This document shows, piece after piece, positions 1 through 64,000 of a DNA stretch of 64,000 nt. Position 1 is the stretch's first letter; each line of letters opens with the position of its first letter. Source of the stretch: Proteiniborus ethanoligenes (GTDB lineage: Bacteria > Bacillota > Clostridia > Tissierellales > Proteiniboraceae); the NCBI RefSeq assembly GCF_900107485.1, contig NZ_FNQE01000022.1:1-64000 (forward strand). Reading direction: 5' to 3'. Both the position numbers and the translations under genes were made by a program. Under the pieces are notes generated by a model that was not told the DNA's origin, did no database searches, and saw nothing but the letters and a program-made list of their open reading frames with translations.

Positions 1-129
1 TTAGAAAAAAGACTAGTTAAGAAAAAATTAAGAAGCTCAATACCAGAAAGTCTAGATAACATCCCATACATAAGTGATGGAAGAAGGAGCTGGCAAAGAC
101 AAATATTAAGAACAATGAGGGGTGCCTAA
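1..129 (+). CDS. C-terminal end of an unrecognised protein (cut by window edge)
   Basis: Frame 1 is open from the first base to a TAA at 127-129 and encodes the last 42 residues of a protein. The tail is very basic (about a dozen Lys and Arg) and ends in Arg-Gly-Ala. I do not recognise the family and assign no function. No terminator with a T-run follows; the next 170 bases are non-coding. It is directly upstream of a truncated antiporter, so this edge may be a rearranged region. Confidence 0.55.
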   Translation, partial: LEKRLVKKKLRSSIPESLDNIPYISDGRRSWQRQILRTMRGA

Positions 130-320
130 GATAGATTTAAACATCTCTTAAAATCAATAATGTGGAAGTTAAATCTATAATAACCAGAATCAACTATAAA
201 ATCATATAGTTTATTTATAGAGCCTAAATATTATCAAATAAAGTTAAGAGCTTTGAAATGAGATAATTACAGGCTACATCAAACAAGGGGAAAGTATAAT
301 TATTATTTTCCTACAAATTA

Positions 321-1175
321 TTGACACGATCTATATTGACATTAGTCTTAGTAGCTTTTGCAGGATTATGGTATAATGGATACCTAGCAGCTGTAGGGGA
401 TGGTTTATCAGTAAAACCATTTACTTGGGAAGGAATAAGAGAGTGTTTTGGATATGCTGATGCCAGCGTAGTTCTTATTTGGGGAGCTATAACTGCCAGT
501 ATAGTAGCAATTGTTCTTGCAATATCTCAAAAAATATTAACATTAAGTGAAGCCTTTGATGCTTGGGTTGATGGAGCTAAATCTTTAGTCATAACAGCTA
601 TTATTCTGATTTTGGCTTGGTCATTAGGTCGTATAACTAGTGATGTAGGTACTGCAGATTTCCTAGTTAAAGTAGTTTCGGGAAATATTCCAGCAGGTAT
701 ATTACCAATAATAGTATTTTTAATTTCCTGTTTAGTATCTTTCTCTACTGGAACTTCCTGGGGAACAATGGCTATTGTAATACCATTGGCAGTGCCATTA
801 GCAAATAGCTATGTTTTAAATGGTGTAGCTGATCCTTCTTTTATTATAGTTACAATGAGTTCTGTATTGTCAGGAGGTATTTTCGGAGATCACTGCTCAC
901 CAATATCTGACACTACAATTATGTCATCAATGGCTGCTGCTGCAGATCATATGGACCATGTAAAAACTCAAGCACCATATGCATTATTAGGTGCCGGTAT
1001 AGCCATGTTTTGTTATGTTTTAGTTGGAATATTTAAACTTAATGTATTTCTTACTTTAATTATAGGTGCTGCTCTCACTGTTGCAATAGTATATTTCTTT
1101 GGAAAGAGCGTTAAGGAAGAAGTACTAAAAAGTGGAGAGAAAAAAATAAAAAAAGCAAAAGCAAACAAGGCATAG
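321..1175 (+). pseudogene. 5'-truncated NhaC-family Na+/H+ antiporter
   Basis: The 284 residues are the C-terminal half of an NhaC-type (Na_H_antiporter family) membrane antiporter, which would exchange Na+ for H+ across the cell membrane. Visible marks are several hydrophobic segments, the GTSWGTM motif and the GIFGDHCSPISDTT motif. Full-length members are roughly 450-530 residues, so the N-terminal half is absent. The frame is open only back to base 300, where a TAA at 297-299 closes it. A TTG at 321 is the only nearby start and has no clear ribosome site. I infer a remnant rather than a working gene. A good terminator follows. An assembly error or a frameshifted upstream part cannot be excluded, but 130-299 reads as non-coding. 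Confidence 0.75.
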
Positions 1176-1197
1176 AGTCTATATAAAAATCTGAAAT

Positions 1198-1228
1198 AGG
1201 GCCATTCTATGAAATGGCTCTTTTTTTT
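1198..1228 (+). terminator. Rho-independent terminator after the antiporter remnant
   Basis: A 9-bp stem (1198-1206 with 1213-1221, one G-U pair) has a six-base loop and runs into eight T residues at 1221-1228. Confidence 0.85.
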
Positions 1229-1302
1229 GTAAAAACCAAATTTAAAATACAGGAAATATTTTAAGATTACACAATAATTAACAAAACAAGACATATTTCA
1301 TT

Positions 1303-1330
1303 GAAGGAATATGTGATTCTTTTAGAGAAT
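1303..1330 (+). promoter_or_regulatory. Sigma-H type promoter of the spoIIA operon
   Basis: The block GAAGGAATA at 1303-1311 matches the sigma-H -35 consensus RWAGGANNT except at its last base. After exactly 14 bases it is followed by AGAAT at 1326-1330, matching HGAAT. Transcription would begin a few bases past 1335, leaving a leader of about 35 bases before spoIIAA. In Bacillus subtilis spoIIA is transcribed by sigma-H with phosphorylated Spo0A. I did not find a convincing Spo0A box here. Confidence 0.65.
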
Positions 1331-1371
1331 AATTCATTAAAGTTATTGGCTGAATAGAGGAGGAGATAGTT

Positions 1372-1707
1372 TTGAAAATTTCACTTAGTACTAGGGATAA
1401 AACTCTTATTGTAAATTTTAATGGTGAACTTGATCATCATTCAGCAGAAGAAACAAGAAAGGAGATAGACAAATTATATTTTGAAAAAAGGATGAGAAAT
1501 ATTGTTTTAGATTTAAAAAGTTTGAATTTTATGGATAGTTCTGGTATAGGGCTAATAATGGGCAGATACAAAAATGTATCAGACAATGGAGGCAAATTAT
1601 ATATAGTAAATGTATCTCAGAGGGTTGAAAAAATTCTTAAGATGTCAGGAATATTGAAGATTGTTCAATTGCATAATAGCTTAGAAGATATTCCTAAAAA
1701 TTTCTAA
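1372..1707 (+). CDS. spoIIAA: Anti-sigma F factor antagonist SpoIIAA
   Basis: SpoIIAA is the STAS-domain anti-anti-sigma factor that, when unphosphorylated, pulls SpoIIAB off sigma-F and starts forespore gene expression. The 111 residues match the family length. The phosphorylation motif MDSSG is present; Ser56 corresponds to Ser58 of the Bacillus subtilis protein. The GELDHH segment near residue 18 is also typical. Translation starts at TTG 1372, placed by an AGGAGGAG ribosome site at about 1357-1365; no upstream ATG fits. It is first of three genes, 16 bases before spoIIAB, behind a sigma-H promoter. Identification is firm from sequence plus gene order. Confidence 0.96.
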
Positions 1708-1723
1708 AAGGAGTGATATTTAT

Positions 1724-2161
1724 ATGACACAAAATAGTATGAGATTAGAATTTCCTAGCAAATCCCAGAACGAATCTTTTGCTAGAGTTGTCGTGGCAGC
1801 TTTTGCTTCTCAGCTAGACCCAACAATTGAAGAAATATCTGATATAAAGACTGCTGTTTCTGAGGCTGTAACAAATGCTATAATTCATGGATATGAAAAT
1901 AGAAACGGGAAGGTAGTTATCGAATGTAAAATAGAAGGGAACAAAATAGAAATCATAGTTGAAGATGAAGGAGTAGGAATTGAAGATATCAATAGAGCTA
2001 TAGAGCCATTTTACACATCAAGACCTGAGCTTGAACGCTCAGGAATGGGATTTACTGTCATGGAAACCTTTATGGATGAACTTCATATTATTTCAGAGAT
2101 AAATAAGGGAACTAAAGTCAGGATGATGAAAATTTTTAAAAGTGTAACTACCAGGGAGTAG
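1724..2161 (+). CDS. spoIIAB: Anti-sigma F factor / serine kinase SpoIIAB
   Basis: SpoIIAB holds sigma-F inactive and phosphorylates SpoIIAA with ATP. It is a GHKL-fold (histidine kinase-like ATPase) protein of 145 residues, normal for the family. The N box is seen as [11 protein letters not shown] near residue 46, the G1 box as DEGVGI near residue 87, and a glycine-rich GMGF segment follows near residue 107. ATG 1724 has an AAAGGAGTG ribosome site. It lies between spoIIAA and sigF, with five bases to the sigF start, so translation of the three is likely coupled. Confidence 0.96.
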
Positions 2162-2166
2162 ATGGT

Positions 2167-2934
2167 ATGGGTACAAGCTCTATCAAAAAAAACAACTATG
2201 GTTTATTAAGTCACTCCGAAACAATAGATTTAATAAATAAGGCTCAGCAAGGAGATGAAGATGCACAGACCTTATTAGTAAACCACAATCTTGGTCTAGT
2301 AAAAAGTGTATTGAAAAGATTTTTAAATCGAGGACAAGAGCCTGAAGATTTATTCCAATTAGGTTGTATTGGATTATTAAAGGCTATTCAAAAATTCGAT
2401 GTAAATTATGATGTAAAATTTTCTACATATGCAGTTCCTATGATTATTGGAGAAATAAAAAGATTTTTAAGAGATGATGGTATAATAAAAGTTAGTAGAT
2501 CTCTAAAGCAGACTGCTATGAAGGTTAATATTGCAAAAGAAAAACTATCAAAGGAGTTAGGAAGAGAACCAAATATTCAAGAAATATCCGATGAGATTTG
2601 CGTAGATAAAGAAGAAATTGTAATGGCTTTAGATTCAAATACTCATCCTGATTATTTATATGATGTGGTTCATCAAAATGATGGCTCTCCCATACATTTA
2701 ATTGATAGGATAATGACAAGTGAAAATGAAGACGTGGAGGTTTTAGATAAACTAACCTTAAAACAAATCTTAGGTGGCTTAAAGCCTAGGGATAGACAAA
2801 TAATTATTATGAGATATTTTAAGGACAAAACTCAAACAGAAATAGCAAATATGCTGGGGATTTCTCAGGTCCAAGTTTCCAGAATAGAAAAAAGGGTGCT
2901 CCAAGATATGAAAAATATGCTAACGAAGGTATGA
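2167..2934 (+). CDS. sigF: RNA polymerase sigma-F factor
   Basis: Forespore-specific sigma factor of the sigma-70 family (B/F/G group). Its 255 residues contain region 2 with the core-binding EDLFQLGCIGLLKAI block near residue 59 and the FSTYAVPMIIGEI block near residue 81. Region 3 follows, and a region 4 helix-turn-helix (KTQTEIANMLGISQVQVSR) lies near residue 222. ATG 2167 directly follows spoIIAB. The TGA stop at 2932-2934 lies inside a terminator hairpin, so the spoIIA unit ends here even though the spoVA genes follow closely. This linkage of spoIIA to spoVA is also known from Bacillus. Confidence 0.97.
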   Translation: MGTSSIKKNNYGLLSHSETIDLINKAQQGDEDAQTLLVNHNLGLVKSVLKRFLNRGQEPEDLFQLGCIGLLKAIQKFDVNYDVKFSTYAVPMIIGEIKRFLRDDGIIKVSRSLKQTAMKVNIAKEKLSKELGREPNIQEISDEICVDKEEIVMALDSNTHPDYLYDVVHQNDGSPIHLIDRIMTSENEDVEVLDKLTLKQILGGLKPRDRQIIIMRYFKDKTQTEIANMLGISQVQVSRIEKRVLQDMKNMLTKV

Positions 2935-2957
2935 TAAATTCATGCCTTTATTTTTTT
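2926..2957 (+). terminator. Terminator overlapping the sigF stop codon
   Basis: A 9-bp stem (2926-2934 with 2940-2948, one G-U pair), a five-base loop and seven Ts at 2951-2957. The sigF TGA is within the 5' arm. It separates the spoIIA unit from the spoVA unit. Confidence 0.85.
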
Positions 2958-2986
2958 GCATTAAATAATCAATTTAGCACATAATA
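2958..2986 (+). promoter_or_regulatory. Candidate sigma-G (sigma-F/G type) promoter of the spoVA operon
   Basis: GCATT at 2958-2962 resembles the sigma-G -35 element. It is spaced 17 bases from CATAATA at 2980-2986, a good sigma-G -10. It sits between the sigF terminator and the first gene of the spoVA block. In Bacillus the spoVA operon is sigma-G dependent. The match is by eye; short AT-rich elements can match by chance. Confidence 0.5.
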
Positions 2987-3015
2987 AGTCTATGAAGCTA
3001 AACGGAGTTGATTAT

Positions 3016-3210
3016 ATGAAAGTTAAAATAGGAAAACTAATTGGGTTTTGTTTCATAATATTTGCAATACTTTTTGTTAGTTATTTATGTTATCAAAATT
3101 ATAATTCTTCAAAAGAGGAACCCAAAAAGGCAAAATTAGTATTTTGTTTGGAGAATAAGGGAGTTGATTATTATCAATACTACAAAGGTATTTATACAGA
3201 CAGAGCCTAA
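3016..3210 (+). CDS. Small single-pass membrane protein ahead of spoVAA, function unknown
   Basis: The 64-residue product has one hydrophobic segment (about residues 7-25) followed by a charged, Lys-rich stretch. ATG 3016 is preferred over ATG 2992 because a GGAG ribosome site sits nine bases before it. The last 47 bases overlap the start of spoVAA in another frame, so the two may be translationally linked. I do not recognise the family. Its position just behind a sigma-G-like promoter suggests a forespore role, but that is inference. It could also be a degenerate or non-coding leader. Confidence 0.5.
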   Translation: MKVKIGKLIGFCFIIFAILFVSYLCYQNYNSSKEEPKKAKLVFCLENKGVDYYQYYKGIYTDRA

Positions 3211-3781
3211 AATTACAATGGCACCAAATCAGGAGGTAAGGATTAAACATATTGCTTCTGTATTTAGTACTGATAGCAAAAAAGAAAATGAGATAATGGA
3301 GCTTAAAGTACACCATATGCCCCATAACAAAATAAATGATGTTATACCAGCATTAAAGATAATAAATGTGATACATAAATATGACCAAAATATAGATTTA
3401 AGATTAATAGGCAACACTGAAATATTAGTCAATATTCAGAAGGAAAAGGATGAAAGAACAATTTTCACCATAATCAAAACAATTTTAGTTTGCTTTATAC
3501 TATTCTTGGGGGCAGGTTTAGCAATAATCAATTTTCATGCTGATGTTAATATGGGAGAATCTCTTCAGATAGTTTATCATATGTTAACTGGTGAAGAAAA
3601 TCATAAGCCTCTAATACTACTAATACCTTATTCACTAGGTATTGGTGCAGGAATGTCTGTGTTCTTTAATCATATATTTCAAAAGAAGTGGAAAAAAGAG
3701 CCTAGCCCACTTGAGATGGAAATGTTTTTGTATGAAAAAAACATGGATGACTTTATATTAGATAGTACTAAGCACAATTAG
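3164..3781 (+). CDS. spoVAA: Stage V sporulation protein AA
   Basis: SpoVAA belongs to the SpoVA group that moves Ca-dipicolinate into the spore core and out at germination. The 205-residue length equals that of the Bacillus protein. Two membrane segments are seen, at about residues 102-125 and 144-166. The family motifs LAIINFH, IPYSLGIGAGM and EEPSPLE-like EPSPLEMEMF are present. The start is TTG 3164, supported by a GGAGA at 3150-3154 nine bases upstream; no ATG lies before the first conserved residues. It overlaps the preceding small ORF and precedes spoVAB by 20 bases. Confidence 0.9.
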   Translation: MIIINTTKVFIQTEPKITMAPNQEVRIKHIASVFSTDSKKENEIMELKVHHMPHNKINDVIPALKIINVIHKYDQNIDLRLIGNTEILVNIQKEKDERTIFTIIKTILVCFILFLGAGLAIINFHADVNMGESLQIVYHMLTGEENHKPLILLIPYSLGIGAGMSVFFNHIFQKKWKKEPSPLEMEMFLYEKNMDDFILDSTKHN

Positions 3782-3801
3782 CCATGTATGGTGGTGATTA
3801 G

Positions 3802-4224
3802 ATGATAAAACAGTTATTCATGTGTGTACTTGCTTTATCAGGAGGAATGCTGGTTGGTACAGCAGCTGCAGCATTTGTGACTCTTCTTGATATCATACCT
3901 AGACTATCACAGGTTAGTAACACATCAGATAAAATAGGGATATATGAGATTACAATATCTATATCAATGACTGTTACTTCCTTAGGAGCTTTATTAGGAT
4001 GGAGTATAGGCATTAATTATAAAATATTTATTGTACTTATAGGCTTTACACTAGGGGCTTTTGTTGGACTATTGGCATCTGCTTTAGCTGAAGTACTAAA
4101 TGTTATGCCTGTATTATTTAGAAGAGTTAGTATTGAAAAATATATTATAGCTGTACTCATAGCAGTTGCTTTAGGAAAAATAATAGGATCTTTCTTAAGT
4201 TGGGATATTATTAATAAACATTAA
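3802..4224 (+). CDS. spoVAB: Stage V sporulation protein AB
   Basis: A 140-residue integral membrane protein, the usual length for SpoVAB, with four hydrophobic segments spread over the chain and a glycine- and alanine-rich first helix (SGGMLVGTAAAAF). Its partners are the other SpoVA proteins in dipicolinate transport. ATG 3802 is preceded by GGTGGTGA. Identification rests on the match in size and composition and on its place between spoVAA and spoVAC. Confidence 0.88.
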   Translation: MIKQLFMCVLALSGGMLVGTAAAAFVTLLDIIPRLSQVSNTSDKIGIYEITISISMTVTSLGALLGWSIGINYKIFIVLIGFTLGAFVGLLASALAEVLNVMPVLFRRVSIEKYIIAVLIAVALGKIIGSFLSWDIINKH

Positions 4225-4247
4225 TTTAGAAAAAGGCGATGACTTTT

Positions 4248-4394
4248 ATGAAAATTAGATATAAAGATTTCAAAATAGAGAACATAAATGAAAACAATAC
4301 AAATCAAAAAAATCGGTATAGGGAAAACTACTATCATCCCTATGATGATATAAATAACATCCAATTGAAGCAAAAAACAAATGATATTAGATAA
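4248..4394 (+). CDS. Small hydrophilic ORF between spoVAB and spoVAC, function unknown
   Basis: A 48-residue reading frame fills the gap between spoVAB and spoVAC; a second ATG at 4239 would add three residues. The product is rich in Asn, Lys and Tyr, with a Tyr-Tyr-His-Pro-Tyr stretch near the middle. It has no membrane segment. A weak AAAAGG lies 11 bases before ATG 4248. It is too short to prove coding by eye, and I recognise no family. If real it would be an extra SpoVA-operon product, perhaps spore-core located. Confidence 0.4.
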   Translation: MKIRYKDFKIENINENNTNQKNRYRENYYHPYDDINNIQLKQKTNDIR

Positions 4395-4408
4395 AGGCAG
4401 GTGGTTTG

Positions 4409-4852
4409 ATGGATAACATAAATAAAAAAGACTATTATGAATATGTGAAAAAGAAAATGCCTAAACCAAATTATTTAAGAAATTGTATATGGGCTTTTAT
4501 TGTGGGAGGATTAATTAGTGATATAGGACAGCTTATAACTAGCTATTTTAAAAGTGCTGGATTAGATAAGAAAAGTGTTTCTGCAGCAACTGCTATAGTA
4601 TTAGTATTTATAGGCTCATTCTTAACTGGCTTAGGATTATACGATAGACTTGGTAAAAAGGCAGGGGCAGGATCCATAGTTCCTATAACAGGCTTTGCTA
4701 ATGCCATAGTATCTCCAGCAATGGAGTATAAGAGAGAAGGCTTTGTACTTGGAGTAGCATCTAAAATGTTTATTATAGCAGGACCAGTGCTAGTTTATGG
4801 ATATGGAAGCTCAATAATTATAGGTATTATTTATTTGCTACTTAAGAAATAG
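4409..4852 (+). CDS. spoVAC: Stage V sporulation protein AC
   Basis: SpoVAC is the membrane protein of the SpoVA complex proposed to act as a mechanosensitive channel. The 147 residues have the family look: a charged N-terminus ending YVKKKMPKPNYLRNCIWAFIVGG, then membrane helices and the segment GSIVPITGFANAIVSPAMEYKREG. ATG 4409 is chosen over TTG 4406; AGGTGG lies just upstream. It ends 12 bases before spoVAD. SpoVAC, AD and AE are the conserved core found in nearly all spore formers. Confidence 0.94.
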   Translation: MDNINKKDYYEYVKKKMPKPNYLRNCIWAFIVGGLISDIGQLITSYFKSAGLDKKSVSAATAIVLVFIGSFLTGLGLYDRLGKKAGAGSIVPITGFANAIVSPAMEYKREGFVLGVASKMFIIAGPVLVYGYGSSIIIGIIYLLLKK

Positions 4853-4864
4853 GGAGGTAATATT

Positions 4865-5881
4865 TTGGCACAGAAAAAATTAGGGAAACAAACAGTAGTG
4901 CTAGAAAATCCACCATCTATAATATCTACAGCTTCAATAGTTGGTCCAAAAGAAGGAGATGGACCTTTAAAGGATTATTTTGATCTTATACTAGATGATG
5001 ATCTGTGGGGAGAAGATAGTTGGGAAAAATGCGAGTCTAAAATACAGCAGGAGGCAGTTAAATTAGCCTTATCAAAGGCAAAAATGGTACCATCACAAGT
5101 AGATTATTTGTTTTCTGGAGATTTGCTAAATCAAATAATATCCTCATCCTATGCAGCGAGACAATTAAAGATTCCTTTCTTTGGTTTATATGGAGCATGT
5201 TCTACAAAGACTGAATCTTTAAGTTTAGGTGCTATAGCTATAGATGGAGGGTTTGCAGATAATGTTGTATGTGTTACATCAAGTCATTTTAGTACGGCGG
5301 AAAGGCAGTATAGATTTCCACTTGAGCATGGGAATCAAAGACCTCTCACAGCTCAATGGACAGTCACAGGAGCAGGTGCTTCGGTACTTTCCTCTTCAGG
5401 AAATGGTCCTTATATAACCCATATTACCACAGGAAGAATTATAGATCCTGGGATAAGTAATGCAAATAATATGGGACCAGCTATGGCTCCAGCAGCTGCA
5501 GATACTATAGTCCAACATTTCAGAGATACAGGTCTTAAACCAGAAAACTATGACATGATAATAACAGGTGATTTAGCTACAGTAGGAAAGGAGATAGCAG
5601 AGGAGCTAATAGCTAAGGAAGGATATGATGTATCAGAAATATTCATGGATTGTGGAATAGAAATATTTGATTCAGAAAGACAAGATACCCATGCTGGTGG
5701 AAGTGGATGCGGATGTTCTGCTGTTGTTTTCACAGGATATCTATATAAAGCTTTAAAATCAGGTAAGTATAGAAGAATAATGTTGGTTTCTACTGGGGCC
5801 CTTCTCTCACCAACTATAATACAGCAAGGGGAATCTATACCTGGAATTGCACATGCAGTTACTATTAGTAGTGAAAAATAG
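4865..5881 (+). CDS. spoVAD: Stage V sporulation protein AD
   Basis: SpoVAD is a thiolase-fold protein of the inner spore membrane that binds dipicolinic acid and works with SpoVAC and SpoVAE. Its 338 residues match the family size. Recognisable segments are FGLYGACSTKTES near residue 113, ERQYRFPLEHGNQRP near residue 147 and DTHAGGSGCGCSA near residue 274. TTG 4865 follows a GGGAGGTAAT ribosome site. It is soluble in appearance, without membrane helices, as expected. Confidence 0.96.
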   Translation: MAQKKLGKQTVVLENPPSIISTASIVGPKEGDGPLKDYFDLILDDDLWGEDSWEKCESKIQQEAVKLALSKAKMVPSQVDYLFSGDLLNQIISSSYAARQLKIPFFGLYGACSTKTESLSLGAIAIDGGFADNVVCVTSSHFSTAERQYRFPLEHGNQRPLTAQWTVTGAGASVLSSSGNGPYITHITTGRIIDPGISNANNMGPAMAPAAADTIVQHFRDTGLKPENYDMIITGDLATVGKEIAEELIAKEGYDVSEIFMDCGIEIFDSERQDTHAGGSGCGCSAVVFTGYLYKALKSGKYRRIMLVSTGALLSPTIIQQGESIPGIAHAVTISSEK

Positions 5882-5893
5882 AGGAGGATTTTT

Positions 5894-6250
5894 ATGGATT
5901 TTATAAGAGCTTTCATAGTAGGAGGTACAATATGTGTAGTTGGACAAATAATAATGGACACTACAAAGCTTACTCCTGCACATGTTCTTGTATTATTTGT
6001 AACGTCTGGAGCCATACTTACAGCTATAGGAATATACGAGCCTATAGTCAATTTTGGTGGCGCTGGAGCTACAGTGCCGTTACCTGGCTTTGGTTATGCA
6101 CTAGCTAAAGGAGCAATAGAGCAAGTACAAAAGGATGGTATTATAGGTGCATTTACAGGAGGAATAAACGCAACTGCTGGAGGTGTTGCTGCAGCAGTAT
6201 TTTTTGGTTATATAATGGCTGTCATTTTTACACCTAAGACAAAGCAGTAA
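5894..6250 (+). CDS. spoVAEB: Stage V sporulation protein AE (AEB type)
   Basis: A 118-residue membrane protein with the length and pattern of SpoVAEB/SpoVAE: three to four hydrophobic helices and the glycine-rich GGAGATVPLPGFGYALAKGA segment near residue 55. It resembles SpoVAC in this segment, as known for the family. The ATG follows GAGGAGGA. It belongs to the dipicolinate transport operon, 12 bases after spoVAD and 14 before the next gene. Confidence 0.93.
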   Translation: MDFIRAFIVGGTICVVGQIIMDTTKLTPAHVLVLFVTSGAILTAIGIYEPIVNFGGAGATVPLPGFGYALAKGAIEQVQKDGIIGAFTGGINATAGGVAAAVFFGYIMAVIFTPKTKQ

Positions 6251-6264
6251 AGAGGGGTAAAAAC

Positions 6265-6831
6265 ATGAAAAGAAGGATAATATTAATTACTGACGGTGAT
6301 GTAGTTGCAAAAAAAGCAATTGAAAGAGCTGCAAAGAACATTGGAGGAAGATGTATTTCTAGATCGGCTGGAAATCCTACTCCAATAAGTGGTGAAGAAA
6401 TAGCTAGTTTAATATTTGAAGCAAAGTATGACCCTGTATTAGTTATGGTAGATGATATAGGAAATCCACAATTTGGAGAAGGAGAAAAGGCTTTAGCCTA
6501 TTTACTTGGGCATCCAGAGATGGAAGTACTTGGAGTAATTGCTGTAGCTTCAAACACTGAGAGTGTAAAAGGTGTGGAAGTTAGTTATTCAATTGACCAT
6601 ACAGGAAAAGTAGTCCATAATGCAGTAGACAAAAATGGATATGAAACTAATACTAAAATATTGTATGGAGATACAGTAGATGTTCTTAATAGCTTTTCAG
6701 TGCCAATAATTATTGGAATAGGTGATATAGGTAAAATTAACGGAGTCGATAGGCATACTAAAGGAGCGCCAATAATAACAAAGGCATTAAAAGAAATAAT
6801 AAGTAAAGAGTCAAAAAATGAAAATAACTAG
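6265..6831 (+). CDS. spoVAEA: Stage V sporulation protein AEA
   Basis: A soluble 188-residue protein matching SpoVAEA, a non-membrane member of the SpoVA operon whose action is unclear. Conserved stretches are ILITDGD at the start, GGRCISRSAGNPT near residue 30, EVLGVIAVASNT near residue 87 and IIIGIGDIGK near residue 150. The order AD-AEB-AEA is the Bacillus order; the GerA-like spoVAF that follows in Bacillus is absent. The TAG stop is inside a perfect inverted repeat. Confidence 0.9.
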   Translation: MKRRIILITDGDVVAKKAIERAAKNIGGRCISRSAGNPTPISGEEIASLIFEAKYDPVLVMVDDIGNPQFGEGEKALAYLLGHPEMEVLGVIAVASNTESVKGVEVSYSIDHTGKVVHNAVDKNGYETNTKILYGDTVDVLNSFSVPIIIGIGDIGKINGVDRHTKGAPIITKALKEIISKESKNENN

Positions 6832-6855
6832 AGCTCTATTCAGAGCTCTAGTTAT
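6824..6855. terminator. Bidirectional terminator between spoVAEA and the PBP gene
   Basis: A perfect 14-bp inverted repeat (6824-6837 with 6842-6855) with a four-base loop lies between two convergent genes. Read on the minus strand it runs into a T-rich stretch. On the plus strand only a weak T content follows. Confidence 0.75.
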
Positions 6856-6870
6856 ATAAATATTACTCAA

Positions 6871-9804
6871 TTAATCTCCATCAGAATTTGAGTCAGTGTT
6901 TTCGTTATTATTTCCATTGCTATTGCTGTTTTCATTATTAAACCAGTAGTCAAACCAGTTAAACCACCAATCCTCATCTTCTTGTAACACTTGCTCAGTA
7001 TGCTCATCGCATTCTTCTGTAGGAAGAGTAAATTCATAATCACTTGGAGTAATGCCATTATGCTCTTCTGGGTTATATGGAGGATCACGCTTAATAAATA
7101 CTCTACTTTGGATTAACTCTGTTGGACAATACTCTGTAGCTAATTTACCGTTAGAAGTATCAATAGATGCTTCTACATGTGCATCACATTCTTCAGTTGG
7201 TTCAGTACCCTTAATAAAAATTTCATTTCTTACTTTATTACCCCTAGGATCATGTGAGCAAAGATCTGTTGCAAGCTTACCTGAGACCTTACAAATCTGT
7301 CTAGTTATTATATTTTCAGGCACACTAAAGTTTTTTGACTCATAACCCTCGTGAACCTCCGTCATAATGTATGACCAAAACTCTGAAGCCATTGAGCTAC
7401 CAGTAGTCATTTTAATCTGAGGAGAATCATTTCCTATCCAAACACCAGCTACATAATATGGTGTATATCCTGCAAACCAAACATCTCCTTTATCTTGAGT
7501 AGTACCAGTTTTACCTGCCACAGGGATAGGAAGGTTATTTCTTAGTTTTGCTCTTCCAGCCAAGCCTGATGAAACAGTTGATTTCAATATATCTGACATA
7601 ATATATGAGGCTTCCGTAGAGGCAACCTTTACTTTTTGAGGTTTGCTTTCTAATATGACATTGTCATATCTATCTAATACCTTTGTATAAGCTATGGGTT
7701 CTACATATAATCCATTATTAGCAATTGCACCAAAGGCAGCTGTGACCTCCATAGGAGTAAGTCCCCTAGTCATTCCGCCTAGACCTAAGGCTGATAGATT
7801 TTCGTCATTAGTAGATCTATTTTCTTCTCTTGTAACAAAACTATCTTTTCCACTTTCTTTTATTATGCCTATTCTCCCAAGATATTCTTTAGATACATCT
7901 ATACCAATATTACTCAGCATCTTTACAGAGCTAACATTTACTGATTGCTCTACAGATTCTCTTAATGTCATTAAACCACGATAGCCTGTATACCAGTTTT
8001 TAGGCCAAAGGGTTCCAGTGTGATCATAATGAGGTATATCATCAATAATATCTGCTGCAGTAAATCCATTATCTAGGGCAGGAAGATAAACGGCTATAGG
8101 CTTTATAACAGAACCTGGCTGTCTTTGAGAAAGAGCTCTATTAAAAAGTCTACTTCCTTCTATATCCCTTCCACCTACTAAGGCTTTGATTTCTCCTGTT
8201 CTATAATCCATAATTACTGTTGCAGATTGAGGCTGAACGACTCCAATCTTGTCGTTATTTTGGAAATATTTAGGGTTTATTAAAAGCGTTCCATTATCAT
8301 TGACAGTATAAAAGTCTTTGGTGTCTTTTAAATAAGAACTATTTATAATTAGCTCCTTATTATCACTTACACTATAGTTCTCTTTAATGAGTGCTAATGA
8401 ACCTACTACATGTTTAACTAGGTTTTTTCCTTCATCTATTGTATAATAATCCTCAATATCTATTGTCTTTGGATATATATTAAGTTTTTTATTTTTAATA
8501 ACAAGATTACCTTCTTCTGTTATGCTATAAGTTCCAGCATCAATAATAAGATTACCGTTTTCATCAATCAAATTTGATTCTTTATAAAGAACTATCTTTT
8601 TATCGTCACCAATAATATTCCCATTTTTATCTGCTGACCAATCAACAATAATAGGTCCCTTCACCTTGTCAATATCGCCTTTAAAGAGTATTCCACCAAA
8701 ATTTTCGTAAGCAGCTTCAACTTTTTGTTGGATACTTAAATCCATAGTTGAATATATTTTAAGCCCACCTGTATAAAGCTCTTTTTCTGCATCTTCTTTT
8801 GAATATCCTAATACTTCTACTAAATCATTTAATACCTGTGTTTTAACATAATCTGCAAAGTAAGAGGTAATGCCCATCAATTCTCTTTTACCAGGCTTAA
8901 TATTGCTTTGTATATCTTCTTTTTTTGCAGCCTCATATTCTTCTTCTGTAATATGACCTAAATCATACATCTTTCTCAAAACTACTTTTTGTCTTTCAAT
9001 AGGCTCTGGGTTAAATACAGCTGTATATCTAGTGCCTAATACATCTACCTGTCCTACTACAACATCATTGTCATCTACATCATCTGGATAGTAAAGCTTA
9101 TACAAAGGAAGTCTATGAGGACTTTGAGTAATACCAGCTATAGCCGCACATTCTGCTATAGAAAGCTCTCCTACATCCTTTGAAAAGTAGGTTTGAGCAG
9201 CTTCCTGAACACCATAAGCACCTTGACCAAGGTATATTCTATTCAGATAGGCTTCAAGAATTTGATCTTTTGTAAGCTGCTTTTCAATCTGTATAGCTAA
9301 ATAAGCTTCTTTAATTTTACGTTCTAGTTTTTTTTCGCTTGATAAATACATATTTCTAGCCAATTGCTGAGTAATTGTACTTGCACCTCTAGCAGCAGAT
9401 CTTGTTTTAATATCTTCAACTAGAGCACCTAGAATACCTCTAAAGTCAACTCCTATATGATCTATAAACCTTTCATCTTCTATTGAAATAAAAGCATATT
9501 GAAGGTTTTCAGGTATTTGATCTAGAGATACAGAAGTTCGATTTTCTACTGCAAGTACTTTTTCAATAATATTTCCCTCCTGGTCTAGAATATAGGAGTT
9601 CTGGTTTAGAAAATCATTAATATTAGTAGGGTCAATTTCAGGTGCTGTTTTTATGATAGCTAAAACATATCCACCTACAATTCCAGCAGCTATAAAGCCA
9701 GCTATTAAAATAAATAATATAATAAATCTTAAAACGCTCAATACTCTATTTTTGTTTTTATTTTTTTTCGTTTTCTTTTTTTTGCCTGTATTTTCTTGTG
9801 TCAT
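6871..9804 (-). CDS. Class A penicillin-binding protein (PBP1A type)
   Basis: Bifunctional peptidoglycan glycosyltransferase and transpeptidase anchored in the cell membrane, 977 residues. A Lys-rich cytoplasmic start is followed by one membrane helix (about 25-50). The GT51 domain (about 75-240) has the EDERFIDHIG motif (Glu109) and STITQQLARN. A transpeptidase domain (about 525-820) has SVIK (Ser565), SVN (621-623) and KTG (765-767). Between them is a long insert (about 380-520) of Asn/Asp-rich strands. The tail carries Cys-containing repeats of the SGKLATDLC type, a Trp-rich acidic segment and a low-complexity Asn/Ser end. ATG follows AAGGAGGT on the minus strand. Confidence 0.95.
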   Translation of the reverse strand: MTQENTGKKKKTKKNKNKNRVLSVLRFIILFILIAGFIAAGIVGGYVLAIIKTAPEIDPTNINDFLNQNSYILDQEGNIIEKVLAVENRTSVSLDQIPENLQYAFISIEDERFIDHIGVDFRGILGALVEDIKTRSAARGASTITQQLARNMYLSSEKKLERKIKEAYLAIQIEKQLTKDQILEAYLNRIYLGQGAYGVQEAAQTYFSKDVGELSIAECAAIAGITQSPHRLPLYKLYYPDDVDDNDVVVGQVDVLGTRYTAVFNPEPIERQKVVLRKMYDLGHITEEEYEAAKKEDIQSNIKPGKRELMGITSYFADYVKTQVLNDLVEVLGYSKEDAEKELYTGGLKIYSTMDLSIQQKVEAAYENFGGILFKGDIDKVKGPIIVDWSADKNGNIIGDDKKIVLYKESNLIDENGNLIIDAGTYSITEEGNLVIKNKKLNIYPKTIDIEDYYTIDEGKNLVKHVVGSLALIKENYSVSDNKELIINSSYLKDTKDFYTVNDNGTLLINPKYFQNNDKIGVVQPQSATVIMDYRTGEIKALVGGRDIEGSRLFNRALSQRQPGSVIKPIAVYLPALDNGFTAADIIDDIPHYDHTGTLWPKNWYTGYRGLMTLRESVEQSVNVSSVKMLSNIGIDVSKEYLGRIGIIKESGKDSFVTREENRSTNDENLSALGLGGMTRGLTPMEVTAAFGAIANNGLYVEPIAYTKVLDRYDNVILESKPQKVKVASTEASYIMSDILKSTVSSGLAGRAKLRNNLPIPVAGKTGTTQDKGDVWFAGYTPYYVAGVWIGNDSPQIKMTTGSSMASEFWSYIMTEVHEGYESKNFSVPENIITRQICKVSGKLATDLCSHDPRGNKVRNEIFIKGTEPTEECDAHVEASIDTSNGKLATEYCPTELIQSRVFIKRDPPYNPEEHNGITPSDYEFTLPTEECDEHTEQVLQEDEDWWFNWFDYWFNNENSNSNGNNNENTDSNSDGD

Positions 9805-9854
9805 AACTTACCTCCTTAATATATAGGTTAATAAATGAGCCCTATATTATAGAA

Positions 9855-9883
9855 ATTATACCACATTAATATTTGTTTGTTAA
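9855..9883 (-). promoter_or_regulatory. Sigma-A promoter of the PBP gene
   Basis: On the minus strand TTAACA (9878-9883) and a perfect TATAAT (9855-9860) are 17 bases apart. The start would be about 45 bases before the PBP start codon. The rest of 9884-10103 is AT-rich non-coding DNA between divergent genes in which I see nothing more. Confidence 0.6.
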
Positions 9884-10103
9884 TAAAATTAGAAAAAATA
9901 CGAATACATGTTCTAAAAGTGGATATAAAAATAAGTATAAATCATATAAATTACAGATGTTCTTGAATTATATTAAAGTATGCCATATTTTGGTGATTTT
10001 CATTCCTTATTGCAAAGAAATTTGATAAGCATAAAATACGATAATAAATAATTGCTTTAAACATTTAAAAATATTGACATATATTATAAAAGGGGTGTTT
10101 TTT

Positions 10104-10751
10104 TTGAGGAAGAAGAGAAGTAAAAGAAAGAAAGTATTTGTTATCATAGTAATTTTCATAGTTTTATCTTTATATGGTTTTATAGTTGTAGACAGAAATA
10201 TAAAACCTACAGTGCTAGCAATATCAGAGGTTCAAGCCAGGAAAACTGCAACCCAAGCCATAAATGAAGCAGTAAAAAACAAAATAAAGGATGATATTAA
10301 ATATAAAGATTTAATATTTGTAAATTATGACAAGGATGGAAAGGTTACTATGATGCAGGCAAATACTATTATGATGAATAGCATTGCCTCGGATGTAGCC
10401 CTAGAGGTTCAGGAGAATATAAGAAAAATATCTACTAAACAAATTAAAATACCTCTTGGAAATGCTTTAAATTCTAATTTGCTTCAAGGACCTGATATTA
10501 ATTTAACTATAGTGCCACAAGGGACAGTTACTGTTGATTTTACTACAGAGTTTATTGAGTCTGGAATTAATCAAACTATACATAAGGTATATTTAATTAT
10601 AGTTACAGATGTGAGAGTAATAGTTCCTTTAGCTTCTGATGTTGTTAGAATAGTAACTAATATACCTGTTGCAGAAACTATAATAGTTGGGGATGTACCA
10701 GACAGTTATATTTTTGTACCAGAAAAAGATATTTTAAAAATTGTAAAATAA
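10104..10751 (+). CDS. yunB: Sporulation protein YunB
   Basis: Matches YunB, a mother-cell sporulation protein of unknown action. A Lys/Arg-rich start precedes one membrane helix (about residues 10-28), and the rest would lie outside the cytoplasm. Family-like segments are NIKPTVLAISE near residue 31, IPLGNALNSNLLQGP near residue 117 and a Val/Ile-rich C-terminal half. TTG 10104 is preferred over TTG 10074: AAAAGGGG sits eight bases before it, and the longer form would add ten residues without support. Length from here is 215. I could not fix a sigma-E promoter with confidence. Confidence 0.85.
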   Translation: MRKKRSKRKKVFVIIVIFIVLSLYGFIVVDRNIKPTVLAISEVQARKTATQAINEAVKNKIKDDIKYKDLIFVNYDKDGKVTMMQANTIMMNSIASDVALEVQENIRKISTKQIKIPLGNALNSNLLQGPDINLTIVPQGTVTVDFTTEFIESGINQTIHKVYLIIVTDVRVIVPLASDVVRIVTNIPVAETIIVGDVPDSYIFVPEKDILKIVK

Positions 10752-10837
10752 ACTATCCAAATGCAATATATATTGTTTTTAGTTTATGATGTTATATGAT
10801 AAACTTGGTATATACGACTAATTATTGAGGTGAAAAA

Positions 10838-12121
10838 ATGTACGATATTCAAAAAAATGATAAAGAAGAAAGAGTACTTATTGTTGGATTAGATACTGAC
10901 AGAGAAACAGATATAGACATTACAAGTTCTATGAAAGAGTTAAAAGAGCTGGTTTTTGCTGCGGGAGGTGTAGTAATAAGTGATGTTATTCAAAATAAAG
11001 ATAGGGTAGATTCTACTTATTATATTGGAAAAGGAAAGGCTCAAGAGGTGGCATTATACTGTGATGAATTAGATATTGATACTGTAGTATTTAATAATGA
11101 ACTTACAGGAGCACAAATTAGAAATCTTGAGGAAGTATTAAATAGGAAAATAATAGATAGAACAAATCTTATTTTAGATATTTTTGCAAAAAGAGCTACT
11201 AGCAAAGAAGGCAAGTTACAAGTTGAGCTTGCTCAGCTAAAGTACAGATTACCAAGATTAATTGGACTAGGTAACCAACTTTCTAGAACAGGTGGAGGCA
11301 TTGGTACAAGAGGTCCCGGCGAGCAAAAGCTTGAAACAGATAGAAGACATATTTCTAGACGTATTAATGATATTGAAAAAGAGTTAAAAGAAATAGAGAA
11401 TGTAAGAATGGTAAAGAGAAAAAGAAGACAAAACTCAGAGATACCAATAGTTGCACTGGTTGGATATACTAATGCTGGGAAATCTACATTATTGAATAGT
11501 CTTATAAAATTAGATGAAGAATATTGTAAAGATAAGGAAGTTTTTGTTCAAGACATGCTATTTGCAACACTAGACACAACTCTTAGAAAAAGTGTGCTTC
11601 CAAATGGTCAAGGGTTTCTAGTAACAGATACTGTTGGTTTTGTAAGCAAGCTTCCTACAAAACTAATAGAAGCTTTTAAGGGGACTCTTGAGGAGGTAAA
11701 ATATTCTGACTTACTTTTACATGTTGTAGATATGACAAATGAGGATATAGATATTCAGGTTAAGACTACGCTTAGTATACTTAAGGATTTAGATGTTTTA
11801 GATAAACCTATGATAACTGTATTTAACAAAGTTGACATAGCTGAAAAAGAGTTAATAATAGATGTTAAAGGTCCTACTGTTAGCATATCAGCCCAGACAG
11901 GATACAATATGGATATTCTATTGCAAATGATTCAAGATAATTTACCACAAAGTTTCTATAAGGTGGACTTACTAATTCCTTATAATGAAAGTAGTTTATC
12001 TACATATTTATTTGACAGCACAAAAGTTGAAAATTTTGAATATAAAGAGGAAGGAACACTCTTTACTACAACTCTTGATTCTATTGAATATGAAAGGTTT
12101 AAAAGATTTATTCAAGCATAA
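10838..12121 (+). CDS. hflX: Ribosome-associated GTPase HflX
   Basis: HflX is a GTPase that binds the 50S subunit and can split stalled or stressed ribosomes. The 427 residues show the N-terminal HflX domain (to about residue 190) with GGGIGTRGPGEQKLETDRR. A Ras-like GTPase follows with GYTNAGKST (Walker A, near residue 208), DTVGFV (switch II) and NKVD. ATG 10838 has GAGGTG upstream. It stands alone: yunB ends 86 bases before it, and a convergent gene follows. Confidence 0.95.
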   Translation: MYDIQKNDKEERVLIVGLDTDRETDIDITSSMKELKELVFAAGGVVISDVIQNKDRVDSTYYIGKGKAQEVALYCDELDIDTVVFNNELTGAQIRNLEEVLNRKIIDRTNLILDIFAKRATSKEGKLQVELAQLKYRLPRLIGLGNQLSRTGGGIGTRGPGEQKLETDRRHISRRINDIEKELKEIENVRMVKRKRRQNSEIPIVALVGYTNAGKSTLLNSLIKLDEEYCKDKEVFVQDMLFATLDTTLRKSVLPNGQGFLVTDTVGFVSKLPTKLIEAFKGTLEEVKYSDLLLHVVDMTNEDIDIQVKTTLSILKDLDVLDKPMITVFNKVDIAEKELIIDVKGPTVSISAQTGYNMDILLQMIQDNLPQSFYKVDLLIPYNESSLSTYLFDSTKVENFEYKEEGTLFTTTLDSIEYERFKRFIQA

Positions 12122-12158
12122 TTAATATTAATTTTATAATAAAATTAAATCTTGACTA

Positions 12159-12620
12159 CTAGCTATTATCAATCATGATTTTAGTATGGTTTACTATTTG
12201 AGCTATCTTATTAAAAGCTCTTATTGAACCATATGCTACTATAGGTCTTCCAAAGGCTACTAAATTTAGTCTTCTAGAAGAAAATCCTCCAATTTTCATA
12301 ATTGTATTAACTGCTGGCAAAACATTAACAAACAGTAAATCTTTAGTATCCCCTCCGCCCAACTGATATGCATCTTTTATTGCAGGAAGGACTAAATGAG
12401 GGGAGAACTGTCTGCTTAAAGTAAATATTTTATTACCATTCTCATCTATACCTCTAAGCATGAGTCTTCCTTGCTCATGCTTAGCTAGAGTATCAAAATA
12501 TGGAATGCTTAGAATATCTGCTACAGTTGGAGAACTATCTATTGGGAGTAATCCTAAATGGATGGCTGATGCAAGAACTGAAGAATGAGCACCTCCAACA
12601 CAATGATATATAATATTCAT
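12159..12620 (-). CDS. DUF3189 family protein
   Basis: A 153-residue protein of the DUF3189 family, known mainly from Clostridia and spore formers; no function is established. The family start is clear: IIYHCVGGAHSS at residues 3-14, followed by a His-Leu-Gly segment. ATG at 12620 is chosen over the longer frame to 12662, because AGAGGT lies at the right distance on the minus strand and the conserved residues begin there. It is convergent with hflX. No strong terminator lies between, only an AT-only hairpin. Confidence 0.82.
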   Translation of the reverse strand: MNIIYHCVGGAHSSVLASAIHLGLLPIDSSPTVADILSIPYFDTLAKHEQGRLMLRGIDENGNKIFTLSRQFSPHLVLPAIKDAYQLGGGDTKDLLFVNVLPAVNTIMKIGGFSSRRLNLVAFGRPIVAYGSIRAFNKIAQIVNHTKIMIDNS

Positions 12621-12800
12621 AAACTTACCTCTATCTAATTTAATAAGAATTATTTTAACCAAAGTGGCAATAATTATTAGTATAAGAATTAGGCTTTAAC
12701 TTATTAAAAGTTATAGATTAATGAAATTTTCTGAAAAGTATTGAATTAATTTTGAAACTATTATATCATTAATATAACAAGAATAAGGGAGGCGATGGCC

Positions 12801-13235
12801 ATGATATTTAGAAGTTGTGCAGGTGGAGTAGTTTTTCATGAAGATAGGGTTTTTATTATGAAAAATGATAAAAATGAATGGGTTCTTCCAAAAGGTAAAA
12901 TTCGTGATGGTTTCTTAGCTTCTGAGACTGCTATAGAGCGTGTCAAAGAAGAAGCAGGGCTTGATGTAGATATTATATCTACTGCCGGAGAAACAAGTTA
13001 CGAATTTTATTCTTTTTCTAGGCAACAACCTGTATGCAATGAAATAACATGGTTTATTATGGATTCTAAGGATACTAGCTATGAAATCAATAAAGAATAT
13101 GGCATATTAGATGGAGGATTTTATAACATTGACGAAGCTATTGACATGATAACATATAGCCAGGACAAATCTTTAGTCAGTCTTTCATATAGAAAATACG
13201 TAAAACTAAAGGAGAAAGAAACAATTCTTGCATAA
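12801..13235 (+). CDS. Nudix hydrolase-like protein with altered Nudix box
   Basis: Nudix-fold protein of 144 residues. The surrounding fold is typical (SCAGGVVF strand, EWVLPKGK loop). However, the Nudix box GX5EX7REUXEEXGU at residues 32-54 departs from consensus: Phe38 replaces the first Glu, and Glu46-Arg47 replaces Arg-Glu. Glu50 and Glu51 are kept. Substrate is unknown, and activity may be lost or changed. ATG 12801 is preferred over ATG 12795, since AGGGAGG is eight bases from it. It is a single gene closed by a terminator. Confidence 0.82.
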   Translation: MIFRSCAGGVVFHEDRVFIMKNDKNEWVLPKGKIRDGFLASETAIERVKEEAGLDVDIISTAGETSYEFYSFSRQQPVCNEITWFIMDSKDTSYEINKEYGILDGGFYNIDEAIDMITYSQDKSLVSLSYRKYVKLKEKETILA

Positions 13236-13264
13236 GGGTAGATGATTCTACCCTTTATTTTTTT
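13234..13264 (+). terminator. Terminator after the Nudix-like gene
   Basis: Perfect 9-bp stem (13234-13242 with 13247-13255), four-base loop, then a T tract to 13264. The gene's TAA lies at the foot of the 5' arm. Confidence 0.88.
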
Positions 13265-13311
13265 CTACTTATGATATAATTTAAACATGAATAATCAAAG
13301 GAGGAATATAT

Positions 13312-13959
13312 GTGGACATAAAATATAGAACGATACATAGTTTTGGCAGCGATGAGATAATTATTAACAAATCAAAATTTATTGGATATGCAAAACCTAT
13401 TAGTAATGAAGAAGAAGCAATAAGCTTTATTAATGAAATAAAGACTAAGCATAGAGATGCTACTCACAATGTTTATGCATATGTATACGGTGACAATAAT
13501 AATATACAAAGATATAGTGACGATGGGGAACCAAATGGTACTGCAGGAGTTCCTGTGTTAGAAGTTATAAAAAAGGAAGACTTAAGGAATGTGGTAGTAG
13601 TAGTGACTAGATATTTTGGCGGGATAAAATTAGGTGCTGGTGGCTTAGTCAGGGCTTACACTAAGGGTGCTAAAATAGGCCTAGATGCAGGTATTATAGT
13701 TGACAAAATATTATTTAAAAGAGTCAAGGTAAGAATAGATTATACTCTTTACGGGAAAGTAGAAAATGAATTGTTAATGCTAGAATACTTAATTGATGAA
13801 GTAATATATGATGATGCAGTCAATATAGTTATTTTATGTGAAGCAGATAAAATAAATGGGCTTATAAATCTCATAACAGAATTGACGAGTTCGAGAATGA
13901 TTTATGAAGAATTAGATGAAGAATTTTATTCAGTAAGAGATAATAATTTAATAAAATAA
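13312..13959 (+). CDS. YigZ/IMPACT family protein
   Basis: Member of the UPF0029/IMPACT family (YigZ in Escherichia coli, YvyE in Bacillus), 215 residues; the role in bacteria is not settled. The N-terminal IMPACT domain shows KSKFIGYAKP, HNVYAYVYG, RYSDDGEPNGTAG and VVVVTRYFGGIKLGAGGL. A smaller C-terminal ferredoxin-like domain follows. Start is GTG 13312, placed by AAAGGAGG. It is not in an obvious operon. Confidence 0.9.
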   Translation: MDIKYRTIHSFGSDEIIINKSKFIGYAKPISNEEEAISFINEIKTKHRDATHNVYAYVYGDNNNIQRYSDDGEPNGTAGVPVLEVIKKEDLRNVVVVVTRYFGGIKLGAGGLVRAYTKGAKIGLDAGIIVDKILFKRVKVRIDYTLYGKVENELLMLEYLIDEVIYDDAVNIVILCEADKINGLINLITELTSSRMIYEELDEEFYSVRDNNLIK

Positions 13960-14013
13960 AGTTGTATAAAGAATTATTTAGGGTATAAGTTTAAAAAGTG
14001 AGGAGGCGAGCAC

Positions 14014-14409
14014 ATGAATATTCGTGAGCAAAATAAAAAAATAATGCTTGAAAAGAAAGTATGGGCAGTAATAGGAGCAAGCCCAAATGTAGATAAGTTT
14101 GGATATAAGGTATGGCGAAAGTTGCAGGAGCATGGATATGAAGCTTATCCTGTTAATCCAAGATATGAAGAAATAGAAGGTGAAAAATGCTATAAATCAT
14201 TAAAGGATATACCTAATAAGCCAGATGTAATTGATTTTGTAATACCTGCTTCTGCTATTCTTGAGTGGCTTCCTGAGGCTAAAGAAGTAGGTATAGATTA
14301 TTTATGGTGTCAACCAGGTGCAGCAAATGAAGAAGTAGTATTAAAAGCAGAGGAATTAGGTTTTAATATTGCTTATAATGTATGCGTTCTAGCAGAACTA
14401 GGCGAATAG
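14014..14409 (+). CDS. CoA-binding domain protein (YccU/YneT type)
   Basis: A 131-residue Rossmann-fold CoA-binding protein of the small stand-alone kind. Seen are VWAVIGASPNVDKFGYKVW near residue 12 (the nucleotide-binding loop), YPVNPRYEEIEG near residue 47 and WCQPGAANEEV near residue 90. The real substrate is unknown for the family. ATG 14014 has GAGGAGG upstream. A hairpin begins right at its stop codon. Confidence 0.88.
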   Translation: MNIREQNKKIMLEKKVWAVIGASPNVDKFGYKVWRKLQEHGYEAYPVNPRYEEIEGEKCYKSLKDIPNKPDVIDFVIPASAILEWLPEAKEVGIDYLWCQPGAANEEVVLKAEELGFNIAYNVCVLAELGE

Positions 14410-14410
14410 A

Positions 14411-14440
14411 GGTCTCCATATCATGGAGACTTGTTTTTTT
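14411..14440 (+). terminator. Terminator between the CoA-binding gene and the TSUP pair
   Basis: 8-bp stem (14412-14419 with 14423-14430) with a three-base loop, then TTG and seven Ts. The 3' arm overlaps the stop of the convergent transporter gene. Confidence 0.78.
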
Positions 14441-14783
14441 CTTTCCAAAATATTTCACAAGCTCCCATTATAAATAAAAATGTAGCAAAAATATTTCTTA
14501 ATAAAAAAGATGATATTTTGATGGCTATAGAAGAACCAATGAATGCACCAATTATACCTGTTATAATAATAGGTGTAGCGGTACTTATATCAATATTTTT
14601 CCTTTTATAATGAGTAATAAGTGCAACAGATGCAATAGGTAAAAATACTGTTAGATTAATACCTTGAGCTTGATGCTGACTAAGCTTTGAAAATATTATT
14701 AACCCAGGGATTAAAATAGTCCCTCCTCCAATACCCATTCCACTTATAATTCCTGATAATAGACCTATGAAAAACAGCTTCAT
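14421..14783 (-). CDS. TSUP (TauE/SafE) half-size transporter, second subunit
   Basis: A 120-residue membrane protein equal to half of a TauE/SafE sulfite/anion exporter. It has about four hydrophobic helices and the family signature GIGGGTILIPG near residue 18. The usual protein is about 250 residues with two such repeats; here the other repeat is in the neighbouring gene. Its ATG overlaps the stop of that gene by four bases, so translation is coupled. The pair probably forms one transporter. The transported anion is unknown. Confidence 0.88.
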   Translation of the reverse strand: MKLFFIGLLSGIISGMGIGGGTILIPGLIIFSKLSQHQAQGINLTVFLPIASVALITHYKRKNIDISTATPIIITGIIGAFIGSSIAIKISSFLLRNIFATFLFIMGACEIFWKEKNKSP

Positions 14784-15139
14784 ATTATAATCATCCTTAT
14801 AGCAGCAACTATCATGAAAATACCAAAAATCTTTCTAAGAATATGAGAAGGAACTTTTGTTAGATTTTTTGCACCAATATAGCTGCCTATAATACCACCT
14901 AAAGCCACTATTAAAGCAATTTTCAAGTTCAAAACTCCATGTCTGAAATATAAAAAGGTACTAATAAGAGATAAAGGGAATATAATGCTTATAGCCGTAG
15001 CATGAGCCTTATGCTGATCTAAGCCTAAGATAAAAATTAAAGCAGGAATAGCAATAGTTCCACCTCCAGAGCCAAAAAGTCCATTTACTAATCCAATAAT
15101 AAAGCCAATGACTAATAATTTTATTTTATTTGAATTCAT
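14780..15139 (-). CDS. TSUP (TauE/SafE) half-size transporter, first subunit
   Basis: A 119-residue membrane protein with four hydrophobic helices and the TSUP signature GLFGSGGGTIAIPALI near residue 20. It is transcribed first of the pair. It and its neighbour look like the two halves of a normal TauE/SafE protein, each carrying one GxGGG motif, which is how they would combine. cysK is divergent from it at 136 bases. A link with sulfur compounds is attractive but unproven. Confidence 0.88.
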   Translation of the reverse strand: MNSNKIKLLVIGFIIGLVNGLFGSGGGTIAIPALIFILGLDQHKAHATAISIIFPLSLISTFLYFRHGVLNLKIALIVALGGIIGSYIGAKNLTKVPSHILRKIFGIFMIVAAIRMIII

Positions 15140-15205
15140 ACAATCACCTAGAATATATTTTAATATACAAATATTACTTTATCCTAAAAGCTTATACTTA
15201 TTCAC

Positions 15206-15234
15206 TTGACGTAGATAAAATAAGTTTATATACT
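15206..15234 (+). promoter_or_regulatory. Sigma-A promoter of cysK
   Basis: TTGACG (15206-15211) and TATACT (15229-15234) are separated by 17 bases, a near-consensus vegetative promoter. It leaves a leader of about 35 bases, too short for an S-box or T-box. Confidence 0.7.
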
Positions 15235-15275
15235 TAAAAACATATAGGATTACTAGGAATTAGGGAGGCGCATTT

Positions 15276-16193
15276 ATGAAAGTCGTAAATAGTATTATAG
15301 AGTTAGTAGGAAATACTCCTATAGTAAAATTAAACAGAGTGGTGGATGAAAACTGTGCAGAGGTGCTTGTTAAATTAGAATATTTTAATCCTGGAAGTAG
15401 TGTGAAGGATAGGATAGCATTAAGTATGATAGAAAAAGCAGAAGCAGAAGGTAAACTAAAAAAAGGCTCTGTTATAGTTGAGCCTACAAGCGGTAACACA
15501 GGCATTGGATTATCAATAGTAGGTGCTTCAAAAGGTTACAAGGTCATTTTAATAATGCCAGATACTATGACTATGGAAAGAAGGAGCTTACTTAAGGCTT
15601 ATGGGGCCCAGCTCATCTTAACTCCTGGTGAAAAAGGAATGAAAGGGGCAATAGAGAAAGCACAGGAATTAGTACAAAAAAATCAAAATTATTTTATGCC
15701 TCAGCAATTTGAAAATCCTCATAATCCTGCAAAGCACATGGAAACCACAGGAATAGAAATATTAAATCAATCTGATGGTAAAGTAGATGTTTTTATTGCT
15801 GGTGTAGGTACTGGTGGCACAGTAACAGGGGTAGGTAAACTGTTAAAAGAAAAAGTAGAAAATATTAAAATAGTTGCAGTTGAACCCTATAGTTCACCAG
15901 TACTATCAGGAGGTGGTCCTGGTTCTCATAAAATTCAAGGTATTGGTGCAGGTTTTATACCAGAAGTACTTGATATGAATGTAATTGATGAAATAGAGAA
16001 GGTTAAAGACGAAGAAGCTATAGACATGACTAGGAGTCTAGCAAGGAAAGAAGGTTTATTATTAGGCATATCCTCAGGTGCAGCCATATTTGCAGCTGTA
16101 AAAAAGGCTAAAGAGTTAGGTAAAGGAAAAAGAATAGTAGTTATAGCACCTGATAGTGGAGAAAGATATTTAAGCACGGGAATATTTGAATAA
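15276..16193 (+). CDS. cysK: Cysteine synthase A
   Basis: O-acetylserine (thiol)-lyase making cysteine from O-acetylserine and sulfide, pyridoxal-phosphate dependent, 305 residues. The PLP lysine is Lys44 in NPGSSVKDR. The substrate loop PTSGNTGIG is near residue 69, the phosphate-binding GTGGTVTG near residue 175, and SSGAA near residue 266. ATG 15276 follows GGGAGG. Length is normal. No serine acetyltransferase gene is next to it. Confidence 0.94.
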
Positions 16194-16255
16194 GGTTTGA
16201 TTACTTTACTAAAATATGCTATATTATTTTTGATAACTCTTTGGAGGGTAAATAT

Positions 16256-16981
16256 ATGAGCAATATACAAAAGCTATGTGATGATATTATTAAATGGATG
16301 AAGGATAAGGTTGAAGAAGCAGGATCAAAGGGTTTAGTTTTTGGACTTAGTGGAGGCATTGATTCTGCAGTTATGGCAGGCCTAGCAAAGAAAGCATTCC
16401 CAGATGATGCTTTAGGCATTATAATGCCTTGTCATAGTAATCCTGAGGATGAAGAACATGCTAGATTAGTAGCTAAAGCTTTAAATCTTAATACTAAAAC
16501 CATTGAATTAACTAAAGTTTACGATTTGTTTTTAAATGAATTAAAAGATGACACACAGCATGTTTTAGCACTATCAAATATTAAACCTAGATTTAGAATG
16601 ACTACTCTTTACTACTTTGCTCAAATTAAAAGATATTTAGTTGCTGGAACAAGCAATAAAAGTGAATTTACAGTTGGATATTTTACAAAGCACGGTGATA
16701 GCGGTGTAGATATATTACCAATGGTAGACCTCTTGAAAGAAGAAGTATTCCAATTAGCTAGCTACTTAAACATACCTGATATAATTATAAATAAGCCACC
16801 TACAGCTGGACTGTGGGAAGATCAAACGGATGAAAAGGAAATGGGATTTAGCTATAGAGAGCTAGATGGCTATATAAAAAGTGGAGAGGCAGAGGAAAGC
16901 ATAAAAGTAAAAATTGAAAAAATGCATATTAGAAGCCAGCATAAAAGAAGATTTCCTCTTATGTATATTAGAGAAGAGTAA
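16256..16981 (+). CDS. nadE: NAD+ synthetase (ammonia type)
   Basis: Makes NAD+ from deamido-NAD+, ATP and ammonia. The 241-residue protein has only the synthetase domain, without the glutaminase part, so it depends on free ammonia. Visible are the PP-loop SGGIDSA near residue 33, GTSNKSE near residue 129 and GLWEDQTDEKEMG near residue 181. ATG 16256 is preferred over TTG 16241, because that TTG lies within the GGAGGG ribosome site itself. The stop codon is inside a terminator stem. Confidence 0.95.
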   Translation: MSNIQKLCDDIIKWMKDKVEEAGSKGLVFGLSGGIDSAVMAGLAKKAFPDDALGIIMPCHSNPEDEEHARLVAKALNLNTKTIELTKVYDLFLNELKDDTQHVLALSNIKPRFRMTTLYYFAQIKRYLVAGTSNKSEFTVGYFTKHGDSGVDILPMVDLLKEEVFQLASYLNIPDIIINKPPTAGLWEDQTDEKEMGFSYRELDGYIKSGEAEESIKVKIEKMHIRSQHKRRFPLMYIREE

Positions 16982-17007
16982 GGTGTGAACTTTACTCTAT
17001 TTTTTTA
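16975..17007 (+). terminator. Terminator of nadE
   Basis: 7-bp stem (16975-16981 with 16992-16998), extended by two further pairs, then seven Ts. It overlaps the stop codon. Confidence 0.78.
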
Positions 17008-17068
17008 TTACGAATAGGAAAGTTCTACTTTTTTCTTTTTTATTTTGAACTTTACGTATATGATTTTC

Positions 17069-17112
17069 AAGAAAAGCCTCCTTAATTTTATGCATCCATA
17101 GAAGCTTTTCTT
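17069..17112. repeat. Hairpin repeat, copy 1 (AAGAAAAGC ... GCTTTTCTT)
   Basis: Perfect 9-bp inverted repeat (17069-17077 with 17104-17112) around a 26-base loop. Closely related hairpins lie at 45891-45936 and 62260-62310. It sits between nadE and yebC, beyond the nadE terminator and just before the yebC promoter. Confidence 0.6.
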
Positions 17113-17124
17113 ATATAAAGAAAA

Positions 17125-17153
17125 TTGATAGACTACTATCTTTATGTTAAAAT
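17125..17153 (+). promoter_or_regulatory. Sigma-A promoter of yebC
   Basis: TTGATA (17125-17130), 17 bases, TAAAAT (17148-17153). The -10 is about 32 bases before the yebC ATG. Confidence 0.6.
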
Positions 17154-17184
17154 ATAAATGTTAATAACTAAGGAGGTAAAAAAA

Positions 17185-17928
17185 ATGGCAGGACATTCAA
17201 AATGGGCTAATATTAAGAATAGGAAAGGAAAACAGGACTCTAAGAGAGCTCAAATATTTACAAAGTATGCTAGAGCTATTGCGGTATCAGTTAGAGAAGG
17301 TGGGCCAGATCCTGCATTTAATTCTGCTCTTGCAGCTATGATAGATAAAGCAAAATCTCATAACATGCCTAACGATAACATAGAAAGGGCAATTAAAAAA
17401 GGTGCAGGTGAACTTGGAGATGCTAACTTCGAAGAGATAACTTATGAAGGCTATGGTCCTTCTGGAATAGCAGTAATTGTAAAATGCTTAACAGATAATA
17501 GAAACAGAACTGCTGCAGATGTAAGATATGCATTTGATAAATTTGGTGGTAATTTAGGCTCCACAGGCTGTGTATCATGGATGTTTGATAGAAAAGGCTT
17601 GCTTATTATAGAAAAGGTAGATAGTATAGATGAAGAACAATTAATGCTGGAAGCTATTGATGCTGGAGCTGAGGACTTTAGTGCTGAGGAAGAATATTAT
17701 GAAATAATCACTGATACAGAAGAATTTGAAAAAGTGAAGAATACATTAAAAGAATCAGGATATATTTTTTCAACTGCAGAAATAACATATCTTCCTCAAA
17801 ACGAAATAAAATTAACTGATGAAAAAGATCTAAAAAATATGGTTAAAATGATAGACACCTTAGAAGATAATGATGACGTTCAAGAGATATATCACAACTG
17901 GGACATGCCAGAAGATTTAGATATATAG
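17185..17928 (+). CDS. yebC: YebC/PmpR family (TACO1-like) regulator
   Basis: Highly conserved YebC family, described as DNA-binding regulators and, more recently, as factors helping translation of hard peptide stretches. The 247 residues begin with the family signature [21 protein letters not shown] 17185 fits this and the AAGGAGGT ribosome site, so the ten extra residues from TTG 17158 are dropped. Other hallmarks are [14 protein letters not shown] near residue 117 and an acidic C-terminal part. It is a monocistronic unit closed by a strong hairpin. Confidence 0.95.
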
Positions 17929-17942
17929 GAATAAAAGATTAT

Positions 17943-17992
17943 ACAAAAACACTCTCATATGTCGTTAAATAATATAGAGGGTGTTTTTGTAC
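17943..17992 (+). terminator. Terminator of yebC
   Basis: 14-bp stem (17943-17956 with 17977-17990, one G-U pair) with a 20-base loop. The 3' arm contains a run of five Ts. Confidence 0.75.
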
Positions 17993-18067
17993 TCTAAATA
18001 AAAATAGTTCCATAAATGTTATAACTATCATCTTTGTGGTAATAATTGCTAGTGGGAGGGTTGTCAT

Positions 18068-18802
18068 ATGGAAGCCACATCAGTAAAAACTCGAGACATG
18101 TATAAAGGCTTAAGAGATAAGTTCTTATTCAGCAACGATATTAACTCTATATATATCCTTCTAGCTTTATATGACATAGAGGAAAATATATCTAGCATAA
18201 GTCCTAGCTATATGAGTAAAAGTGATATAAAAAGAAAAATCAAGTATGTTCTAGCAAATAGAGAAGATCGAGATATTATTTCACAGAATTTAAGTATAGC
18301 CATACATGAGGATATTAATAGACTAGAGCTTTGCTTTTGCTTAGAAGGTTATAAGCATGGCTTTAGCAGCAAGAAATGGACAAATATTATAGAAAACAAA
18401 GCATTAGAGCTATATGGTTTTGAAAAACTATATCAAAAAACTCATTTGTTTCATTTTGATACCTCTAATAAGACTATGAATGAATTAAAAAAGAAATGCA
18501 AAAAAGAATTAGATATTAAAGAAAGAAAAGATAGATATATAGAAACTTTAGTATATACATTCTCTAATAAGATAATCAAAAAAAAGATTATTGAATTAGA
18601 TAAATATATAGATAAACAAATACGCATGAATTTTGAATTTTATGACATAAAGCTCGGTGAAGACAAGTATAATTTACGAGATGAAGAAATAGATAAAGTA
18701 TACTTATCTATTGTAAATTCTTTAATAAAGAAAATGAAAATTATATATAAAGAAGCTTTTTGGTATGCAGTAAACGATAAAGTATTGGGTATGTATTATT
18801 AA
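18068..18802 (+). CDS. Uncharacterised helical protein
   Basis: A 244-residue, Lys/Glu-rich, apparently all-helical cytoplasmic protein that I cannot place in a family. A recognisable internal segment is LELCFCLEGYKHGFSSKKW near residues 91-109, of a kind seen in other clostridial proteins of unknown role. It has no membrane helix or signal peptide. ATG 18068 follows a GTGGGAGGGTTG ribosome site. It stands alone, after the yebC terminator and 139 bases before the next gene, so context gives no function. Confidence 0.75.
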   Translation: MEATSVKTRDMYKGLRDKFLFSNDINSIYILLALYDIEENISSISPSYMSKSDIKRKIKYVLANREDRDIISQNLSIAIHEDINRLELCFCLEGYKHGFSSKKWTNIIENKALELYGFEKLYQKTHLFHFDTSNKTMNELKKKCKKELDIKERKDRYIETLVYTFSNKIIKKKIIELDKYIDKQIRMNFEFYDIKLGEDKYNLRDEEIDKVYLSIVNSLIKKMKIIYKEAFWYAVNDKVLGMYY

Positions 18803-18941
18803 ACATATTGATATCATATGAAACAAATTTATTAAGTTAACTGAAAAAATATATGATTTATAGAAGGATTTACAAAATAATTGTTGAATATGATAATATA
18901 TTAAATTTTTTTAATATATGCTTAATAAGGGGGGAGTACTC

Positions 18942-19577
18942 ATGTATGTTAAGAACCATATGCTATCAAAAGATAAGCTAATAATGCTTCAGGGAGAAGA
19001 AAACATAAGTAGTGCTTTAGACAAGATTACTAAGGGAGATTTTTTATCGTTGCCGGTACTAGATGGGGAAAAATTCATAGGTATTTTAATGAAAGAAAAA
19101 ATATTTAGACATTATTTTGAAGAAGGATACACAGATAAGGAAAAATATCTAAATGAAACCAAAGTAAAAGATTTATGTAGAACATCTAATCTTAAAACAA
19201 TAAAAGAAAATGATTTTATTGAAAATGCATCATATTTATTGAATGAATTTAGAATTCCATTTCTTCCAGTATTAAATGACAAGGGTGTTTTTAGAGGAAT
19301 ATTGACACACAGTTCTATATTCAATGCTTTCTCTGAAATATTTGGACTTAATGAGGGTACAAGAATAGTAATAAATGTGTTTGATATTCCTGGGCAAATT
19401 GCTAAGCTTACAGAAACTATAAGAAAAGCTAATGTAAACATTGCAAACTTTGCGGTAATGGATGCTAAGGTTATGGATGTATATAAAGTAGTATTGAGGG
19501 TTGATACAAAAGAAGTAGATGGTTTAATTGAAAAAATTGAAAAAGCTGGATTTAAAGTATCCGAAGTAAACAAATAA
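18942..19577 (+). CDS. CBS-domain pair with C-terminal ACT domain (AcuB-like)
   Basis: A 211-residue regulatory protein with two CBS motifs (about residues 1-60 and 75-130) and an ACT-like domain (about 140-211; RIVINVFDIPGQIAKLTETI). This layout resembles AcuB of Bacillus, linked there to acetoin use. CBS pairs bind adenine nucleotides, and ACT domains bind amino acids or similar ligands; here the ligand is unknown. ATG 18942 is chosen because a G-rich ribosome site precedes it and the longer frame has none. It ends in a terminator. Confidence 0.85.
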   Translation: MYVKNHMLSKDKLIMLQGEENISSALDKITKGDFLSLPVLDGEKFIGILMKEKIFRHYFEEGYTDKEKYLNETKVKDLCRTSNLKTIKENDFIENASYLLNEFRIPFLPVLNDKGVFRGILTHSSIFNAFSEIFGLNEGTRIVINVFDIPGQIAKLTETIRKANVNIANFAVMDAKVMDVYKVVLRVDTKEVDGLIEKIEKAGFKVSEVNK

Positions 19578-19599
19578 CCTGCACTAGATGCAGGTTTTT
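19576..19599 (+). terminator. Terminator of the CBS-ACT gene
   Basis: 8-bp stem (19576-19583 with 19589-19596), five-base loop, five Ts. It overlaps the stop codon. Confidence 0.85.
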
Positions 19600-19680
19600 C
19601 ACTACATTATCTTAAACTAGAATGTATATTTTTTTTGTTTTTGGGAAAAATATGAAGAGAGATAATGTAGGAGGAATATT

Positions 19681-20307
19681 ATGAGAAGAATATCATTAAT
19701 CTCAGCTATAGTGCTTTTATTTGGATTGACAGCTATTAGTATATTTTCAGGGTACTATATAGGCTTAAATCATGCTAATAAGAAGCCAATTCCTCAAGTA
19801 GAGGAATTAGAAAACAAACCTAATATTGTTCAAGAACAAGAAATAGATGATTTAAACCGTTTGAGAGAACACGAAACTGGGTCTGATGAGGAAATTATAG
19901 GACCTAATACTTTCATAGAGTATAAAGTTCTATATACTGAATGCAATCATGAAATAATAGAAACTAGGCTTCCAGAACAAAATATGATAAATATGACTAA
20001 AGAAAGGTTTGAAGGTTTCATTATTAATAATCATCCAAAATGGAAAGTAGAACTTTTTTCTCATAACAAGATAACCCTGTTTATAGAGAAGAATCATTTA
20101 TGTCAGAATCATTATGTAATAGGAGAAAAAAACGGAAAAATTGCTGTATTTAGAATTAATGAATATGGAGAGAGAATACTAGAAAAAGTGTACAATGATG
20201 CACCAATATCTCTATTGAAAGAGATAGATCAAGAAAAAATAAAAAGAGGAATTGTAACAGACAATAAAGAAGAATTATCAGATATCCTTGAAAACTATAT
20301 AAGCTAA
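19681..20307 (+). CDS. bofC: BofC-domain protein
   Basis: A 208-residue protein with an N-terminal membrane helix (about residues 7-28), an acidic linker, and a C-terminal half that resembles the BofC C-terminal domain (NHYVIGEKNGKIAVFRINE near residue 140). In Bacillus, BofC restrains the SpoIVB protease in the sigma-K checkpoint and is encoded just before ruvA-ruvB. The same position here supports the call. Whether it acts in sporulation here is inference. A CxxH/LC pair of cysteines (about residues 86 and 139) might form a disulfide. Confidence 0.75.
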   Translation: MRRISLISAIVLLFGLTAISIFSGYYIGLNHANKKPIPQVEELENKPNIVQEQEIDDLNRLREHETGSDEEIIGPNTFIEYKVLYTECNHEIIETRLPEQNMINMTKERFEGFIINNHPKWKVELFSHNKITLFIEKNHLCQNHYVIGEKNGKIAVFRINEYGERILEKVYNDAPISLLKEIDQEKIKRGIVTDNKEELSDILENYIS

Positions 20308-20329
20308 TAGAGTTAAGACCATAATGATT

Positions 20330-20363
20330 AAAATAATAGAAAGCTTATTTCTATTATTTTTTT
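20330..20363 (+). terminator. Terminator after the BofC-like gene
   Basis: 12-bp AT-rich stem (20330-20341 with 20349-20360), seven-base loop, T-run at the 3' side. The rest of the gap to ruvC is AT-rich with a possible LexA site. Confidence 0.65.
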
Positions 20364-20535
20364 CTGGTTAAATAATTTACTTAATACTATTTTAAAGTCA
20401 AAAACTACTATTTTTTAGAATAACATTATTTACTATTATGATTGAAATTTTTCAGTAACTAACAAGTAAATCTTTGTCTACAACCATAGATATTTGTGAT
20501 AGAATAAATAACTAAAGGATTTATAATTTTAATAT

Positions 20536-20549
20536 CGAATATATGTTTG
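20536..20549 (+). promoter_or_regulatory. Possible LexA (SOS) box before ruvC
   Basis: CGAATATATGTTTG matches the Firmicute SOS box CGAACATATGTTCG except for one symmetrical change in each half. It lies 23 bases before the ruvC start and 9 bases after a TATAAT (20522-20527). SOS control of Holliday-junction genes is common, so the place is sensible. Confidence 0.42.
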
Positions 20550-20571
20550 TATAAGGATTGGAGCTGAGGAT

Positions 20572-21066
20572 ATGATAATATTTGGTGTAGACCCAGGAAT
20601 TGCCATAGTAGGATATGGGGTTCTAGAGTATAAGGGAAATAAGTTTAATGTAATAGATTATGGTGCTATACAGACGTCAAATGAATATACTTTTCCTGAA
20701 AGATTGAAAATTGTTTATGATGAGCTTACTGAACTTTTAGACAAGTATAAGCCTGATGCTTTAGCTATAGAGGAGCTTTTTTTTAACAAGAATGCAAAAA
20801 CTGCTATCATAATTGGACAAGCCCGAGGAGCACAAATTTTAGCAGCAGTAAATAAAGGAATAGAGGTTTATGAATATACTCCTCTACAAGTAAAGCAAGG
20901 GGTTGTAGGCTATGGAAGAGCAGATAAAAGGCAGATTCAAGAAATGGTGAAGATACTTTTAAACCTGGAAAAAATACCAAAGCCTGATGATGTTGCAGAT
21001 GCACTTGCTGTTGCAATCTGTCATGCACACTCGGGTAACTTTAGCGATATGTTTAAAATGAAATAG
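20572..21066 (+). CDS. ruvC: Crossover junction endonuclease RuvC
   Basis: Resolves Holliday junctions as a dimer working with RuvAB. The 164 residues have the RNase H-like active site: Asp7 in FGVDPG, Glu68 in AIEELFF, and the paired acidic residues near the end ([11 protein letters not shown]). ATG 20572 has GGAG upstream. ruvC-ruvA-ruvB are adjacent, with 11 and 18 bases between them, so one transcript is likely. Confidence 0.95.
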
Positions 21067-21077
21067 AGGTGATTTGA

Positions 21078-21665
21078 TTGTACCAATACATAATCGGAGA
21101 TATTGAAGAGATTAATGAAGACAATATTGTTATAGAGAACAATGGCATAGGATATATAATATATACATCTAAAAATTCTATAATGAATATCGGACAAAAT
21201 ACTCTTAATAGAAAAATATATACACACTTAGTCGTTAGAGAGGATGTTATGAGCCTTTATGGATTTACTTCAAAAGAAGAGCTAGAAATGTTTAAGCTGT
21301 TAATTACTGTAACTAAAATAGGGCCTAAGGTTGGCATAGGAATTCTATCTGCTATGAATCCATCAAATATTAAAATATCCATAATGAGTGGCGATACTAA
21401 AGCTCTCTCTAGGGCGCCTGGGGTAGGGAAAAAAACTGCTGAAAGGATTATACTTGAACTCAAAGACAAAATTGGTGATAATATTATGTATGATGAAGGG
21501 AGCAATGCTACAGTTCCTATTGACGAAACTGAGGAAGTTATTGTAGCATTAAATTCTCTTGGATATACTAGAAATGAAATATTTAAAGCCTTATCTGTTA
21601 TTGATATAAAAGATAAAAAGACAGAAGATATAATAAAGCTTGCTTTAAGGAAATTATCAAAGTAA
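21078..21665 (+). CDS. ruvA: Holliday junction DNA helicase subunit RuvA
   Basis: RuvA binds the four-way junction and loads RuvB. The 195 residues show domain I (OB fold, to about residue 65) and a helix-hairpin-helix region (TKIGPKVGIGILSAM and GVGKKTAERIILELKDK, about residues 75-130). Domain III near the C-terminus binds RuvB. TTG 21078 follows GAGGTG, and no better start exists, since the conserved MYQYIIGDIEEI begins exactly there. Confidence 0.95.
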   Translation: MYQYIIGDIEEINEDNIVIENNGIGYIIYTSKNSIMNIGQNTLNRKIYTHLVVREDVMSLYGFTSKEELEMFKLLITVTKIGPKVGIGILSAMNPSNIKISIMSGDTKALSRAPGVGKKTAERIILELKDKIGDNIMYDEGSNATVPIDETEEVIVALNSLGYTRNEIFKALSVIDIKDKKTEDIIKLALRKLSK

Positions 21666-21683
21666 AGAAAGGATTTTGATAAA

Positions 21684-22694
21684 ATGGATGAAATAGATAA
21701 TAGAATTGTAACTAGAGATTTAAGAGAAGAAGATGAGGATGTTGAATTAACCCTAAGGCCTAGATCTTTAGATGAATATATTGGTCAATATAAGGTAAAG
21801 CAAAAGCTAGACATATTTATTAAAGCCGCTAAGGGAAGAAATGAACCCTTAGATCATGTGTTGCTATATGGTCCTCCTGGACTAGGAAAAACAACACTTG
21901 CCAATATAATATCAAATGAGATGGGAGTAAATATAAGGATTACCTCTGGTCCAGCTATAGAAAGACCAGGAGATTTAGCAGCCATATTAACTAATCTTTC
22001 TGAGAATGATGTTTTATTTATAGATGAGATACATAGATTAAATCGAAGTGTAGAGGAGGTTTTGTATCCTGCTATGGAGGACTATGCTCTTGATATAATT
22101 ATTGGAAAAGGACCTAGCGCAAGGTCAATACGATTAGATCTTTCTAAATTTACTCTCATAGGTGCAACGACTAGAGCAGGATTATTAACCTCGCCTTTAA
22201 GAGATAGATTCGGAGTAATGTGTAGACTAGAATTATATGATGTAGAAAGTTTAAAAAAAATAGTTATTAGGTCAGCTTCTATTTTAGGTGTTAAAATTGA
22301 CCAAGAAGGGTCTGAAGAGATAGCAAAAAGATCTAGAGGTACACCGAGAATAGCTAATAGATTGTTAAAAAGAGTAAGAGATTATGCTGAGGTAGTTGAA
22401 GATGGAGATATAACAAAAGAAGTAGCAGATAAAGCATTAAAGCTTTTAGAAGTCGACCCCCTTGGACTAGATAATATAGATAAAAAGCTAATATTGACAA
22501 TAATAAATAATTTTGAAGGCGGACCAGTTGGTTTAGATACATTAGCTGCCTCTACTGGGGAGGAACGTACTACTATAGAAGATGTTTATGAGCCTTATCT
22601 TTTACAATTAGGATTTTTAAACAGAACACCTAGGGGAAGAGTTGTTACAAAAAGATGCTATGATTACTTTGGGATAGAATGCAAAGGAGATTAA
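21684..22694 (+). CDS. ruvB: Holliday junction DNA helicase ATPase RuvB
   Basis: Hexameric AAA+ motor that drives branch migration. The 336 residues include the N-terminal [12 protein letters not shown], Walker [10 protein letters not shown] near residue 62, Walker B LFIDEIHR near residue 112, sensor GATTRAG near residue 160 and the C-terminal winged helix (NRTPRGRV). ATG 21684 has AAAGGA upstream. A SpoIID-like gene begins 28 bases later. Confidence 0.96.
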
Positions 22695-22722
22695 AAGACT
22701 ATAAAAAACAGGAGGGCTTATT

Positions 22723-24369
22723 TTGAAGAAAAATCTATTGCCGATTATTTTAGCTTTGCTTATGTCTTTTACTATATCTAACCATGTGTTTGCGTACGAA
22801 AATGAGTATGTAAAGGTTAAAGTTCAGTCCAGTCCTATTGTAAATCTTAGTAGTGATGGATTTCAGATAGGCCTATGGGACAAGGGGTTCTACACACTTT
22901 TTAACATAAATGATAGAAGGCTAACTGCTAGATTAGATGGGTATTATACAAATTCATATGGAGAATATATAAAAACAAACGATACTTATTTAGCTACAGT
23001 TGGACCTATTCACGTAAAGACTGATAAAATTTTTTATTCATATGAGGATGCTTTTAATGAAGCTAATAAGCTAAGGAGTTTAGAAATAGATGCGTTTGTT
23101 TCCTATAATGAAGGAGCTTTTGAAATATGGATAGGCCAGCTATTATATGAAAATATGGCAATAGAGGAAGCAACAAATTATGCAAACAATTTTAATGGCT
23201 CTGCAAGTATTATTAATGATAATATAAATAGGATTGTATTATCAAATGGCAACAATGAAATAATACTAATGTTTAGCATAAACGATAATATACATCTTTC
23301 TTCTCTAAATCAGTATGAAGGATTAGTAAAGGTTGGGAATAATAACTACAGAGATTTTATTACCTTTTTTATAAAGGATAATGAAGTTACAGTTATTAAC
23401 AATATTGAAATACAACATTATTTGTATGGGGTTGTACCAAAGGAAATGTACCCAGGATGGCCATTAGAGGCACTAAAGGCCCAAGCTATTGCAGCTAAAA
23501 ACTACACCTTATTAAACATGAACAAACATAGTAATGAAGGATATAATCTATGCAATACTCAGCATTGCCAAGTATATGGAGGGTATGATGTTGAACATAT
23601 TATGACTAATAGAGCCGTAGATGAAACTATTGGCAGGATACTAACTTATAATGATAAGCTAGTGAATACATATTATCATGCTTCTAGTGGAGGAAATACT
23701 GAAAGCAGTGAAAATATATGGAGCGAAAGCGTTCCATATCTTAGGGGAGTAGCAGATGATTTTTCTTTAGGCTCACCCTATGATTCCTGGCAATTTGTAA
23801 TTAGCAAGGAAGAAGTAAGAGAAAGATTGCTAGAAATAGGAATAGATTTAGGTGATATTACTTCAATTGAAGTTGTTTCTACTTCTCAAAATGGAAGAGT
23901 ACAAGAGTTGTTAATTAAAGGGGTTTTGAGAAGCGAGATACTAAAAAAAGAAAGAACAAGACAAATATTTGGAACTACTAATATAAAGAGTACATGGTTT
24001 GAAGTAATGCTTCAAGGTGAAAGTGGGAAAATAACCATAAAGGATATTTATATCTTTAATATTAATAATGGAGAAGTTAAAAAGCAGACATTGAATAACC
24101 TTAGTGTAATGTCAGTTAATGGACTATATAGTATTGATTCTAGTTCTCTTACAAAAAATATTGTAATAACCGATGGAGTTTCTTCCAATGAAGTATCCAG
24201 CATAGAAAATAATAATATAGCTAACAGCTATGGAAAATATGTTTTCAATGGAAGAGGATGGGGACATGGAGTAGGAATGAGTCAATGGGGTGCTAAAAAA
24301 ATGGCTGAGCTTGGATATAGCTATATAGATATATTAGAATACTATTACACTGGAGCAATAGTTAAGTAA
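22723..24369 (+). CDS. SpoIID/LytB domain protein, secreted
   Basis: A 548-residue exported protein. A signal peptide (Lys-Lys start, hydrophobic core to about residue 20, Ala-Tyr near 24) is followed by a region with SPOR-like character (about 100-160). A SpoIID domain then runs from about 225 to the end. Its signatures are YGVVPKEMYPGWPLEALKAQ, HCQVYGG, YHASSGG and GRGWGHGVGMSQWGAKKM. SpoIID cuts glycan strands as a lytic transglycosylase in engulfment; this longer relative may act in vegetative or spore peptidoglycan. TTG 22723 follows AGGAGGG. It is linked to queA by only a few bases. Confidence 0.88.
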   Translation: MKKNLLPIILALLMSFTISNHVFAYENEYVKVKVQSSPIVNLSSDGFQIGLWDKGFYTLFNINDRRLTARLDGYYTNSYGEYIKTNDTYLATVGPIHVKTDKIFYSYEDAFNEANKLRSLEIDAFVSYNEGAFEIWIGQLLYENMAIEEATNYANNFNGSASIINDNINRIVLSNGNNEIILMFSINDNIHLSSLNQYEGLVKVGNNNYRDFITFFIKDNEVTVINNIEIQHYLYGVVPKEMYPGWPLEALKAQAIAAKNYTLLNMNKHSNEGYNLCNTQHCQVYGGYDVEHIMTNRAVDETIGRILTYNDKLVNTYYHASSGGNTESSENIWSESVPYLRGVADDFSLGSPYDSWQFVISKEEVRERLLEIGIDLGDITSIEVVSTSQNGRVQELLIKGVLRSEILKKERTRQIFGTTNIKSTWFEVMLQGESGKITIKDIYIFNINNGEVKKQTLNNLSVMSVNGLYSIDSSSLTKNIVITDGVSSNEVSSIENNNIANSYGKYVFNGRGWGHGVGMSQWGAKKMAELGYSYIDILEYYYTGAIVK

Positions 24370-24381
24370 AGGATGATAAAA

Positions 24382-25407
24382 TTGAAAAAAGAAGATTTTT
24401 ATTTTGATTTACCAGAAAAGCTTATAGCACAAACCCCAATAGAAAACAGAGAAGGCTCTAGATTATTAATTTTAGATAAAGAAACTGGTGTAATAGAACA
24501 CAGATTTTTTTCTGACATAATCCAGTATTTAAACCCTGGAGATTGCCTTGTCTTAAATAATACTAGAGTTATTCCTGCAAGATTATACGGACATAGAGAA
24601 GATACTAAAAGCAGCGTAGAATTTTTATTGCTAAGGAGAATAGACAAAGACAAGTGGGAAACATTAGTAAAGCCAGGTAAAAAAGCAAAACCAGGAGCCA
24701 TATTTAATTTTGGTGAAGGTATAATGAAAGGTGAAATATTAGAAATTAAAGATGGTGGTACAAGAGTAATAGAGTTTAAATATAAGGGTATATTTGAAGA
24801 GATTTTAGATAAGCTTGGGGAAATGCCTCTGCCTCCTTATATAAAAGAAAAATTAGAGGACAGAGAAAGATATCAAACAGTATATGCTAAGAAAGAAGGT
24901 TCAGCAGCAGCACCTACGGCAGGACTTCATTTTACAGAGTCCCTTCTTCATAAAATAAAGGAAAAGGGAGTTAATATTGCATATATCACATTACATGTTG
25001 GCTTAGGAACCTTTAGACCTGTAAAGGTTGATAATATTGAAGAACATACAATGCACTCAGAATTTTATGAAATAGACGAATACACAGCTAACATTATAAA
25101 TAACACAAAAGAAGCTGGAGGCAGGATTGTAGCAGTGGGTACTACTTCAGTAAGAACCATCGAATCCGCAAGTGACGAAGATGGTAGATTAAATTCAAAA
25201 CAAGGTTGGACTAATATTTTTATTCATCCAGGATATAGATTTAAAGTAGTAGATAGATTAATTACTAATTTTCATTTGCCGGAATCTACTCTTATCATGT
25301 TAGTAAGTGCATTAGCTAGCAGAGAAAATGTTTTACAAGCATACGAAGAAGCAGTAAAGCAAGGATATAGATTTTTTAGCTTTGGAGATGCCATGTTTAT
25401 TAAGTAA
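24382..25407 (+). CDS. queA: S-adenosylmethionine:tRNA ribosyltransferase-isomerase QueA
   Basis: Adds the cyclopentene group from S-adenosylmethionine to preQ1-tRNA, forming epoxyqueuosine. The 341 residues match the family. Motifs include [12 protein letters not shown] at the start, [12 protein letters not shown] near residue 55, [14 protein letters not shown] near residue 170 and [15 protein letters not shown] near residue 293. TTG 24382 is preferred over ATG 24373, because AAAGG directly touches that ATG but lies nine bases before the TTG. It partners tgt, 45 bases downstream. Confidence 0.94.
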
Positions 25408-25437
25408 AATTAATAAACTATAGAAATACTAATCTAA

Positions 25438-26571
<1,134 letters not shown>

Positions 26572-26629
26572 AATAAAGGATTTATATTAATAATGTAGAA
26601 TAATAAAGAAAGGAAAGGAGGGACTGTCT

Positions 26630-26956
26630 TTGCAAGAATTTTTACTGTTTGGAGAAGTTGCTGCACAAGGTAGTAAAAGTATATTTTCAGCAATGTTGGT
26701 ACCACTATTATTTTTAGGAGTATTTTATTTATTTCTTATAAGACCTCAGCAAAAAAAGGATAAGCAAATCAAAGAAATGAGAAATAGTGCTAAGGTAGGA
26801 GATGAAATACTAACTATTGGTGGAATCTATGGTAAAATTGTTAAAATTAAAGACGAAGTGGTAACAATTGAAGTAGGAGCTGACAAAACAAGGTTTAATA
26901 TTACAAAATGGGCAATAGGTAATGTTCAAAGCCCTTCAGAAACAACAGAAGAGTAG
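26630..26956 (+). CDS. yajC: Preprotein translocase subunit YajC
   Basis: Small membrane partner of SecDF, 108 residues. It has one helix (about residues 18-38) ending in FYLFLIRPQQKKDKQ, the family signature, and then a soluble domain with VGDEILTIGGIYGKI. TTG 26630 follows AAAGGAGGG by eight bases. It follows tgt as in many bacteria, but here a strong terminator and the SCIFF genes come before secD-secF. Confidence 0.94.
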   Translation: MQEFLLFGEVAAQGSKSIFSAMLVPLLFLGVFYLFLIRPQQKKDKQIKEMRNSAKVGDEILTIGGIYGKIVKIKDEVVTIEVGADKTRFNITKWAIGNVQSPSETTEE

Positions 26957-26983
26957 ATTATAATTCTTCAAAAAATAGTATGA

Positions 26984-27039
26984 AAAGATTTTCTTGGTTA
27001 AATTACTGAAAATAACTAAGAGGATCTTTTTTGTTTTTT
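26984..27039 (+). terminator. Terminator after yajC
   Basis: 17-bp stem (26984-27000 with 27013-27029) whose only irregularities are three G-U pairs, a 12-base loop, then a T-rich tail. Confidence 0.85.
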
Positions 27040-27095
27040 GTAATAAAATTACACCTCTAGCATAAATATTGATTAAGGATACAGGAGGTGAAATT

Positions 27096-27485
27096 ATGGT
27101 TTATAATAAGAAACTAAACAGTTCAGGATATATTATAGACATTATTAAAGGAACTATTTTAGGTTTAATAGTTACTATTATATTGATGTTATTATTTACA
27201 ATTTTATTAACTTATTCAAAGCTTTCAGAGGAATTAATTCCATTAATTAACTCAATAATTATGATTTTAGGAATTACAACAGGTTCTATTTTTACTTCAA
27301 GAAAGGCATACAGAAATGGCTGGATAAGTGGTGGTCTAATAGGTGTTACGTATTTTCTAATAATTTTTCTTCTAAGTGTAATATTCATAAAGGATTTTAC
27401 TTTAGATAAATATACCTTTTTAAAGGGAATGATAGCATTGGTTATTGGTACTATAGGTGGGATGATAGGTATTAACATAAAATAA
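27096..27485 (+). CDS. TIGR04086-type membrane protein
   Basis: A 129-residue membrane protein with four hydrophobic helices, matching the small family often found next to SCIFF genes in Clostridia (TIGR04086, YrzE-like). Function is unknown. ATG 27096 is chosen because AGGAGGTG precedes it; the longer frame from 27069 includes that ribosome site. It ends 75 bases before scfA, with a separate extended -10 promoter between, so it may be a separate unit. Confidence 0.78.
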   Translation: MVYNKKLNSSGYIIDIIKGTILGLIVTIILMLLFTILLTYSKLSEELIPLINSIIMILGITTGSIFTSRKAYRNGWISGGLIGVTYFLIIFLLSVIFIKDFTLDKYTFLKGMIALVIGTIGGMIGINIK

Positions 27486-27488
27486 ACC

Positions 27489-27517
27489 TTTATTTAACAG
27501 TATTTTTGTGTTATAAT
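27489..27517 (+). promoter_or_regulatory. Extended -10 promoter of scfA
   Basis: TGTTATAAT (27509-27517) is a consensus extended -10. The -35 position 17 bases upstream (TTTATT) is weak, as allowed with a TGn motif. Confidence 0.45.
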
Positions 27518-27560
27518 TTATGTGGAAATTATAATAGATACTTTTAAGGGGGCATTGTAT

Positions 27561-27698
27561 ATGAAACACATCAAAACAATCAGTGGACATAACTTAAAAA
27601 ACACCATTGTTAATCATGGATGTGGGGAGTGTCAAACTTCTTGTCAATCAGCATGTAAAACTTCTTGTACAGTAGGTAATCAAACCTGTGAAAAATAA
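27561..27698 (+). CDS. scfA: SCIFF peptide precursor (six cysteines in forty-five residues)
   Basis: A 45-residue peptide with exactly six cysteines, at positions 21, 24, 28, 32, 36 and 43, matching the clostridial SCIFF family. It is a ribosomally made peptide whose Cys sulfur is joined to a Thr carbon by the radical-SAM maturase encoded next to it. The N-terminal 20 residues (MKHIKTISGHNLKNTIVNHG) act as the leader. ATG 27561 has AAGGGGG upstream. It is too short for most ORF filters. The biological role of the mature peptide is not known. Confidence 0.96.
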   Translation: MKHIKTISGHNLKNTIVNHGCGECQTSCQSACKTSCTVGNQTCEK

Positions 27699-27711
27699 GT
27701 TGTTGTTACAT

Positions 27712-27745
27712 AAAAAGTAGTGGGCAACCACTGCTTTTTAATTTT
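27712..27745 (+). terminator. Terminator/attenuator between scfA and scfB
   Basis: 12-bp stem (27712-27723 with 27728-27739, one G-U pair) with a GCAA tetraloop, and a run of Ts in the 3' arm and beyond. Partial read-through would give more precursor than maturase. Confidence 0.78.
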
Positions 27746-27803
27746 ATTTAGATTGTGTATAACAATGTAGATATATTATTTTGGAAAATTAGGGAGGCTA
27801 ATT

Positions 27804-29153
27804 ATGGCTAAAACACATAAATTTGAACTGAATGATAGAAAAATTATCCTAGATATTAATAGTGGTTCAGTTCATGTAGTAGATGATTTGGTATGGGATA
27901 TTATTGATTTGTTTGAGGACAATGAATTAAATGCAATTATAAATATTTTAAAGCCTAAATATGAAGAAAATTCAATAATGGAAGCTTATAACGAAATCCA
28001 AGAATTAGTTAATAATGGGCTATTATTAAGTGTAGAAGGGAGCCTTAGTGATATTGAATATAATAAAGATAACATTGTTAAAGCATTATGCTTACATGTG
28101 GCTCACGATTGTAACTTAAGATGTAAGTACTGCTTTGCATCTCAAGGAGATTTCCATGGGGACAGGCTTCTTATGCCATTTGAAGTAGGGAAAAAAGCAC
28201 TAGATTTTTTAGTTCGAAATTCTGGCAATAGAAGAAACTTGGAGGTTGACTTTTTTGGCGGAGAGCCTTTAATGAACTTTGATGTAGTAAAACAATTGGT
28301 TGCTTATGGAAGAGAGCTAGAGAAAAAACATAATAAGGTTTTTAGATTCACCATAACTACAAACGGAGTTCTTTTAGATAAAGAAAATATGAAATTCATA
28401 AATGAAAATATGGACAATGTAGTCTTAAGTTTAGATGGTAGGAAAGAAGTCAATGATTATATGAGACCCACAATTAATGGGTATGGAAGCTATGATGTTA
28501 TAATGCCAAAGTTTTTAGAGTTTGTTAGGCTAAGAGACAATAAATCATATTATGTGAGAGGTACATTTACTAGAAACAATTTAGACTTTGGGAAAGATGT
28601 GATTAATTTATACAAAGAGGGATTCAATAGTATTTCTGTTGAGCCTGTAGTGGCTAAGCCTGAAGAAGATTATGCAATATTAGAAGAACATTTATCAGAT
28701 ATCCTAAGAGAATATGAAGAATTATCAAAAGAATATATTAAGCTTAATAAGGAAGGAAAGGGTTTTAGTTTTTTCCATTTTATGATAGATTTAAACCATG
28801 GACCCTGCTTCATTAAAAGAGTAGTAGGTTGTGGTGCAGGAGTAGAATATTTAGCAGTAACACCAGAAGGAGATTTATACCCTTGTCATCAGTTTGTAGG
28901 AGATGAAGAATTTAAGATGGGGGATGTAGATACAGGTATCATTAAGAAAGATATTAGGGATAGTTTTAAAAATGCAAATGTATATTCAAAAGAAGATTGC
29001 AAGAGCTGTTGGGCAAGATATTATTGTAGTGGTGGTTGCCATGCTAATGCATATAATTTTAATAATGACATAACTATACCTTATTCAATTGGATGTGAAA
29101 TGGAGAAGAAAAGAATAGAGTGTGCCTTATCAGTGGCTGCTAATATTAAATAG
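27804..29153 (+). CDS. scfB: SCIFF peptide maturase, radical SAM/SPASM
   Basis: Makes Cys-to-Thr thioether links in the SCIFF peptide. The 449 residues begin with a peptide-recognition (RRE-like) region (about 1-85). A radical-SAM core follows with CNLRCKYC (Cys103, Cys107, Cys110) and FFGGEPLMNF. The C-terminal SPASM part has CGAGVEYLAVTPEG, CHQF, and CKSCWARYYCSGGC. Cysteines for two auxiliary iron-sulfur clusters are thus present. ATG 27804 has GGGAGG upstream. It lies 105 bases after scfA, past a hairpin, and 11 before the next gene. Confidence 0.95.
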   Translation: MAKTHKFELNDRKIILDINSGSVHVVDDLVWDIIDLFEDNELNAIINILKPKYEENSIMEAYNEIQELVNNGLLLSVEGSLSDIEYNKDNIVKALCLHVAHDCNLRCKYCFASQGDFHGDRLLMPFEVGKKALDFLVRNSGNRRNLEVDFFGGEPLMNFDVVKQLVAYGRELEKKHNKVFRFTITTNGVLLDKENMKFINENMDNVVLSLDGRKEVNDYMRPTINGYGSYDVIMPKFLEFVRLRDNKSYYVRGTFTRNNLDFGKDVINLYKEGFNSISVEPVVAKPEEDYAILEEHLSDILREYEELSKEYIKLNKEGKGFSFFHFMIDLNHGPCFIKRVVGCGAGVEYLAVTPEGDLYPCHQFVGDEEFKMGDVDTGIIKKDIRDSFKNANVYSKEDCKSCWARYYCSGGCHANAYNFNNDITIPYSIGCEMEKKRIECALSVAANIK

Positions 29154-29164
29154 GAGGATATTAA

Positions 29165-29668
29165 ATGATAATTGAATACCAAGGAGCAACACCTAATATC
29201 CATGAAAGTTGTTTTATTGCTGAAAGTGCAGAAGTAATTGGAAATATAAACATAGGTGAACATACTAGTATATGGTATAATTGCGTTTTAAGAGGAGATG
29301 AGAACTCCATATCAATTGGTAAGTTTACAAATATTCAAGATGGATCAGTTATTCATATTACAGAGGATTTAAATACTGAAATAGGAGATTATGTAACAGT
29401 AGGTCATAAGGCTATAGTTCATGCTTGTAAAATCGGGAACAATGTACTTGTAGGCATGGGGGCTATTATCCTAGATGGTGCTAAGATAGAAGACAATGTA
29501 CTAATTGGAGCAGGTAGCATAGTAACTCCTGGTAAAATAATTCCATCAGGATCTTTAGTTTTAGGCTCTCCTGCTAAAGTAGCTAGAAGCTTAACAAGTG
29601 AAGAAATTGAACAACTAAAACAATCTGCAATAGATTATGTGAGATATGCAGAAAAACACAAAAAATGA
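29165..29668 (+). CDS. Gamma-carbonic anhydrase family protein
   Basis: A 167-residue left-handed beta-helix protein of the gamma-carbonic anhydrase/YrdA type. It has repeated hexapeptides, VIHIT near residue 59, and metal-ligand-like histidines in GHKAIVHACKIG near residue 80. Many such proteins have no proven anhydrase activity. The end LGSPAKVARSLTSEE is typical. ATG 29165 has TAGGAGG upstream, and it is joined to scfB by 11 bases, a common neighbour in Clostridia. Confidence 0.9.
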   Translation: MIIEYQGATPNIHESCFIAESAEVIGNINIGEHTSIWYNCVLRGDENSISIGKFTNIQDGSVIHITEDLNTEIGDYVTVGHKAIVHACKIGNNVLVGMGAIILDGAKIEDNVLIGAGSIVTPGKIIPSGSLVLGSPAKVARSLTSEEIEQLKQSAIDYVRYAEKHKK

Positions 29669-29744
29669 TGAATATTGTTATTATTGACTTAAAAGTAGTA
29701 GAGGTTGTATAATAAATTTTATGAAGAAAGAAGGGGGAAACATT

Positions 29745-31010
29745 ATGAACCTTAAGAATACAACTGTTTTTATATTAATAATTGTACTAGTAGGAGTAGT
29801 AGCTTATGGCGCTATAAATGGTATGGACCTAGGAAAGATTAAGATTCAAACTGCAAGGGACCAAGTAGGGCTAGGGCTTGACTTAGCAGGAGGAGTCTAT
29901 GTATTGTTAGAAGCTCAAACAGATGAAACAGGTGCAGAGCTAGATAAAAAAATGGAACAAGCAATGGCAATAATAAGACAGAGAGTAGATGGACTAGGCG
30001 TATCTGAGCCAAATTTAGTAAAAGAAGGTAACAAAAGAATAGGAATCGAGCTTGCAGGATTAAACGATACTCAGCAAGCTATTGATATGATTGGTAAAAC
30101 AGCACAACTTCAGTTCATTGATGCAGAAGGGAATGTAGTGGTAACAGGAAAAAACGTAAAAAAGTCAGAAGTTTCATTTCAAAGAGGAAGCACTGGTGCT
30201 GAAGAACCTGTTGTTTCTTTAGAGTTTGATAAAGAGGGAGCAGATAGCTTTGCAGAAGCTACTTCAAGATTGGCGGAAAAGACTGCTGACCAGGATAAGA
30301 TCATTTTTATAGTGCTAGACGATCAGATTATTTCAAGTCCTGTTGTGAGAGCTACTATAAGAGATGGAAGAGCAGTTATTGAAGGTGGTTTTGACATTCA
30401 AAGTGCAAGTGAACTTGCAACCTTAATTAGAGCAGGTGCATTACCAGTTGAGCTAAAAGAAGTTAGAACATCTATTATTGGACCTACACTTGGGCTTGAA
30501 TCCTTAGATAGAAGTATACAGGCAGGCGCAATTGGTTTAGCTCTTATATTTTTATTTATGCTTATAGTCTATAGAATACCAGGATTAATAGCAGATATTA
30601 GTTTAACAATATATGTTCTAATAGTATTAGGTATAATGATAATCTTAGGGGTAAAATTAACTTTACCTGGCATTGCTGGGCTAATTCTTTCTATTGGAAT
30701 GGCAGTAGATGCAAATGTAGTTATCTTCGAAAGAATTAAAGAAGAACTTAAAACAGGAAAGACTCTTAGAGCTTCAGTAGATAGTGGATTCAAAAGAGCG
30801 TTATCAAGTGTTTTAGATGCTAACATTACAACCCTTATTGCTGGTTTTGTTCTATTTTATTTTGGAGCAGGTCCAATTAAAGGTTTTGGAGTTACTCTGA
30901 TTATTGGGATTGCTTCATCAATGATTACAGCAATTTTTATTACAAAATTCTTATTGAAAACCTTCATAGGAACAAATTTAGTAAAAAATACGAAGCTTTA
31001 TGGTGCTTAA
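29745..31010 (+). CDS. secD: Protein translocase subunit SecD
   Basis: SecD uses the proton gradient to help pull exported proteins through SecYEG. The 421 residues show the first helix, then the exported domain with GLDLAGGVYVLLEA near residue 45 and RQRVDGLGVSEP near residue 85. Five further helices follow from about residue 260, with DANVVIFERIKEEL near residue 325. ATG 29745 is preferred, with AAGGGGG before it, over the longer frame from 29721. It is 13 bases from secF. Confidence 0.95.
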   Translation: MNLKNTTVFILIIVLVGVVAYGAINGMDLGKIKIQTARDQVGLGLDLAGGVYVLLEAQTDETGAELDKKMEQAMAIIRQRVDGLGVSEPNLVKEGNKRIGIELAGLNDTQQAIDMIGKTAQLQFIDAEGNVVVTGKNVKKSEVSFQRGSTGAEEPVVSLEFDKEGADSFAEATSRLAEKTADQDKIIFIVLDDQIISSPVVRATIRDGRAVIEGGFDIQSASELATLIRAGALPVELKEVRTSIIGPTLGLESLDRSIQAGAIGLALIFLFMLIVYRIPGLIADISLTIYVLIVLGIMIILGVKLTLPGIAGLILSIGMAVDANVVIFERIKEELKTGKTLRASVDSGFKRALSSVLDANITTLIAGFVLFYFGAGPIKGFGVTLIIGIASSMITAIFITKFLLKTFIGTNLVKNTKLYGA

Positions 31011-31023
31011 GGGGGGAAATGTT

Positions 31024-31911
31024 ATGAACTTTATTAAAAGAAAAAATATATTTTTTATAATATCTGCATTAGTTATTATAATAGGCTTAGGCTTTGGACT
31101 TTCCACAGGCTTAAACTATGGCTTAGATTTTACAGGTGGAACTTTAATGCAAATCAGCTTAGGAAAGTCTGTTCCAGTTGAAGAAGTTAGGAGAATAACC
31201 GATACTTTTGACACAAAAGCAAGTATTATCCATGCTGGCACAAATAAAGATGAGGTAATAATTAAATCGACTTTAGATTTTGACAATAAAGAAAGAAATG
31301 AAATTTTTGCAATGTTTAAGGAAGAATACGGTCTTGAAAATGATGCCCTAATACAATCTCAGAAGTTTGGACCTGCTATAGGCAGTGAAATTCAAAGAAA
31401 GGCTTGGTTGTCAATAATTATTGCAACTTTAGGGATGCTAATATATATTACACTTAGATTTGAAGTTAAATTTGGCTTAGCCGCTATTATAGCTTTAATT
31501 CATGATGTATTAATTGTCATAGCTGTTTATGCACTTTTCAATATTCCTTTAGATAGTTCTTTTGTTGCAGCTATTCTAACAATAGTGGGTTATTCTATAA
31601 ATGATACAATAGTTGTTTTTGATAGGATTCGTGAAAACTTGAAATTAATGAAAAAGAATAGCTATGAAGATGTTATTAATTCTAGCATAGTTCAAACAAT
31701 AACTAGGACAATTAACACTTCATTTACTACATTGCTTGCAATAGTTACTCTTTATATATTAGGTGTAGATGCAATTAAAGATTTTGCTTTTCCTCTAATT
31801 GTTGGTATTGTTGCAGGAACTTATTCCTCAATATTTATTGCAAGCCCTGTTTGGTATATTCTAAAAACTAAGTTTAAAGAAAAAGACAAAGTAAATCCTC
31901 ATAGAATGTAA
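31024..31911 (+). CDS. secF: Protein translocase subunit SecF
   Basis: Partner of SecD, 295 residues, with six helices. Family motifs are GLNYGLDFTGGTLM near residue 28, TIVGYSINDTIVVFDRIREN near residue 185 and INTSFTTLLAI near residue 232. ATG 31024 has AAGGGGGG; the alternative at 31000 lies within the secD end. A clean terminator follows the stop. Confidence 0.95.
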   Translation: MNFIKRKNIFFIISALVIIIGLGFGLSTGLNYGLDFTGGTLMQISLGKSVPVEEVRRITDTFDTKASIIHAGTNKDEVIIKSTLDFDNKERNEIFAMFKEEYGLENDALIQSQKFGPAIGSEIQRKAWLSIIIATLGMLIYITLRFEVKFGLAAIIALIHDVLIVIAVYALFNIPLDSSFVAAILTIVGYSINDTIVVFDRIRENLKLMKKNSYEDVINSSIVQTITRTINTSFTTLLAIVTLYILGVDAIKDFAFPLIVGIVAGTYSSIFIASPVWYILKTKFKEKDKVNPHRM

Positions 31912-31935
31912 AAACTGCCTAAAGGCAGTTTTTTT
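31911..31935 (+). terminator. Terminator after secF
   Basis: Perfect 9-bp stem (31911-31919 with 31924-31932), TAAA loop, seven-T run. Confidence 0.9.
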
Positions 31936-32057
31936 ATATTATTGTTTTGCAAAGGATAATTCTTGTTAAAATTAATGTTATCATGGTAATATATATACAT
32001 AAGAAATGAAAAGCAATAAAATATAAAGAAATATACTTAATTTCAGGAGGTATTAAA

Positions 32058-32453
32058 ATGCAAGCTGGATTTATAATATCTTTATTTTTTGCCATTATAG
32101 TTGCAGTTTTCGCACTTAAAAATGGTGGAAGTGTTAATATTGACTTTATTTTTGCTAAAGTCCAAGTATCTCAAGCAATAGTAATTTTTGTTTCAGCAGC
32201 TCTGGGAGCTGTAATAGTAGCTTTTCTTGGACTAGTACGACAAGTAAAATTAACTATGAAACTAAAAGAACAAGGAAAGCTAATAAATTCTCTTAACAGC
32301 GATAAACAGTCTCTTGAAAATGAAATCCATATATTGAAAGAGGGTAAAACTATGGAAAGCTATGAGAATCTAAATGAAGCTAAAGAAATTATGAAAGAAC
32401 AAGATGGAATTTCTAACACTGAAGGAGAAAATAACACTGAAGAGAATGTATAA
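32058..32453 (+). CDS. LapA-domain (DUF1049) membrane protein
   Basis: A 131-residue protein with two membrane helices (about residues 4-20 and 38-60), resembling the LapA domain. A predicted coiled coil (about 65-100) and an acidic tail follow. In enterobacteria LapA is linked with lipopolysaccharide assembly; that cannot apply to a Gram-positive, so its role here is unknown. ATG 32058 has AGGAGG upstream. It lies 73 bases before recJ. Confidence 0.8.
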   Translation: MQAGFIISLFFAIIVAVFALKNGGSVNIDFIFAKVQVSQAIVIFVSAALGAVIVAFLGLVRQVKLTMKLKEQGKLINSLNSDKQSLENEIHILKEGKTMESYENLNEAKEIMKEQDGISNTEGENNTEENV

Positions 32454-32526
32454 CATTTTGCTTATTGAACAGTATTTAAGTATAGGATATAATTGAAATG
32501 TATTTTCTTTTTAGTGGGTGAAGCAA

Positions 32527-35043
32527 ATGATAAAATTCGAAAGTCTAGTCAAAATTGCTGAAAAGGATAATATTATTATAGATGAGTTAAGTAAAAAGCT
32601 TAATATCACTAGATTAACTTCAAAAGTAATGATAAACAGGGGAATAACAAGTATAGATTATGCTCAAGCCTTTTTAAATCCTGATATTAAAGATTTATTA
32701 GACCCTTTCCTATTAAGCGACATGAATGTAGCAGTAAAGAGGATTGTCGAGGCAATACATAATAACGAAAATATTTGGATATATGGAGATTATGATGTAG
32801 ATGGAGTTACTAGTACATCAATACTTATTATTTACCTGAAAGCATTAACTAAAAATATATACTTTTACATTCCGGATCGCATGACTGAAGGGTATGGTCT
32901 TAATATTGAGGCCATGGATTATATAAAAAGCAAAGGTGGACAACTGGTAATCACCGTTGATTGCGGCATAAAATCTTTTGATGTAGCAGAACATTGTAAG
33001 GGCATTGGTTTAGATCTTATAATAACGGACCATCATACCTGTGAGTCAATATTACCAGACGCAATTGCTGTTGTTAATCCTAATAGATTAGATAGTCAGT
33101 ATCCTTTTAATAAGTTAGCTGGAGTAGGGGTAGCTTTTAAGCTTGTACAGGCCTTAGCATCAGAATTAAATACAGGAATAGATTATGTAAATATAGTACC
33201 TATTGTTGCAATAGGTACTATTGCGGATGTAGTTTCTCTAACTGGAGAAAATAGAATTATTGTCAAAAACGGCCTTAGTATGATAAAGCAAACCCAAAAT
33301 TTGGGTATCAAGGCTTTATTAGAAGTTACTGATCTCCTGAATAAGGAAGTTACAAGCGGACATATTGGATTCATTATAGGGCCTAGAATCAATGCTGCAG
33401 GTAGAATAGGAATGGCAAGGTATGGAGTAGAACTTTTTACTTCTAATACCTATGAAGAAGCCTTAGATTTGGCTAAAATCCTAGACAAGGAGAATGTCAA
33501 AAGACAAGAAATCGAAGCTAAGATTTTAGAGGAGGCTGAAAAGTTAATATATGAGGAATTAGACTTAGAAAAAGATAAAATACTTGTACTAGCTTCAGAA
33601 AATTGGCATAGTGGAGTTATAGGTATTGTGTCTTCTAGGCTAACAGAAAAATATCATAGACCAAGTATTCTACTTTCATTGGAAGATGATGAGGGGAGAG
33701 GCTCTGCAAGGAGTATTTCGAATTTTGATTTATATGAAAACTTAAGCAAATGTAAGGAATTATTTGTTGGATTTGGAGGGCATAAGCAAGCAGCAGGTCT
33801 TACGATAAAAAAGCAAAATATTCAAGAGTTTAGAAAAAGAATAAATGAAATTGCAGAGGAAGAATTGGAAGAAGTTGATTTTATACCTGAAACTGTAGTT
33901 GATTCTTTGATTGATATAGAAGATATTTCTATAGATACTGCTAATGAGCTAAAATCACTCGAGCCTTTTGGAATAGATAATCCTAGTCCAATTTTTCTAT
34001 TCAATAGTGCTACTGTTAAATCAGTCAGATCCATTGGTAAAGACGAAAGACATTTAAAGCTTATTATTGAAAAAGAGGGCTATTCTGTAGATTGTGTTGG
34101 ATTTAATTATGGTAGCTATGCTAATATTATTAAAATTGGCCAACAAATTGACTTAGTTGTAACGATTAGTATAAATGATTATTTAGGGCAGAAAAGTGTT
34201 CAGCTATTAATAAAAGATATTGTTACATCATATGAAGAGAAGCTCACTAGCTCTATTAATTATTTAGATTCCATACTGCCAATAATTAGACAATCATGTA
34301 ATGAATCCACGGATTTCAATATAAGCAATGATATGTTACATTATATAAATGAAGAAGATAGAAAAAAATATGTAATAGAAGCTTTAAACAAGGAAAATAA
34401 TATTTTAGTTATCATAAACAATATATTTAACTTAGCCGGGTTACTTAACATAATGCAGCATCAAGGCAGAGATTTTGTGAGAAACATAAATATATCTTAT
34501 AATTTATCTAGAGGATACAAGCCATGTGATATAATTGTAGTTCCAGCATTAAGTCAAATAGATAAGGAGAAATATAAAAATGTAATTATATATGATTTGT
34601 GCTTTAACAGAGATTATTTTATAAATATTACAAAAACTTTTAAACAAGCTAAACTACAAGCTTTAATAGTGGAAGAAGATTTTAATAAAAATAAAAGCTT
34701 TATTAAAGACATAACACCTGAGATTAATGAGATTAGGTTAGTATATAAATCATTTATTTCTAGAAAAGAAAAAGTTCTTAGGATTAAAGAAGATAGTTAC
34801 TTGTTTTCCTTAAGAAGTAGAGCTAATATACATATTAGTAGTTTTAGATTTAATGCTATTTTAAGAATATTAAAAGAAGCAAAATTAGTTGATTATATAA
34901 TTAAAGATAGTTATATTTTTGTAAAAATGCTCAATTCGCCTAATGAAAAAATTAATATTACTAGCGTACCCATTTACGATGCTCTTTACAGGGCGGCTAA
35001 TGAGGTAATTAGTTTTCAAAAAAACATAAAATCTTTAAATTAG
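32527..35043 (+). CDS. recJ: Single-stranded-DNA exonuclease RecJ
   Basis: 5'-3' exonuclease for recombination and mismatch repair. Its DHH-phosphoesterase core has motif I YGDYDVDGVTS (near residue 90), motif III TDHHTC (near 160) and the DHHA1 motif GFGGHKQAAGL (near 415). An OB-fold region follows, then a long C-terminal extension to residue 838. Length exceeds the 577 of Escherichia coli and resembles the long Bacillus type. ATG 32527 is more likely than GTG 32518, which overlaps the GTGGGTG ribosome region. apt follows after 13 bases. Confidence 0.95.
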   Translation: MIKFESLVKIAEKDNIIIDELSKKLNITRLTSKVMINRGITSIDYAQAFLNPDIKDLLDPFLLSDMNVAVKRIVEAIHNNENIWIYGDYDVDGVTSTSILIIYLKALTKNIYFYIPDRMTEGYGLNIEAMDYIKSKGGQLVITVDCGIKSFDVAEHCKGIGLDLIITDHHTCESILPDAIAVVNPNRLDSQYPFNKLAGVGVAFKLVQALASELNTGIDYVNIVPIVAIGTIADVVSLTGENRIIVKNGLSMIKQTQNLGIKALLEVTDLLNKEVTSGHIGFIIGPRINAAGRIGMARYGVELFTSNTYEEALDLAKILDKENVKRQEIEAKILEEAEKLIYEELDLEKDKILVLASENWHSGVIGIVSSRLTEKYHRPSILLSLEDDEGRGSARSISNFDLYENLSKCKELFVGFGGHKQAAGLTIKKQNIQEFRKRINEIAEEELEEVDFIPETVVDSLIDIEDISIDTANELKSLEPFGIDNPSPIFLFNSATVKSVRSIGKDERHLKLIIEKEGYSVDCVGFNYGSYANIIKIGQQIDLVVTISINDYLGQKSVQLLIKDIVTSYEEKLTSSINYLDSILPIIRQSCNESTDFNISNDMLHYINEEDRKKYVIEALNKENNILVIINNIFNLAGLLNIMQHQGRDFVRNINISYNLSRGYKPCDIIVVPALSQIDKEKYKNVIIYDLCFNRDYFINITKTFKQAKLQALIVEEDFNKNKSFIKDITPEINEIRLVYKSFISRKEKVLRIKEDSYLFSLRSRANIHISSFRFNAILRILKEAKLVDYIIKDSYIFVKMLNSPNEKINITSVPIYDALYRAANEVISFQKNIKSLN

Positions 35044-35056
35044 AGGAGGAAGAAAA

Positions 35057-35572
35057 ATGGATTTTAAAGGTAAAATCAGAAGTATTAAAGACTTTCCTAA
35101 AGAAGGCATCAATTTTAGAGATATTACAACAGTATTAAAAGATAAAGAAGCCTTTCGCGAATGTATTCTGCAAATGGCAGAACAATTAAGGAATAAAAAC
35201 ATAGATGTAATAGTAGGTCCTGAAGCACGTGGATTTTTAATAGGTGCGCCTCTTGCTTATGAGCTAGGAGTTGGCTTTGTACCTGTTAGGAAACCTGGGA
35301 AACTACCTTCAGATACTATTAGCTTTGAATATGAGTTAGAATATGGAACAGACAAACTTGAAATGCATAAAGATGCAATAACAAAAGGACAAAGAGTGGC
35401 TGTAATCGATGACCTACTTGCAACAGGTGGAACAGCACTATCTACATGTAAAATGATAGAGCAGTTAGGTGGCGTTGTGGTGTCAGTTGGTTTCTTTATT
35501 GAATTAGAAGACATCAATGGTAAAGGTGTTCTTCAAGATTATGATGTGTTTTCAATAGTTAAATTCCAATAG
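35057..35572 (+). CDS. apt: Adenine phosphoribosyltransferase
   Basis: Salvages adenine with PRPP to give AMP. The 171 residues match the family, with GPEARGFLIGAPLAYELG near residue 54, VRKPGKLPS near residue 76 and the PRPP loop VIDDLLATGGTA near residue 115. ATG 35057 has GAGGAGG upstream. recJ-apt-relA is a well-known order in Gram-positives. A terminator separates it from relA. Confidence 0.96.
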   Translation: MDFKGKIRSIKDFPKEGINFRDITTVLKDKEAFRECILQMAEQLRNKNIDVIVGPEARGFLIGAPLAYELGVGFVPVRKPGKLPSDTISFEYELEYGTDKLEMHKDAITKGQRVAVIDDLLATGGTALSTCKMIEQLGGVVVSVGFFIELEDINGKGVLQDYDVFSIVKFQ

Positions 35573-35596
35573 CACTTTCAAATACTTAAATAATAT

Positions 35597-35622
35597 ACAG
35601 CCCATATTTTGGGCTGTTTTTG
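35597..35622 (+). terminator. Terminator after apt
   Basis: 8-bp GC-rich stem (35597-35604 with 35610-35617), five-base loop, T-run. Confidence 0.88.
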
Positions 35623-35655
35623 TAAAAATAGTACAATTTATTTTTAGCCAAACTG

Positions 35656-35684
35656 TTTCAGTAAAGGTTTGAATCTGGTATACT
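35656..35684 (+). promoter_or_regulatory. Candidate relA promoter (extended -10)
   Basis: TGGTATACT (35676-35684) is an extended -10 with a weak TTTCAG (35656-35661) 17 bases upstream. It starts transcription about 45 bases before relA. Confidence 0.4.
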
Positions 35685-35735
35685 ATATTTATATAATTTT
35701 AGACACAACTAGACTTTAGTGAGAGGTTGAGAGAA

Positions 35736-37898
35736 TTGTTAGAAAACTTAATTGCCAAGATCGAAGATTACAATCCTCATGGAGACTTAGATTTAATAAT
35801 AAAAGCATATAATTTTGCTGAATCTGCACATGCTGGACAACTTAGAAACTCCGGTGAGAGATTTTTTGTCCATCCATTTAATGTTGCCATGATTCTGGCA
35901 GAGCTTAGCATGGATACCTCTACAATCGCTGCTGGGCTATTGCATGATGTCCTTGAAGATACTGACGTAACATATGAAGCATTGTCTAAGGAGTTTGGTG
36001 AGGAGGTCACTAATCTAGTTGATGGAGTAACTAAATTAAAAAAATTAAAATATAGAACGAAGCAAGAAAACCAAGCTGAAAACCTGAGAAAAATGGTAAT
36101 TGCTATGTCAAAAGATATTAGAGTAATTATCATAAAATTAGCTGATAGGCTTCACAATATTAGAACTTTAGAATATATGTCGGATGCAAAAAAGAAGGAA
36201 AAAGCATTAGAAACTTTAGAAATATATGCTCCTATAGCTCATAGACTAGGTATTTCAACAATCAAATGGGAGTTAGAGGATCTTTCTCTAAGGTACATTG
36301 ATCCAGAAGGATACTATGATTTAGTTGAAAAAGTATCAAAAAAACGAAGAGAAAGGGAAGCATATATCAAAAATGTAATTGAAATACTAAAAATTAAATT
36401 AGATGAAATGGAAATAGAAAGCGATATAAGTGGAAGACCTAAGAGCTTTTATAGCATATATAAAAAAATGGTTTATCAGAACAAATTATTTGAGCAGATT
36501 TTTGATTTAACAGCCATAAGAGTGATTGTAGACTCAGTAAAGGATTGCTATGGTGCTTTAGGTATTGTACATACTCTATGGAAACCAATACCAGGCAGGT
36601 TTAAGGACTATATTGCTATGCCTAAGCCAAACATGTACCAATCCTTGCATACAACAGTAATAGGTCCACAGGGAGAGCCTTTTGAAATACAAATTCGTAC
36701 ATGGGAGATGCATAGAACTGCTGAGTACGGTATTGCTGCACACTGGAAATATAAAGAAGGTATTACTAAAACTGATGGCTTTGAAAATAAGCTTACATGG
36801 CTAAGACAGCTTTTTGAGTGGCAAAAAGAATTAAAAGATTCAAAGGAATTTATGGAATCATTGAAAATAGATTTATTTACTGATGAAGTTTTTGTATTTA
36901 CTCCTAAGGGTGATGTAATAAGCTTACCAGCAGGCTCTACCCCGCTTGATTTTGCATACAGAGTACACACTGGAGTAGGAAATAGCTGTGTAGGTGCAAA
37001 GGTAGATAGTAGAATAGTTCCTTTAGATTTTAAATTGAAAAATGGAAATATCATTGAAATATTAACTTCGTCCAATAGTAGTGGGCCAAGTAGAGACTGG
37101 TTAAAAATAGTAAGAAGCAGCCAAGCTAAAAGTAAAATAAGACAGTGGTTTAAAAAAGAGGGCAGAGAAGCAAATATTAATAAAGGTAAAGAGCTATTAG
37201 AAAAAGAAGCAAAAAGACAAGGGTACAAATTAACAGAACTATTGAAAGAGGATTGGCTAAGATCTATCGCCAAGAAGGTAAGCTTAAATAATATAGATGA
37301 TTTATTTGCTGCAATTGGATATGGGAGCATAACTATAAACCAAGTACTAAGCAAGCTAAAAGAATACTATAAAGAATATTATAAACAGAAAATTGATGAA
37401 AAGGAATTAATTGCTAAACAAATATCTACACCTATTAGAAAAGATTACAAGCCAACTCAAGGTATATCTGTAAAAGGAGTAGATAATATTAAAGTAAGAT
37501 TTTCAAAGTGTTGTAGTCCCGTACCTGGAGATGAAATTGTGGGATATATAACTAGAGGAAGAGGAGTGTCAGTTCATAGAAAGGATTGTCCAAATGCTCA
37601 AAGTTTAGAAATACAAGAGCGATTTATTGAAGTAGAATGGGATGATGATAAGAAAACCTCTTATCAAGCTGAAATACAAATAAAAGCCACAGATAGATCA
37701 GGATTATTAACAGAAATTACACAGTTGCTTACAAACATGCAATTAACAGTAACATCTCTTAATGCGAGGACTAATAAGGAAAAGACAGCGCTAATTAACA
37801 TGATACTTGAGATTAAAGATATAGATCAATTAAAAGAACTAATGAGAAAAATAAAAAGACTCGAAGGAGTAATGGATGTATACAGGGTGATAACTTAG
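35736..37898 (+). CDS. relA: Bifunctional (p)ppGpp synthetase/hydrolase RelA/SpoT
   Basis: Long RSH enzyme controlling the stringent response, 720 residues. An HD hydrolase domain (about 20-175; LLHDVLEDTD) precedes the synthetase domain (about 225-350; YQSLHTTV and EIQIRTWEMHRTAEYG). A TGS domain (about 380-450), a middle helical/zinc-finger region (FSKCCSPVPGDEIVG) and a C-terminal ACT domain (about 645-720) follow. Both catalytic domains look complete. TTG 35736 is preferred, nine bases after AGAGG; TTG 35727 abuts that site. Confidence 0.95.
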   Translation: MLENLIAKIEDYNPHGDLDLIIKAYNFAESAHAGQLRNSGERFFVHPFNVAMILAELSMDTSTIAAGLLHDVLEDTDVTYEALSKEFGEEVTNLVDGVTKLKKLKYRTKQENQAENLRKMVIAMSKDIRVIIIKLADRLHNIRTLEYMSDAKKKEKALETLEIYAPIAHRLGISTIKWELEDLSLRYIDPEGYYDLVEKVSKKRREREAYIKNVIEILKIKLDEMEIESDISGRPKSFYSIYKKMVYQNKLFEQIFDLTAIRVIVDSVKDCYGALGIVHTLWKPIPGRFKDYIAMPKPNMYQSLHTTVIGPQGEPFEIQIRTWEMHRTAEYGIAAHWKYKEGITKTDGFENKLTWLRQLFEWQKELKDSKEFMESLKIDLFTDEVFVFTPKGDVISLPAGSTPLDFAYRVHTGVGNSCVGAKVDSRIVPLDFKLKNGNIIEILTSSNSSGPSRDWLKIVRSSQAKSKIRQWFKKEGREANINKGKELLEKEAKRQGYKLTELLKEDWLRSIAKKVSLNNIDDLFAAIGYGSITINQVLSKLKEYYKEYYKQKIDEKELIAKQISTPIRKDYKPTQGISVKGVDNIKVRFSKCCSPVPGDEIVGYITRGRGVSVHRKDCPNAQSLEIQERFIEVEWDDDKKTSYQAEIQIKATDRSGLLTEITQLLTNMQLTVTSLNARTNKEKTALINMILEIKDIDQLKELMRKIKRLEGVMDVYRVIT

Positions 37899-37911
37899 AA
37901 GGGAGATATAC

Positions 37912-38361
37912 ATGAGAGCAGTCGTACAAAGAGTTTCAACAGCCAATGTTAGAGTAAACGAAGAAATGGTAAGTATAATCAATAAAGGACTTCTAGTATT
38001 ATTAGGTGTTGGGCACGATGATACAGACAAGGATATGGAGTATTTATGTGATAAGATAGTTAATCTTAGGATATTTGAAGATAAAAATGATAAGATGAAT
38101 CTTTCCTTGTTAGATGTTAAGGGAGAGCTACTTGTAGTATCGCAATTTACACTATTTGGGGACCTGAAAAAAGGGAAAAGACCAAATTTTATGAATGCAG
38201 CACCAGCTCAAATAGCTAATGAAATGTATTTAAAATTTGTAGAAAAATGCAGAACCTATGATATAAATGTTAAAACCGGTGTCTTTGGAGAGCATATGGA
38301 TGTATCCTTAATAAATGATGGGCCCGTAACCATAATAATTGATAGCAAGAAAGATTTTTAG
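37912..38361 (+). CDS. dtd: D-aminoacyl-tRNA deacylase
   Basis: Removes D-amino acids mischarged on tRNA. It is 149 residues, with MRAVVQRVSTANV at the start, the SQFTLFGDLKKGKRPNF motif near residue 78 and the NDGPVT motif near residue 136, the two conserved active-site stretches. ATG 37912 has AAGGGAG. It is 13 bases after relA, the usual arrangement, and 14 before the next gene. Confidence 0.95.
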   Translation: MRAVVQRVSTANVRVNEEMVSIINKGLLVLLGVGHDDTDKDMEYLCDKIVNLRIFEDKNDKMNLSLLDVKGELLVVSQFTLFGDLKKGKRPNFMNAAPAQIANEMYLKFVEKCRTYDINVKTGVFGEHMDVSLINDGPVTIIIDSKKDF

Positions 38362-38375
38362 GAGGTTGTTAATCA

Positions 38376-38999
38376 ATGATTGTTGAAAGATTACCATTAG
38401 GAGTATATGGGGCAAATTGTTATATAATAATATGCGAAGATACTAAAGAAGCTATGATTGTAGATTTAGGTGGCGAACCAGAAGAGATAATTAAAAAATC
38501 TAAAAGGGAAGGCTTTAAAATTAACTGTATTGTTTTAACTCATGGTCATGGAGACCACATAGCAGGAGTACCGGGTTTTTTAAAAGAAATTAAGTGCCCA
38601 GTTTATGCTCATGAAAAAGAAGAAGAAATGTTAAACGATCCTAAGCTAAACCTTTCTTCTACAATGTATATGGATAAGATAAGTATAAAGCTAGATAGGC
38701 TTTTAAAAGATGGTGATGTAATAAAAGTAGGTAATTTAAATATAAAGGTAATTCATACTCCTGGACATACAATAGGTGGAATATGCTTAAAGGTAGATAA
38801 TTATATACTTACAGGAGATACATTGTTTCAAGGTTCAATAGGCAGAACTGACCTTTATGGGGGCTCATATGATACTATTATTGATTCAATTAATGATAAA
38901 ATATTGATATATGACGATGAGACCATTATTTTGCCAGGACATGGACCTGCTACTACAATAAATGCAGAGAAAAGAACTAACCCTTTTGTAAGAAAATAA
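38376..38999 (+). CDS. Metallo-beta-lactamase fold hydrolase (glyoxalase II-like)
   Basis: A 207-residue metal hydrolase related to glyoxalase II and Bacillus YqgX. The metal site THGHGDH is near residue 54, then HTPGHT near residue 127, TGDTLF near residue 149 and LPGHGP near residue 189. The substrate is not known; relatives act on S-lactoyl-thiols or persulfides. ATG 38376 has TAGGAGG. It is in a relA-dtd-MBL unit, and hemZ follows after a small gene. Confidence 0.9.
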   Translation: MIVERLPLGVYGANCYIIICEDTKEAMIVDLGGEPEEIIKKSKREGFKINCIVLTHGHGDHIAGVPGFLKEIKCPVYAHEKEEEMLNDPKLNLSSTMYMDKISIKLDRLLKDGDVIKVGNLNIKVIHTPGHTIGGICLKVDNYILTGDTLFQGSIGRTDLYGGSYDTIIDSINDKILIYDDETIILPGHGPATTINAEKRTNPFVRK

Positions 39000-39062
39000 A
39001 ACATAAGAATACTCTCAAAGATAAGAGAAACAATAATAACAAATAACTTTGGGAGGTTTCAT

Positions 39063-39245
39063 ATGAAAACATTTAAATATAGTAACAAAGATGTTGATTT
39101 ATTAAGGGATATAAATTCTCTAGATATAATTAGATTAAAGGAAATAGGACTAAGTGACGAGGAGTTAGCTAATGAGTTAAGAATTCCCAAAGCTCATTTG
39201 TCTAATTTATGCAGTGAATATGATGTAGAAACACAAGGGGAATGA
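39063..39245 (+). CDS. Small helix-turn-helix-like protein ahead of hemZ
   Basis: A 60-residue acidic protein. The second half (IGLSDEELANELRIPKAHLSNLC, read as two shorter helices) looks like a helix-turn-helix motif. ATG 39063 has GGGAGG upstream. Its stop overlaps the hemZ start by four bases (ATGA), implying coupled translation. I do not know the family. It could be a small regulator of hemZ, or a protein-binding fold without DNA contact. Confidence 0.65.
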   Translation: MKTFKYSNKDVDLLRDINSLDIIRLKEIGLSDEELANELRIPKAHLSNLCSEYDVETQGE

Positions 39246-40732
39246 AAATGATTTATGTTTATTTAGAAGGTCATGATTATAGATATGAAGTAAGTGAGTT
39301 AATTAAAGTATTTTACTTTAATACAGAAATAAAATTTATTGAGAACAAGGCTTTGATTGACAATCAAAGCCTTTTGATAGTTAGCCTATTATCTGATACC
39401 TTGGATAAGACCTCAGTTGTAACCAGGGTCCTTCAATATGGTGAAACTATTACTAATAATGTCATAGATGATATAAGCAAAATAGATATTAAAGATAATG
39501 ATAATATTAAAATATATAAAATTGCTATTAAGCAGTCAATTTATAATGCATTATCTAAGATTAATACTATAAAGGTTCCCTGGGGTATTCTTACTGGCAT
39601 TAGGCCTACAAAAATAGTCCATGAATTGTTAGACAAAAATATTAAAAGCAATCACATAATAAATATTTTAACAAATGAATACAAGCTAAGTGAAGAAAAA
39701 GCAAGCCTTATACTTCATATTGCTACAGTAGAAAGAAATGTTGTAGATTTCAATGAATATAACAGATTTAGCTTATATGTTAATATTCCATTTTGTCCTA
39801 CAAAATGTTTATATTGTTCATTTTTATCAAATCCAATAAGTAAGTACAGTAACTTAATAGATATATATACTGATAGGCTCATATATGAAATAAATGAAAC
39901 AAGTAAGCTTCTAAAAAATAGTATGATTGATACAGTATATATTGGGGGAGGAACACCAACCTCCTTGCCTATACAAAATCTTCAAAGAATAATTAATAAA
40001 ATTCAAGATATTTTTGGAGAAAATAATATTAGAGAATTTACGGTGGAAGCAGGCAGACCAGATACTATCAATAAAGAAATGCTTATAATGCTTAGAGAAA
40101 ATAATATAAGACGAATAAGCATAAATCCCCAAACCATGTGGGATAAGACATTATCTCTAATAGGGAGAAAACATACATCAAAGGAAATTATAGACGCCTT
40201 TAAATTAGCTAAAAAGATTGGATTTAATACTGTTAACATGGATATTATAGTTGGTTTACCCGAAGAAGGGCCTAAAGAGGTAGAAGCAACTATGAAGGAA
40301 ATAATAAAATTAAATCCAGAAAACCTTACAGTTCATACTATGGCAATAAAGAGAAGCTCAAGATTAAAAGAAAATTTACAGGAGTATTCACTAGCGGCAC
40401 AGAGTACTATTGAAGAAATGTTGTATATTACTAGAGACTATGCAGATAAAATGGGAATGTATCCTTATTATATGTATAGGCAAAAACAAATATTAGGAAA
40501 TTTTGAGAATATAGGGTATTCTAAGGCTGGTAAAGAATGCATATATAATATTTTAATAATGGAAGAAAAACAAACAATTATTGCAGTAGGGGCAGGAGGA
40601 GTATCTAAGTTTTATTTTCCAAAGGAAAATAGAATAGAGAGAGTACCAAATTTAAAAGATTTAAGAGAATATTTATCTAGAACTGAAGAAATGATACGGA
40701 GAAAAGAAAAGTATATAAAAGCATTGACATAA
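39242..40732 (+). CDS. hemZ: Oxygen-independent coproporphyrinogen dehydrogenase-like HemZ
   Basis: Radical-SAM enzyme of the HemN/HemZ family, 496 residues. An N-terminal extra domain (about 1-170) contains VPWGILTGIRPTKIVHELL, typical of HemZ. The radical-SAM motif CPTKCLYC (Cys185, Cys189, Cys192) is followed by YIGGGTPT. The family acts on coproporphyrinogen or as a heme-related protein; activity of HemZ itself is less certain. Starts at 39242 and 39248 (both ATG) are possible. The -35 of the hisS promoter lies within its last codons. Confidence 0.92.
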   Translation: MKMIYVYLEGHDYRYEVSELIKVFYFNTEIKFIENKALIDNQSLLIVSLLSDTLDKTSVVTRVLQYGETITNNVIDDISKIDIKDNDNIKIYKIAIKQSIYNALSKINTIKVPWGILTGIRPTKIVHELLDKNIKSNHIINILTNEYKLSEEKASLILHIATVERNVVDFNEYNRFSLYVNIPFCPTKCLYCSFLSNPISKYSNLIDIYTDRLIYEINETSKLLKNSMIDTVYIGGGTPTSLPIQNLQRIINKIQDIFGENNIREFTVEAGRPDTINKEMLIMLRENNIRRISINPQTMWDKTLSLIGRKHTSKEIIDAFKLAKKIGFNTVNMDIIVGLPEEGPKEVEATMKEIIKLNPENLTVHTMAIKRSSRLKENLQEYSLAAQSTIEEMLYITRDYADKMGMYPYYMYRQKQILGNFENIGYSKAGKECIYNILIMEEKQTIIAVGAGGVSKFYFPKENRIERVPNLKDLREYLSRTEEMIRRKEKYIKALT

Positions 40733-40752
40733 ATATTTACTTAAATTATAAT
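40724..40752 (+). promoter_or_regulatory. Consensus sigma-A promoter of hisS-aspS
   Basis: A perfect TTGACA (40724-40729) and TATAAT (40747-40752) are 17 bases apart. The -35 overlaps the hemZ stop. The transcript starts at about 40760 and enters the T-box leader. Confidence 0.85.
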
Positions 40753-40795
40753 AATAAACAATATATAAATACTGTGAATGGAAAGAGTAGTTAAA

Positions 40796-41016
40796 TCAAT
40801 TAGTTATAGAGAGTCGATGCTGGTGGAAATCGATACTAATATTTAATGAAGACATCCTGGAGTAGATAGGCTGAAATTTTAGTAGGCTTATTCGCAAACC
40901 AGCGTTAACGGTTTTAAAGTGGAATATGTTCACATATTCAACAAGGGTGGTACCGCGGGAAATAACACCTCTCGTCCCTGTCAAAATGTTTGGCTAGGAC
41001 AGAGGTGTTTTTATTT
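40796..41016 (+). promoter_or_regulatory. T-box riboswitch leader of hisS-aspS
   Basis: The 16-base T-box core AAGGGTGGTACCGCGG at 40943-40958 is unmistakable. Stem I features include GGTGGAAATC at 40822-40831. The most likely specifier triplet is GAC (Asp) at 40851-40853, in the context GAA-GAC-ATCC. CAT (His) overlaps it at 40853-40855. A terminator stem (40965-40972 with 41001-41008) and T-run follow. Uncharged tRNA binding would favour the antiterminator and so expression of hisS-aspS. 40733-41048 otherwise holds only the promoter. Confidence 0.93.
40965..41016 (+). terminator. Regulated terminator within the T-box leader
   Basis: 8-bp stem (40965-40972 with 41001-41008), extended inward by GTCC with GGAC, then TTTTTATTT. 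The alternative antiterminator uses the T-box core. Confidence 0.88.
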
Positions 41017-41048
41017 ATATAAATTTAATATCTTTAAGGAGGGATAGT

Positions 41049-42317
41049 ATGTTAACAAGAGCACCAAAAGGCACAAAGGATGTGTTAGCAACAGAATCGT
41101 ATAAATGGCAATATCTAGAAAAAAAATTCAGACAAGTATGTGAGGAATTTGGATACAAAGAAGTAAGAACACCAGTGTTTGAGCATACAGAACTTTTTGA
41201 AAGAGGAGTAGGAGAGACTACTGATGTAGTGCAAAAAGAAATGTACACCTTTGAAGACAAAGCTGGTAGAAGTATAACATTAAAACCTGAAGGAACAGCG
41301 CCCGTAGTTAGATCACTGATTGAGCATAAGCTATATTCTGGTCCCATGCCTCTTAAATACTTCTATATTACCCCATGTTATCGTTATGAAAAACCGCAAG
41401 CTGGTAGACTCAGAGAGTTTCATCAGTTTGGAATAGAGGTTTTTGGGGGCAATCATCCTGCCATAGATGTAGAAGTAATTAATCTAGTATACAATTTTTA
41501 TAAAGCTCTCGGTGTAGAGGGTATTGAACTTAATATAAACAGTATTGGTTGCCCAAAATGCAAACCAGAATATAATACAAAATTAAGAGAGTTTTTGAAA
41601 GACAAACTAGATAGTCTATGTGGAACTTGTCAATCTAGATATGACAAAAATCCAATGAGAATACTAGATTGTAAAAATGAAAAATGTCAGATTGAAATAA
41701 AGGATGCTCCTTTAATGATTGATTATTTGTGTGATGAATGTAATGAACATTTTGCAAAAGTAAAGGAATATCTAGATATAGCAGAGATTGAATATAGGGT
41801 AGATCCAAAGATTGTTAGAGGCTTAGATTATTATACTAAAACAGCATTTGAATTTATATCTAATGAAATTGGTTCACAAAGCACGGTTTGTGGAGGGGGC
41901 AGGTATGATGGGCTTGTAGAAGAGCTTGGAGGACCATCTATACCAGCTGTAGGTTTTGGTATGGGTATAGAAAGACTTTTATTGACCCTAGAAAATAATG
42001 GGATAGAAATACCTAAAGAAGAAGGATTAGACATATTCATTGTTACAATAGGCGAAAAGGCTGATAAAGAAGCCTATAAATTGTTAAATAATCTAAGAAA
42101 AAGTGGTATATCAGCTGATAAGGATTATTTAGGTAGAAGCATAAAGGCTCAATTCAAATATTCTGATAAGCTAGAGGCAGAGTACACTATAGTAATTGGA
42201 GATGATGAAGTAGATAAGGGAGTAGTGTCACTTAAAAACATGAAGACCGGAGCCCAAGAAGAAGTGACTTTAATGAGTTTAATAGATGAATTAAAATCTA
42301 AATTAGGGAGGCAATAG
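41049..42317 (+). CDS. hisS: Histidyl-tRNA synthetase
   Basis: Class II synthetase of 422 residues. Motif 2 region FYITPCYRYEKPQAGRLREFHQFGIE starts near residue 107, and HisA RGLDYYTKTAFEF lies near residue 258. Motif 3 is seen as GFGMGIERL near residue 301. A C-terminal anticodon-binding domain (about 325-420) is present, so this is the true synthetase, not HisZ. ATG 41049 has AAGGAGGG. aspS follows within two bases, and both are under the T-box. Confidence 0.96.
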   Translation: MLTRAPKGTKDVLATESYKWQYLEKKFRQVCEEFGYKEVRTPVFEHTELFERGVGETTDVVQKEMYTFEDKAGRSITLKPEGTAPVVRSLIEHKLYSGPMPLKYFYITPCYRYEKPQAGRLREFHQFGIEVFGGNHPAIDVEVINLVYNFYKALGVEGIELNINSIGCPKCKPEYNTKLREFLKDKLDSLCGTCQSRYDKNPMRILDCKNEKCQIEIKDAPLMIDYLCDECNEHFAKVKEYLDIAEIEYRVDPKIVRGLDYYTKTAFEFISNEIGSQSTVCGGGRYDGLVEELGGPSIPAVGFGMGIERLLLTLENNGIEIPKEEGLDIFIVTIGEKADKEAYKLLNNLRKSGISADKDYLGRSIKAQFKYSDKLEAEYTIVIGDDEVDKGVVSLKNMKTGAQEEVTLMSLIDELKSKLGRQ

Positions 42318-42318
42318 A

Positions 42319-44100
42319 ATGGGAGAGGCAATGGGCAAACTAAGAAGAACACATATGTGTGGTAGCCTTAGAATAGATAATGAAGGACAAGAAGTAACTT
42401 TGATGGGTTGGGTTCAAAGAAGAAGAAATCTAGGTTCACTAATATTCGTTGATTTAAGAGACACCTCAGGGATAGCACAGGTAGTATTTGACAGCAATGT
42501 GTCAGAAGATACCTTTAATAAAGCTGAAAAAATAAGAAGTGAATATGTATTAGCCCTTAGAGGTAAAGTTTATAAAAGACAATCAATAAACAAAGAGCTT
42601 CCAACTGGCGAGGTAGAGGTATTTGTTGAAGAGCTTAAAATTTTAGATGAATCAGAAACACCACCTATATATATAAAGGATAATGATGATGTAGCAGAAG
42701 CTATGCGTTTAAAATATAGATATTTGGATTTAAGAAAACCCTCAATGCAAAGCAATTTAAAAATAAGACATAAAACAGCTAAAATTATTAGAGAATTTTT
42801 AGATGAAAATTATTTTGTGGAAGTTGAGACACCAATGCTAACCAAACCTACTCCAGAGGGGGCAAGAGATTATGTAGTACCTAGCAGGGTTAACCCAGGA
42901 AAGTTTTATGCATTGCCTCAGTCGCCACAATTATTTAAACAGCTTTTAATGGTATCAGGCATGGATAGATACTATCAAATAGTAAAATGCTTTAGAGACG
43001 AGGATTTAAGGGCTAATAGACAGCCAGAATTCACTCAAGTAGATATTGAAATGTCTTTTGTAGACATAGAAGATGTTTTAGCTATGAATGAAAAACTTAT
43101 ATATAAAATATTTGAAGAAATAAAAGGAGTTGAAATATCTCTACCAATTGCCAGAATGACTTATGATGAAGCTATGAATAGATTTGGTTCAGATAAACCA
43201 GATTTAAGATTTGGATTTGAGATTAAACCACTATCAGATATAGTTAAGGATAGCCAATTTAAGGTATTCAGTGATACTATAAAAAATGGCGGGGATGTTA
43301 GAGCTATAAATATAAATGGATATGGTGATGAGTTTACAAGAAAGAATATATCACAGCTTGAGGATTTTGTTAAAACTTACGGTGCTAAAGGATTAGCCTG
43401 GATTAAGCTAACTAATGAGGGAGTAACATCGCCAATAGCTAAGTTTTTATCAGAAGAAGAGTTAAATAATATAATATCTAAGATGGAAGCTAAAGAAGGA
43501 GATTTAATTTTAATGGTTGCAGATAAGCCATCTGTAGTTTTTGCATCTCTGGGTAGCTTGAGAGTAGAAGTAGCAAAAAGGTTAAATCTTATCAATAATA
43601 ATGAATATAAGCTAGTTTGGATAACAGAGTTTCCTCTATTCGAATTTGATGAGGAAGAAAACAGATATGTTGCAAAGCACCATCCTTTTACTCATCCAGT
43701 AGATGAAGATATAGAGCTATTAGAAACCTCACCAGAAAAGGTAAGAGCAAAAGCTTATGATATAGTTATTAATGGTGATGAAATCGGTGGTGGTAGCATT
43801 AGAATAAACAATTCCCAGCTACAGGAGAGAATGTTTAAAGCATTAGGCTTTTCTATGGAAGAAGCTTGGGATAAGTTTGGATTTTTATTAGAAGCATTTA
43901 AATATGGAGCACCACCACATGGTGGAATAGCTTATGGCTTTGACAGATTAATAATGCTTCTAACAGGTAGCGACAATATTAGAGATGTTATAGCATTCCC
44001 TAAAACTCAGAGTGCAACCTGCCTATTAACAAATGCACCAACTATTTTAGGGGAAGAACAGCTTAAAGAAATACATGTAAGCACTATATCCAATGAGTAA
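42319..44100 (+). CDS. aspS: Aspartyl-tRNA synthetase
   Basis: Class II synthetase of 593 residues. It has an N-terminal OB anticodon-binding domain (about 15-110; LMGWVQRRRNLG), catalytic motifs FVEVETPMLTKPTPEGARDY and CFRDEDLRANRQPEFTQ, and a bacterial GAD insertion domain (about 290-420). Motif 3 is AYGFDRLIMLL near residue 534. ATG 42319 fits GGGAGG at eight bases better than ATG 42331. Whether it discriminates tRNA-Asn cannot be judged here. A terminator follows. Confidence 0.96.
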   Translation: MGEAMGKLRRTHMCGSLRIDNEGQEVTLMGWVQRRRNLGSLIFVDLRDTSGIAQVVFDSNVSEDTFNKAEKIRSEYVLALRGKVYKRQSINKELPTGEVEVFVEELKILDESETPPIYIKDNDDVAEAMRLKYRYLDLRKPSMQSNLKIRHKTAKIIREFLDENYFVEVETPMLTKPTPEGARDYVVPSRVNPGKFYALPQSPQLFKQLLMVSGMDRYYQIVKCFRDEDLRANRQPEFTQVDIEMSFVDIEDVLAMNEKLIYKIFEEIKGVEISLPIARMTYDEAMNRFGSDKPDLRFGFEIKPLSDIVKDSQFKVFSDTIKNGGDVRAININGYGDEFTRKNISQLEDFVKTYGAKGLAWIKLTNEGVTSPIAKFLSEEELNNIISKMEAKEGDLILMVADKPSVVFASLGSLRVEVAKRLNLINNNEYKLVWITEFPLFEFDEEENRYVAKHHPFTHPVDEDIELLETSPEKVRAKAYDIVINGDEIGGGSIRINNSQLQERMFKALGFSMEEAWDKFGFLLEAFKYGAPPHGGIAYGFDRLIMLLTGSDNIRDVIAFPKTQSATCLLTNAPTILGEEQLKEIHVSTISNE

Positions 44101-44144
44101 GAGAATTATTATATAAAGTATAATTAAATAAAGATACACTCTTT

Positions 44145-44185
44145 AAGCTCAATATTTTAGTTTCTATTAAAATATTGAGTTTTTG
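44145..44185 (+). terminator. Terminator after aspS
   Basis: 15-bp stem (44145-44159 with 44168-44182, one G-U pair) and a T-run ending at 44184. Confidence 0.78.
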
Positions 44186-44282
44186 ATATAAATCTATAGA
44201 TTGATGGATAGATTAAACTATGCTATGATTTATTTGTTGAATAATTAATATGATATAAATTGATTTTAAGGAGCTGTAATAT

Positions 44283-45050
44283 ATGCTGCATGCTTTTTCA
44301 AGGACAGAAATGTTAATTGGATCGGAGGGTTTACAAAAACTCAAAGAAAGCAAGATTGCTGTTTTTGGCATTGGAGGAGTAGGAACTTTTGCTGTAGAAG
44401 CACTTGCTAGAAGCGGAGTGGGTTCTTTAGTTCTAGTTGACCATGACCATATATGCCTAACTAACATAAATAGACAAATCCATGCTAACAGAAATACAAT
44501 TGGTAAGCCTAAAGTAGAGGCTATGAAGGAACGTATATTAGATATTAATTCAGATGTAAATGTTATAGCATTTAAGGAATTATATAATATGGATAGGGCA
44601 GAGAGACTACTTAAAGAAGATTACTCTTACGTAATAGATGCTATAGATATGGTTTCATCAAAGTTAGATTTAATCCAGAGGTGTAAAAGCAAAAATATCC
44701 CAATAATTAGTGCTATGGGCGCTGGAAACAAATTAAATCCTACTATGCTTGAAGTATCAGATATTTATAAGACAAGTGTATGTCCTTTAGCTAAGGTAAT
44801 GAGAAAAGAGTTAAGAAACAGGGGTGTCAAAAGTCTAAAGGTGGTTTATTCAAGGGAAACTCCTATAGTACCTTTAAATCTTGAAGAAGATTGTAGCGAT
44901 ATTGACTGTATATGCCCAAACAAAGGAGGAGCTTCTACAGTACGTAGACAAACACCTGGTAGTGTTTCCTTTGTTCCATCAGTTGCTGGTATAATTATTG
45001 CGTCTGAGGTTATTAAGGACATATTGGGTATTAATAATATACACCGTTAA
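44283..45050 (+). CDS. tcdA: tRNA threonylcarbamoyladenosine dehydratase TcdA
   Basis: E1/ThiF-like ATP-dependent enzyme that cyclises t6A in tRNA to ct6A. Its 255 residues contain FGIGGVGTFAVEALARSG near residue 28 (nucleotide-binding), VDHDHICLTNINRQ near residue 54, a catalytic Cys region TSVCPLAKVMRKELR near residue 160 and CPNKGGAS near residue 216. The small C-terminal part is as in the family. ATG 44283 has AAGGAG. It follows aspS, as in many Clostridia, but in its own unit. Confidence 0.92.
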   Translation: MLHAFSRTEMLIGSEGLQKLKESKIAVFGIGGVGTFAVEALARSGVGSLVLVDHDHICLTNINRQIHANRNTIGKPKVEAMKERILDINSDVNVIAFKELYNMDRAERLLKEDYSYVIDAIDMVSSKLDLIQRCKSKNIPIISAMGAGNKLNPTMLEVSDIYKTSVCPLAKVMRKELRNRGVKSLKVVYSRETPIVPLNLEEDCSDIDCICPNKGGASTVRRQTPGSVSFVPSVAGIIIASEVIKDILGINNIHR

Positions 45051-45068
45051 TTAGTTGGAGGTTAAGAA

Positions 45069-45497
45069 ATGGAACAGATAGGATTTGTTATTAATACTAA
45101 AAATGATATGGCAAGAGTAGTTGTGAATAGGGTTTCTGCCTGTGGTGGCAGCTGTTCTTCTTGCGGCTCAAGCTGCAATACTAATGGAGTAGAATTAGAA
45201 ATAAAAAATACTCTTGGTGCAAAGCCAGGAGACTATGTAGAGCTTAGGGCGAGTGCAAGCCAAATCTTAAAAACAGCATTTATTGTATATCTTTTCCCAT
45301 TATTGGCCATGATAGCAGGTATTGCAGGAGGAATAACTGTTTTTAAATCTAAAGGTTATGAAAATTATGAAACATATGGTTTTGTTGTAGGCCTAGTTTT
45401 TTTAGGATTATCATATGTAGTCTTAAAAATAATTGATGCTAAGGTTAGGAAAAATAACAAAGAGATTATTGAAATGATTAGTATAATTACTAAATAA
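45069..45497 (+). CDS. RseC/MucC-like membrane protein with Cys cluster
   Basis: A 142-residue protein of the RseC/MucC family. An N-terminal soluble part carries the cysteine cluster CGGSCSSCGSSC (about residues 25-36), and two membrane helices lie at about 70-90 and 105-122. In other bacteria RseC helps reduce SoxR and relates to Rnf-type electron transfer; this is inferred here. ATG 45069 has GGAGG. It is 18 bases after tcdA. Confidence 0.85.
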   Translation: MEQIGFVINTKNDMARVVVNRVSACGGSCSSCGSSCNTNGVELEIKNTLGAKPGDYVELRASASQILKTAFIVYLFPLLAMIAGIAGGITVFKSKGYENYETYGFVVGLVFLGLSYVVLKIIDAKVRKNNKEIIEMISIITK

Positions 45498-45536
45498 CAA
45501 TAAGTTTATTATATTTTGCTTATGGAGGGCGGGAGG

Positions 45537-45806
45537 ATGAAGGTAATTAATGAAAATGATAACATTATAAAAAGACTCAGAAGAATTGAAGGACAGATTA
45601 AAGGAATTCAAAGAATGATAAGTGAAGAGAAATATTGTGGAGATATTCTGATTCAAGTTGCAGCTGCTAGAGCTGCTCTAAACAAAGTTGGAGGATTAAT
45701 TCTTGAAAGCCATATGAAGGATTGCTTGAAGAACTACATTGAAAGTAATGGGGAAGACGAAGCATTAGACAGTCTTATAGACACTATGCTAAAATATACT
45801 AAGTAG
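45537..45806 (+). CDS. CsoR/FrmR family metal-sensing repressor
   Basis: An 89-residue helical repressor. Cys34, His59 and Cys63 form the C-H-C copper-binding triad of CsoR, in KYCGDIL and ESHMKDC. The start is ATG 45537, seven bases after GGAGG; the frame from TTG 45516 includes that site. No copper transporter gene is near, so the controlled genes and the actual ligand (copper or persulfide) are unknown. It probably shares a transcript with rseC and tcdA. Confidence 0.9.
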   Translation: MKVINENDNIIKRLRRIEGQIKGIQRMISEEKYCGDILIQVAAARAALNKVGGLILESHMKDCLKNYIESNGEDEALDSLIDTMLKYTK

Positions 45807-45890
45807 CTAATGATGGCTTAAGATATTATAATTTAATAATGAGCTGAAATAATAGAAACATAAAGTAACTACTTGCTTATGCAGTGACTC

Positions 45891-45936
45891 AAGAAAAGCT
45901 TCTTAAACTTTAATAGGACTAATAGAAGCTTTTCTT
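45891..45936. repeat. Hairpin repeat, copy 2 (AAGAAAAGCTTC ... GAAGCTTTTCTT)
   Basis: Perfect 12-bp inverted repeat (45891-45902 with 45925-45936) around a 22-base loop. It lies between convergent genes, so it may serve as their bidirectional terminator. The stem and the loop ends (TTAA ... ATA) match copy 1. Confidence 0.7.
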
Positions 45937-46009
45937 TATTATGTGGTTTATAGTAATGCAAAATATAAAATTAATATCATCTAATAAATTATATAAGGTT
46001 AAGATTAGC

Positions 46010-46438
46010 CTATTTCTGTTTAACTATAGCTCTCATTACAGAGGAAGGTATTATAACACCTATTGCAATTGAAAGAGCAATGAAAATGGCTTCGCTCCCT
46101 AGATTAGCTGCATTTGTAAAATCTTTTTCAATAATTGCCAACATAGTATAATACATTCCTGCACCTGGTACTAAGGGAACAATACCTGGTATTATGAAAA
46201 TTGTAGCTGGCTTTCTAAAGCGTTTAGCCATGAACTCACCTAATAAACCTACGGACACAGCAGCCAAAAACGTACCTGCAATTGGAGAGGAAAAGGTACT
46301 TTTAGATACAAGATATACTGTCCAACCTATTGCACCACTTAAACTAGAAATAAATACAGCGTCTTTTGGTATATTAAAAAATACTGCAAAGCCAACCGTA
46401 GATAAAAGTGCATAAATGAATTGTTTAAGAAAAAACAT
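46010..46438 (-). CDS. Threonine/serine exporter small subunit (ThrE_2/YjjB type)
   Basis: A 142-residue membrane protein with about four to five helices, the small half of the ThrE/YjjPB exporter. The segment GIVPLVPGAGMY near residue 84 is typical. In Corynebacterium ThrE is one fused protein; here the two halves are adjacent genes, with this one second, two bases after its partner. Substrate (threonine, serine or, in YjjPB, succinate) is not certain. Confidence 0.88.
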   Translation of the reverse strand: MFFLKQFIYALLSTVGFAVFFNIPKDAVFISSLSGAIGWTVYLVSKSTFSSPIAGTFLAAVSVGLLGEFMAKRFRKPATIFIIPGIVPLVPGAGMYYTMLAIIEKDFTNAANLGSEAIFIALSIAIGVIIPSSVMRAIVKQK

Positions 46439-46440
46439 AT

Positions 46441-47211
46441 TTATATTCCTCCATGATACAATACTAGAATTAGACCTACTCCAAAGGCAATAGATAATGC
46501 AACTATTATAGCTTCAATTCCACGAGACATACCTGCTAAAAAATCACCAAGCATAGAATCTCTAGTAGCATTAGTTATAGCTAAACCAGGTACTAGAGGC
46601 ATTATTGTTCCAATTATTATCCTATCCATATTATTTCCAAGACCTATTTTAACAGTTAAAATAGCAAAAATTGTAGCAATAGCAGCGGCAACAAAATTGT
46701 TAATAAAATATATCATATTGATTTTACTAAGCATTTTACTTGTAGTTACAACAATTATGCTAATTAAGAAAGCACTGACAAAATCCTTAAATGTACCACC
46801 AAATAGAAGTGAAAAAAAACCACCAGCAATTCCACCAAAAATAATATTAATTATACTAGAGTAAGCCTTTACTTCATCTATTTTTTTCAAACATTCAAAA
46901 CCTTCATCTACAGACATATGAGAGTTGACAAAATTTCTAGAAAACTCATTAACTAAAGTTATTTTATTTAAATCAGTTGTTTTAGACTTTGTCCTTTGGA
47001 TATAAGTCATGATATCATCTTCACATCCAATTGCCATAAGTATTCCTGTAGGTATGACAAAAGGCTCTGCATAAGTAACATAATCTCTAGATTTACATAT
47101 TCTTGTAATAGTATCTTCTACACGATATGTTTCAGCCCCATTTTCAAGCATTATTTTTCCAGCTAGAATAGCCATACTTAATAATTTATTAGCTTCCTTT
47201 TTTCTGCTCAA
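46441..47211 (-). CDS. Threonine/serine exporter large subunit (ThrE_1/YjjP type)
   Basis: A 256-residue protein, the large half of a ThrE/YjjPB exporter. A soluble N-terminal region has LENGAETYRVEDTITRI near residue 19. Five helices follow, with IIGTIMPLVPGLAITNATRD near residue 198. It is first of the two-gene minus-strand unit. No amino-acid biosynthesis gene is directly next to it, although glyA, which uses serine and glycine, is divergent from it. Confidence 0.9.
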   Translation of the reverse strand: MSRKKEANKLLSMAILAGKIMLENGAETYRVEDTITRICKSRDYVTYAEPFVIPTGILMAIGCEDDIMTYIQRTKSKTTDLNKITLVNEFSRNFVNSHMSVDEGFECLKKIDEVKAYSSIINIIFGGIAGGFFSLLFGGTFKDFVSAFLISIIVVTTSKMLSKINMIYFINNFVAAAIATIFAILTVKIGLGNNMDRIIIGTIMPLVPGLAITNATRDSMLGDFLAGMSRGIEAIIVALSIAFGVGLILVLYHGGI

Positions 47212-47442
47212 ATTATCACCAGCCTTTATAATATATATTTATGTTTTTATTATATCAAACTAAATTATAGAAAAATATTAATAATAAAGCAAATAGTATA
47301 TATTTTGATTTTTGACCTAATTTATTAAAAACTAATAATAAATGTTTATAATATCTTTTATTAATGGTATATTATATATGAAAATATTAAATATTCAATA
47401 CGTTAAACACTAACTACATAAAAAGAAAGGAGACAAATGATT

Positions 47443-48672
47443 ATGGATTTTAGCAATCTTAGAGATTATGACCTGGAAATTATGAAAGTTATTGAACAAG
47501 AAACAGAAAGACAAAGGAGTAAAATAGAACTTATTGCATCAGAAAATTTCGTGACTAAAGCAGTAATGGAAGCCATGGGTAGTCAATTAACAAATAAATA
47601 TGCTGAGGGCTATCCCGGCAAGAGATATTATGGAGGGTGTGAGTATGTTGATATAGCTGAAGACCTTGCTAGGGACAGGCTGAAGAAACTCTTTGGTGCT
47701 GAACATGCTAATGTTCAACCTCACTCTGGAGCCAATGCAAATTTAGGAGTATACTTTGCAGTTTTAAAACCGGGAGATAAGGTTCTAGGCATGAATCTTT
47801 CCCATGGAGGTCATTTGACTCATGGAAGTCCAGTAAATATTTCTGGTACATATTACAACTTTATTGCCTATGGAGTAAATAAAGAAACTGAAACTATAGA
47901 TTATGATGAGGTAAGAGAAATTGCATTAAGAGAAAAGCCTAAGCTAATAGTTGCAGGAGCTAGTGCATATCCTAGAATAATTGACTTTGCTAAGTTTAGA
48001 GAAATATCTGATGAAGTAGGAGCATATTTGATGGTTGATATGGCTCATATAGCAGGTCTAGTCGCTGCTGGCCTGCATCCAAACCCAGTTCCTTATGCAG
48101 ACTTTGTGACTACCACAACTCATAAAACTCTTAGAGGTCCTAGAGGTGGAGCTATTCTATGTAAAGAAAAATATGCAAGAGATATTGATAAAGCAATATT
48201 CCCAGGTATTCAAGGTGGTCCATTAATGCATGTTATTGCAGCTAAAGCAGTTAGCTTTAAGGAGGCTTTAGAAGATGACTTTAAAGATTATCAAAAACAA
48301 GTATTGAAAAATGCCAAGGCATTAGCCGATAATCTTATTGAAAAAGGCTTTAGATTAGTATCTGGAGGAACGGATAATCACTTATTGCTTGTAGACGTTA
48401 GAAATAAAGGCTTGACTGGGAAAAAGGCAGAGGCATTATTAGACCATATTGGAATAACTACTAATAAAAACACTATTCCATTTGAAACAGAAAGTCCTTT
48501 TATAACTAGTGGTCTTAGAATTGGAACTCCAGCAGTAACTACAAGAGGTATGAAAGAAGAGGATATGAAAGAGATAGCAGAAATAATTAAACTAACCCTG
48601 GAAGAGAAGACAGATGCTGAAACATTAGCTGGCTTAGTTAAATCTTTATGTGATAGATTCCCACTATATTAA
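47443..48672 (+). CDS. glyA: Serine hydroxymethyltransferase
   Basis: PLP enzyme converting serine and tetrahydrofolate to glycine and methylene-tetrahydrofolate, 409 residues. Motifs are [46 protein letters not shown] and the PLP-lysine stretch [13 protein letters not shown] (Lys near residue 228). ATG 47437 with two extra residues is equally possible; AAAGGAG is four and ten bases from the two starts. I see no glycine riboswitch in the 225-base leader. A terminator follows. Confidence 0.95.
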
Positions 48673-48693
48673 AAATTAGAAATATAATAGATA

Positions 48694-48744
48694 AAAAAGG
48701 TATGAATAAGATTATAAGTCTTATAATACCTTTTTCTTTTTTAT
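48694..48744 (+). terminator. Terminator after glyA
   Basis: 10-bp outer stem (48694-48703 with 48726-48735), an inner hairpin, and T-rich sequence to 48744. Confidence 0.75.
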
Positions 48745-48819
48745 TCAACTAGAATATAAGGGCTATTTAAGGGAATTATAAATAATACTAAAAGAATGTG
48801 AATATGAGTAGGTGACTAA

Positions 48820-49737
48820 TTGTTTAAATATGATTATATTCTAATACCATCTATTGTTATTGGCTTTGTATCTAGAGCATCAATGCTAAGAGTAGATTAT
48901 AGACAATATCCTAGCTACCCTCAAGGTGTCTTTTCACACCTTACACTAGGCATTATAGCTTCTGCTTTAGGTTCTGTTGCATTACCTGCAATTGTAGAAA
49001 GTGAGTTTGGAGCGGTGACCTTTTTGGCGCTTGCTGCTCAACAATTTAGAGATGTAAGGAATCTTGAAAGACAGAGCTTAGATAACATTGAACCAACTGA
49101 ACTTGTTCAAAGAGGAACAGCATATATAGAAGATATAGCAAAGGCCTTTGAAGCTAGGAATTATGTTACAATGCTTGTATCCTTGATTGCAAGTATAGCA
49201 ATCTACACATTTAATAAAATTGGATTAATTAAAATATATTCTATAATAATTGGTGGATGTACAGGAGCTATTGCCTTTTATCTACTTAATAAAGCAATAT
49301 CTAGACAAACCATAGAAGAAATTGCAGAAGTAAAACCAGCTAATATATCATTCAATGGAGCTCTGTTGTTAGTAAATGATATAGTAATAATGAATATAGG
49401 CTTTGAAGCGTCAAGGGAGATATACTTAAAAAATGGTATTGCAGTCCAGATTACTCCCCATAATGAAAATGGAGTTACAACTCTTTCTAATATAGGACAA
49501 AGACAGGCTATAGTACATAATGCTGCAGTTCTTTTAGGGTTAAGAAAGGATGTTGATGAGCCTGATTTTACTCCAATAGCAAGAAGAGATCCTCATACAG
49601 GTAATGTGGTCATGGTGATAGTTGCTCTTGAACCAGATGTAGAATGCCTTGTAGAGGCAGTAAAAAATACCATAGTCTTAGAAAGCTCTAAACGAAAGCC
49701 ACTACAATCTTATGTTGGGAGAAAAGCTGCTGATTAA
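48820..49737 (+). CDS. YIEGIA family protein
   Basis: A 305-residue membrane protein of the YIEGIA family of Firmicutes, related to Bacillus YphB-type products. The name comes from a conserved segment, here seen as YIEDIAKAFEARN near residue 106. There are N-terminal and central hydrophobic segments, then a soluble C-terminal half with ARRDPHTGNVVMV near residue 249. TTG 48820 has AGGTGA. It lies with its partner gene close to der-plsY-gpsA-spoIVA, as in Bacillus. Function is not known to me. Confidence 0.85.
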   Translation: MFKYDYILIPSIVIGFVSRASMLRVDYRQYPSYPQGVFSHLTLGIIASALGSVALPAIVESEFGAVTFLALAAQQFRDVRNLERQSLDNIEPTELVQRGTAYIEDIAKAFEARNYVTMLVSLIASIAIYTFNKIGLIKIYSIIIGGCTGAIAFYLLNKAISRQTIEEIAEVKPANISFNGALLLVNDIVIMNIGFEASREIYLKNGIAVQITPHNENGVTTLSNIGQRQAIVHNAAVLLGLRKDVDEPDFTPIARRDPHTGNVVMVIVALEPDVECLVEAVKNTIVLESSKRKPLQSYVGRKAAD

Positions 49738-49751
49738 AAGGGGTGAACTGT

Positions 49752-49946
49752 ATGGACATAGGTATAAAAGATACTATAATAGCCATAATAACTACAGATG
49801 AAAAAGCAGTTTCAGGGGGAAGTGTATCTACATTTTATGTAGGGGATATTGAAGAACAAAAGAGAATAGCTTTATTCATATCAAAAATAACTACCGGGAT
49901 GATACATGATTTAGAAAATGGATGTTATGTAATAGTTAGACATTGA
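49752..49946 (+). CDS. YIEGIA-associated small protein (capping subunit type)
   Basis: A 64-residue soluble protein, 14 bases after the YIEGIA gene. The family is annotated as a capping complex subunit for YIEGIA. It has IIAIITTDEKAVSGGS near residue 9 and an Ile/Val-rich end. ATG 49752 is preferred, eight bases after AAAGGGGTG. Its stop codon touches a 19-bp terminator stem. The role is inferred from pairing only. Confidence 0.78.
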   Translation: MDIGIKDTIIAIITTDEKAVSGGSVSTFYVGDIEEQKRIALFISKITTGMIHDLENGCYVIVRH

Positions 49947-49988
49947 AAAAATAAGGTATAATGATTTCCTCATTATACCTTATTTTTT
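49946..49988 (+). terminator. Strong terminator after the YIEGIA pair
   Basis: Perfect 19-bp stem (49946-49964 with 49970-49988) with a five-base loop, ending in six Ts. It is the longest perfect stem in the window. Confidence 0.92.
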
Positions 49989-50169
49989 CAAATTGAATAT
50001 ATTATTACTTAATTTATTTTAAGCACAAATTATTTGATTATGCTATAATGATTTAAGTATATATACAATGGTAGGATAATCATGATATAATATTAATACC
50101 AAGTACTAAAAGCAGATATCATTCCAAATACAAATAGGGAATTTAAAATTTTAGATAGAAGGAGATAGT

Positions 50170-51522
50170 ATGGAATCAAATAATTATGAAGTAGATATCT
50201 ATTATGATGGGAAAAATATAATAGATAATGTAAATAAAAATAGCATAGCAGAAGAACTTGGCATTGAATCAGGAGATATACTTGTATCTATAAACGATAA
50301 TAAAGTAACTGATATTATAGATTATAAATATTTAATTACTGAAGATTTTGTTACTATGAATATATTTAAAAAGAATGGAGAACTGTGGGAGCTAGAAATA
50401 GAAAAAGACTATGATGAAGACATAGGGATTACTTTTACTAATCCCCTTATTGATAAGGCGAAAAATTGTAGAAATAAATGTATTTTTTGCTTTATTGATC
50501 AGCTTCCTAAAGGGATGAGAGAAACATTATATTTTAAGGATGATGACTCCAGACTATCATTTTTGCAAGGAAATTTCATTACATTAACAAATCTAAATGA
50601 TGAAGAAATAGATAGAATTATTCGGTACAGACTGAGTCCAATAAATATATCTGTACATACTACTGATCCAGAGCTAAGGGCAAAAATGCTAAATAATAAA
50701 AATGCAGGGAAGGCTTATGAAATTTTAAAGAGGTTTAGTGATGCAGGGATTGATATGAACTGCCAAATAGTTCTTATCCCAGGTATAAATGATGGAGATA
50801 ATCTAGAACGAACTCTAAGGGACTTGTCAGCCCTACATCCTAATGTTTCAAGTGTAGCAGTAGTTCCAGTAGGATTAACGAAATATAGAAAAGATTTAAT
50901 TAAATTAAGTACATATAGTGTTGAAACTGCTAATGAACTTTTAGAATTTATTAATAAAAGACAGAAGGAGTATTTAGATAGTATTGATACAAGATTTGTT
51001 TTTGCTTCTGATGAATTCTATGTTGTTGGGAAAAGAGAAGTTCCAAGCTATGAGGAGTACGAAGGATTCCCACAGTATGAAAATGGAGTAGGGCTAATTA
51101 GATCCTTTCATCAAGAAATACAAGAAGCCTTAATGGATGTTAGTAAAGGTTTTGAACTAAATAGAAGCTATGTTATAGCAACAGGAACTCTTGCTTCTGA
51201 CTTTGTTAAAGAGGTTGCAAGCATGATTATGATGAAAATAAAGGGGCTTAGCTTAAGGGTAATTCCTATAAAAAATGATTTCTTTGGAGAAACCATTACT
51301 GTATCAGGACTGGTAACAGGTAGAGATCTAATAAAACAGCTAGATAAGTATGAAATGGGAGATGGTTTAATTCTACCTAGTTCTATGCTTAAAAGAGATG
51401 AAAAAGTTTTTTTAGATGACACCACCGTAGAGGATATTGAAAAAAGCTTAAATACAAAAGTTATTATATCAGATGTTGATGGTACTAAGCTTATTAACAT
51501 TTTAATAAATGAGAAGAGGTGA
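50170..51522 (+). CDS. DUF512 radical SAM protein with PDZ domain
   Basis: A 450-residue protein. A PDZ-like N-terminal domain (about 1-75) precedes a radical-SAM-type CxxxCxxC motif (Cys100, Cys104, Cys107 in CRNKCIFCF). The family block [20 protein letters not shown] starts near residue 123, and a C-terminal DUF512 region follows. The family is conserved next to der in Clostridia; substrate unknown. ATG 50170 has AAGGAG. The following gene starts four bases after the stop. Confidence 0.92.
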
Positions 51523-51526
51523 AGAT

Positions 51527-52852
51527 ATGTCTAGACCAATTGTTGCAATAGTTGGAAGACCAAACGTGGGTAAGTCCACACTTTTTAATAAAATTGCAGG
51601 TAGAAGAATATCGATTGTTGAAGACAAACCTGGAGTAACAAGGGATAGAATATATGCAGAGGGTGAATGGCTAAATAAGTACTTTACAATGATAGACACT
51701 GGTGGAATTGAGCCAGCTAGCGATGATATCATTATGTCTCAAATGAGAAGACAGGCTGAAATAGCCATAGAAACGGGAGATGTTATTCTTTTTGTTGTAG
51801 ATGGATTAGAAGGCATAACCTCTACTGACAAAGAAGTAGCCAATATGCTTAGAAAGGCTAATAAAGAAATTTTGTTAGTTGTAAATAAGATAGATACTCC
51901 AAAAACACCAGATACTATATATGAATTCTATGAATTAGGCTTAGGCTCTCCAATTGTAATTTCTGCAGGACAAGGATTAGGATTAGGTGATTTGTTAGAT
52001 GAAGTTGTAAAGCACTTTCCAGAAGATAAAGATGTAGAATATAATGAGGATGTTATTAAGGTTGCGGTTATTGGAAAGCCGAATGTAGGCAAATCATCTC
52101 TAATAAATAAAATTCTAGGTGAAGAAAGAGTTATAGTAAGTGATATCCCTGGAACTACAAGAGATGCAATAGATACATATTTTACTCATGGTGAAGACGA
52201 ATATGTTTTTATTGATACTGCAGGGATGAGAAAAAGAAAGAGAATAAATGAAAATATAGAAAGATACAGTGTAGTAAGGTCACTTACAGCCATAGAAAGA
52301 GCAGATGTATGCATAGTAGTTATAGATGCTACAGAAGGAATTTCTGAGCAAGATACTAAGATAGCAGGATACGCACATGACAATGGTAAGGCTGCAATAA
52401 TAGCTGTCAATAAGTGGGATTTAGTTGAGAAAGAAACTAATACTTATTTAAAATTTGAAGAAGACATGAGAAGAACTTTATCTTTTATGAGCTATGCGCC
52501 TATTATGTTTATTTCAGCTGAAACAGGTCGACGAGTTAATAAATTATTGGATTTAATTAAGGTAGTTTCCAATAATCATTCCATGAGAATACCTACAGGC
52601 ACATTAAATGATATTATTGGTGAAGCGGTACTAATGAATCAACCACCTTCTGATAAAGGGAAAAGATTAAAAATATATTATGGTACACAAGTAGGTATTA
52701 AACCTCCTAAGTTTGTCATATTTATTAATGATAAAGAATTAATGCATTTTTCATATGCTAGATACCTTGAAAATCAGATTAGACAATCTTTTGGATTTGA
52801 AGGGACACCTATACAATTTGAGTTCCGTGAAAAAGGAGAAAAGGAGGATTAG
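51527..52852 (+). CDS. der: Ribosome biogenesis GTPase Der (EngA)
   Basis: Essential double GTPase for 50S subunit maturation, 441 residues. The first G domain has GRPNVGKST near residue 10, and the second has GKPNVGKSS near residue 185. DTGG, DTAG and NKxD motifs follow. A KH-like C-terminal domain (about 350-441) is present. ATG 51527 is preferred over the longer frame from 51509, with AGAGGTGA upstream. plsY begins two bases after. Confidence 0.96.
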
Positions 52853-52854
52853 TC

Positions 52855-53454
52855 TTGATTAACACCATAATTATAGCAATTATCAGCTATTTATTAGGAA
52901 ACTTTGCTACATCTTATATATTGGGAAAAATATTTAAGAAAACTGATATTAGAATGCATGGAAGCGGAAATGCAGGGGCAACTAATGCTTTAAGAGTATT
53001 TGGAATAAAGCTGGCTGCAGCAACATTTTTATTTGATGCACTAAAAGGAGTACTAGCAGTAATTATTGGAAGAATGATTCTAGGAGATATAGGAGGATAT
53101 ATAGGAGGAGTTTTTGTGGTTGTAGGTCATAATTGGCCTATAGTACTAAGGTTTAAAGGCGGAAAAGGAGTAGCTTCTACTATAGGAGTGGCATTAACTA
53201 TTAATTACAAGATAGCATTAATATGCATTGTAATAGGAATAATAATAGTTATTATGACTAAATATGTATCCTTAGGCTCTATTACAGCTATGACACTTTT
53301 ACCAATACTATCTCTTATATTGATAAGACCTTTTGATATTAATTTTATTATTTTTACTATTATTCTATCTCTAATGGCTGTCTTTAGACACAGAAGTAAT
53401 ATTAAAAGACTAATTAGTGGAAACGAATCGAAGCTAGGGCAAAAAGCACATTAA
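52855..53454 (+). CDS. plsY: Glycerol-3-phosphate acyltransferase PlsY
   Basis: Membrane enzyme that acylates glycerol-3-phosphate with acyl-phosphate, first step of phospholipid synthesis. The 199 residues show GSGNAGATNALRVFG near residue 37, GHNWPIVLRFKGGKGVAST near residue 91 and HRSNIKRL near residue 183, the three loop motifs. TTG 52855 follows AAGGAGG. The der-plsY-gpsA order puts two lipid genes together. Confidence 0.95.
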   Translation: MINTIIIAIISYLLGNFATSYILGKIFKKTDIRMHGSGNAGATNALRVFGIKLAAATFLFDALKGVLAVIIGRMILGDIGGYIGGVFVVVGHNWPIVLRFKGGKGVASTIGVALTINYKIALICIVIGIIIVIMTKYVSLGSITAMTLLPILSLILIRPFDINFIIFTIILSLMAVFRHRSNIKRLISGNESKLGQKAH

Positions 53455-53471
53455 CAAGGAGTGAACTAAAG

Positions 53472-54497
53472 TTGAAAAATATTTGTATACTTGGTGGAGG
53501 AAGCTGGGGAACAGCTCTTGCTATAGTTCTTGCAAAGAAAGGCTTTAATATAGATTTATGGGTAAGAGATAATAATCAATGTGAAGAAATAAATACAGCA
53601 AGAGAAAATTTAAAATATTTACAAGGTGTACTATTACCAAACAATATTAATGCTACAAATGACATTATAAAGGCAGTTAAGGATAAAAAAGTAATAGTTT
53701 CGGCAGTTCCAACTCATGGGGTTAGAGAGGTTTTAAGGTCTATAAAGAATCATTTAAATCAAGAGGCTATTATAGTTAATGTAGCTAAGGGAATAGAGGT
53801 TGACACACTGCTGAGAATTTCTGAAATAGTAAAAGAAGAAATACCAGAAATAGAATATGCTATTTTATCAGGACCCTCTCATGCTGAAGAGGTTGCTAGA
53901 GACATACCAACTACATTGGTAGCGGCTTCTGCTAAAAAACACATTGCAGAATATATTCAGGATATATTTATGACTCCTAAGTTTAGAGTATATACTAATC
54001 CAGATGTAATAGGTGTAGAACTTGGGGGAGCATTGAAAAATATTATCGCCCTAGGAGCAGGAATTTCAGATGGGCTTGGATATGGTGATAATACAAAGGC
54101 TGCATTAATGAATAGAGGATTTGTAGAGATAGCGAGAATTGGTGAGGCAATGGGTGCTAACAAAATGACTTTTGCAGGATTATCAGGAATTGGAGATTTA
54201 ATTGTAACCTGCACAAGTATGCACAGTAGAAACAGAAGAGCTGGTATTTTAATAGGACAAGGATATACTCTAGAAGAGGCAACCAAATCAATAGGTATGG
54301 TAGTTGAAGGAATTAAGACAACTAAAGCTGCATATCAGCTTTCTGGAAAATATGATGTGACTATGCCTATAACAGAAGAAATATACAAAGTTCTTTATGA
54401 GGATGCAAATGTGAAAAATTCTGTAGTTAACTTAATGCTTAGAGATAAAACTCATGAAATTGAAGATATTGTAAATGAAGACCAATTTCTTTGGTAA
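53472..54497 (+). CDS. gpsA: Glycerol-3-phosphate dehydrogenase [NAD(P)+]
   Basis: Makes glycerol-3-phosphate for PlsY. The 341 residues carry the dinucleotide site ILGGGSWGTALA at the start, LSGPSHAEEVA near residue 137, the catalytic Lys in GALKNIIALGAG near residue 190, and GLSGIGDLIVTC near residue 236. TTG 53472 has AAGGAGTG. The stop codon adjoins a terminator. Confidence 0.96.
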   Translation: MKNICILGGGSWGTALAIVLAKKGFNIDLWVRDNNQCEEINTARENLKYLQGVLLPNNINATNDIIKAVKDKKVIVSAVPTHGVREVLRSIKNHLNQEAIIVNVAKGIEVDTLLRISEIVKEEIPEIEYAILSGPSHAEEVARDIPTTLVAASAKKHIAEYIQDIFMTPKFRVYTNPDVIGVELGGALKNIIALGAGISDGLGYGDNTKAALMNRGFVEIARIGEAMGANKMTFAGLSGIGDLIVTCTSMHSRNRRAGILIGQGYTLEEATKSIGMVVEGIKTTKAAYQLSGKYDVTMPITEEIYKVLYEDANVKNSVVNLMLRDKTHEIEDIVNEDQFLW

Positions 54498-54525
54498 AGA
54501 CATACAACGTGTATGTCTTTTTTTT
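54496..54525 (+). terminator. Terminator after gpsA
   Basis: 8-bp stem (54498-54505 with 54511-54518) with flanking A-T pairs, five-base loop and eight Ts. Confidence 0.9.
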
Positions 54526-54534
54526 ATACCCATG

Positions 54535-54564
54535 TCATAATATTAAAGACTAAAATCATATATA
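54535..54564 (+). promoter_or_regulatory. Candidate sigma-E promoter of spoIVA
   Basis: TCATAAT (54535-54541) matches the sigma-E -35 KMATATT at six of seven places. After 15 bases comes CATATATA (54557-54564), six of eight for CATACAHT. In Bacillus spoIVA is transcribed by sigma-E. The site is AT-rich and the match is not proof. Confidence 0.4.
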
Positions 54565-54696
54565 TACTAATAAAGGGATTAGATTTATGCATAAAGTGGA
54601 CTATATTTTAATCTTATAGGTAGCCTAGGCTTTATGCTTAAGCACTATATTGATACAAATATATAATTTTAATATTTTGTAAAGGAGGTAAATTTG

Positions 54697-56175
54697 GTGG
54701 ATAAGTTCGATATATACAGAGATATTTCTGAAAGAACTGAAGGAGACATCTATATTGGTGTAGTTGGACCGGTTAGAACAGGAAAATCAACCTTTATAAA
54801 AAGGTTTATGGAAAAACTGGTTGTTCCAAATATAGATAATAAATTCAAGAAAGAAAGAGCAAATGATGAATTGCCTATGAGCGGTTCTGGGAAAACTATA
54901 ATGACTACTGAACCTAAATTCGTGCCAACTGATGCAGTAGAATTGACACTCAAAGACAATGTAAAGTTTAGGGTGAGGATGGTAGATTGTGTAGGATATT
55001 TAGTTAAAGGGGCTTTAGGCCATGAGGAAAACAATGTACCTAGAATGGTTATTACTCCATGGTATGAAAAAGAAATACCTTTTGAGGAAGCAGCAGAGAT
55101 AGGAACTAGGAAAGTAATTACAGATCATTCCACAATAGGAATTGTAGTAACAACAGATGGCTCAATTACTGAAATTGATAGATCAAATTACATAAAGGCT
55201 GAGGAAAGAGTCATAAGTGAACTTAAGGAGTTAGATAAACCTTTTGTTATTCTACTTAATTCAAAGCACCCTGAATTAGATAGCACAATAGCTTTAAGAG
55301 AAAACCTAGAAGAGAAATACAAGGTACCAGTCATAGCAGTAGACTGCCTTAACATGGAAATGCCAGAAATAAATAAAATATTAGAAAAAGTCTTACTAGA
55401 GTTTCCAATAAAGGAAATTAACATTAATCTTCCAAAATGGGTAGAGGGGCTTCCAAAAAATCATTGGGTGAAAACTTCTGTTCTAAATTATATTAAAGAA
55501 ATAGTTCATAATCTTCAAAGATTGAGTGAAATAAACTATGCAGTGAGTAAATTTGATGAACTTGACATAATAAGTAGTGCAAAAATCAAAGAGATAAAGC
55601 TGGGAGAAGGCGTAGCAAATATAGAAATGAATGTTGATAGTGGATTATTCTATCGTATATTGAATGAATTAACTGGCTATAAAATCGAAGGTGAGCATCA
55701 GTTACTAGGGTTAGTCACAAATTTAGCAAAAGCAAAAAAGGAATATAATAAGATCGAAAGGGCATTAAGTGATGCTAGATTAACAGGATATGGATTAGTT
55801 CCTCCGAGTCTTGAAGAATTAGATTTGGCTGAACCAGAAATATTTAAACAAGGAAACAGATTTGGAGTAAAATTAAAAGCTATGGCACCAAGCTTGCATT
55901 TAATAAAAGCAAATCTTACTACTGAGGTTTCGCCACTTATAGGAACTGAAAAGCAAAGTGAGGAGCTTGTAAAATATTTGTTAGATGAATTTGAAAGTGA
56001 TCCATCAAAGATATGGGAATCAAATATGTTTGGGAAATCTCTGCATGACTTAGTAAAAGAGCAGCTAGAAAGTAAGTTAAATACTATGCCAGAGGATGCA
56101 AGAAGCAAAATGCAAAGAACCTTAGAAAGAATAGTCAATGATGGAAGTGGAGGGCTAATCTGTATCATAATATAA
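54697..56175 (+). CDS. spoIVA: Spore coat basement-layer ATPase SpoIVA
   Basis: SpoIVA polymerises with ATP on the forespore surface to form the base of the coat. Its 492 residues start with a Walker A GPVRTGKST. GTG 54697 places the Walker lysine at 30, the same number as in Bacillus, and lies eight bases from AGGAGG, so it is preferred over TTG 54694. The final GGLICIII matches the conserved C-terminus. It stands alone behind a sigma-E-like promoter; a tRNA gene converges with it two bases past its stop. Confidence 0.95.
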   Translation: MDKFDIYRDISERTEGDIYIGVVGPVRTGKSTFIKRFMEKLVVPNIDNKFKKERANDELPMSGSGKTIMTTEPKFVPTDAVELTLKDNVKFRVRMVDCVGYLVKGALGHEENNVPRMVITPWYEKEIPFEEAAEIGTRKVITDHSTIGIVVTTDGSITEIDRSNYIKAEERVISELKELDKPFVILLNSKHPELDSTIALRENLEEKYKVPVIAVDCLNMEMPEINKILEKVLLEFPIKEININLPKWVEGLPKNHWVKTSVLNYIKEIVHNLQRLSEINYAVSKFDELDIISSAKIKEIKLGEGVANIEMNVDSGLFYRILNELTGYKIEGEHQLLGLVTNLAKAKKEYNKIERALSDARLTGYGLVPPSLEELDLAEPEIFKQGNRFGVKLKAMAPSLHLIKANLTTEVSPLIGTEKQSEELVKYLLDEFESDPSKIWESNMFGKSLHDLVKEQLESKLNTMPEDARSKMQRTLERIVNDGSGGLICIII

Positions 56176-56177
56176 AA

Positions 56178-56254
56178 TGGTCGGGATGATAGGATTTGAA
56201 CCTACGACCCCAAGTCCCCCAGACTTGTGCGCTACCATGCTGCGCCACATCCCG
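56178..56254 (-). tRNA. tRNA-Pro (anticodon GGG)
   Basis: On the minus strand a full cloverleaf is seen: acceptor CGGGATG pairs with CATCCCG, the D-arm has GCGC pairs, the anticodon loop is CTGGGGG (anticodon GGG), and the T-arm has GTAGG with CCTAT around TTCAAAT. The 3' ACCA is encoded. It reads CCC and CCU codons. Confidence 0.96.
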
Positions 56255-56325
56255 AAAAATTTACTATCCCTTGGAGCCTAGCAAACATGCAGGTTTCAAG
56301 GGAAATTTATTTTAAGAACATTTTA

Positions 56326-56354
56326 ATTATACTCTAAATCTTTTAAAATTGCAA
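56326..56354 (-). promoter_or_regulatory. Sigma-A promoter of tRNA-Pro
   Basis: On the minus strand TTGCAA (56349-56354) and TATAAT (56326-56331) are 17 bases apart, about 70 bases before the tRNA. Confidence 0.6.
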
Positions 56355-56487
56355 ATAAATTAGTGAATATTAGTGGTATGCAAAGTACTGAACATAGTCT
56401 TATGGTAACAAATTTGCTTAAATATTTTCTAGCTCTGCTATTTGTGATATACTTTTATATGAAATTGATTAGAAAGCAGGTACGAAT

Positions 56488-56865
56488 ATGTTTATATCTA
56501 ATATTATGCCAGTACTGACAATGCTTTTTTTTGTCAGCCTAATTGGATACATACTAGTTGTTTTAAAAGAAAAACTTTTTTTATCAGATAATACGATAAT
56601 AATAGGAAAAAAAGCTGTAACACAGGAGCATATAAATGAAACAGACATGAAGGTATTCACAATTGGAGGAATTAAGATTAAATCAGGTGATGAAGTAAGA
56701 TTGGTTTTGTTAAACAACAACAAAATAGATGGGATAGTAATTGGTGCAAAAGCCAAAGAAAAGGAGCTTATGATGGTAACATATAAAGATGAAATAAAAG
56801 CTTTTGAAGTTAAAGAAATAAGAAAAATAAAAGTTATTAGCAAGTATGGAAGATTTTTCAAATAG
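56488..56865 (+). CDS. Uncharacterised membrane-anchored protein
   Basis: A 125-residue protein with one N-terminal helix (about 5-26), then a soluble, Lys- and Ile-rich beta-type domain (IGGIKIKSGDEVRLVLLNNNK read in parts near residues 57-77). I do not recognise the family. ATG 56488 has only a weak AGG ribosome site. The next gene is an HlyD-like factor 114 bases later. It could be linked to that envelope protein, but nothing proves it. Confidence 0.65.
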   Translation: MFISNIMPVLTMLFFVSLIGYILVVLKEKLFLSDNTIIIGKKAVTQEHINETDMKVFTIGGIKIKSGDEVRLVLLNNNKIDGIVIGAKAKEKELMMVTYKDEIKAFEVKEIRKIKVISKYGRFFK

Positions 56866-56978
56866 AAGCTTTAAAAGATAAAAAATATTTTTTAATTGTA
56901 CTAGGATAATTTTTGTTTTATTCATGAAGGAAATAAAGAATATTTGAAGAACTATTTATACAATGAAGAGGTGGTAAT

Positions 56979-58291
56979 ATGTCTCAAGAGAAAAGAAAAA
57001 AAAAAGAGTAATACGTAAAAGGATAAGAGTAGCTTTATTAGTAATAATAGCTGCATATTTTATTTTTCAGATGCTTCCAGTGTTTTCTATATCAAATTAT
57101 AAAACTATTACAGTAGAAAGTGGAAAGCTTGAAGATATAGTTTCTTATAGAGCTGTAATAATAAAAAATGAGTCTATATATAAATCTGAATCAAATGGGA
57201 CAGTAACCTTGTATAAAAAAGAAGGCGAAAGAATAGGCAAGGGAATACAAGTTGCCAAAATTGATAAATCAGAGGACCATAGTTTATCGAAAGAGTTAGA
57301 AGAAGTAAATAAACAAATAGAATTATTGAAAAACACATCAGATAATAAAGATATTCTAGAAAAAGATAAGGAAAAAATACAAGAAAATCTAGATAAGGTT
57401 ATAGATGAGCTACAAACTAGAATTTTAAATGGAGATTATAATGATGCATATGTTTATAAGAATACTTTAATGAAAAACTTTGGTAAGGACCTTATAGTAA
57501 CTGGACAGAATAACCTTGCTTCTCAGAGTCTCGAAGGTCTAATAAATCGAAAAAATGAAATAATTAAAAATATAGAAAAATGGAGTATAGTAAACTATTC
57601 TACAAAAGGCGGAATAATAAGCTACGAATTAGATGGACTAGAAGAGATATTTTCAGTTAGTAGGATAGATGAATATAAACCAGGTGATTTTAGAATTATT
57701 GACGAAAAAAACAGCAATGTAACAGAAACAGATAATGTAAAGTACGGAGAACCTGTATACAAAATTATAGATAATTATAGATGGTATGTAATGACTGAAG
57801 TTGACGCAAAAGAAGGAGACAAGCTAGAGGAAGGTAAAATATCTTATGTAAAAATTAATGGTGATGATAGAAAATTAACCGCTAGAGTTATTAAAGTATC
57901 AAAAGAAAAAGATAAATATTTAGTTGTCTTTATGTTTACAGATTTTTTCCATGAATATTACAAAGAAAGATATATTGATATTAATATAATAAAAAACACA
58001 TATGAAGGATTAATTATACCAAACAAAGCCTTAATTGAAAAAGATGGAGTAGAGGGTGTTTATATAAAGGATATAAGTGGCATAGTAAAGTTTAGACCTG
58101 TAAAAATATTAGCTAGCAATGAAGAGCATACTATTGTAAGCGAAGGCGAGGGTATTAGTAACAGACAAATTGAGATTGTTATTAATGGAGAAAGTAAAAA
58201 AGCCATTACTATACAGATGTTTGATGAAGTATTCACTAATGGAAACAAGATGAAGGAGGGACTAATAATAAATCAGCCAGGAGGGATATAA
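56979..58291 (+). CDS. HlyD-like membrane fusion protein, start and body in different frames
   Basis: The body (406 residues from ATG 57071, open to 58291) looks like an HlyD/membrane-fusion protein: a lipoyl-like hairpin region (about 25-50), coiled coil (about 75-110) and beta-barrel parts. The missing N-terminus, a basic stretch and a membrane helix, is read in the same frame from 57008. However, its only good start is ATG 56979, with GAGGTGG upstream, and that is in another frame and stops at 57009 after ten codons. A run of ten A at 56996-57005 lies between; one more A joins the frames. Slippage, phase variation or a sequencing error can explain it. It precedes yggS-sepF-ylmG-ylmH-divIVA. 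Confidence 0.72.
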
Positions 58292-58292
58292 A

Positions 58293-58979
58293 ATTAATCT
58301 TAAAAGAAATATAGAAAATATTAGAGAAATTATAGTTAAAAATACTGCCCAAAAAGGATTAAGCTCTGATTATATTAATCTAGTTGCAGTTACGAAGACA
58401 ATAGCTGTTGATAAAATTAATGAGGCTATATCATTAGGTGTAACTCATATTGGAGAAAATAGAGTTCAAGAAATACAAAAAAAGTATGAGCTCGTAAATA
58501 AAGAAGCTAAATGGCATATGATAGGACATCTTCAAACCAATAAGGTAAAGCATATTATAGATAAGGTTCATATGATACATTCATTAGATAGAATCAGCTT
58601 GGCTAAAGAAATACAAAAAAGGGCAGAAGAAAAGGACATTGACATAAGCGTACTAGTTCAAGTTAACATAGCTGAGGAAGATTCAAAGTTTGGACTTAAA
58701 AAGGAAGAAGTCATTCCTTTTATTAAGTCTATTGGAGAATTAGATAGAATAAAAATAAAAGGCTTAATGACAATAGCACCATATGTAGAAGAGCCTGAGG
58801 AAGTAAGATGCGTTTTTAGAGATTTAAAAATCTTATTTGAATGTATAAAAGAAATAGGGTTGAAAAATACCGACATGAAATATCTATCTATGGGAATGAC
58901 TAATGACTTTGAAATTGCTTTAGAAGAAGGTGCAAATATTATTCGTATAGGTACAGGTATTTTTGGAAAAAGAGAATAA
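58293..58979 (+). CDS. yggS: YggS-family PLP-binding protein (YlmE), probable ATT start
   Basis: Pyridoxal-phosphate homeostasis protein (YggS/PROSC family), 228 residues. The PLP lysine is Lys35 in LVAVTKT, followed by GENRVQE near residue 54, WHMIGHLQTNK near residue 73, and a late SMGMTNDFEIAL. The frame is open from 58272 with no ATG, GTG or TTG before Lys35. The first canonical start (ATG 58518) would delete a third of the barrel. ATT 58293 sits seven bases after GGAGGG and gives the family's normal start, so an AUU initiation codon is inferred. The gene leads the sepF cluster. Confidence 0.85.
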   Translation: MNLKRNIENIREIIVKNTAQKGLSSDYINLVAVTKTIAVDKINEAISLGVTHIGENRVQEIQKKYELVNKEAKWHMIGHLQTNKVKHIIDKVHMIHSLDRISLAKEIQKRAEEKDIDISVLVQVNIAEEDSKFGLKKEEVIPFIKSIGELDRIKIKGLMTIAPYVEEPEEVRCVFRDLKILFECIKEIGLKNTDMKYLSMGMTNDFEIALEEGANIIRIGTGIFGKRE

Positions 58980-58991
58980 GGGGGATAAAAA

Positions 58992-59441
58992 ATGGCAGAT
59001 ATGACAAGTAAATTTATAAACAAGGTCAAATATATAATTGGATTAGATGATATGGAAGAAAATGAAATTCAGCAAGATACAGGTAATGAAGAGATTGAAA
59101 TTGATCCTAAAAGAAGTCTTTCAAGACAAAATAAGGTTTTAAATATTCATACTAATACTAATGTTAAGCTAGTTGTATATGAACCATTAAAGTATGAGGA
59201 AGCACCAAAGATCGTAGAGGATTTAAAGGTGAGAAAGCTCATAGTAGTTAATTTAGAAAAAATGGAGACTGAAGAAAAAAAACAGATTTTTGATTTCTTA
59301 AATGGAGCTATCTATGCCTTAGATGGGAATATACAAAAAGTTTCAAAAGATATATTTATATTAGCACCAAGTAACGTAGAAATTGATTCTAGATTAAAGG
59401 AAGAATTAAAGAATAAAGGACTTTTTCCTTGGCAAAAATAG
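58992..59441 (+). CDS. sepF: Cell division protein SepF
   Basis: SepF binds FtsZ and helps make regular septa. The 149 residues start with an amphipathic membrane-binding helix (ADMTSKFINKVKYIIGL), then an acidic linker (about 18-40) and the SepF domain from about residue 58 (VVYEPLKYEEAPKIVEDL, VNLEKMETEEK, DFLNGAIYALDG). ATG 58992 follows AAGGGGG. It sits between yggS and ylmG, the usual ylm order. Confidence 0.95.
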   Translation: MADMTSKFINKVKYIIGLDDMEENEIQQDTGNEEIEIDPKRSLSRQNKVLNIHTNTNVKLVVYEPLKYEEAPKIVEDLKVRKLIVVNLEKMETEEKKQIFDFLNGAIYALDGNIQKVSKDIFILAPSNVEIDSRLKEELKNKGLFPWQK

Positions 59442-59457
59442 TTAAGAGGTGGATAGG

Positions 59458-59724
59458 TTGAGTGTTTTAAGAGTAGCTTTAGAAAAGTTAATTTATATTA
59501 TAGAAATACTTATTTTCATTAGAGCTATATTGTCTTTTATAGCTAGGGACATGAGCAGTCCTATAGTATCATTTGTTTTTCAAGTAACAGAGCCTATACT
59601 TGAGCCTTTTAGAAAACTTATTAGAAGACTAAATATAGATACAGGAATGATAGATTTTTCTCCCTTATTAGCATTACTATTCTTGTCACTTCTATCTAAT
59701 GTAGTAAATGCTTTTATCAGGTAA
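59458..59724 (+). CDS. ylmG: YggT/YlmG membrane protein
   Basis: An 88-residue protein with two long hydrophobic segments, of the YggT/YlmG family linked with cell division and chloroplast/ion homeostasis proteins. The central EPILEPFRKLIRR segment is the family signature. Start is TTG 59458, seven bases after AGAGGTGG, which itself contains the alternative GTG 59449. It is followed by ylmH after six bases. Confidence 0.9.
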   Translation: MSVLRVALEKLIYIIEILIFIRAILSFIARDMSSPIVSFVFQVTEPILEPFRKLIRRLNIDTGMIDFSPLLALLFLSLLSNVVNAFIR

Positions 59725-59730
59725 TATATT

Positions 59731-60522
59731 ATGAATATTGATAAGAACTTATTAATAGAACACATAAAAGATGCTGAACAGCTTTTAGTTATGAGAAAAG
59801 TGATAGATAAGCTAGAAAGAGTAGTTAGCAATCATTCTGTAGAGTACACTGATTTCCTTGATCCTTATCAAAGAAAGCTATGCCATTCATTTTTAAATAA
59901 GTTTCATGAGGTATGCTACTTTGAGGAAGGAGGATTAGAAAGTGCTGAAAGAAAATCTATTGTTATTTATCCTGCATATTTAGAAAAAAACAGTATCGAG
60001 CTGCCCATAATAGCACTGAGAATCGATGGGAGCTTTAAATTTAGAGAGTTAAATCATAGAGATTACCTCGGCGCATTAATGAGCCTTGGAATAAAAAGAG
60101 AAAAAATAGGTGATATTCTAATACATAAAGAATATGGAAATATAGTTGTATTACAGGAGATAGCTCCTTATATCAAATATAATCTAGAAATGATAAATAA
60201 AGAACCAATAACAATTACAGAAATTAACACATCCCAATTAATTGAAGTAGAAGAAGAGTATATTGAAAAAAATATTATTGTACCATCCTTTAGGCTAGAT
60301 GCATTTGTAAGTGCCATATGCAATTTATCAAGAGATAAAAGTTCATCTTTAGTAAGGAATGGTTACGTTAAAGTAAACTGGCAGACAATAGATACTATTT
60401 CAAAGGAAGTCTGCGAAGGAGACTTATTATCTATAAGGGGATTTGGGAGAACAAAAATTATTGGAAATCTTGGGAAAACTAAAAAGGATAGGATTAAAGT
60501 TATTGTAAAAATAATTATGTAA
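59731..60522 (+). CDS. ylmH: YlmH, S4-domain RNA-binding protein
   Basis: A 263-residue protein with an N-terminal YlmH domain (about 60-170) and a C-terminal S4 RNA-binding domain (about 185-245; FRLDAFVSAI, NGYVKVNW). In Bacillus YlmH is involved in ribosome-associated quality control. ATG 59731 has a weak ribosome site, and translation may couple with ylmG. It lies 15 bases before divIVA. Confidence 0.92.
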   Translation: MNIDKNLLIEHIKDAEQLLVMRKVIDKLERVVSNHSVEYTDFLDPYQRKLCHSFLNKFHEVCYFEEGGLESAERKSIVIYPAYLEKNSIELPIIALRIDGSFKFRELNHRDYLGALMSLGIKREKIGDILIHKEYGNIVVLQEIAPYIKYNLEMINKEPITITEINTSQLIEVEEEYIEKNIIVPSFRLDAFVSAICNLSRDKSSSLVRNGYVKVNWQTIDTISKEVCEGDLLSIRGFGRTKIIGNLGKTKKDRIKVIVKIIM

Positions 60523-60537
60523 AGGGGGCAAGATATT

Positions 60538-61008
60538 ATGCTCACACCACTTGACATTCAAAATAAAGAGTTTAAAAGAGGAGTAAGAGGCTATAAGGAA
60601 ACGGAAGTTGATTCTTTTCTTGATGAAATTATGATGGATTATGAGAACATATATAAGGAAAATATTGAGTTAAAAGATAAAATAGCTTTACTAAATGACC
60701 AATTAAAGCATTATAATAAAATTGAGGAAACTTTACAAAATACTCTTGTAGTTGCGCAAACAACAGCTGAGGAAGTAAAAATAAACGCTAGGAAAAATGC
60801 AGAGCTTATTATTAAAGAAGCGGAAGAAAATGCTAAGCGAATAATTGAAGATGCAAAAGCTGAGGCACTTAAAACACATGAAGATTATGAAATCCTTAAA
60901 AAAGACATGCTAGTGTTTAAGACTAGGTTTAAAACGCTACTTCAATCCCAGCTAGAATCTTTAAATGATCATTACAGAGATTTAGGAATAGAAGGTGACA
61001 AAGAATGA
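60538..61008 (+). CDS. divIVA: Cell division/polarity protein DivIVA
   Basis: DivIVA binds curved membrane and recruits division and polarity factors. The 156 residues start with LTPLDIQNKEFKRGVRGY (membrane-binding loop), then a long coiled coil (about 25-130). ATG 60538 follows AAAGGGGGC. It closes the yggS-sepF-ylmG-ylmH-divIVA unit, with a terminator next. Confidence 0.94.
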   Translation: MLTPLDIQNKEFKRGVRGYKETEVDSFLDEIMMDYENIYKENIELKDKIALLNDQLKHYNKIEETLQNTLVVAQTTAEEVKINARKNAELIIKEAEENAKRIIEDAKAEALKTHEDYEILKKDMLVFKTRFKTLLQSQLESLNDHYRDLGIEGDKE

Positions 61009-61011
61009 TTG

Positions 61012-61042
61012 AAAAGGATATGTATATTACGTATCCTTTTTT
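61012..61042 (+). terminator. Terminator after divIVA
   Basis: 13-bp stem (61012-61024 with 61028-61040, one G-U pair) ending in a T-run. The 3' arm abuts the next promoter. Confidence 0.8.
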
Positions 61043-61044
61043 GC

Positions 61045-61072
61045 TTGACACTTCTATCTATGGTTATATAAT
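61045..61072 (+). promoter_or_regulatory. Sigma-A promoter of the DAHP synthase gene
   Basis: Perfect TTGACA (61045-61050) and TATAAT (61067-61072), with a 16-base spacer. It leaves a 90-base leader with no T-box core. Confidence 0.72.
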
Positions 61073-61169
61073 ATAGTAGGAAACAATGAAGTAAAGCAAT
61101 AATTTATATTACTCAGTTGATTAGTAAAAAATATAAATATATTTAGATACATGCTTTGGAGGAATATTA

Positions 61170-61988
61170 ATGGAAATATTTAAGATAAAAAATGATGAAA
61201 GAGGTAAAAAAATAATTGATTTAGGAAATGGCATTAAAATTGGAGGAGATGAATTTACGGTTATAGCTGGTCCATGCTCTGTTGAAAGTGAAGAACAAAT
61301 TGAATTGACTGCACAAACCTTAGGCAGTATGGATATAAGAATACTTAGAGGTGGAGCATTTAAGCCTAGAACGTCTCCATATGCCTTTCAAGGGTTAGGT
61401 TTAGAAGGTCTTAAGCTTCTTAAAAAGGCAGGAGAGAAAAACAATATGAAGATTGTTTCGGAAATTATGGATCCAAGGGACTTAGAAGCTTCTTATGATT
61501 TTATTGATATATTTCAGATAGGCTCAAGGAATATGCAAAATTTTGCTCTTTTAAAAGAGGTAGGTAAATTTGATAAACCTGTACTTTTAAAAAGAGGAAT
61601 GGCTTCAACTATAAAAGAGTGGTTAATGGCAGCTGAATATATTGCTTCTGAAGGTAATGATAAAATAGTATTATGTGAGCGAGGAATAAGAACTTTTGAG
61701 GAATATACTAGGAACACACTTGATTTGTCTGTAGTCCCTATAATCAAAGAATTATCAAATCTTCCTATTATAATAGATCCTAGCCATGGAACTGGTAGAA
61801 AAGAGTTAATTAAACCAGTTACAAGAGCTTCTGTTGCTATAGGAGCAGATGGTGTTATGATTGAAGTGCACCCAAACCCATGTGAGGCTTTGTCTGATGG
61901 TGAACAATCATTAAACTTCAATGAAATGAAAGAAATTCTTTCGAATATTAAGGCTTTAAGAGGATGCATCGATAGATTTAACTGCTAA
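61170..61988 (+). CDS. aroF: 3-deoxy-7-phosphoheptulonate synthase (type I beta)
   Basis: DAHP synthase, first enzyme of the shikimate pathway, joining phosphoenolpyruvate and erythrose-4-phosphate. The 272 residues form one TIM barrel with VIAGPCSVES near residue 29, LRGGAFKPRTSPY near residue 58, QIGSRNMQNF near residue 116 and IDPSHGTGRKE near residue 205. There is no extra regulatory (ACT or chorismate mutase) domain. The 40 or so N-terminal residues are the short ferredoxin-like part. ATG 61170 has GGAGGA. It is a single-gene unit. Confidence 0.95.
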   Translation: MEIFKIKNDERGKKIIDLGNGIKIGGDEFTVIAGPCSVESEEQIELTAQTLGSMDIRILRGGAFKPRTSPYAFQGLGLEGLKLLKKAGEKNNMKIVSEIMDPRDLEASYDFIDIFQIGSRNMQNFALLKEVGKFDKPVLLKRGMASTIKEWLMAAEYIASEGNDKIVLCERGIRTFEEYTRNTLDLSVVPIIKELSNLPIIIDPSHGTGRKELIKPVTRASVAIGADGVMIEVHPNPCEALSDGEQSLNFNEMKEILSNIKALRGCIDRFNC

Positions 61989-62097
61989 AATGCACCTAAT
62001 CTGTTTATAATCCATAATATATAATATAAATACATTAAATTAAGCTGTAATAATTTGTATAATCATATGAATGTATTATGGAATAGAGGTGGTTCAG

Positions 62098-62232
62098 GTG
62101 CTTAGCTTTGAAGAGAAAGAATATGCAGATTATTTATTGTTTTTTTTCATTCTTTTAACACAAATATGGGGAGCGAAATATAAGAAAAATAACTTGCTTT
62201 TTTTCTATTTAGTTCTAGCTTTTTTCACTTAA
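62098..62232 (+). CDS. Small hydrophobic peptide ORF, function unknown
   Basis: A 44-residue frame starting with GTG 62098 (AGAGGTGG ends five bases upstream) and ending with TAA 62230. The product is an acidic start followed by two Leu/Phe-rich segments (FFFILLTQIWG and LLFFYLVLAFF), enough for one membrane hairpin. I recognise no family. Size and composition resemble small membrane peptides. It may be real because of its good ribosome site, but a chance ORF cannot be ruled out. 61989-62422 holds otherwise only a hairpin repeat. Confidence 0.42.
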   Translation: MLSFEEKEYADYLLFFFILLTQIWGAKYKKNNLLFFYLVLAFFT

Positions 62233-62259
62233 TATGATTTGTTATATTTTATAAACATT

Positions 62260-62310
62260 AAGAAAGCTTCAAGATTAACTAACTTTAGTTAGATTAATAT
62301 GAAGCTTTTC
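62260..62310. repeat. Hairpin repeat, copy 3 (AAGAAAGCTTCA ... TGAAGCTTTTC)
   Basis: 10-bp stem with one bulge (62262-62271 with 62300-62310). Inside is a second hairpin (TAACTA with TAGTTA). The stem matches copies 1 and 2 in sequence. It follows the small hydrophobic ORF. Confidence 0.58.
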
Positions 62311-62422
62311 ATATTTTGGGGTAATAAATATAAATATATATTATAATATATATTAGTAATGCATTATAAAGAGCTAATAGAAATAATACTATATATTATA
62401 AACCTTTATAAGGGGGTATTTT

Positions 62423-62704
62423 ATGACTGAAAAAAACAAAGAACTAGAAAAAAGACTAGAAGAATTAGTTGATAATATTGAGAAGTCAAAGATACATGAA
62501 TACGTGGATTTTGTAAATAATAAGAAGAGATTACTTTATGTTAATTTTTTAGGAGGATTAGCTAGGGGATTTGGTATGGCCATAGGCTTTACCATACTTG
62601 GCGCAGTAGCCATATATTTATTACAGAAAATAATTTCCTGGAACATCCCATTAATTGGTGATTTTATTGCTGAAATAGTAAGGATTGTTCAAAAAAGATT
62701 ATAG
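62423..62704 (+). CDS. DUF5665 membrane protein
   Basis: A 93-residue protein with a charged, helical N-terminus (about 1-40) and one or two membrane helices (about 45-70; GGLARGFGMAIGFTILGAVA). It matches the DUF5665 family of Clostridia, of unknown function. ATG 62423 has AAGGGGG upstream. It lies nine bases before the zinc-finger gene and probably shares its transcript. Confidence 0.85.
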   Translation: MTEKNKELEKRLEELVDNIEKSKIHEYVDFVNNKKRLLYVNFLGGLARGFGMAIGFTILGAVAIYLLQKIISWNIPLIGDFIAEIVRIVQKRL

Positions 62705-62712
62705 GAGGAAAA

Positions 62713-63375
62713 ATGGAAAAACAAAAGCTAAAGTATTTTAAAAACATGCTTATTAAAGAAAAAAGAGATGTACTTAACACATTGAATCTAATGGATGCAA
62801 ACAATCCAAATAGCTCAATGCAAGATTATTTTGATGAATTATCTATGTACGATAACCATCCTGCTGACCTAGGAACAGAAATGTTTATGATGGAACATAG
62901 TATGAGTTTAAAAAGTAGCGAAGGACATATTCTTAATGAAATCAATAGAGCTCTAGAAAGAATAGAGGATAATAACTATGGTATATGCATAGACTGTGGT
63001 CAAGAAATAGATGAAGAAAGACTTGAAATACTTCCGTATACTGAAGTATGCATAAAATGTTCTAAAGACAAGACACATATAAATGGAAAAATGAAACTTC
63101 GTCCTCAGGAAGAAGAAAATATAGGATTTCCCTTTGGAAGCTCTAATAATGATTTTTCACCTAAAGATAAAGTGGAGTTTGATGGTGAAGATAGCTTACA
63201 ATCTGTTTTAAAATTTAATGAAATATCTAATGACCCTTCTTTCTCAACTGGTGATCATCAAGGTGTTTTTGATGATATTGAACATGGAGTTGTCGAAGAA
63301 GTTGAAGGAATATCAGAAGAGTATTATAAAAAGCAATTAAAAGAATCTAATGAAAAAGATAGCTCTTATAAATAG
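62713..63375 (+). CDS. TraR/DksA-type zinc-finger protein (YteA family)
   Basis: A 220-residue protein of the DksA/TraR C4 family, YteA subgroup found in spore formers. A helical N-terminal half with YDNHPADLGTEMF near residue 46 is followed by the four-cysteine finger CIDCGQ ... CIKCS (about residues 93-117) and a long acidic tail. ATG 62713 has TAGGAGG. True DksA works on RNA polymerase with ppGpp; here that is not shown. It sits before lspA, as in other Clostridia. Confidence 0.9.
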   Translation: MEKQKLKYFKNMLIKEKRDVLNTLNLMDANNPNSSMQDYFDELSMYDNHPADLGTEMFMMEHSMSLKSSEGHILNEINRALERIEDNNYGICIDCGQEIDEERLEILPYTEVCIKCSKDKTHINGKMKLRPQEEENIGFPFGSSNNDFSPKDKVEFDGEDSLQSVLKFNEISNDPSFSTGDHQGVFDDIEHGVVEEVEGISEEYYKKQLKESNEKDSSYK

Positions 63376-63402
63376 ACTAGATTTAAATCTAGTCTTATTT
63401 TT
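63374..63402 (+). terminator. Terminator after the YteA-like gene
   Basis: A perfect 22-base palindrome (63374-63395), giving a 9-bp stem with a four-base loop, followed by TATTTTT. Confidence 0.82.
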
Positions 63403-63471
63403 AGCTCCTTATTGTAAAAAGACGACTAATACTTTACAATAATATATATACTATTGTTAGGGAGGCATAAA

Positions 63472-63927
63472 ATGTTATACGCAGCAATAAGCTTATTTAT
63501 TATTTTTCTAGATCAATTAACTAAATTTTACGCAATAAAAATGCTAAAAGGAAACGAGCCTATTATTATAATAAGAAATTTTTTACAGCTCAATTATGTA
63601 GAAAATTTTGGTGCAGCTTTTGGCATACTACAGAACAAGAAAGTGTTTTTTGTCATTATGACATTGGTAGTAATAATTGGGATTGTTGTATATATGAAAA
63701 CAAACACAAACTTAACCTTCTCTATGAAGCTAGCCCTTGCAATGGTAATTGGAGGAGCTGTCGGGAATCTTATTGATAGAATAAGGTTAGGATACGTAGT
63801 AGATTTTGTAGATGTGAACTTTTGGGGAATTTATGATTTTCCAGTATTCAATTTAGCTGATAGTTTTATCGTAATTGGGACAATTATACTGATGTACCTA
63901 GTGATTTTTAATAAATACGAAAATTAG
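63472..63927 (+). CDS. lspA: Lipoprotein signal peptidase
   Basis: Aspartyl peptidase (LspA) that cuts lipoprotein signal peptides after lipidation. The 151 residues show four membrane helices. Catalytic residues are in GGAVGNLIDRIRLG (Asp near 108) and FNLADSFI (Asp near 131). ATG 63472 is preferred, with AGGGAGG; the frame from TTG 63454 includes that site. An RluD-type gene starts 13 bases later, the usual partner. Confidence 0.95.
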   Translation: MLYAAISLFIIFLDQLTKFYAIKMLKGNEPIIIIRNFLQLNYVENFGAAFGILQNKKVFFVIMTLVVIIGIVVYMKTNTNLTFSMKLALAMVIGGAVGNLIDRIRLGYVVDFVDVNFWGIYDFPVFNLADSFIVIGTIILMYLVIFNKYEN

Positions 63928-63940
63928 AAAGAGTGTTATT

Positions 63941-64000
63941 ATGGAAATACTGGAGATATTTGTTGATGAAGAAGATAATGAAAGACTTGATGTTTATTTA
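63941..64000 (+). CDS. RluA/RluD family pseudouridine synthase, start only (cut by window edge)
   Basis: Only 20 residues are in the window. They read MEILEIFVDEEDNERLDVYL, typical of the S4 domain opening of RluD-family 23S rRNA pseudouridine synthases (RLDxYL). A GAAAGAG is 8-14 bases before ATG 63941. lspA-rluD is a very common gene pair, which supports the call. Confidence 0.75.
   Translation, partial: MEILEIFVDEEDNERLDVYL

Follow-up and report, generated by a model that had tools for sequence, protein, structure and literature searches.

Among the closest described systems is tssM1 of Citrobacter rodentium, a chromosomal gene for an envelope protein in which, according to the source passages on this site, RNA polymerase slips on an A11 run in ~20–25% of cases to give the full-length protein (PMC4256274). 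There the slip site is deep within the gene and the unslipped product is itself a large and needed variant of 807 residues (PMC4256274), whereas in the HlyD-like gene described here the slip would fall within codons 6–9, on an A10 run, and the unslipped product would be a 10-residue peptide. The long product of Shigella flexneri mxiE likewise requires slippage, although on a run of Us and in the gene of a virulence activator rather than of an envelope protein, and the source passages on mxiE contain no genus-wide comparison of run length (PMC1088944). In Thermus thermophilus dnaX, a conserved-type A9 run is described as a site of polymerase slippage, as we propose for the present gene, but slippage there leads to a shorter product (PMC1088944, PMC5009743). 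Ancient poly-A frameshifts in Blochmannia and Buchnera offer a parallel of another kind, in that frameshifted genes are reported to persist under selection and to be decoded with the help of slippage; however, these are reduced, AT-rich endosymbiont genomes that are rich in such runs (PMC5009743), while the bacterium considered here is free-living and avoids them. Finally, the −1 ribosomal frameshift of Escherichia coli dnaX is also placed at a poly-A site with tandem Lys codons (PMC5009743).

Two further points from the cited sections of this literature bear on how such sites are recognized. In both E. coli and Buchnera, the common polymerase error at A/T runs is described as the addition of a single nucleotide (PMC5574713). 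Baranov et al. take avoidance of long runs in a genome as a sign that the species slips at them, and a kept run length together with a kept open reading frame (ORF) layout as a sign of purposeful slippage (PMC1088944). Among the papers listed, mostly from the open literature and screened by title and start of abstract, we found no report of slippage in a HlyD-like or clostridial envelope gene, and the main text of PMC3711429 contains neither "HlyD" nor "Clostridi". The split gene would be a new case of a known kind, genes that depend on programmed transcriptional slippage.

Results

The window, that is, the whole 64,000-nt stretch of DNA analysed here, is part of contig C22 of the Proteiniborus ethanoligenes genome (G000; 3.16 Mb in 69 contigs). 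A sequence-only reading of it had described an ATG at 56979 with a good ribosome site that runs into a stop at 57009, an A10 run at 56996–57005, and a gene body open in the frame reached by adding one A. These coordinates and this description proved correct, and the open body was borne out by the sequence and by a protein family match (Table 1). The body frame is joined to that of the start codon (56979–56981) by one extra A in the run and opens at 56978, right behind a stop. It holds no ATG, GTG or TTG between that position and an ATG at 57071, which sits in the membrane helix without a Shine-Dalgarno motif (SD). Body-frame starts were rejected, there being neither a canonical codon before the helix nor an SD. 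In G000 the zero-frame TAA overlaps an AUA of the body frame. Upstream, a small ORF (56488–56865) has a hydrophobic N-terminus and matches no family above cutoff; locus L025 has a similar ORF end (SKYGKFF) ahead of its HlyD-like gene.

Table 1. Features of the split HlyD-like gene, in window coordinates
Feature	Position	Strand	Evidence
Shine-Dalgarno GAGGTGG for ATG 56979	56968–56974	+	Sequence; GAGGTGG also present in both relatives (G001, G002)
Zero-frame start ORF, MSQEKRKKKE, stop TAA 57009–57011	56979–57011	+	Sequence; N-terminal residues retained in both relatives, with silent changes
A10 tract, candidate slip site	56996–57005	+	Sequence; exactly A10 in 3/3 genus genomes; G000 has 3 A10 runs in all
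HlyD-like body, shifted frame, stop TAA 58289–58291	57005–58291	+	PF12700, E 5.4e-81; dN/dS ~0.13–0.18
Probable membrane helix VALLVIIAAYFIFQMLPVF, directly after the tract	57029–57085	+	By eye from the translation

The body (57005–58288) matches PF12700 (HlyD_2) with 272.9 bits, above the Pfam gathering cutoff of 25.1, while its 105.5 bits against TIGR02828, a putative membrane fusion protein, lie under the NCBIfam cutoff of 154.4. No solved relative was found by sequence at E up to 0.01. The next gene is yggS (TIGR00044 match), and the neighbourhood includes genes that, by their translations, we take to be spoIVA-, SepF-, YggT-, YlmH- and DivIVA-like.

The family sample consists of three species of one genus of anaerobic bacteria, namely G000 and two relatives (G001, G002), each with a single copy of the HlyD-like gene. 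The SD, the ATG, the exact A10 and the one-base offset are identical in all three, so that run length is kept together with ORF layout; the earlier reading had proposed comparing tract length in related strains, and the comparison made here, between species, returned A10 in each. As these genomes have a common ancestry, they do not count as independent events. On the 5′ side of the run, the zero-frame starts (MSQEKRKKK, MSQEERKKK and MSQEERKKK) show silent changes from species to species and are similar to N-terminal sequences of in-frame relatives, for example MSKEKRDKRRKKKK and MSQEKRKQRRKRKK. On the 3′ side, the three species pairs, with body identities of 57, 60 and 71%, gave NG86 dN/dS values of 0.18, 0.17 and 0.13 (dN 0.26, 0.24 and 0.16; dS 1.39, 1.44 and 1.25, in the same order), and YN00 gave 0.09 for the G001–G002 pair. 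Protein sequence is conserved under purifying selection on either side of the run, given the silent N-terminal differences, the in-frame-like N-termini and the low dN/dS of the body. The position of the zero-frame stop is not shared, lying near the start of the helix in G001 and G002.

Across the order, Tissierellales, HlyD-like matches were present in 191 of 249 genomes. The 5′ ends of 142 were read, with 138 entering the statistics and four extra ones all in frame; the other 49 were partial, not fetched or outside the matches listed. Classes were assigned by reading, with the in-frame class rechecked start by start and five doubtful copies confirmed as in frame on a further recheck, and yielded 122 copies with an in-frame start and an SD-like motif, eight in frame without such a motif, and eight with no usable in-frame start. 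The last eight are the three genus copies, G051 and G191 (all A10), G055 and G177 (A8), and G181 (A6-G-A7); seven of them need one more A, and G181 is offset the opposite way, its start (locus L168) being displaced by one base too many.

Scored from −120 to +60 of the match, A10 occurred in 5 of 138 copies, with none longer, and in-frame copies reached A9 at most; all five A10 copies were out of frame, as against 3 of 133 with shorter runs (Fisher 1.4e-7, or 4.9e-5 when the genus is counted once). G051 and G191, the latter a draft judged on its 5′ end and on a frame test that flags it, carry the same offset at A10 and belong to other families. Since these families also hold in-frame copies, the A10 split state probably arose at least three times. 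G055 and G177, with A8, fall one base short where their in-frame sisters carry A9, and may represent recent indels or errors. Within genus g36, the near-identical 5′ ends of L159 (G177, A8, out of frame) and L155 (G178, A9, in frame) differ in this way, through a recent indel, an error or phase variation. Class-wide, matches were found in 315 of 391 genomes; among the matches listed, 30 loci comprised the window's own and 29 others, and after two short loci read at a wrong offset and six loci from within the order were set aside, none of the 21 class loci outside the order was split at an A run.

Long A runs are strongly under-represented in G000. Under a first-order composition model derived from the 64-kb window and extrapolated to the genome, ~116 runs of A10 or longer and ~328 of A9 or longer are expected on both strands, against three and 39 observed (the latter being 42 matches less three double counts). 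All three A10 runs lie on one strand of the contigs, and the two besides the focal one are in frame within their ORFs: one begins an ORF that is presumably spoIIIAE-like and the other lies within one that we take to be oadG-like. A simple downstream-frame test flagged the focal run as well as the corresponding runs of G001, G002 and G051. In G000, no gene is split at any of the 38 remaining A9+ runs, so that a genome riddled with such breaks can be rejected. Nor is a gene split by the other A10+ runs of G001 (3), G002 (8), G051 (2) and G042 (3), or by the 7 of 15 that were tested in G191; one G002 run flagged by the test was discarded, as the gene that begins directly behind it has a separate SD and ATG. 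G002 carries called runs of up to A20 as well as in-frame A10 genes.

In the window, no ATG, GTG or TTG is present close to the start of the downstream yggS gene. Its start region (58279–58295) shows AGGAGG at 58279–58284 and, 8 nt on, ATT at 58293. We surveyed relatives (L001–L061) with a simple rule, using order loci with enough flank: 29 of 38 had no canonical start 2–14 nt past the SD and instead carried AUU (23) or AUA (6) at 6–8 nt, and one relative (G220) has ATG at the same position. Among 26 other loci (21 outside the order and five of family f4 inside it), 22 had a canonical start and four were left without a call by the rule. The pattern looks like a conserved near-cognate start, of which the papers listed contained no report by title and start of abstract.

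Discussion

We consider it likely, on the sequence comparisons above, that the HlyD-like gene is intact yet obligatorily recoded by polymerase slippage on A10, and that the cell probably has to slip there to make the protein. RNA polymerase would extend the run by one non-templated A in some transcripts; where the run reads A11 (or, equally, A8 or A14), the SD-supported start would be in frame with the body, giving a product with a basic N-terminus, the membrane helix and the HlyD-like domain, while templated A10 transcripts would yield the 10-residue peptide only. With a fixed fraction of transcripts productive, the protein level would be held down, and expression would be graded because slippage implies graded output. 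By analogy with the C. rodentium site, we would guess that between a tenth and a third of the transcripts are productive. We infer all three elements, namely the slip at transcription, its efficiency and any regulatory value.

Several observations are consistent with this mechanism. Seven of the eight split copies lack one A, which is the direction of polymerase error on A runs. The scarcity of long A runs suggests that the genome avoids them and that its polymerase or replication is sensitive to them, and the split gene shows the signs set out by Baranov et al. With ten As, the run at its frame junction also exceeds the minimum of nine A or T for a gene of this kind. Purifying selection on the two parts speaks indirectly for production of a trans-frame protein.

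The best surviving alternative is that the ribosome, not the polymerase, slips, moving −1 on A AAA AAA over tandem Lys codons. The zero frame does read this heptamer in phase, with two Lys codons in tandem, and a −1 step would reach the same frame and make the same protein as one extra A. However, a ribosome would need just seven As, whereas the genus retains ten and the same number recurs in G051 and G191. A downstream stimulator was rejected, as the 80 nt after the run form no unusual fold in the three species (z −0.65, 1.11 and 0.15, for folds other than pseudoknots). The only SD is that of the start itself, 21–24 nt upstream of the possible heptamers, a longer distance than the roughly 10 nt of dnaX. 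E. coli dnaX has an in-phase A AAA AAG plus stimulators, neither of which was found at the A10 site, and A AAA AAG, which is more slippery for the ribosome than A AAA AAA, is not in phase at the tract. The absence of downstream structure and of an SD close upstream, together with the retention of ten As in the genus and two other lineages, leads us to favour transcriptional slippage (+1 A) and to regard −1 frameshifting as unlikely.

Phase variation would have the tract change length at replication, with A11 cells ON and the assemblies showing OFF cells. Homopolymers do mutate, and the close pair in genus g36 (G177 and G178) differs by A8 to A9. Yet random phases under selection for ON predict that some copies would be in frame at A11. 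None of the 138 has A11, whereas A10 recurs in all three species and in G051 and G191, a comparison made between species. We therefore judge this explanation very improbable. The sequence-only reading had listed transcriptional slippage, −1 ribosomal slippage and phase variation together; the first of these is now favoured, A10 being kept and recurrent, and the last disfavoured by a constant length across three species.

That reading's main alternative, a homopolymer or assembly error concealing a true A11 and an in-frame gene, fares slightly worse still. The difference is one base within a run of ten, the G002 assembly combined short reads with Nanopore R9.4.1 (PMC10652958), a platform weak at homopolymers and hence a real caveat for G002, and single drafts (G055, G177 at A8, and G181) do show plain indels or errors in HlyD-like genes. 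Nevertheless, one and the same gene would need to be affected in three assemblies and in two further lineages, with no gene split at the 38 remaining A9+ runs of G000 or at the A10+ runs read elsewhere in G001 (3), G002 (8) and G051 (2), and the long called runs and in-frame A10 genes of G002 speak against it as well. Stable slippage is favoured over error because the exact A10 and its offset are found under purifying selection in all three genus genomes and recur in two lineages. Hardly credible, lastly, is a decaying gene or translation that begins past the tract, whether by reinitiation or at a non-AUG codon: the AUU apparently used by yggS indicates that weak starts may work in this operon, and a TAA overlaps AUA in G000, but dN/dS far below 1 rejects decay, reinitiation is unsupported because the stop position is not conserved, none of the body-frame starts has an SD ahead of it, and the N-terminus read in the zero frame is retained at the protein level.

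If transcriptional slippage on A10 is confirmed, the case would concern a chromosomal gene that is not mobile and does not come from an endosymbiont, with a sole full-length product that depends on slippage throughout a genus, and the same slip-dependent state would recur within one gene family. Gene finders would label such a split gene a frameshifted pseudogene. The family also provides a natural comparison between in-frame copies, with runs up to A9, and slip-dependent copies at A10. More tentatively, and with considerable doubt, the hlyD-like/yggS pair of the order could form a decoding-throttled operon, its first gene held down by an obligatory polymerase slip with several independent origins and its second by a conserved AUU/AUA start. 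Such an operon would fix how much envelope protein and PLP-homeostasis protein is made beside the sepF-divIVA region, and that dose could track polymerase behaviour, ATP supply or IF3 stringency.
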